IMG/VR virus record: IMGVR_UViG_3300025674_000352
Span: 1-25,455 of that record
Direction: 5' to 3' (one strand)
Length of the DNA: 25,455 bases
Source of the DNA: a virus
Position numbers and translations under genes: made by a program. Within the stretch, counting starts at the first letter, position 1; the number at the start of each line of letters is the position of its first letter. Below the pieces are notes generated by a model that ran no database searches, was not told where the DNA came from, and was given only the letters and a program-made list of their open reading frames with translations. Positions 1-25,455 of this stretch are shown here, piece by piece.

Positions 1-2
1 CA

Positions 3-167
3 GCTGCGTCAACATCTGCGGCAAAGAACGACATTCTTGCTACTCTAGCTCTAGGCTCAGGCTCAGAGACAGACACAAACGAGGATGGCGTGGCAATCAC
101 AGTAACAATGGGCGGTGCAGCTGGCACAGGCACCATTGAGCTGACCATCATGTATGTGGTAGACTAA
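3..167 (+). CDS. C-terminal end of a virion protein (partial)
   Basis: An open frame enters from the left edge and ends at TAA 165-167, giving 54 visible residues. The piece is rich in Ala, Gly, Thr and Ser. It ends in a beta-like run (GTGTIELTIMYVVD), which suits a capsid or capsid-associated protein. It sits just upstream of the tail tubular A-like gene, with an intrinsic terminator between. In T7 that position belongs to the major capsid gene 10, so a capsid or decoration protein is the natural guess. The visible part is too short and too low in complexity to recognise a family, so the identity is inference from position only. Confidence 0.7.
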   Translation, partial: AASTSAAKNDILATLALGSGSETDTNEDGVAITVTMGGAAGTGTIELTIMYVVD

Positions 168-174
168 GTTGAGC

Positions 175-199
175 GGGGCGGGAAACCGCCCCCTCTTTT
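175..199 (+). terminator. Strong intrinsic terminator between capsid-position and tail genes
   Basis: A perfect 7-bp GC stem (GGGGCGG 175-181 with CCGCCCC 186-192) closes on a GAAA tetraloop (182-185) and is followed by CTCTTTT. It begins 8 nt after the stop codon of the partial gene and ends 16 nt before the next start. T7 has its main late terminator in the same place, between genes 10 and 11. It would lower transcription of the tail genes relative to the capsid gene. Confidence 0.85.
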
Positions 200-214
200 A
201 CATGGAGATAGCGG

Positions 215-820
215 ATGACAAGTACCGTTGATATTGCAAACTATGCGCTTAACACCTTGGGTGCGTCGAACATCACAACATTGGATGAAAACAGCAAACC
301 AGCGCGCATTGTCAATCAGCGCTATGATGCAGTACGTGATAGCGTATTTCGCTCTCATCCTTGGAATTGCCTGATACGTCGAGCTGAGCTTCCCCAGGAA
401 ACAGATAACCCGACATACGGTTATGCATACCAGTATTCCCTGCCGACTAATCCGTATTGCTTGCGGGTGTTAGAGTTTAGCAACGGGACGTTGACGTTCC
501 CTTTTGACAACATGCGCAGCAACAATGATACACCAGCGTTTATCATCGAGGGCCGTAAACTTCTTACGGACGAAGGTACAGCGCGGATTAAATATGTTGC
601 CAGGATTACGGATCCCCAGCAATACGATGCGGGGTTGATCGAAACATTGGCGGCAAGATTAGCATATGAAATCTCGTATGCGATCACAGGATCCACAACA
701 ATGCGGCAACTTACAGCTGCCGATTACGATCGTAAGCTAAAAGAGGCTACGTTCCAGGATGCAACCGAGGGCGCACCAGAGCGCATTGAGGCTAACGACT
801 TTATCGAAGCGAGGTTCTAA
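215..820 (+). CDS. Tail tubular protein A-like (T7 gp11-like) head-tail connector protein
   Basis: This 201-aa protein matches the length and feel of T7 gp11-type tail tubular A proteins, which form the upper ring of the short tail and bind the portal. The N-terminus (VDIANYALNTLGASNIT) and the segment RDSVFRSHPWNCLIRRAEL, about residues 41-59, are typical of the family. Start ATG 215 is supported by GGAGA at 204-208, six bases upstream. The gene is the first after the terminator. It ends in a TAATG junction with the next gene, so the two are probably translationally coupled. The family call rests on recognised sequence pattern plus synteny, not on a database search. Confidence 0.88.
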   Translation: MTSTVDIANYALNTLGASNITTLDENSKPARIVNQRYDAVRDSVFRSHPWNCLIRRAELPQETDNPTYGYAYQYSLPTNPYCLRVLEFSNGTLTFPFDNMRSNNDTPAFIIEGRKLLTDEGTARIKYVARITDPQQYDAGLIETLAARLAYEISYAITGSTTMRQLTAADYDRKLKEATFQDATEGAPERIEANDFIEARF

Positions 821-2823
821 TGGCCCGTTCAGCTCCTTCGCTCAGTACATTTACAGCTGGCGAGATCTCCCCGCGCCTGGAAGGGCGTGTTTCTTTAGAA
901 AAGTATCGTGCGGGCTTATCGGATCTGACCAATATGGTTGTGCAGCCACACGGTGGCGTAACACGGCGACCAGGAACAGAATACCTGGGCGCGGTTAAAG
1001 ACAGCGCAGATAAGACCAGGCTAATTCCGTTTCAGTTTAAAACGACAGACACATATATCTTGGAGTTTGGCGATCAGTATATGCGGGTTTTCCGCAATGG
1101 ATTACAAGTTCTGGAAGGATCTTCGCAAACAATTACTGGTGCAACACAAGCGGATCCTGGTGTTATTACAATATCAGGCCACGGCTACAGCAATGGTGAT
1201 GAGATTTACCTGGATAGCGTAGGCGGTATGACCGAGCTGAATGGGCGTAACTATCTCATTGCAAACGCCACAACGAACACGTTTACGCTGCAAGACCTCT
1301 TTGGCAACGACATCGATACGACAGGGTTTACTGCGTACACTTCTGGTGGATCTGTTGATAAGATCTATGAGGAAACTACGCCTTATGCGATTGCGGATGT
1401 ATTTGATCTGCGTTTTGCGCAATCAGCGGATGTTATGTATTTTGCTCATCCGAGCTATGAAATTCGCACTTTATCCAGGACAAATCACAATGCCTGGACG
1501 TTTGCGACAGCAACAATTACGGGATCGCCCAGCCCAGCGCTAACGGGATCTGATAATTATCCAAGTGTAGTTACGTTTTTTGAACAGCGCCTGGTATTTG
1601 CGGCAACAAACAACAATCCACAAACAATCTGGTTTTCTAAAAACGCGGATTATTTGAATTTTACAACAGGTTCAGCGGCTGATGATGCGCTAATCTACAC
1701 GATTGCGTCTAACCAGGTGAACAGTATTCGGTACTTATCGCCTACGCGAGTGCTTACGATCGGCACTTCTGGCGGTGAATATGTGCTTACAACAACCAAT
1801 AATGGGCCTGTTACGCCAACATCTACAGTAATCCGCAAGTATTCTAACTATGGATCTGCGAATACTGAGCCTGTCCAGGTCGCTGATGTTACCTTGTTTT
1901 TGCAGCGTGGCGAAAGAAAGGTGCGTGAGTTTAAGTATGTTGGTGAGGTAGATACAGCGGGCTACCAGGCGCCAGATCTTACCGTCCTGGCAGAACACAT
2001 AACCGAAGGTGGCCTGGAACAGTTTGCGTATCAACAGGAGCCTGAGAATATTGTTTGGGCTGTGCGCAGCGATGGTACTCTTATCGGTCTAACGTATCGC
2101 CGCGAGGAGGACGTTGTTGCCTGGCATAAGCATGTGATCGGTGGCGAGTTTAATAGTGGTCAGGCAGTCGTTGAAAGCATTGCTACCCTGCCGACAGATA
2201 CGGGCAATGATGAGCTGTATATGATCGTAAAGCGTACAATAAATGGTACAACTATGCGATACGTCGAAGTTATGAAAAACTTTGACTTTGGTGGCGCAAC
2301 AACGTCTGCATTCTTTGTGGATAGTGGCCTGGTTTATTCTGGCAGCTCTGTGTCAGGCTTTAGTTCGCTGTATCATTTAGAAGGTGATACAGTTTCTGTA
2401 CTTGCCAATGGTGCATCACATCCAGACAAAACCGTGTCAAGCGGTGCAATCTCGCTCGATTTTTCAGCAACCAGCGCAGCTGTAGGCTATGGATACACAA
2501 GCTCGATGCAGACCTTGCGGATCGAAAGCGGATCTAGCGATGGGGTAAGCCAGGGCAAACCGAAGCGGATCCACGGCATTACGGTTCGTTTGTTCGAGAC
2601 AGTTGGTGTCGAGGTTGGCAATGATAGCGGCGAAATCGATAGGATCTTTTTCCGCGATAGCTCAATGTACATGGATGAAGCTGTACCATTGTTTACTGGT
2701 GACAAAGAGATTGAGTTTCCTGGTGGTTTTGACGACGATGATAGGATATACTTGCAACAAACGCAGCCCCTGCCTTTGACAGTCCTGGCGCTGTACCCAC
2801 GAATGAATACGTTTGACAAATGA
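820..2823 (+). CDS. Tail tubular protein B-like tail protein with an FCCH-like domain
   Basis: This 667-aa protein opens with a pattern familiar from podovirus tail or stabilisation proteins: APSLSTFTAGEISPRLEGRV, then VVQPHGGVTRRPGTEYL around residues 40-56. It occupies the T7 gene 12 position (tail nozzle), although it is shorter than T7 gp12 (about 794 aa). Residues about 104-185 (GVITISGHGYSNGDEIYL through NTFTLQD) resemble the small beta domain annotated as an E1 FCCH-like domain in many phage tail proteins. The rest is beta-rich and likely propeller-like. GAGG at 811-814 precedes the ATG. The stop overlaps the next start (ATGA at 2820). The tail role is secure. The exact equivalence to gp12 is inference. 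Confidence 0.85.
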   Translation: MARSAPSLSTFTAGEISPRLEGRVSLEKYRAGLSDLTNMVVQPHGGVTRRPGTEYLGAVKDSADKTRLIPFQFKTTDTYILEFGDQYMRVFRNGLQVLEGSSQTITGATQADPGVITISGHGYSNGDEIYLDSVGGMTELNGRNYLIANATTNTFTLQDLFGNDIDTTGFTAYTSGGSVDKIYEETTPYAIADVFDLRFAQSADVMYFAHPSYEIRTLSRTNHNAWTFATATITGSPSPALTGSDNYPSVVTFFEQRLVFAATNNNPQTIWFSKNADYLNFTTGSAADDALIYTIASNQVNSIRYLSPTRVLTIGTSGGEYVLTTTNNGPVTPTSTVIRKYSNYGSANTEPVQVADVTLFLQRGERKVREFKYVGEVDTAGYQAPDLTVLAEHITEGGLEQFAYQQEPENIVWAVRSDGTLIGLTYRREEDVVAWHKHVIGGEFNSGQAVVESIATLPTDTGNDELYMIVKRTINGTTMRYVEVMKNFDFGGATTSAFFVDSGLVYSGSSVSGFSSLYHLEGDTVSVLANGASHPDKTVSSGAISLDFSATSAAVGYGYTSSMQTLRIESGSSDGVSQGKPKRIHGITVRLFETVGVEVGNDSGEIDRIFFRDSSMYMDEAVPLFTGDKEIEFPGGFDDDDRIYLQQTQPLPLTVLALYPRMNTFDK

Positions 2824-3272
2824 TAGCTAGACCCTTGACCAGATCACACGTACTGCATGTTGCAGAAAGAGCGCCTAGACAGAATCAGTCTCAGATGGGG
2901 TTGGTTCTTTCTAGTTTGCCTGTCTACACTATGCCTGGTCGTGGATTAGCATTGCTCGATGGTGGCGATGTTTATGCTGTTACTGGCCTGGCACCCTTAT
3001 GGGATGGCGTTGCGGAAGCCTGGTTTTTGCCAACGAAGGATATGCGTCAAAAGAAAATACAGACAGTTCGATTGGTTCGGCGCGAGTTAGACGCGGCGAT
3101 CGAGCGTTTGAAATTGCATAGAGTGCAAGCGGTTGTGAGATCTGATTTCGTCGATGCGCACAAGCTTGCTAAGTTCCTGGGCTTTCATAGCGAGGGAACA
3201 ATGAAAAAGTACGGGCCAGATGGTTCGGATTATGAAAGGTACGCAAAATGGCTGAATCGCTCCCATTCATAA
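2820..3272 (+). CDS. GNAT-like internal virion protein (T7 gp13 position)
   Basis: This 150-aa protein lies where T7 encodes internal virion protein A (gp13). Such small phage proteins often have an acetyltransferase (GNAT)-like fold. The predicted alternation fits: a start-to-middle beta stretch (GRGLALLDGGDVYAVTG), a segment with EAWFLPTKDMRQKK, a long helix (VRRELDAAIERLKLHRVQAVV) and an end with AHKLAKFLGFHSEGTMKKYG, which resembles the GNAT 'A-x-x-F-x-x-x-L-G-F' tail. No acetyltransferase activity can be claimed. The start overlaps the previous stop (ATGA), and the gene overlaps the next one by 25 nt, so expression is coupled. Basic composition and position support a virion or assembly role. 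Confidence 0.72.
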   Translation: MIARPLTRSHVLHVAERAPRQNQSQMGLVLSSLPVYTMPGRGLALLDGGDVYAVTGLAPLWDGVAEAWFLPTKDMRQKKIQTVRLVRRELDAAIERLKLHRVQAVVRSDFVDAHKLAKFLGFHSEGTMKKYGPDGSDYERYAKWLNRSHS

Positions 3273-3772
3273 TGGCTGGATCCCAGCTGATCGGTGGTGC
3301 GTCCGAGGCAGCTGCGGCTAATCGAGCGGCAGCGGCTGCAAAAGCGGTTGGTGAGTTTAACGCCCAGGTTATTGAGCGTGATGTAAACTTGCTGGAAAAC
3401 CAGCGTACTATCATTAACAATAACTTGCTTATCTCTAATGAACGAAAGCGGATGCAGTTCCGCAAGGTTCAGGGTGAGGTTGTGGCTAACTATGCATTCG
3501 CTGGGGTAGACATTTCCCAGGGAACACCGATGCAAGTTTTGCGCGAGAATGCACGCGAACTAGAATACGAGATTACGGTGGACAAGTTTAACAACTACGT
3601 CACCAACATGCAGATCAATGATGCGCAAGAGGACACCAGGCTTACAGCACAGCTATCCAGGATGGAAGCTGGTGCATCAGCTGCGGCATTGCGCGCCCAG
3701 GGTACTGCAAGCCTTATCTCTGGTTTGGGATCCGCTGCGCGGATTGGTTACGAAACAAACATCTTTGGGTGA
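3248..3772 (+). CDS. Internal virion protein B-like (T7 gp14-like)
   Basis: This 174-aa protein is Ala-rich and helical, with an N-terminal weakly hydrophobic segment (IMAGSQLIGGASEAAAANRAAAAAK), a central coiled-coil-like portion, and a Gly/Ala C-terminus. T7 gp14 (196 aa) is one of three proteins ejected into the cell to make the DNA channel. Size, composition and position between the gp13-like and gp15-like genes agree with that role. The motif YAFAGVDISQGTPMQVL, about residues 79-95, is common in the gp14-like group. AAAGG at 3235-3239 supports ATG 3248. The stop TGA is followed directly by in-frame TAA TAA before the next ATG, an unusually tight triple stop. Confidence 0.8.
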   Translation: MAESLPFIMAGSQLIGGASEAAAANRAAAAAKAVGEFNAQVIERDVNLLENQRTIINNNLLISNERKRMQFRKVQGEVVANYAFAGVDISQGTPMQVLRENARELEYEITVDKFNNYVTNMQINDAQEDTRLTAQLSRMEAGASAAALRAQGTASLISGLGSAARIGYETNIFG

Positions 3773-3778
3773 TAATAA

Positions 3779-6250
3779 ATGCGTATTCCTACTTATCGTG
3801 TAAGCTCTACCCCAACAGGCGAAGCGCCAGGACGTAGCTTTCGTGCGCGCATGAGCGCAACGCCGTTCATCCAACAGGCGCAAGCTGAGGGTGGCATTGT
3901 CAAAGAGTTTGCGCGGCAAGCTGGTGAATTTGCAACCACACGATACAAAGCTGCCAGGGAAACGCAAATCAACGAAAAGATTATTGCTGGCGAAGAAGCC
4001 TTGCGCGAAGAAGCGCGGCGATTGTCACAGATCGAAACTGGCAAATTGCGCGATGTTTTCAACGAAGGCGGCAAAGAGGAGGAGGGGCTTTGGTCTCAAT
4101 CCTCTACATTAACGCGTGAAAAATTGCTCGAAGATGTTAAAGATCGTGAAGCTCGTAGGATCTTAACTGATCGATTTAACCAAATGGAGCTTACTCATAG
4201 GTTCCGTTTGCGTGGCACAATCGATCAGAAGATCGACCAGGCTAACCAGGCTGCGCGTACTGCGCGCGCTCAAGGCACAATGACAACAGCGGGCATGGCG
4301 AATGACGTTAAGGAGTTCGACCTGGCGCTAAACAACTTTGGGGTTGATAGCGTTCGCCTGGGATCTCTTGGCCTGGGCAACCCAGATGCGCTGAAGAAAC
4401 AAGAGCTGGCAGTGGTCGTTGGCGCTGTAGACATGCAAGTGTCGCGGTATATCAATGGATCTGAAACACCGAGCAAAGCCCTGGAAGCATTGCGCCAGGC
4501 ATTGCGTGACGGGGATGCGTCCCTAGCTGGCGATGGTCAGATGGCATTCTACGCTCTCAGCAAACTAGATCTAAATTCGCAAGCTGCGATTTTGAAAAAG
4601 TATGGCGGGGCAGCTGACTACATCGATGCGCCAACAGCTGAAGAACAAAAGCAAGCCCGCATTGCTGGGGAATATGGCAAACAAGCGGGCGCCCTGGTCA
4701 CTGACTACACAAGTCGGATCCAGGAAGGTCAGACACTGCCAACAGGCTCGATCGAGCAACTTATGGAAATTGCAGAAATGGCTTATCCTTCTATGGGGGG
4801 TGTTGAGCAAGCCGAGCTAAAAGAGGGCATTGAGGATCTGCAATACATCCAGGGATTAGCGACAGCGGTAAAAGGTGTTGCGAACGTCAAGGGTGTTGAC
4901 GATATGATAATGATGCTGGAGCAAGGCGACCAGTTTGGTGGCCCAGGTATCCAGCCAAGAGAGCAGCTTGGGTTAGAGTTCTTGCGTGGCTTCAAGGCCA
5001 ACATGGAAAAGCAACTTGAAACTGATCCAATAGGTTTTGCGTCCACCACAGGTTCGGTCAAAATTGCTCCTATCGACCTGTCTCCCCAAGCTGTACAATC
5101 TGGACAAACGGGTGTGGCGCAGCGAATACAAAGCGCCGTGGCGGTTCGAGGCCACTACGAGCTAACAGGCCCGATGAAATTGCTAACGCCCGCTGAGGTA
5201 GCATCTTATGCGCCTTATCTAAATCGCGGATCTGCCGTTGAGCGGATGCAAGCAATCAACACAATTACGGAACAGTTTGGCGAATTTGCCCCAGCTGTAC
5301 TGCAACAACTTGCGCCAGATGCGCCAGTGGCTATGCACGTTGCTGGCCTTATGCGTGACGGGATCGGCCCAGAAGCTGAGATCATTATGAACGGGATCGA
5401 GGAGATTGCGCAAAATGGCAATCCGATCGAAGGCGCAGATATGCAAAGCGCTGAGGCAGACATGTATGAGATCCTGGGCGCAGCTTATGAGTTACTACCT
5501 GGTAGCCTGAACGCCGAGCTGAAAAAGAATATCAAGGATACTGCCCTGGCATACTATGCCGAAGTGTTATCTCGTAAGGTAGACAAGTCTTATGACAGCG
5601 ATCTTTGGGAAAAAGCGGTCAACGTAGCAACAGGATATAACCCCAAAACTGGCAAGGGTGGCGTCCAGGATGTACGTGGTACGCCTACATTGTTGCCGCC
5701 GAATAGATCCCCAGATGAAATAGAAACTGCCCTGGAAACGATCACGATTGATAACTTTGCAGAGATTGCAACGTCCTCAGGTACGATCGACCAGGAAACG
5801 TTTGATGATATTACATCAGACGATAACTATAACTTACAAGTGTTGGGTCGGCGCAATGGCAAGATTGTCTATGGAGTTGTGTACGGCAACTATGGTGAAA
5901 GCGGCTACGCAATCATTACGGATCCAGATGGCAACGATATTAACTTTACAGCTGAGGAACTAATCAAAGCCTCTCGCAGAAAAGCCCAGCCTCGTGTAGA
6001 AAAAAGTGAACCTGTCGTACAGGAAGCGCCGAAAGACCAGGCGTTTGATATACGCAACTATGACAAATCATCACCAGAGGATCGCAACGAAGCACGAATT
6101 GCAATCATGAGGATAATCGAAGATAATTTTGATGTTGATACCGTTACGATAACTGACGTTCGTAAGTATCTGCGAAAAGAAAAGATCCCTCATAGCAATC
6201 AAATGATTGAAACGGCTTTGAACTTAGCGAAGGGAAACGCAAGTGAGTAG
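3779..6250 (+). CDS. Large internal virion protein (T7 gp15-like)
   Basis: This 823-aa protein is soluble, acidic and mostly helical. Its N-terminal charged coiled-coil region covers about residues 35-140 (many E, R, K and A). It lies between gp14-like and gp16-like genes, as gp15 (747 aa) does in T7, where gp15 is ejected and forms a hub of the trans-envelope channel. Pro-rich spacers near residues 650 and 735 separate a small beta segment (VLGRRNGKIVYGVVYGNYG) and a final helical domain. No enzymatic motif was seen. Only six bases (TAATAA) separate it from the previous stop, and no clear Shine-Dalgarno sequence precedes it, so coupling is likely. The GTG start of the next gene overlaps its last codons. 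Confidence 0.78.
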   Translation: MRIPTYRVSSTPTGEAPGRSFRARMSATPFIQQAQAEGGIVKEFARQAGEFATTRYKAARETQINEKIIAGEEALREEARRLSQIETGKLRDVFNEGGKEEEGLWSQSSTLTREKLLEDVKDREARRILTDRFNQMELTHRFRLRGTIDQKIDQANQAARTARAQGTMTTAGMANDVKEFDLALNNFGVDSVRLGSLGLGNPDALKKQELAVVVGAVDMQVSRYINGSETPSKALEALRQALRDGDASLAGDGQMAFYALSKLDLNSQAAILKKYGGAADYIDAPTAEEQKQARIAGEYGKQAGALVTDYTSRIQEGQTLPTGSIEQLMEIAEMAYPSMGGVEQAELKEGIEDLQYIQGLATAVKGVANVKGVDDMIMMLEQGDQFGGPGIQPREQLGLEFLRGFKANMEKQLETDPIGFASTTGSVKIAPIDLSPQAVQSGQTGVAQRIQSAVAVRGHYELTGPMKLLTPAEVASYAPYLNRGSAVERMQAINTITEQFGEFAPAVLQQLAPDAPVAMHVAGLMRDGIGPEAEIIMNGIEEIAQNGNPIEGADMQSAEADMYEILGAAYELLPGSLNAELKKNIKDTALAYYAEVLSRKVDKSYDSDLWEKAVNVATGYNPKTGKGGVQDVRGTPTLLPPNRSPDEIETALETITIDNFAEIATSSGTIDQETFDDITSDDNYNLQVLGRRNGKIVYGVVYGNYGESGYAIITDPDGNDINFTAEELIKASRRKAQPRVEKSEPVVQEAPKDQAFDIRNYDKSSPEDRNEARIAIMRIIEDNFDVDTVTITDVRKYLRKEKIPHSNQMIETALNLAKGNASE

Positions 6251-9200
6251 TTACTTACCAGACCAGGTAAATCCGCTTTCGTTTGCAACTACGCCGCGCC
6301 GTAGTAAACCAACAGGCGGTTTCGTAGAAAACCTGTCTCAGTCTTTCGATGCTAACTTAATGCAAAGCGGATCCTCTGAGGAGCGCTTCATCAAAGAGGC
6401 TTGGGATCCAATCGTTGAGGAAATCGAAACATTAACGGGTAAATCTTTTAGAAACCCTGGAGCGTACATACGTCCTAATGTGTTTGAGATCCTAAGTGGT
6501 GAAGCCGCCAGGTTCTATGGCCCAGCGCGATACAGCTACGAAACAAACGATATTGAAACATTTGTGCGCGACAATCGTGACCAGCTGCCTGAGGAGCTGG
6601 TTGTTTCTGTCCTGGATCAAGATCGAGATAAGTCCTGGCGTGAGGCTGCGCGCGAGAAGTTTCACCAGGAACAAGGCGAACTTGCCGAGCTAACAGAGCG
6701 CTCTCCTGGGATTGGCCCTGGCACTGCGCGTGTCTTGGGTATGCTTGGGGCGGGTGCCGAGGATCCAATTAACCAGGCATTCATGGTTATCCCTACTGCG
6801 CGCCTGGGCAAAAACTTCCTGGGCCTGATCGCGGGCGAGGCGTTTACAAACGCTACAGTAGAAATGATCCAGCAACCAGACGTTAAAGATTGGTATGATA
6901 GCCTGGGGATAGATTATACCTGGGAAGATTTTGTTGCGAATGTTGGATCAGCTGCCGTAATTGGTGGTGCATTCCCTGTCGGTATTAAGATCGGGACAGA
7001 AACTGTAAGGCTAACAGCTGACCAGGTACGCCGTGGCGCTCAGGTTATAAGCAATGCAGCGGGTCGCAAATCAGCTGGGCAAGAGGCAGCGGAGCTACTC
7101 GATGAGGCCGCACAATCGATTACAGACAGCAATCCTCTAGGCAACAAAGCAGTAAACCAGGTCGAACATCAATCTAGGTTAGAAGAAGCCACGGTCGCAT
7201 TGAACGATGGTGAATTGCCTAAGATTTCGGAAGCCCCTCGATCTGAGGTGCAGCTCCCAGAAAACATAAATGAAGCAACAAACTTGCGCGGCGTGGTCGA
7301 TGAGTTTGATCCGAATGAGATTGGCGTAGATGCTAAGACGTTCCAGTTTAAAGAAGGCGGCGACATATACGGTGTTACTGACCGCCTGGAAGGTGTGACG
7401 CAGTGGGATCCTATCAAAGCGGGCATGGTAACGATCTATGAATACGCTGATGGGAAATTGTTTATCGCAGATGGACACCAGCGCTTAGGTCTAGCCAAGC
7501 GTATCTTAGACCAGGATCCTAGCCAGGATGTACGCATGGTCGGGTATCGTTTGCGCGAGGTTGATGGCATTACGCCTGATGATGCAATGGTGATTGCAGC
7601 GTTAAAAAATATTGCGGAAGGCACAGGCACTGCGATCGATGCAGCTAAGATCTTGCGCGTAGCGCCTGATCGGATCTCTGAGCTACCGCCTAAATCTGCA
7701 TTTGTTCGCCAGGCAAATGACCTAGCACGTTTGGGCGATGATGCCTGGGGCATGGTAAAGAACGAAATTGTCGCACCTAATCATGCGGCAGTCGTTGGTC
7801 GTCTGATCGATGATCCTAGTATGCAAAAGGCAGCGCTCGATGTTTTAGCAAAGACTGAACCCGCAAATGAGTTCCAGGCAGAGGCTATTGTTCGCCAGGT
7901 GCGCGAAACAGAAATGGTTACTGAGACCCAGGAGAACTTGTTTGGTGAAGAAGTTTTAACGCAAAGCTTGTTTACTGAGCGCGCAAAAGTTCTTGATCGT
8001 GCGCAAAAGCAGCTGCGCAAAGACAAAAACGCATTCCAAAACCTAATTACTAACGCGGCTCGATTAGAGGGCGAAGGTAATAAACTTGCGCAAAACGCTA
8101 ATGAAAGAAGGGCTAACGACGATGGCAAAGCGATCTCGCTCCTCCAAAGCCAAGCAAACCGTAAGGGAACCCTCTCAGATGCCCTTACCGCTGCGGCAAG
8201 GCAAGCAAAAGAAACAGGCAACTACAACGCCGCTACAAGAGGCTTTCTCGAAGATGTCAGACGAGCAATTTCAGACGGCGAGTTTGACCGCGCAGAAACT
8301 AGCGATGTTGGACGCACTTTCGATGCTCCAGAAGAAATCCCGACTATACGAACAGATGCAGAGGAAATCGAGCTAAACCAGTTCGATGATATGTTTGGCC
8401 CTGGCATGGAACGCCAGACGAGCGCTCTCGATGCAGGGTTGCGCCAGGATTTGACAGATCCACAAATACAGCGCCAGGAGTTGAAACGCCTGGTCGATGA
8501 TGGCGCGCCAGAAGAACAGATCATTAATCATCCAGCGATCGTTGATGCGATAGCCCGCATGGAGGAGATCCCGCTAACCAATGAGCGCCCTGGTTATCCT
8601 AAAGATGGCGATGATGTAGCGGCTATTGAATGGTTTGATAACAGACGTTATATTGTAGATGGAAGCAATGAAGCGTCATTCGATGATGCATTCCGCTACC
8701 TGGTAAAAGGCGCAAGAGAGCTGGGCTGGGTAGACGAAGGCTTAGATTTCCCTACAGGAGCAACCCGCCAAGAAAAGAAAGCGGTAATTATTCTAGGCCC
8801 ACCAGCTGCGGGTAAGAGTACGATTGCCAATCCGATCGCGCGCAAGATGGGTGCATCGATCGTTGATGCGGATGAAGCAAAGAAGGTTTTGCCAGAATAC
8901 CAGGGCGGCATTGGTGCAAATGCGGTACATGAAGAAAGCTCATTCATGTCAGATCTTTTGTTCAAAGGTTTGATGGAAGAAGGTGATAACCTGGTTATTC
9001 CTAAGGTTGGCGGCAAGGTTGAAAGTATTGAGCGCACAATCTCATTGCTTAAATCAAAGGGATATGACGTTGAATTAGTAGATATGAAGGTCGGCGCCGA
9101 GGCAGCACTGCAACGCATGATCGGTCGCTTTATCAACACGGGTAGATTAATTAACCCAGAATATGTTAAAAAAGTGGGCGATAATCCCGCCATTACTTTT

Positions 9201-9593
9201 GACACACTAAGAGAAAAGGGGGTAGCAGATGGCTACTACAGGATCGACAACGAAGGCGGGCGCGACGATTTCAAAGACGTCCCAATCGAAACAGGAACCC
9301 TCCTCGATGGGGTCGAGCTTCGACTACGACGAAATGGAGTTGAGAGCGGCCCAGAAGTCAGACGGGGCGATCGGGAAGCTACTGTTGGAGCGGGGGCTGA
9401 AAGCCCTGAAAGCGTAGCAATCCCACAGATCCGCGAAAATTTCTTAGATGAGGAGTTCCCACTAGAAGTGTTGGGCGAAGTGGATGAAGTTACGCAAGAG
9501 CCAGTTTTAAGAAAAGTCACAGCGCGGCAGCTCCTGGATGAAATAGACCAGGACGATGCGATGATTGATGCTATTTCGAGGTGTCCACTATGA
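6243..9593 (+). CDS. Ejected polyvalent protein with ParB-like and zeta-toxin-like kinase domains
   Basis: This 1116-aa protein starts at GTG 6243, with AAGGG at 6230-6234. It stands at the start of the T7 gene 16 position. Residues 1-300 are helical with hydrophobic Gly/Ala stretches near 180-255. Residues about 350-470 look ParB-like: a beta segment (MVTIYEYADGKLFIADGHQR), the ParB-type motif ADGHQRLGLAKR (409-420) and a helix beginning AALKNIAEG, the usual 'EN-Q' position. After a charged linker, residues about 845-1000 look like a zeta-toxin/UNAG kinase: Walker A GPPAAGKST (852-860), D-A-D-E (875-878), HEESS (896-900) and QRMIGRFINTGR (957-968). The mix fits polyvalent proteins that phages inject with DNA. 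Kinase substrate and DNA target are unknown. I saw no transglycosylase motif as in T7 gp16. Confidence 0.82.
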   Translation: MSSYLPDQVNPLSFATTPRRSKPTGGFVENLSQSFDANLMQSGSSEERFIKEAWDPIVEEIETLTGKSFRNPGAYIRPNVFEILSGEAARFYGPARYSYETNDIETFVRDNRDQLPEELVVSVLDQDRDKSWREAAREKFHQEQGELAELTERSPGIGPGTARVLGMLGAGAEDPINQAFMVIPTARLGKNFLGLIAGEAFTNATVEMIQQPDVKDWYDSLGIDYTWEDFVANVGSAAVIGGAFPVGIKIGTETVRLTADQVRRGAQVISNAAGRKSAGQEAAELLDEAAQSITDSNPLGNKAVNQVEHQSRLEEATVALNDGELPKISEAPRSEVQLPENINEATNLRGVVDEFDPNEIGVDAKTFQFKEGGDIYGVTDRLEGVTQWDPIKAGMVTIYEYADGKLFIADGHQRLGLAKRILDQDPSQDVRMVGYRLREVDGITPDDAMVIAALKNIAEGTGTAIDAAKILRVAPDRISELPPKSAFVRQANDLARLGDDAWGMVKNEIVAPNHAAVVGRLIDDPSMQKAALDVLAKTEPANEFQAEAIVRQVRETEMVTETQENLFGEEVLTQSLFTERAKVLDRAQKQLRKDKNAFQNLITNAARLEGEGNKLAQNANERRANDDGKAISLLQSQANRKGTLSDALTAAARQAKETGNYNAATRGFLEDVRRAISDGEFDRAETSDVGRTFDAPEEIPTIRTDAEEIELNQFDDMFGPGMERQTSALDAGLRQDLTDPQIQRQELKRLVDDGAPEEQIINHPAIVDAIARMEEIPLTNERPGYPKDGDDVAAIEWFDNRRYIVDGSNEASFDDAFRYLVKGARELGWVDEGLDFPTGATRQEKKAVIILGPPAAGKSTIANPIARKMGASIVDADEAKKVLPEYQGGIGANAVHEESSFMSDLLFKGLMEEGDNLVIPKVGGKVESIERTISLLKSKGYDVELVDMKVGAEAALQRMIGRFINTGRLINPEYVKKVGDNPAITFDTLREKGVADGYYRIDNEGGRDDFKDVPIETGTLLDGVELRLRRNGVESGPEVRRGDREATVGAGAESPESVAIPQIRENFLDEEFPLEVLGEVDEVTQEPVLRKVTARQLLDEIDQDDAMIDAISRCPL
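8122..8376 (+). CDS. Nested out-of-frame ORF inside the ParB/zeta gene (candidate)
   Basis: An 84-aa ORF lies in another frame of the 1116-aa gene. Its ATG at 8122 is preceded by AGAAGGG (8106-8112) at 9-nt spacing. The product is basic at the start (MAKRSRSSKAKQ) and then has a clean amphipathic helical part (PLQEAFSKMSDEQFQTASLT and on). It overlaps residues about 626-711 of the host protein, a charged linker between the two recognisable domains. Over this stretch the host frame switches to Leu CTC and Arg CGA/AGA codons that it uses little elsewhere, as expected when a second frame is constrained. The function is unknown. Chance remains possible. Confidence 0.4.
   Translation: MAKRSRSSKAKQTVREPSQMPLPLRQGKQKKQATTTPLQEAFSKMSDEQFQTASLTAQKLAMLDALSMLQKKSRLYEQMQRKSS
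9229..9417 (+). CDS. Second nested out-of-frame ORF just after the zeta-like domain (candidate)
   Basis: This 62-aa ORF is in the same frame as the nested ORF at 8122. ATG 9229 follows an excellent ribosome site, AAGGGGG at 9216-9222 with six bases between. The product has a Ser/Thr/Lys-rich start and a helical end (DYDEMELRAAQKSDGAIGKL, then a short Leu-rich helix). It overlaps host-protein residues about 996-1058, immediately after the kinase-like domain. There the host frame has a run of Arg codons CGA, AGA and CGG that is unusual for this genome. No family was recognised. A role as a small regulator of the kinase domain is speculation. Confidence 0.4.
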   Translation: MATTGSTTKAGATISKTSQSKQEPSSMGSSFDYDEMELRAAQKSDGAIGKLLLERGLKALKA

Positions 9594-12073
9594 GTTTTCG
9601 CAAGTGTATCGATGATCTGGAAAACAGCGGAACGCTGACAAAAGAGCAAGCTAATGAAACGCGCGACTTGTTCGATGAGATCTACGAAGAAAAGTCTAAG
9701 GGCATGGGCGCTGTCCAGGCGGCAGAAGAAGCTGGGCAAGATACATACAATGCCCTGGTGAATAAAACGGCTCATGCCAAGCGGCAAAAAATTACGCAGA
9801 TGCGCGTATGGCAACAGATCACTGACAACCTGGAGAACTATCGAGACCGTTTCGGTCGCGCGGATCCTAATGCAGCTGCCCTGGCATTGTTCGAGCAAGA
9901 CGGAATGTCTAGGTTTTCAGCTGTAACACAACGTGAAGAAGCGATTACAGGCTTTGCGTTTGCAGAAATGAACCAGATCTTAGGAACGTTTCGCCGCAAT
10001 CTTATCGGAGAGGTGCGTCAGAAAGCGCAGCTAAAGAACCTTACACGCGAGATCTTTGGTGAAAATACTGGCGATGTAAGCGCCAGGGAAATGGCGCAAG
10101 CCTGGAAAACAACAGCTGAAACCTTACGCAAAAAGTTTAATAAGGCTGGCGGGAACGTCCCAAAGCGTGAGGATTGGGGTCTGCCGCAAAACCACGATCG
10201 CTTTCAAATTAAGGCAGCTGGTTATCAAAAGTGGCGCGAATTTATTGTGCCGCGCCTCGATCGCAATAAAATGATCGATGAGCAAACTGGCTTGCCATTT
10301 AGTGACATGCGCCTGGATATGGCCTTGAAGGATGTTTATGACACCATAACGTCCGATGGATTTAACAAGCTTAATCCTGGATCTGGCGGTCGCGGAAAGA
10401 TTTTGGGCAATCGTCGCCAGGATCACAGGTTCTTGTCGTTCAAGAGTGCTGATAGCTGGATGGAATACCAGCAAGAGTTTGGCGATGCTAACGTGTTCGA
10501 TGTAATGGTTTCGCATGTAAAGAATATGTCACGCGACATTGCATTGATGGAGATCCTGGGGCCGAACCCAGCTGCAACGACAAACTTTATTAAACAAACG
10601 CTAATGAAACCCGCCCAGGAATCAGCGGATCCAAAGCTTATTGATAAAGCAAACAAGACAGCAAAGCGGATTGATGAGTTCTATTCAGCTGTCACTGGCA
10701 GAAACAATGCGCCGATCGATGGTCGGTTTGCCTCAGTGTTTGCTGGCACCAGGCAGTTACTTCAATCGGCACAGCTGGGGGCAGCGGCTATCTCAGCAAT
10801 TACAGATTTAAACTTTCAACGTATGGCTCGTCAGTTTACTGGATTATCGCAAACCAGGACATTGCAGCAATACCTCGATTATGTGAACCCTCTCGGTGCA
10901 AAAGAAAAAGGCGAACTAGCAATTAGTTCGGGTTTGATTGCAGAAGGCTGGACTAGCTTGGCAGCTGGGCAAATGCGTTTTGTTGGCGATATGTCTGGGC
11001 CAGAAGTTACCAGGCGCATATCTGATTTCGTAATGCGCGCGTCTTTCTTGTCGCCTATGACTTCGGCAGGGCGCTGGGCGTTTGGTATGGAGTTCCAGGG
11101 CAATGTTGCGCGGAATGCTGGCAAAACGTTTGATGAGCTAGATCCAAACTTTAGATCTACTATGGAGCGTTACAACATCGGATCTGAGCAATGGGACGTT
11201 ATTAGATCTACGGATCCATTTGATGAGCGTGGGGCTAAGTTTATTCGGCCTACAGATCTGATGGATCGAGCTGATGTAGATGAAGCGCTGCGCGAAGATG
11301 TAGCTACCCGTTTCCTGGAAATGATTAATACGGAAACAAACTTTGCGGTTCCGTCTAATTCATTGCGCGGTCGCGTGTTCTTAACGGGAGAAACACAGCC
11401 TGGCACAGTATCTGGTGAAATATCCAGGTCGTTTGCGATGTATAAAAACTTTGGCGTAACGGTCGTGAATACGCATTTGATGCGGGGTATGCAGCTAGAA
11501 GGATCGTCAACTAAGGCATCATATTTTGCGAACTTGCTTATTTCTACAACAATGATGGGCGCCCTGGCATTGCAACTAAAAGAAATGTCTAAGGGGCGAG
11601 ATCCACGCGATATGTTTGGCGATGGCGAGGAAACCGCTAAGTTTTGGTTTGCGGCATTTATGCAAGGCGGTGGCCTTGGGATCTTCGGTGATTTCCTAAA
11701 TTCGGGAACAAACCGTTTTGGTGGGGGGCTTGCTGAGACAATCGCTGGGCCTGTCTTTGGGTTTGCAGATGATACTTTAAAGCTAACTGTGGGCAACTTA
11801 TACCAGGCGGCAACGGGCCAGGATACAAATGCAGCTGGCGAATTGGTTAAGTTTACCCAACGCTATATGCCAGGATCCTCTCTTTGGTATTCACGCCTGG
11901 CGCTAGAACGTAAGGTCTGGGATCAGCTTCAACTTATGACTGATCCTAAGGCAAGATCGAAGATGCGCAGGGCAGAAACGCGGGCGCGCAGGGAGTTTGG
12001 TCAAGAGTATTGGTGGGGGCCAGGTGATAGCGCTCCATCCCGACTACCAGATATAGCGGGGGCTTTTGAATAG
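9590..12073 (+). CDS. Large internal virion/ejected protein, second half of the gp16 position
   Basis: An 827-aa protein from ATG 9590. A GTG at 9581 is in frame, but ATG 9590 forms the usual ATGA overlap with the upstream stop and has GAGG (9578-9581) at a proper distance, so ATG is chosen. The protein is largely helical. Near residue 200 it has LPQNHDRFQIK, and around 390-420 QLGAAAISAITDLNFQRM. A hydrophobic region (ANLLISTTMMGALALQL, then FWFAAFMQGGGLGIFGDFL) lies in the last third. The C-terminus (PGSSLWYSR, then EYWWGPGDSAPSRLPD) is a tail I associate with very large phage ejected proteins. It probably completes the ejection apparatus with its upstream neighbour. No catalytic motif was identified. 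Confidence 0.75.
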   Translation: MSFRKCIDDLENSGTLTKEQANETRDLFDEIYEEKSKGMGAVQAAEEAGQDTYNALVNKTAHAKRQKITQMRVWQQITDNLENYRDRFGRADPNAAALALFEQDGMSRFSAVTQREEAITGFAFAEMNQILGTFRRNLIGEVRQKAQLKNLTREIFGENTGDVSAREMAQAWKTTAETLRKKFNKAGGNVPKREDWGLPQNHDRFQIKAAGYQKWREFIVPRLDRNKMIDEQTGLPFSDMRLDMALKDVYDTITSDGFNKLNPGSGGRGKILGNRRQDHRFLSFKSADSWMEYQQEFGDANVFDVMVSHVKNMSRDIALMEILGPNPAATTNFIKQTLMKPAQESADPKLIDKANKTAKRIDEFYSAVTGRNNAPIDGRFASVFAGTRQLLQSAQLGAAAISAITDLNFQRMARQFTGLSQTRTLQQYLDYVNPLGAKEKGELAISSGLIAEGWTSLAAGQMRFVGDMSGPEVTRRISDFVMRASFLSPMTSAGRWAFGMEFQGNVARNAGKTFDELDPNFRSTMERYNIGSEQWDVIRSTDPFDERGAKFIRPTDLMDRADVDEALREDVATRFLEMINTETNFAVPSNSLRGRVFLTGETQPGTVSGEISRSFAMYKNFGVTVVNTHLMRGMQLEGSSTKASYFANLLISTTMMGALALQLKEMSKGRDPRDMFGDGEETAKFWFAAFMQGGGLGIFGDFLNSGTNRFGGGLAETIAGPVFGFADDTLKLTVGNLYQAATGQDTNAAGELVKFTQRYMPGSSLWYSRLALERKVWDQLQLMTDPKARSKMRRAETRARREFGQEYWWGPGDSAPSRLPDIAGAFE

Positions 12074-12129
12074 ATGACTACACAACTACAACATAATGTG
12101 GTATTTTTTCTGCAAAGTAAGGAATTGCT

Positions 12130-14136
12130 ATGACAGTATCGAGCAGCACAAGCAGAGTTAGTTACAGCGGCAACGGTTCGCTAACGGCTTTCGCGTACAC
12201 GTTTAAGATCTTTGATGAGGATGATCTTACTGTCATCTTGCGCGCAAGCGATGGCACTGAGACAGTCCAAACAATCACGACAAACTACACTGTCAGCGGT
12301 GTTGGCGATGCTGGCGGCGGTAATGTTACGTTTGTCACAGCCCCTACTGCTACAGAAACTGTTGTGATCTTGCGGGAGCAACCTCTAACGCAAGGTCTTG
12401 ACCTGGTTCCTAACGATCCATTCCCAGCGAATAGCTTGGAAGAAGCGCTCGATAAGATCGTGTTTATGACGCAGAAGCACGAAGAAGAATTGGGCCGTGC
12501 GATCAAAGCGTCACGCACAAACACAATCACTGGTGCTGAGTTTACGATTTCTGCATCAGATCGGGCTAACAAAGTATTTGCGTTTGACAGCTCTGGTGAT
12601 GTTAGCATTACATCTGAGCTTGGTGTTTATCGTGGCGATTGGGCTGCAAGCGTAGCATATAATCAGCGCGACATCGTAAAAGATACAAGCAACAATAATA
12701 TTTACCTGGCAAACACGGCACACACATCTAGCGGTTCAACGCCTCTGAGCAGTAATGCAGACATTGCAAAATGGGATTTAATCGTCAATGCAGCGGCAGC
12801 GGCGGCAAGCGCAAGCGCAGCGGCAGCATCTGAGACTGCGGCAGAAACTGCGCAAACGGCTGCGGAGGCTGCGCAGAGCGCGGCAGAGACAGCACAGGCA
12901 GCTGCGGAAACTGCGGAAACAAATGCCGAGACAGCCGAGACAAATGCTGAAACAGCACAGGCAGCAGCAGAAGCCGCACAGGCAGCGGCAGAGTTGGCAT
13001 ATGATAACTTTGATGATCGCTACCTTGGCGCAAAGGCAAGCGATCCTACGTTGGACAATGATGGCGATGCGCTGATTGATGGTGCTTTGTATTTTGACAC
13101 AACCAACAATGTGATGAAAGTGTACGATCTAGGCGGCACAGCCTGGAAGCGCACAACGCCGACATCTGCCGAGCAAACAAACATCGACACGGTATCTGGT
13201 ATTTCAGCGAATGTCACGACAGTAGCAGGTATCTCTGCCAACGTAACAACAGTAGCAGGGATTAGCTCAGACGTTACGACAGTCGCGGCAGATGGTACTG
13301 ACATTGGTACGGTTGCGGGTATCTCGGCAAATGTGACTACAGTGGCTGGTGTATCTAGTGATGTAACAACAGTCGCTGGGATTAGTTCTGATGTAACTGC
13401 TGTGTCAGGCATAAGCGCAAACGTGACAACTGTGGCGGGTATATCTGCTAACGTAACGACAGTAGCGGGTGTAAGTGCGGATGTGACTACGGTGGCGGGT
13501 ATCTCTGCAAATGTTACGACAGTTGCTACAAATGATGCAAACGTCACAACGGTTGCAACAAACATCACTGGCGTAAATAGCTTTGCGGAGCGTTACCGTG
13601 TTGGCTCTAGCGATCCTACAACAAGCCTAGATGAAGGTGATTTGGCGTACAACACTACCAGCAATGTGTTGAAATACTATAATGGCACAAGCTGGCAGAG
13701 TATATCCCCTGGCATTGGTTCAGTTGCAGATGATAGCTCACCACAGCTTGGCGGTGACTTAGATACAAATGGCAACAATATAAACTTTGCCGACAATGAT
13801 AAAGCGCAGTTTGGTGCTGGCAATGACTTACAGATTTACCATGACAGTGTAACAAACAACAGCTATATCGCAGAGACTGGCATTGGCGATTTAGTTCTTC
13901 AGGGTGCCAATATTCGCCTTCAGAATACGTCTGGTGGTTATTATGTGCGGGCGTACAACGGCGGTGCTGTTAATCTTTACCACAACAACGCAGCCAAACT
14001 TGCCACCACTAGCACAGGTATTGATGTAACTGGCACAGCCGAGGTGGACACACTGGAATTTTCAGACGGATCAACGCAGACCTCTGCGGGGGCATCAACT
14101 GGTAAAGCCATAGCAATGGCTATTGTATTTGGGTAA
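12130..14136 (+). CDS. Tail fibre protein with T7-type N-terminus
   Basis: This 668-aa protein has residues about 1-150 matching the T7 tail-fibre N-terminal (tail-binding) domain: a beta start with GSLTAFAYTFKIFDEDDL, QPLTQGLDLVPNDPFPANSL near 85-104, and EEALDKIVFMTQ. Then come a small domain (VYRGDWAASVAYNQRDIV), an Ala/Glu/Thr coiled coil (about 220-291), thirteen ten-residue repeats (354-483) and a distal beta region (LQIYHDSVTNNSYI, STGIDVTG) typical of trimeric fibre shafts. It should bind the tail and present the receptor-binding end. TAAGGA at 12118-12123 is seven bases before the ATG. The 56-nt gap upstream is the largest in this part of the late operon. No chaperone or enzymatic tip domain is present. 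Confidence 0.9.
   Translation: MTVSSSTSRVSYSGNGSLTAFAYTFKIFDEDDLTVILRASDGTETVQTITTNYTVSGVGDAGGGNVTFVTAPTATETVVILREQPLTQGLDLVPNDPFPANSLEEALDKIVFMTQKHEEELGRAIKASRTNTITGAEFTISASDRANKVFAFDSSGDVSITSELGVYRGDWAASVAYNQRDIVKDTSNNNIYLANTAHTSSGSTPLSSNADIAKWDLIVNAAAAAASASAAAASETAAETAQTAAEAAQSAAETAQAAAETAETNAETAETNAETAQAAAEAAQAAAELAYDNFDDRYLGAKASDPTLDNDGDALIDGALYFDTTNNVMKVYDLGGTAWKRTTPTSAEQTNIDTVSGISANVTTVAGISANVTTVAGISSDVTTVAADGTDIGTVAGISANVTTVAGVSSDVTTVAGISSDVTAVSGISANVTTVAGISANVTTVAGVSADVTTVAGISANVTTVATNDANVTTVATNITGVNSFAERYRVGSSDPTTSLDEGDLAYNTTSNVLKYYNGTSWQSISPGIGSVADDSSPQLGGDLDTNGNNINFADNDKAQFGAGNDLQIYHDSVTNNSYIAETGIGDLVLQGANIRLQNTSGGYYVRAYNGGAVNLYHNNAAKLATTSTGIDVTGTAEVDTLEFSDGSTQTSAGASTGKAIAMAIVFG
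13189..13578 (+). repeat. Thirteen tandem 30-bp units coding a ten-residue fibre repeat
   Basis: Within the tail fibre, residues 354-483 repeat a TVAGISANVT-like unit thirteen times, with the DNA diverged between units. Changes are mostly synonymous or S-D for A-N, so the protein period is under selection. A ten-residue beta or triple-helical repeat suits a trimeric shaft whose length can change by unequal recombination. Confidence 0.9.
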
Positions 14137-14148
14137 AGGAGGCTAACT

Positions 14149-14523
14149 ATGGCGGCACCAAATATCGTTGGCGTAAGCACAATCACAGGCAAAACGTCTA
14201 CAACTGCATTAACAACAACATCAGCAACAACGCTCGTATCAAACGCGGCATCATCTGGTAAAGTGTTTAAGATTAACATGATCCAGATTGCAAACGTGGA
14301 TGGCACCAATGCATGTGACGTAACGGTGGATGTTCACTCTGCGGCATCTGGCGGCGGTACAGCTTACTCATTGGTTAGTACAGTTTCTGTACCTGCGGAT
14401 GCGTCACTTGTTGCAGTAGATAAGAATACAGCGATTTATCTGGAAGAAGATAAGTCGATCACAGCAACTGCTGGCACAGCAAGCGACTTAGAAGTGATCG
14501 TAAGCTACGAGGAAATTAGCTAA
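14149..14523 (+). CDS. Small virion structural protein
   Basis: This 124-aa protein has a Thr/Ser/Ala-rich start (STITGKTSTTALTTTSATTL) followed by beta strands (KVFKINMIQIANVDGT, SLVSTVSVPADASLVAVD, ASDLEVIVSYEEIS). Proteins of this look are common next to tail fibres in marine phages and are usually annotated as structural. The ribosome site is near-perfect (AAAGGAGG at 14135-14142, six bases before the ATG), implying high expression, as for an abundant virion part. It may be a capsid or fibre decoration protein. The exact role cannot be read from the sequence. Confidence 0.72.
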   Translation: MAAPNIVGVSTITGKTSTTALTTTSATTLVSNAASSGKVFKINMIQIANVDGTNACDVTVDVHSAASGGGTAYSLVSTVSVPADASLVAVDKNTAIYLEEDKSITATAGTASDLEVIVSYEEIS

Positions 14524-14536
14524 TTAGGAGTTTCCG

Positions 14537-15712
14537 ATGGCTAAAGGTAAAGGCGGCTTCATAGGCCAAGACGGGCTTAATGCGCCAGATGCCCCAACTG
14601 GGGTCAGCGGAACGGCTGGTGATGAAAAGGTTGATGTTAATTTCACTGCGCCAAGCGATGTTGGTGGGTCGGCAATTAATGGTTATAGAGTTCAAGATAG
14701 CACGGGAGCGCACGGTGCGTCTGGCTCATCTTCGCCTATAACTATTACTGGTCTGACAAACGACACTGCATATTATTTTAACGTCTGGGCTATTAACGCT
14801 TTCGGTTATTCTGCTCCTAGCAGCTCAACAGGTAGTGTTACACCCGCGTTTGTTCCTACAGCAGTATTTGCGGGCGGCAATACAAACGTAATAGATTATG
14901 TGTCAATTAACACACTAGGTAACGCAACAGATTGGGGCGACTTACCCGCAAATGTCCAGAACACCGCTGGTGCATCTAATGATACAAGAGGTCTTGTTCA
15001 AAGAAATTATAGTGGGTCTGTTGATTACATAACTTTTTCTACTCAGGGGAATGCAATTTCGTTTGGTAATTTAAGCAGTAGTAGAGATAGTGATGGAGCA
15101 TTAGCAAACTCAACTCGCGCAGTGTTTGGCGGCGGTGAAGGTGCTGCATCATTTAGTGATATTATGGATTACTTTACTATTGCCACCACAGGAAGCGCGA
15201 CAGACTTTGGTGACTTAACGGTTGGTCGTAGAGACCCTTCTGGCTGTGGGTCATCAACTCGTGGTTGTTTCAATATGGGTCAATATGCTTCTGGCGTTTG
15301 GACAAATACGATTGACTACATTACGATTGGCTCAACAGGTAATGCTACTGACTTTGGGGACGCAACACAAAGCCTTGGGAACTCAGGCGCATGTTCTTCT
15401 TCTACAAGGGGGATTATTTTTGGTGGAAACAACCCATACTCTAAAAATGTCATCCAATACTTTACCATTGCGTCAACTGGTAATGCCTCAGACTTTGGTG
15501 ATTTAACCGAACAAGCAAGCGGTTGTGCGGGTGCTTCGTCAAATACCAGAGGTCTCAGAGGTGGCGGTGAAAATGTAGGCACCACATCATGGGGCGTGAC
15601 TATTGACTACATTACTATCGCTTCTACTGGAAATGCCGCAGACTTTGGTGATTTAACTGTCAATAGGGTGGAAGTTGTCGGCCTATCCAACGCTCATGGA
15701 GGACTTTCATAA
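14537..15712 (+). CDS. FN3 plus six-repeat (propeller-like) tail adhesin, paralogue 1
   Basis: This 391-aa protein has two parts. Residues about 16-103 form a fibronectin type III domain (DAPTGVSGTAGDEKVDVNFT, NGYRVQDS, TITGLTNDTAYYFNVWAINA). From about 107 to the end there are six copies of a roughly 47-residue unit with the core IDYITIASTGNATDFGDL and a linker SSSTRGxFGGG. Six units with a closing LSNAHGG suggest a six-bladed beta-propeller of Kelch type. The position after the fibre suggests a receptor or glycan-binding appendage. TTAGGAG at 14523-14529 precedes ATG 14537. The stop and next start overlap as TAATG. Confidence 0.8.
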   Translation: MAKGKGGFIGQDGLNAPDAPTGVSGTAGDEKVDVNFTAPSDVGGSAINGYRVQDSTGAHGASGSSSPITITGLTNDTAYYFNVWAINAFGYSAPSSSTGSVTPAFVPTAVFAGGNTNVIDYVSINTLGNATDWGDLPANVQNTAGASNDTRGLVQRNYSGSVDYITFSTQGNAISFGNLSSSRDSDGALANSTRAVFGGGEGAASFSDIMDYFTIATTGSATDFGDLTVGRRDPSGCGSSTRGCFNMGQYASGVWTNTIDYITIGSTGNATDFGDATQSLGNSGACSSSTRGIIFGGNNPYSKNVIQYFTIASTGNASDFGDLTEQASGCAGASSNTRGLRGGGENVGTTSWGVTIDYITIASTGNAADFGDLTVNRVEVVGLSNAHGGLS

Positions 15713-17700
15713 TGCCAAATTATCAAGGTGTATGGTCGCTCTCGACGCAGTTTCAGAACAGAGATGGATGGCCTTTGCCGCCTTTGGCTGGTGGAGGAGC
15801 AGTCGGTGTATTCTTCGGCGGGAACGAGGCAAGCGGAAATACAGATCGCATACAATATATAGAGATTGCGTCAACAGGTAATTCAGAAGACTTTGGAAAT
15901 TTAGTGACAAATAATTACGGGGGCTTTGCTTGTGGCTCAACTGTCAGAGGCTTAAATGCGGGAGGCTACAACAATGGTGTTGAAGTGAATATGATACAAT
16001 TTGTCACCATTCACACAAAAGGAGATGCTTCCGATTTTGGAGATTTAACAGCAGAAAAAAATCTTGCAAACGGTTGTGGGTCAAGCACCAGAGGAATTTT
16101 TGCAGCGGGGGCTAATTCTAGTGGGGCTTTAAATGTTATAGAATATGTAACATTTGCATCAGCGGGTGATGCTATAGATTTTGGCGATTTGACAGTTTCA
16201 CAATCAAACAGGGCTGCGTGTTCATCTCCAACGAGAGGTATTGTTGGCGGTGGCTATTATAGTGCCATTATCAATGTCATTGATTATTTTACCATAGCAA
16301 GCGCAGGAAACGCCTTAGACTTTGGTGATTTAACAGCGTCAAAGGGTATTTTTGCTGCATGTTCCTCTGAAACTAGGGGTCTTTTTGGCGGCGGTGATGA
16401 TGGCAGCGTTCAAACGAATGTGATTGAGTATATAACCATTGCGTCCACAGGAAACGGCACAGATTTTGGCGATTTAAGCACAAATTATATAAAGAATATG
16501 GCTTCATGTTCATCATCCGTTAGAGGAGTTTGGGCGGGAGGTCAGCAAGGAAATACTAGGATAGATAATATCCAATATGTAACAATAGCCTCGCTAGGCA
16601 ACACTTCTGACTTTGGAGATTTGTTAGCTGCAAATAGAATTTTCCAAGGCACATCTTCAGACCACGGAGGACTTCAGTAATGCCTAAACGCTATCTAGGA
16701 AACATTATTACCGATACTCCGACAGAGCCAACAGAGAACTACGAGGACGCGGCAGCAAGCGGCGTGTGGTCACTTGCGGAAGCCAATGCATACACAGCGG
16801 CGGGGCTGTGGCCTACGGCGGGGAATGCTGCGCCAAGGGCTTTGTTTATTGGAGGTCAGAACAGCGGTGGTAGCACAAATATTATAGATTACATTCAAAT
16901 AGCATCTACTGGTAATGCCACGGACTTTGGTGACTTAGATGATACAAGGGAAAACTTCCGTGGTGCATTTGGATCATCTACAAGAGGTGTTATTGGCGGC
17001 GGGGCAACTGCTCCCGATGATTATATTCAGTATGTAACTATAGCAACGGCTGGCAACACTACAACCTTTGGCGATCTTTTAACAGGAACAACGCAGGGCG
17101 CAGGGGCTTCATCCGAAACACGAGGGTTATTTGGCGGTGGTAATAATTCTAATGTAATTGAATATGTAACTATAGCCTCAATAGGAAATTCCGTAGACTT
17201 TGGTGACTTAACACAGACAAGGCGAACTTTAGCGGCATGTGCAAGCACCACAAGGGCTGTTTTTGCTGGAGGCTCCGAATCAGACCCGCCCTTTACCCAA
17301 TATAATATCATTGATTATGTAACTATTGCCACGACAGGTAACGCTACAGATTTTGGCGATATGACGTTAGCAAGAAGCGGTTTAGATGGTTGTTCTTCAT
17401 CAACTAGAGGCGTGTTTTCAGGGGGGTATGATGGCTCAAGCGCGGTCAATACGATTGACTATATAACGATTGCGTCAACGGGCAACGCTACTGACTTTGG
17501 CGATTTATTAGCCGCAATTTCTCGTAGCGCGGGAGCCTCAAGCCATGTAAGAGGTGTATTCGGCGGTGGTAATTACAGTCCATTCTTAAACACAATTCAA
17601 TACATAACGATTGCATCTATTGGAAATGCAACTGATTTTGGCGACTTAACTGCGGCTCGTGCTGAACTTGCAGCACTATCTAACGCACACGGCGGCTTGG
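14860..17700 (+). repeat. Eighteen blade-like protein repeats in three tandem genes
   Basis: Three genes carry six units each of about 46-48 residues, with consensus T-R-G-x-F-G-G-G, then I-(D/E/Q)-Y-(I/V)-T-I-A-S-T-G-N-A-T-D-F-G-D-L. Much of the consensus (for example GGTAATGC-ACTGACTTTGG-GA) is conserved at DNA level, so the block is a substrate for homologous exchange within and between genes. Confidence 0.85.
15712..16680 (+). CDS. Six-repeat (propeller-like) tail adhesin, paralogue 2
   Basis: This 322-aa protein lacks FN3. A short leader (MPNYQGVWSLSTQFQNRDGW) is followed by the first inner strand GAVGVFFGG and six units with cores such as IQYIEIASTGNSEDFGNL and IEYITIASTGNGTDFGDL. It ends in DHGGLQ, matching NAHGG of the other two copies. 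The leader motif GVWSL-x(n)-WP recurs in the third paralogue and is probably an attachment element. TAATG junctions on both sides indicate translational coupling in a three-gene tandem array. Identity among units and paralogues suggests duplication and exchange of blades. The adhesin role is inference. Confidence 0.78.
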   Translation: MPNYQGVWSLSTQFQNRDGWPLPPLAGGGAVGVFFGGNEASGNTDRIQYIEIASTGNSEDFGNLVTNNYGGFACGSTVRGLNAGGYNNGVEVNMIQFVTIHTKGDASDFGDLTAEKNLANGCGSSTRGIFAAGANSSGALNVIEYVTFASAGDAIDFGDLTVSQSNRAACSSPTRGIVGGGYYSAIINVIDYFTIASAGNALDFGDLTASKGIFAACSSETRGLFGGGDDGSVQTNVIEYITIASTGNGTDFGDLSTNYIKNMASCSSSVRGVWAGGQQGNTRIDNIQYVTIASLGNTSDFGDLLAANRIFQGTSSDHGGLQ

Positions 17701-17708
17701 CAGCATAG
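16680..17708 (+). CDS. Six-repeat (propeller-like) tail adhesin, paralogue 3
   Basis: This 342-aa protein has a leader of about 55 residues (MPKRYLGNIITDTPTEPTEN, then ASGVWSLAEANAYTAAGLWP). The six units follow (IDYIQIASTGNATDFGDL first, IQYITIASIGNATDFGDL last) and the closing LSNAHGGLAA. Repeat register, Gly-rich turns and the conserved TR(G/A)VF(G/A)GG strand are the same as in the two upstream copies. The gene starts at a TAATG overlap with paralogue 2. As the last of the array it has the most regular repeats, so it may be the most recently homogenised. It could act as a receptor-binding or glycan-binding virion protein. No enzyme signature was seen. Confidence 0.78.
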   Translation: MPKRYLGNIITDTPTEPTENYEDAAASGVWSLAEANAYTAAGLWPTAGNAAPRALFIGGQNSGGSTNIIDYIQIASTGNATDFGDLDDTRENFRGAFGSSTRGVIGGGATAPDDYIQYVTIATAGNTTTFGDLLTGTTQGAGASSETRGLFGGGNNSNVIEYVTIASIGNSVDFGDLTQTRRTLAACASTTRAVFAGGSESDPPFTQYNIIDYVTIATTGNATDFGDMTLARSGLDGCSSSTRGVFSGGYDGSSAVNTIDYITIASTGNATDFGDLLAAISRSAGASSHVRGVFGGGNYSPFLNTIQYITIASIGNATDFGDLTAARAELAALSNAHGGLAA

Positions 17709-17713
17709 GGAGA

Positions 17714-18571
17714 ATGACATTGCCAAAAGATACAACAAAAGAAACACATCTAGTCACGCAAGACATAGACATTCAGCTTCCAGCGGCGAAGCCTGAATAT
17801 AAATCTATGCTGGCAAACATTGCAGAAAAAGCCCCTGCAATACGCCAAGCGTCTAGCAACTTCTACAAGTCGCACTCGCAGATGATGAGCGTTACACTGG
17901 ACGTTACTGCAATCACGCCTATTCGCTCTATCAAGCACACACTTGCGGAGATTGAGAAAACCAAAGCGGCCCTGCAAGAGGGCTACTTCCGCATGAAAAA
18001 GAACGAGGTCAAACTCAAGAAGCTAGAACGCAAGCTGTCAAAAGAAACAGATGACCTTGAACGCGAAATGCTAGAAATCAAGATTAACGAGATGGAAGCG
18101 CAAGCCGCGTCATCCCGTGGCTACGTTGAAGGTGCGGTTCGTAAGCTAAACTTCTTTAGCAATCAGTATGAAAACCTGATGAAGAAGATCGGCAAGGACG
18201 AACTGACCGAAGAAGATTACGAGCGCGAGGAAGTAAAGTATCACATTATGACTTGCATGAAGCAGGCTCTAAACGCAGCGCGTAGTCGTGGCGGCAACAT
18301 CGACGAAGGCAACCTGATCTATGTGTTTGATCTAGGCATCAACGCCGCACAGGCGCAAGCGGAAGTCTATTCATACCTTCAATGGGAAAACGAGCTAATC
18401 AAGCAAGGCAAGGCACCAGAGCATCACCACACGGTGGCTTGGTTAGAGGCTTGCGCAGAGAAGTGGGCGCATTGTCCAAGTGCCTTTGCAGAAAGCCGTG
18501 GTTTTGCTATATTAGACGAAACATCATTAACGAACACCCCACAGCTAGAGGACAATTCAGATGGCTCATAA
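17714..18571 (+). CDS. Coiled-coil protein of unknown function
   Basis: A 285-aa protein. The N-terminus is short and polar. Residues about 75-165 form a long charged coiled coil (IEKTKAALQEGYFRMKKNEV, KLERKLSKETDDLEREMLEI). The C-terminal third is helical with DEGNLIYVFDLGINAAQAQA and an EHHHTVAWLEACAEKW segment carrying three His and nearby Cys. No family was recognised. The gene follows the adhesin array and overlaps the next gene by 11 nt. ATG 17714 has GGGAG only one base upstream, which is too close, while the in-frame TTG at 17720 has ideal spacing of seven, so the true start may be TTG. A virion-assembly or tail-associated role is only a guess from position. Confidence 0.75.
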   Translation: MTLPKDTTKETHLVTQDIDIQLPAAKPEYKSMLANIAEKAPAIRQASSNFYKSHSQMMSVTLDVTAITPIRSIKHTLAEIEKTKAALQEGYFRMKKNEVKLKKLERKLSKETDDLEREMLEIKINEMEAQAASSRGYVEGAVRKLNFFSNQYENLMKKIGKDELTEEDYEREEVKYHIMTCMKQALNAARSRGGNIDEGNLIYVFDLGINAAQAQAEVYSYLQWENELIKQGKAPEHHHTVAWLEACAEKWAHCPSAFAESRGFAILDETSLTNTPQLEDNSDGS

Positions 18572-18908
18572 AGTTGTAAAATACAGGCTAGAAGCTGACG
18601 GGACTATTCCCGCGTGGCTAAAGTTTGGTGTCCCACAATCAACAGGTGGGATGTATGCGGTTGCAGACCCCAACACTGCATCACCGCAAGATTGGATTAT
18701 GATTGGCATTTCAGCGGATGGCGCAGATACATCTGACGCTATTGAGGAAATCGCATCAAAGGCCGACTTGCAAACTTATCTATCGACACAAGCGACAGCG
18801 AATAGCTGGACAGACCCAGACCCAAATGATCCTGATGCCACTGTTGCTTTTGACGCGGCGGCACATGCTCAACGTGTTTGGGATGATCTGGACGCATTGA
18901 ACGCATAG
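18561..18908 (+). CDS. Small protein of unknown function downstream of adhesins
   Basis: A 115-aa acidic protein, beginning MAHKVVKYRLEADGTIPAWL, with a central beta region (MYAVADPNTASPQDWIMIGI) and an Asp/Pro-rich stretch (TDPDPNDPDATVAFDAAAHA) before a final helix. No family was recognised. GAGG at 18548-18551 supports the start, which overlaps the previous gene. Phages often keep fibre-assembly helpers right after fibre genes, and size and position would suit such a helper, but no sequence evidence supports it. Confidence 0.7.
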   Translation: MAHKVVKYRLEADGTIPAWLKFGVPQSTGGMYAVADPNTASPQDWIMIGISADGADTSDAIEEIASKADLQTYLSTQATANSWTDPDPNDPDATVAFDAAAHAQRVWDDLDALNA

Positions 18909-18916
18909 GTTAAGAC

Positions 18917-19108
18917 ATGGACAAACGTACTGTTGCATCCGCGCATGAGCGCATTGACACTATAGAAAAGCAGATCGTTGCTATGAAAACTGAAATGGAT
19001 ATTCAGTTCAAAGATTTGTTCAACCGTGTGAAAAGACTAGAAGCTATTATGATCGGCTCATCGGCAGCTATTATTGCTATGTTGTTGCGCCTTACTCTAA
19101 TGGGATAG
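18917..19108 (+). CDS. Small coiled-coil plus transmembrane protein, holin-accessory-like
   Basis: This 63-aa protein has an N-terminal heptad-like helix (ASAHERIDTIEKQIVAMKTE, FKDLFNRVKRLEAIM) followed by a single hydrophobic segment at about residues 44-62 (MIGSSAAIIAMLLRLTLMG). The layout resembles XhlA-type haemolysin or holin-associated proteins, which have a cytoplasmic coiled coil and one C-terminal membrane helix. It begins the group of small membrane proteins that leads into the lysis genes. Its own Shine-Dalgarno sequence is weak. A lysis-accessory role is likely but not proven. Confidence 0.68.
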   Translation: MDKRTVASAHERIDTIEKQIVAMKTEMDIQFKDLFNRVKRLEAIMIGSSAAIIAMLLRLTLMG

Positions 19109-19112
19109 ACCA

Positions 19113-19601
19113 ATGCCTGACCCCATTACCATAGGTGCTGCATTATCTGCCGCAAATATGGCATTCAATGGGTTGAAGTCCATGATCTCAACTGGGCGTG
19201 AGATACAAGATTGTGCGGGGCAGCTTTCCAAGTGGGCTTCTGCAATGTCTGACATTACCTACCTAGAGAGCAAGGCAAAAGAAAAACCATCTTTGTGGCA
19301 GACCATGCGTGGGTCTGTAGAGGCTGAGGCCTTGGAAGCTTTCACTGCAAAGAAACAAGCAGATCACTTACGCTCTGAGTTGAAATCGTATATTTCAGCC
19401 TATTGGGGGCCATCCCATTGGGAGGAGCTTGTCAGGCTAGAGGGCCAGATACGCAAGGAACGCAAGGAACAACTGTACCGAAAGCAAGAAGCAATAGATG
19501 CTATTATGAGTTGGATCATTGGCAGCGTTATCGCTGTTGTTGGCGCTGGGATATTGGGCGGGATTATCTTTTTAATCGGAGCAGCGCGGGGTCGCTGGTG
19601 A
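19113..19601 (+). CDS. Membrane-anchored helical protein of unknown function
   Basis: This 162-aa protein begins with a weakly hydrophobic Ala-rich segment (PITIGAALSAANMAFNGLKS), has a long charged helical middle including EELVRLEGQIRKERKEQLYR, and ends in a strong membrane helix at about residues 133-158 (IIGSVIAVVGAGILGGIIFL) with several small-residue GxxxG-like contacts. The final residues are basic (ARGRW), placing the C-terminus on the cytoplasmic side by the positive-inside rule. Its location among small membrane proteins just before the holin genes suggests an envelope or lysis role. No family was recognised. The next gene starts at a TGATG overlap. Confidence 0.72.
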   Translation: MPDPITIGAALSAANMAFNGLKSMISTGREIQDCAGQLSKWASAMSDITYLESKAKEKPSLWQTMRGSVEAEALEAFTAKKQADHLRSELKSYISAYWGPSHWEELVRLEGQIRKERKEQLYRKQEAIDAIMSWIIGSVIAVVGAGILGGIIFLIGAARGRW

Positions 19602-19777
19602 TGATATACGTTTTAGTTTTCATACAATATATTCCATCAGCCGAGTTAAAGTATTACCAGATAGGGCCAACCCATGCGACCTATGAGGAATGCGAACAAG
19701 AGCGCAGAAAGGCAAGAGAGGGTTTGGTAGTTCACAACAGCCAAACGGTGGTCTGTCTTGAAGTTAGTGGAAATTAA
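19601..19777 (+). CDS. Small two-cysteine protein with hydrophobic N-terminus
   Basis: A 58-aa protein whose ATG overlaps the previous stop (TGATG at 19599-19603). The first 13 residues (MIYVLVFIQYIPS) are hydrophobic, followed by a short strand, a helix beginning at Cys31 (CEQERRKAREGL) and a last strand with Cys52 (VVCLEVSG). The two cysteines, 21 residues apart, could form a disulfide if the protein is exported. A protein with the same plan is encoded at 22351-22554 on the other strand. A longer in-frame reading from 19403 would overlap the previous gene heavily and is rejected. Confidence 0.65.
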   Translation: MIYVLVFIQYIPSAELKYYQIGPTHATYEECEQERRKAREGLVVHNSQTVVCLEVSGN

Positions 19778-19871
19778 GGATGGCGTGTGGGCAGTATACA
19801 AAAACGGAAAAGTTGTTATAATCACCACGCACAAACGCATAGCCGAAAGGTTGTACAATGAACAAGGATAA
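19758..19871 (+). CDS. Very short non-ATG ORF (candidate)
   Basis: A 37-residue ORF fills the gap between the two-cysteine protein and the EF-hand protein. From TTG 19758 it reads as KLVEIKDGVWAVYKNGKVVI followed by a helical end with RIAERLYNEQG. The beta-hairpin-then-helix pattern and balanced composition look like a real small protein. An alternative start is GTG 19767. It overlaps its neighbours by 20 and 14 nt. No strong ribosome site is visible, so it would rely on coupling. The function is unknown. Confidence 0.42.
   Translation: MKLVEIKDGVWAVYKNGKVVIITTHKRIAERLYNEQG
19814..19822 (+). promoter_or_regulatory. Extended -10 promoter candidate before lysis genes
   Basis: TGTTATAAT is a perfect TGn-TATAAT extended -10 element. 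No matching -35 is seen 17 bases upstream, but extended -10 promoters do not need one. Initiation near 19829 would give a leader of about 30 nt to ATG 19858, which has GAAAGG in front. It could drive the holin and endolysin genes separately from the long late transcript. Confidence 0.4.
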
Positions 19872-20163
19872 CTACGATCTAAATCAGAACGGCACGATAG
19901 ACCCTGATGAGCGTGAGATCATGCTCGAAGATCGTCGCCGTAAGATGGAGGATGAAGATCACAAGCGGGACGCGCAACTTAAAATGACCTGGTTCGCGTT
20001 ATCTGGAATGCTTGGTTATCCTTTCCTTATTCTCATTGCATCATACCTGGGATTGTCCCAGGCTGCGGATCTCCTGGCAGACATCGCAGCTGTATATGTT
20101 GTCGCGGTGTCTGGCGTGACAGCTGCATACTTCGGCTTCTCTAGCATGGGAGCTAAGAAATGA
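19858..20163 (+). CDS. EF-hand membrane protein, holin-like
   Basis: This 101-aa protein has an N-terminal canonical EF-hand loop at residues 7-18 (DLNQNGTIDPDE: ligands D7, N9, N11, D15 and E18, with G12 and I14 at the conserved places). A charged helix follows (REIMLEDRRRKMEDEDHKRD), then two membrane helices at about 44-66 and 72-95, and a C-terminal AKK. It immediately precedes the 3-TM holin and the endolysin, so it is probably a holin or holin partner. The loop may bind calcium, but only one hand is present and this is not proven. The stop overlaps the next start (ATGA at 20160). Confidence 0.75.
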   Translation: MNKDNYDLNQNGTIDPDEREIMLEDRRRKMEDEDHKRDAQLKMTWFALSGMLGYPFLILIASYLGLSQAADLLADIAAVYVVAVSGVTAAYFGFSSMGAKK

Positions 20164-20516
20164 TTGGTCAGATATTATCGAGCGTGGGTGGCCTGGCTAC
20201 CGCGTATCTCGAAAGCAAGACAGCGGTGAAGTTGACCGAGGCTGAAATTAAAAAGAAACAGCTGACAGGTGAAATTGATTGGGATCTTGAAGCAATACGC
20301 GCTACGCAAAATTCATGGCGCGACGAGTGGATTACGCTACTGTTTTCTATACCCATGATCCTGGCATTCTGTGGGGATTGGGGTCGTAAGATAGTAGACG
20401 ATGGCTTTGCTGCACTCGCCAACATGCCCGATTGGTATCAAGTGAGTTTGGGAGCCGTGGTAGCAAGTTCGCTAGGAATAAGGGCTGTGTCTAAATTCTT
20501 TGGAGGAAAGAAATGA
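20160..20516 (+). CDS. 3-TM holin (GTA-release type)
   Basis: This 118-aa protein resembles the 'holin of 3TMs, for gene-transfer release' family described from alphaproteobacteria. It has an N-terminal hydrophobic stretch (MIGQILSSVGGLATAYL), a central charged helix (LTEAEIKKKQLTGEIDWDLE) leading to the family-like RATQNSWRDEWITLLFSIPM, a membrane helix with ILAFCGDW, and a last helix (SLGAVVASSLGIRAVSKFF) before a basic tail. Holins open the inner membrane so that the endolysin can reach the wall. It overlaps both neighbours with ATGA junctions (2820-style coupling), placing it in a compact lysis cassette. Confidence 0.85.
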   Translation: MIGQILSSVGGLATAYLESKTAVKLTEAEIKKKQLTGEIDWDLEAIRATQNSWRDEWITLLFSIPMILAFCGDWGRKIVDDGFAALANMPDWYQVSLGAVVASSLGIRAVSKFFGGKK

Positions 20517-20980
20517 GTGAGTTCAAACTAAGCAAGACAAGCCTGGGGCGCCTGGAAGGTGTAGACGAGGAGCTGGTTGCAATCGTCAAGCGCGCAATAA
20601 CAATTACGCCTATCGATTTTGGGATCCCCTGGATGGGTGGGCTGCGCACAATCGAGGATCAGCGTGAGCTGGTCAAAAAGAAAGTATCGTTCACAATGAA
20701 ATCCAAGCACATCGAGGGCAATGCTTTTGATGTTGTTGCGTATGTTGGCGCGCGTCCGAGCTGGGAGCTTGCATTGTATGATGATCTTGCCGACACAATA
20801 ATTAAATCGGCAAAAGAGATTGGAGTTGAACAGCTGAAATGGGGCGGCGCCTGGCACATCGATAACATCCTGGAATGGAAGGGTACGGCGCTAGAAGCTT
20901 ATGACGACATGGTGAAAGTACGCACTGCCCAGGGCCGCAGAGTTTTCACTGACATGCCACATTTCCAAAAAGGAGTTTGA
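20513..20980 (+). CDS. Endolysin, M15/VanY-type peptidoglycan peptidase
   Basis: This 155-aa protein carries the zinc-site pattern of M15 L-Ala-D-Glu or D-Ala carboxypeptidase-like endolysins. SKHIEGNAFDVVAYVG at residues 64-79 supplies His66 and Asp73 (S-x-H-x-x-G-x-A-x-D). LKWGGAW at 108-114 is the usual core, and DMPHFQ near the C-terminus supplies His150. RTIEDQRELVKKKVSFT matches the entry segment of the fold. It would cut peptide stems of the host wall. No signal peptide is visible, so it should need the holin. It follows the holin with an ATGA overlap and ends 3 nt before the next start. Confidence 0.92.
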   Translation: MSEFKLSKTSLGRLEGVDEELVAIVKRAITITPIDFGIPWMGGLRTIEDQRELVKKKVSFTMKSKHIEGNAFDVVAYVGARPSWELALYDDLADTIIKSAKEIGVEQLKWGGAWHIDNILEWKGTALEAYDDMVKVRTAQGRRVFTDMPHFQKGV

Positions 20981-20983
20981 TTG

Positions 20984-21157
20984 ATGGCTAAGAAACCTGG
21001 ATTGTACGCAAATATTCACGCTAAACGTAAACGGATCGCAGCTGGATCTGGCGAGAAGATGAGAAAGCCTGGTGAAGCTGGGGCGCCGAGCGCCAAGGAC
21101 TTTGCCGACAGCGCAAAGACTGCGAAGAAACCTAAGCGCAAATCGATGATGGGTTAA
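20984..21157 (+). CDS. Short basic phage protein ending in KRKSMMG
   Basis: A 57-aa, strongly basic protein (MAKKPGLYANIHAKRKRIAA, then GSGEKMRKPGEAGAP) of a type I associate with many marine phages. AGGAG at 20971-20975 gives a good ribosome site eight bases upstream. It ends K-R-K-S-M-M-G, a tail echoed by the two other short basic genes nearby. The function is unknown. Nucleic-acid or virion association is plausible from charge. Confidence 0.75.
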   Translation: MAKKPGLYANIHAKRKRIAAGSGEKMRKPGEAGAPSAKDFADSAKTAKKPKRKSMMG

Positions 21158-21159
21158 TC

Positions 21160-21471
21160 ATGGCAAGGTCGGCAGCATGGCAGCGCAAAGAAGGTAAGAA
21201 CCCAAGCGGTGGTCTAAATGAAAAGGGACGTAAATCTTACGAGCGCGAGAACCCTGGATCTAATCTGAAGGCGCCAGTGAAGAAGGGCAACAACCCACGC
21301 CGTGCATCTTTCTTGGCGCGCATGGGAAACATGAAGGGGCCAGAGCGTGATGAGAAAGGTAGACCGACCAGGTTACTTAAATCATTGCAAGCCTGGGGCG
21401 CTTCATCGAAAGCTGATGCAAAGAAAAAAGCGAAACGGATCTCAATGATGAACAAGAAGAAGACAGCCTGA
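21160..21471 (+). CDS. Basic phage protein of a widespread unknown family
   Basis: This 103-aa protein reads AAWQRKEGKNPSGGLNEKGR, then SYERENPGSNLKAPV, and later RRASFLARMGNMKGPERDEK. This is a highly recognisable small family in marine and enteric phages that carries a domain of unknown function (I believe DUF6321, from memory). It has many Arg, Lys, Gly and Pro residues and short conserved blocks, suggesting extended binding to nucleic acid or another protein. It ends KRISMMNKKKTA, sharing the S-M-M motif with its small basic neighbours. Two bases separate it from the previous stop, and ATGA overlaps the next start. No strong ribosome site precedes it. Confidence 0.75.
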   Translation: MARSAAWQRKEGKNPSGGLNEKGRKSYERENPGSNLKAPVKKGNNPRRASFLARMGNMKGPERDEKGRPTRLLKSLQAWGASSKADAKKKAKRISMMNKKKTA

Positions 21472-22190
21472 TGGGATACTTTCACGAAGATGTAGACAGT
21501 CCACATGCGCTGTTAGAGATTGCATCAGAGCGCATGCCAGAGGTTGTGCCTGTTAATATCTTTGGGTTTAGTCGAACTGTTGGCACAGCTTTTCAAACCA
21601 TTTGGAATGATGGGGGGCAGTACGTTCACCCTAGTGCAGCCGTTCAAATGAGCTGCGTGTCAACTAGCGCATCCGACACAATGACAATCGTTATCTCTGG
21701 TCTTGATGCAAACTATGAAACCATTGCAGAGATTGTGCAGATAAATGGAACAACTCCAGTTACAACCACAAACTCTTTCTATCGGATTAATAGCGCGACA
21801 ATTCTATCTGGATCAAATGTTGGCGACATCACAGTTAGCGAAGGTGGCACGGTATACGCAAACATTGAAGCGACTTTGGGAACAACGCAAGCTTGCATCT
21901 ACACTGTTCCAGCCAATCATTCTTTATACATCTTTCGCATATCCCTCACGTCTGGAACGGTAAACTCTAACAAGTATATCACTTATAGAAACCGAATAGA
22001 TAGCAGCACTGGTCGCGTTCTGCGTGTGGCAGAGGCGACATTTCAGCTAAACATGCAGACGTTTGATCGCCAGATACCATTCCGTATTGCGCCGAAATCT
22101 GACTTTCAGTTTGAGGCAAAGTCATCTTCTGGTACAAATGAGCTGTCGATATTTGTTGAAGCATTATTAATGAAGGACAAATATGCCTAA
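21471..22190 (+). CDS. Virion structural protein, beta-rich
   Basis: This 239-aa protein is rich in beta strands. Its segments ISGLDANYETIAEIVQINGT and VTTTNSFYRINSATILSG belong to a pattern I know from virion proteins of marine myo- and podoviruses. The C-terminal half (QACIYTVPANHSLYIFRISL and on, ending ELSIFVEALLMKD) looks like a jelly-roll or immunoglobulin-like domain. A decoration or tail-adhesin part is likely. It is oddly placed after the lysis genes rather than with the tail block. Its codon use and absence of CCWGG sites resemble the adhesin cassette more than its direct neighbours, so it may have moved with it. The start overlaps the previous stop. Confidence 0.75.
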   Translation: MGYFHEDVDSPHALLEIASERMPEVVPVNIFGFSRTVGTAFQTIWNDGGQYVHPSAAVQMSCVSTSASDTMTIVISGLDANYETIAEIVQINGTTPVTTTNSFYRINSATILSGSNVGDITVSEGGTVYANIEATLGTTQACIYTVPANHSLYIFRISLTSGTVNSNKYITYRNRIDSSTGRVLRVAEATFQLNMQTFDRQIPFRIAPKSDFQFEAKSSSGTNELSIFVEALLMKDKYA

Positions 22191-22350
22191 AGAAATGCAT
22201 CGAGCCTTAGAGGCCAGGGCAAGAAAGATGGGTTTAACAGGTGAGCGTAAGGATGCTTACGTTTACGGAACAATGAGGAAAGCAGAAATGCCTGGTAAAA
22301 AAACAAAGCCTAAAAAGAAATCCATGATGGACAAAGGCTACGGAAAGTAA
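22183..22350 (+). CDS. Short basic phage protein ending in KKKSMMDKGYGK
   Basis: A 55-aa basic protein (MPKEMHRALEARARKMGLTG, then ERKDAYVYGTMRKAEMPG). AAGGA at 22173-22177 is five bases before ATG, and the gene overlaps the previous stop by eight bases. The helical start and the phrase 'RKDAYVYGTM' are common in small phage proteins of unknown role. It is the last rightward gene. Its TAA (22348-22350) directly touches the stop of the leftward operon. Confidence 0.75.
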   Translation: MPKEMHRALEARARKMGLTGERKDAYVYGTMRKAEMPGKKTKPKKKSMMDKGYGK

Positions 22351-22554
22351 TCACTCAGGACGTAGCTTTGGCTTGAGCGATGCAGACAATGTGCCTGTAT
22401 CCTTGCACAAAATATCAGCTGGTAACACGTTAGATATTTCCTCAGCTGCGCGCACCAGCTCGTAACATTTGTCTGCGCTGTTCACCAGGATATGGCTTTC
22501 CATTTGATAGCCGTTCAGCATGTAAATAATTGTAAAGATATAGTAAGTTGCCAT
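22351..22554 (-). CDS. Small two-cysteine protein, end of leftward operon
   Basis: A 67-aa protein with a hydrophobic start (MATYYIFTIIYML), a strand (YQMESHILV), a helix beginning at Cys30 (KCYELVRAAEEI) and a strand ending at Cys50 (PADILC), then a polar Pro/Lys-rich tail. The layout closely parallels the protein at 19601-19777. AAGAGG lies about eight bases before the start codon on the minus strand. It is the most distal gene of the recombination operon. The function is unknown. A disulfide-stabilised exported protein is possible. Confidence 0.68.
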   Translation of the reverse strand: MATYYIFTIIYMLNGYQMESHILVNSADKCYELVRAAEEISNVLPADILCKDTGTLSASLKPKLRPE

Positions 22555-22587
22555 TGCCTCTGCCTCTTATTTTGTTAGATTGTTTTG

Positions 22588-22645
22588 GTGGGTGGTGGCA
22601 TTCCCAAGCCCAAGTTATAGTCCGACCATATATAACGCCACCCAC
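22588..22645. other. 95-nt gap with a long-range inverted repeat
   Basis: Between the HTH gene and the last gene of the leftward operon lies a non-coding gap. GTGGGTGG (22588-22595) can pair with CCACCCAC (22638-22645) around a 42-nt loop. A smaller TATA-rich dyad lies inside the loop. It could be a processing site, attenuator or small structured RNA on the minus strand. No U-tract follows, so it is not an ordinary terminator. Confidence 0.25.
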
Positions 22646-22649
22646 ACGA

Positions 22650-22913
22650 TTATTCCCAGGGCGCTGGCTGTACGGATACCCCGCTCGATCTAACGCCTGG
22701 TCTCTTATCTTTTTTGATGCTTGTGTATTTTTCCCCGTACCGCTTCGGAAACCTAATACCAAGCTCATAGGCCCACTTTCTTAGGGAACGTGGATCCATG
22801 CCTAGCTCTCTCGCAGCGTCAGTCATGTATAAATTATTGACGCTTTCGATTAATTCATGCAGCTCTTGTCTATGCCGAGCTGCTAACTCTTTGTAACTTT
22901 CTATCTTTGCCAC
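22650..22913 (-). CDS. Helix-turn-helix protein of the recombination operon
   Basis: An 87-aa basic protein with a helix (ESYKELAARHRQELHELIES) and then a helix-turn-helix unit (LYMTDAARELGMDPRSLRKW), followed by YELGIRFPKR and a basic tail ending QPAPWE. GTG at 22913 is taken as the start because it overlaps the stop of the upstream gene. The longer open frame to 22985 would read the neighbour's Gln-rich tail out of frame and gives only Thr/Ala low-complexity sequence. An internal ATG at residue 30 is another option. No Shine-Dalgarno sequence is seen. Likely a DNA-binding regulator or accessory factor. Confidence 0.6.
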   Translation of the reverse strand: MAKIESYKELAARHRQELHELIESVNNLYMTDAARELGMDPRSLRKWAYELGIRFPKRYGEKYTSIKKDKRPGVRSSGVSVQPAPWE

Positions 22914-23311
22914 GGCGCTGGTTGTTGTTGTGGTTGCTGCCAAGCCTGTTGAGGCTGTTGTTGTGGAGCTGGTTGTTGCTGCCACTGTTGCTGTTGAGGC
23001 GGCTGTTGATAGTTTTGTTGCGGTGGTTGCTGAGGCTGATCCTCTGGCTTGCGGTTTGGAAACAGGTTCCAGGATCCGATCTTAGGCCAGGATCCGCGCT
23101 CCTCGCCCTGCTTTGCCTGGATAGAAATGTTTACGGTCAGGCGGTGCTGCAACATAATATCGTGGATCTGTTGGATCGCAGCCTGGGCAGCTGGATCACC
23201 CTTCATTTCTTTTGGCTCGTTTATCCAGGCGGCAGCTGCCATATCAACAGCTTGCCCATTGTTCATAAATCCCTGGATCTGCAAATTGTTATTTCCTAGT
23301 TGTGGTCTCAT
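22901..23311 (-). CDS. Gln/Pro-tailed protein, possible ssDNA-binding partner
   Basis: This 136-aa protein has a compact N-terminal part of about 92 residues (DMAAAAWINEPKEMKGDPAA, LTVNISIQAKQGEERGSWPK, GSWNLFPN) and then a disordered tail of about 40 residues made almost only of Gln, Pro, Trp and Ala, ending QPAPWQR. A folded head plus a flexible tail with a conserved tip is the plan of ssDNA-binding proteins, and the gene directly follows an annealing-protein gene. No OB-fold signature can be read, so that role is inference. Its ATG overlaps the upstream stop (ATGA), with AAAGG about seven bases before. Confidence 0.7.
   Translation of the reverse strand: MRPQLGNNNLQIQGFMNNGQAVDMAAAAWINEPKEMKGDPAAQAAIQQIHDIMLQHRLTVNISIQAKQGEERGSWPKIGSWNLFPNRKPEDQPQQPPQQNYQQPPQQQQWQQQPAPQQQPQQAWQQPQQQPAPWQR
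22905..23035. repeat. CAA/CAG-rich low-complexity tract encoding the poly-Gln/Pro tail
   Basis: On the minus strand this stretch is a run of CAA, CAG and CCA codons with occasional TGG and GCT. It is imperfect, so translation and not simple slippage seems to be maintained. It could still expand or contract by slippage. Confidence 0.7.
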
Positions 23312-23958
23312 AGAAACGCCTTTCTTTTGTTAGCTTCTAGTTCGATTTGTTTATATAGGTCAGGACAACTCAGGTTCAGACGATCGAGCTGATCGCTGAA
23401 ATAATCATCCCATTGCTTCAGCTCATCCAGAGTATTGATGCCCTGGATCTCTGTAATTCTTTGCCTGGTAAATTCTTCATCCGCTGCGCGCAATTCGTCA
23501 ACAGGGTTAGGGGGTGTCAAGTTAGGCTGTGGCTGGGGTGAAACTGGCACCTTTTGCTGTGCGATAGCTTCTTTATTATTCGCCGCCACTTCTAGCTCGA
23601 ACGCACTAGCGTACTGCCCGCCATGCAAACCAAGCGATGCCAGGGCGCGCCCTACGGCTGATGTTTCTGCGTTTTCCATTGCCGATGTTTTGTTCACGTT
23701 TGAGGATCCGCGTATCTCCTCAGCAATTCCGCTTCCGATCGTCATGCCCTGGTCGTTTTTGATATACGCCTGGACGACTACGCGATGCCCATCATCGACG
23801 CGGATCTCTGTCTCAATGCCCAGGCTTGTACCGAATGTTTTGCGCAGCGCTTCCACACGAATGAATACTTCTGTGTACTTTTTGCCGCCCCTTTGTGTAA
23901 CGCCGTGTGTTCGATTGAGATCGTTCACCTCGGACATTGCCTCGATTAGTTCTTTCAT
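23308..23958 (-). CDS. Single-strand annealing protein, Erf/Rad52-like
   Basis: This 216-aa protein has the marker block of phage annealing proteins: DDGHRVVVQAYIKNDQG near residues 55-71 and TSAMENAETSAVGRALASLG at 91-110, the T-S-A-x-E-N-x-E-T-S-A-x-G-R-A-L pattern seen in Erf/Sak-type proteins. The last third is Pro-rich and then helical, with ELRAADEEFTRQRITEIQGI. It should anneal complementary single strands produced by the exonuclease encoded just upstream. GGGAG lies about six bases before ATG, and both ends overlap neighbours as ATGA, so exonuclease and annealing protein are made in step. The subfamily assignment is approximate. Confidence 0.82.
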   Translation of the reverse strand: MKELIEAMSEVNDLNRTHGVTQRGGKKYTEVFIRVEALRKTFGTSLGIETEIRVDDGHRVVVQAYIKNDQGMTIGSGIAEEIRGSSNVNKTSAMENAETSAVGRALASLGLHGGQYASAFELEVAANNKEAIAQQKVPVSPQPQPNLTPPNPVDELRAADEEFTRQRITEIQGINTLDELKQWDDYFSDQLDRLNLSCPDLYKQIELEANKRKAFL

Positions 23959-24944
23959 CTTGTTACTCCCGCAAGTGTTTTTGCTTTGCGCAGTACGTCA
24001 GGATGTAGATCCCGCCACACAAAGCTGTCTCCGAAATGAGGGTCACAAAGTTTTAGAAGTTGCTCTACACTATCTGTAACCATCATAAGTTTTTCTCGCC
24101 GCATACACGCCGCAGTAACATCCTGTAGCGCATATTCTAGCTGTTCGATTGTTGCCTCAAACACAACATATCCTAAGCGGTTTGCATAAACAATCCTGGG
24201 GATCTTGCCTGTGATGTTCCAGTATCCCGCAAGCTGCAATAAATGCATCTGCTTAATTTCTTTGGGCAATGAGTTTGCTCTGGGTTTATCTGTATCAACA
24301 CCAGTATCCCATTGCGTCTTTAGTTCAACGGCGCCTTCCTGGTAATCTCCAAAGCCCAGGTAATCTAGTTCGCAACCAGGTAACTTGCCGCGCAGCTCGG
24401 TCTGTCCGATGATTTGGTTGGCGCCCTGCATAGCTTCACGCAAACCCGCCTGGGCATTTTCGCATACAAGTTCAAACTCGCACTTGCCGATCTCATCTTT
24501 GTTTCTCTGCGCCTTGCCTTCTTCGTTGTATCGGTTCAGCTGGCGCCCTTCGATCTGCGCTTTTGTTTTGTCCTGGTCAATCCAGGATCCAGTATGCAAA
24601 GAAGTTAGCACGTTCAGCGCTTCTCGATACGCCTCTCCCTGCATTGCTCCTTCGATTAACATAAGGTCACAGTAATACTCTACAGCGCGCCCGCTGCACA
24701 TATTGATGTTGTCGTTGTACTGGATCTTGTTTCTGTAATCTCGATAGTATCCAGATTGTTGCAGCAATGTTTCTGCCTGGGCTTTGTCGCCATCTGTCTC
24801 GTCACTGATAACTTTTAACGCATTTGATAGCGCTGGGCGCATGACACCTTTCTGAAAAAAAGTGTAATAATCTTGGGTACTTGGCTGAGAATGGTGGTAA
24901 TATCCTTTGCTGTACGCCCAATTTTTGCTGTTATTTATGCCCAT
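23955..24944 (-). CDS. PD-(D/E)XK exonuclease, RecB/Cas4-like
   Basis: This 329-aa protein has the ordered motifs of RecB-family nucleases: SGRAVE with Glu89 (G-x-x-x-E motif), Asp194 in CELDYLGFG, VELKT with Glu207 and Lys209 (E-x-K), and QLAGYW with Gln237 and Tyr241 (Q-x-x-x-Y). All expected catalytic residues are present. Followed by an annealing protein in the same operon, it is probably the 5'-3' exonuclease of a lambda Red-type system acting on phage DNA ends. It is the first gene of the leftward operon. GGAAG lies eight bases before ATG 24944, and upstream is the divergent control region. A second Met near residue 35 is an alternative start but would lose conserved-looking sequence. 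Confidence 0.85.
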   Translation of the reverse strand: MGINNSKNWAYSKGYYHHSQPSTQDYYTFFQKGVMRPALSNALKVISDETDGDKAQAETLLQQSGYYRDYRNKIQYNDNINMCSGRAVEYYCDLMLIEGAMQGEAYREALNVLTSLHTGSWIDQDKTKAQIEGRQLNRYNEEGKAQRNKDEIGKCEFELVCENAQAGLREAMQGANQIIGQTELRGKLPGCELDYLGFGDYQEGAVELKTQWDTGVDTDKPRANSLPKEIKQMHLLQLAGYWNITGKIPRIVYANRLGYVVFEATIEQLEYALQDVTAACMRREKLMMVTDSVEQLLKLCDPHFGDSFVWRDLHPDVLRKAKTLAGVTR

Positions 24945-24959
24945 GTGTTTAACTTCCGT

Positions 24960-24988
24960 TTGACAGATTGTGTCTAACCGTATTAAAT
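24960..24988 (+). promoter_or_regulatory. Sigma70-type promoter of the HTH regulator
   Basis: A perfect TTGACA -35 (24960-24965) is followed by exactly 17 bases and TTAAAT (24983-24988, four of six matches to TATAAT). Transcription starting near 24996 would give a 20-nt leader ending in the AAGGGG ribosome site at 25004-25009 of the regulator gene. Confidence 0.65.
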
Positions 24989-24990
24989 AC
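24962..24990. promoter_or_regulatory. Candidate operator dyads in the divergent control region
   Basis: Two short dyads overlap the promoter elements. GACA-N5-TGTC (24962-24974) touches the -35, and the perfect 11-mer GTATTAAATAC (24980-24990) covers the -10. Placement suits repression by the neighbouring Cro/CI-size protein, controlling its own gene and perhaps the leftward exonuclease operon. Dyads this short also occur by chance. Confidence 0.4.
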
Positions 24991-25015
24991 TGAAAAACAT
25001 TTCAAGGGGTTTTTT

Positions 25016-25219
25016 ATGACATTAGAAGAATGGCGAAACAAAAAGAAACTGAGCTACCCGCAGCTTGCAAAGAAATTGGGTGCGGCTCATGGCACGGTGG
25101 CGCGCAGATGGTGCTTGCCGAAAGATCACAAAGATCGAATGATACCTAGCCCGAAGTTCATGGCAATCATCCATGAAAGCACGTTGGGTGAAGTTACAGC
25201 TAACGATTTCTACAGGTGA
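25016..25219 (+). CDS. Small Cro/CI-like HTH regulator
   Basis: A 67-aa protein from ATG 25016, supported by AAGGGG (25004-25009) six bases upstream. A longer frame from 24968 would begin inside the promoter and is rejected. The sequence TLEEWRNKKKLSYPQLAKKL then GAAHGTVARRW is a helix-turn-helix of the XRE type, with a Cro-like end (MAIIHESTLGEVTANDFYR). It reads divergently from the recombination operon and sits just upstream of a nuclease gene. It probably binds the dyads at 24962-24990 to tune early transcription. A lysogeny switch is not implied, as no integrase is seen here. Confidence 0.78.
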   Translation: MTLEEWRNKKKLSYPQLAKKLGAAHGTVARRWCLPKDHKDRMIPSPKFMAIIHESTLGEVTANDFYR

Positions 25220-25222
25220 TCT

Positions 25223-25455
25223 ATGGGCGGGAAAGCGGCAAGAGATAAAGGCGCAGCCTACGAGCGGGAGATTGTAAACTGGCATAGGGATCGAGGTGTA
25301 GAAGCCGAGCGGATCCCGTTGTCTGGTGCAATGAAGGGAAACTATGCGAGTGACATAAAGCTGGGGCCACAGCTGGCTCTTACAGCTGAGTGCAAGCGCA
25401 GAGCGAGAGCGTACCAGGATCTATATGATGCGCTCGACCAGGACGATAGTGATAT
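25223..25455 (+). CDS. Hjc-like PD-(D/E)XK nuclease (partial, runs off the window)
   Basis: The first 77 residues are visible. KGAAYEREIVNWHRDRGVEA, then RIPLSGAMKGNYASDIKLG and LTAECKRR, follow the Holliday-junction resolvase (Hjc) and related phage nuclease plan: an early Glu in helix 1, R-x-P-x-S-G, Asp in ASDI, then E-C-K as the E-x-K pair. It may resolve branched DNA or act as an endonuclease in replication or packaging. AGGTG at 25214-25218 lies ahead of ATG 25223, three bases after the regulator's stop. The C-terminus is beyond the window. Confidence 0.78.
   Translation, partial: MGGKAARDKGAAYEREIVNWHRDRGVEAERIPLSGAMKGNYASDIKLGPQLALTAECKRRARAYQDLYDALDQDDSD

Follow-up and report, generated by a model that had tools for sequence, protein, structure and literature searches.

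Three small proteins of one phage, here named A, B and C, differ in the rest of their sequences and very probably carry the same C-terminal tag, [KR]-x-S-M-M. The tag is common to about ten orphan small basic proteins, which turns their study into one testable question, namely what the tag binds. Our preferred reading is that the tag is a docking tag that would recruit these proteins to head assembly, and we give it a probability of about 0.45.

The window and its phage

The window, i.e. the whole stretch of DNA that was analysed, is a virus record of 25,455 bases. It begins 3' of the terL, portal and capsid genes, and its near relative G004 matched cultured isolates in terL, portal and capsid. 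The two tail tubular proteins of the window (A and B) matched those of isolates with E values of 4e-50 and 5e-236, respectively. Together with its acetyltransferase, they matched HTVC010P, HTVC034P and Greip. Judged from these matches, the window phage is probably an HTVC010P-like podovirus and a relative of the proposed Ubiqueviridae. The family Ubiqueviridae was proposed for HTVC010P-type pelagiphages, and phages of this type rank with the most abundant ocean viruses (PMC10504331).

Two other regions of the window were noted. At 14537-17708, 3' of the tail fibre gene, three consecutive genes (391, 322 and 342 aa) share one repeated unit (about TIASTGNATDFGDLT) and are apparent tandem paralogues. 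At 6243-9593, a 1116-aa protein is encoded. Read by eye only, it resembles a large virion protein and seems to contain a stretch like ParB as well as a P-loop like that of zeta toxins (GPPAAGKST).

The tagged genes and their neighbours are as follows.

20513..20980, + strand: M15 peptidase endolysin, assigned by family matches, directly 5' of the tagged genes
20984..21157, + strand: protein A, 57 aa, basic, ends KRKSMMG; phrog_16028
21134..21154, + strand: tag on A, K-R-K-S-M-M-G, read from the sequence and tested against chance
21160..21471, + strand: protein B, 103 aa, ends KRISMMNKKKTA; DUF6321 (PF19846) / phrog_4689
21433..21468, + strand: tag on B, K-R-I-S-M-M-N-K-K-K-T-A, in place of the ISARN of many homologues
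21471..22190, + strand: untagged 239-aa protein between B and C; phrog_8198, found in most of the clade
22183..22350, + strand: protein C, 55 aa, ends KKKSMMDKGYGK, last gene of the operon; no family
22288..22347, + strand: tag module of C, MPGKKTKPKKKSMMDKGYGK; in relative L108/L200, a lone ORF after B has these 20 residues

The earlier note had described three ORFs ending in [KR]-x-S-M-M at 20984-21157, 21160-21471 and 22183-22350, and both coordinates and endings were exact. It was also right that the proteins are otherwise different. A belongs to phrog_16028 and B to DUF6321 and phrog_4689, and C had no match in the family searches that placed A and B. The DUF6321 score of B was 91 bits against a gathering cut-off of 28.5 (Pfam PF19846). 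The three genes had further been called adjacent; this holds for A and B, but the gene of the 239-aa protein separates B from C. A PDB profile search with the 239-aa protein gave weak, chance-level matches only. The window cassette adjoins lysis genes, not head genes.

Two phage protein families (phrog_11180 and phrog_28131) are matched by both A-like and B-like domains, each in a different part. At the level of these family matches, this suggests a functional link of A and B.

The motif is enriched at C-termini

When whole proteins were shuffled, [KR]xSMM arose in the last 13 residues with p = 3.9e-4 for A, 2.1e-4 for B and 6.0e-4 for C. When only the last 15 residues were shuffled, the values were 0.008, 0.005 and 0.004, respectively.

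A family test was then performed on the window, nine relatives and six shorter contigs, whose 439 proteins fell into 135 families. Genes for this test were predicted with a simple codon-scored script, and a family was taken as tagged when at least half of its members had the strict motif in their last 14 residues. Eleven of the 135 families were tagged against 0.22 expected, the number of tagged families being approximate because X1 was split in two groups and tail-only homology was excluded by the coverage rule, and the sample being biased because the nine relatives were fetched by a C-tail pattern and five of the six shorter contigs by a KKKSMM pattern. None of 2000 shuffles reached 11 (maximum 3). 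The tag was still present in families outside the fetch patterns. Besides X1 and X2, these were B, D and the proteins of 114 and 106 aa, and for the nine relatives also A. As position controls, the N-terminus and the penultimate 14 residues were searched, and the motif was found in one family each. The motif was thus more frequent at C-termini than composition predicts, the opposite of what the earlier note had named as a reason to abandon its idea.

In near-complete genomes, a K-S-M-M DNA pattern gave about 50 matches in 21 records versus 2 for a reversed control; these records were picked for the motif, so the counts indicate where K-S-M-M lies and not its frequency. The matches lay almost only within the small-gene cassette.

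Distribution of the tag in families and relatives

The generalised tag reads [KR]-x-[ST]-[LMI]-[LMI], often followed by N/G-x-x-Y/I-G, and in uncultured relatives the motif was 1-9 residues from the C-terminus. About ten non-homologous families had it: A, B, C, D, F, G/H, I, X1, X2 and the 114-aa and 106-aa proteins. The tail of D was YLPNGKEYKGPTHKM...KKPKSMMDKK. Protein F is a 127-aa repeat protein and protein I is a DUF5824 protein. G and H are related to each other, with the tails KKKSMMGAA and KKKSMMNNYGRNA, and the 114-aa and 106-aa proteins end in RRSLIGMFE and KKSLMNRK, respectively.

Among A, B and C homologues in IMG/VR, the tag occurred only within one set of uncultured phages. Most A and B homologues of other phages were without it and had plain Lys-rich or other tails. 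Searches of the phage collection and of genome contigs gave no match to protein C. No cultured phage with an SMM tail was found; among the small proteins read from CRP-207, CRP-902, CRP-345, CRP-13, CRP-5, Hodr, HTVC010P, HTVC034P and Greip, those of A, B and D type were without an SMM tail. Within DUF6321, the [KR]xSMM ending was not family-wide, and most homologues have ISARNKK-like or RxWxC-like ends. For B, the ending may have arisen by modification of a helix end, ISARN to ISMMN, and not by addition of a tag. A literature search found no paper on DUF6321, and the HTVC010P papers searched held no description of a shared tag of this kind.

The tag states of A and B agreed in 81 of 82 distinct pairs (34 both tagged, 47 neither), a concordance that relatedness inflates. 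The single discordant pair had ITMM in place of ISMM. In a tree of B cores, there were three changes of each tag state and two to three independent concordant pairs, too few to test. In five relatives (L089, L295, L206, L428 and L088), the next gene 3' of C encodes a protein whose N-terminal part contains K-R-K-S-L-M-N-x-[YF] and, after it, a charged stretch with a heptad-like pattern. The motif is therefore not strictly C-terminal.

Some tagged proteins are encoded beside the portal gene

In the genomes of the tagged set, the terL-portal interval contains X1, which has about 160-240 aa (e.g. RRRRSLMGGGLIR), and X2, which has 62-75 aa (e.g. KKKRSLMNNYGMM), with portal and capsid assigned by Pfam. 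The X2 gene is directly 5' of the portal gene, and its product has the tag as a conserved tail. Among 27 distinct X2 tails, 25 matched [ST][LM][LMI], and the remaining two had S-I-M. In L263, the cassette itself sits between terL/X1 and portal, and X2 and four more small proteins have [ST]MM tails. Four of these five tags have TMM in place of SMM, which suggests a coordinated change in this single genome. In the isolates HTVC010P, HTVC034P and Greip, neighbouring small terL-portal proteins end in KTLLGS, KRSLLGQ, KKSLLGR, KKTLLG and KPTLLG, and others have KSSLTFGE-like ends. Several of these small isolate proteins matched phrog_831, and a phrog_831-type protein had no match in the PDB.

X2, X1 and the small isolate proteins have their genes next to the portal gene, and on this ground the partner of the tag would belong to the head-assembly machinery, as portal, scaffold or capsid lumen. 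All tagged proteins would bind this one partner, and small lysine-rich, probably nucleic-acid-binding proteins would thus be drawn into the procapsid. The mode would resemble that of the T4 capsid targeting sequence (CTS) or the encapsulin cargo-loading peptide (CLP). One head-assembly partner is favoured since the tag is the X2 tail next to the portal and the L263 cassette lies between terL and portal.

These same two observations weigh against a different reading, in which the shared docking tag has its partner outside the head, be it a host protein, a phage regulator or a nucleic acid, and the tagged proteins would work inside the cell at a late stage of infection and stay unpackaged. The position of the window cassette after the lysis genes would suit such a partner, as would the small size and lysine richness of the tagged proteins and the many phages that have A and B domains without the tag. 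However, besides the X2 tail and the L263 cassette, the likeness of the tag to the tails of the isolates' terL-portal proteins speaks for the head, and we consider an outside partner doubtful.

The tag also occurs as a stand-alone ORF

Some relatives lack the N-terminal domain of C and keep its tail as a lone predicted ORF of 17-21 codons, which begins at the position of the C start codon and overlaps the stop of the 239-aa gene. In L428, L204 and L217, the C start codon leads straight into MxKKKGKKKSMMGGGYGK. In L108, the tag ORF is directly after B. In L202 and others, an untagged C-like protein overlaps a predicted MYGKKRKPKKSMMNGGYGKGS ORF in another frame.

Details of some of these loci were also recorded. 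In L202 (9232-9339) and L098 (5068-5175), the C-like gene and the tag ORF overlap at a run of seven A (GGAAAAAAAC), where slippage or a frameshift would fuse the C-like domain to the tag, and a Shine-Dalgarno-like GAGG is 5' of the tag ORF's ATG. A 27-aa ORF of L237 (at 2162, - strand) ends KPKPKKTIMSGYGKGK and is another possible tag-only ORF.

Lone tags of 17-21 aa are implausible as substrates of a protease, which counts against reading the motif as a site of processing. In such a reading, a protease of the prohead or the host would cut near K-x-S-[LM]-[LM] and trim a few end residues, as T4 gp21 does on propeptides. X1 often has two related stretches (STIATSPKGLL-like and RRRRSLMGG), and the related phage Skadi has a reported prohead protease (PMC10504331), both in line with such cutting. 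However, just 1-9 residues would be lost, and the distance to the end is variable. We regard processing as improbable.

A fuller form of the head-assembly reading, which we put forward only tentatively, would have the tag as a C-terminal cargo-loading peptide that fills the head with a varying set of small basic proteins. The lone peptide could compete for or cap docking sites, and the tag would have spread to new cargo families in the clade.

Selection acts on the protein

Over the whole set, the tag serine used all four TCN codons, several of them in both A and B tails. Thr replaced Ser, and Leu or Ile replaced Met (SLM, SIM, SLIG). These free serine codons and substitutes indicate selection on the protein and not on DNA. 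In A tails, 16 codon combinations encoded the same residues and K-S-M-M was kept. For the lone tag ORFs, pN/pS was 0.11, an underestimate since they were found by a protein-like pattern.

These data bear on whether the tails have a function. Lys/Met-rich tails of one lineage could have arisen by recombination or drift, and the generally Lys-rich tails of marine phage basic proteins and the largely clade-specific trait agree with this. Yet composition shuffles fail to yield the tag, and K-S-M-M stays constant while the codons of A tails vary synonymously. In the window, synonymous sites distinguish the tail of A from that of C, and fresh copying of tail DNA between the two genes was therefore rejected. 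A tag with no function is quite improbable in our view.

A DNA or RNA signal, with ATGATG near gene ends serving translation re-initiation, packaging or regulation, was rejected on the free serine codons and the Leu, Ile and Thr substitutes and is very improbable, since C, last in the operon, is still tagged, although the next start codon is within a few bases of the A and B ends.

The earlier note had proposed a common signal. This proposal is well supported by the many unrelated families, the specific position, the selection at the protein level, the concordance between genes of one genome and the lone ORF. The roles that the note suggested for the signal (capsid packaging, binding of one partner or nucleic-acid contact) are candidates.

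Comparison with known systems

The phrog_831-type terL-portal proteins of HTVC010P-type pelagiphages are similar in that adjacent small proteins end in K-x-[ST]-L-L-G at the same place as X1 and X2. They differ in having L-L-G where the tag has M-M. In the papers searched, these ends were not described as a shared tag.

In T4, the first 10 residues of internal protein IPIII suffice for head incorporation, and terminal peptides of about 10 residues are present on several small internal proteins (IPI-IPIII), a feature that the tag resembles (PMC9026906). The T4 CTS is N-terminal and is removed by gp21, whereas our tag is C-terminal. The two also differ in sequence and in phage type. An N-terminal position like that of T4 was not seen for the tag, with one family in the N-terminal control. 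Should the tag serve to load cargo, it would be the C-terminal equivalent of the T4 CTS, and it could be a handle to fill small phage heads with foreign proteins in laboratory systems.

The encapsulin CLP is a short, usually C-terminal peptide that loads unrelated cargo into an HK97-fold shell (PMC7355545). The tag is likewise a short, mostly C-terminal peptide on several unrelated proteins (11 of 135 families). Encapsulins differ in being cellular compartments. By this analogy, the T4 CTS and the encapsulin CLP would be functional models of the tag and not its relatives.
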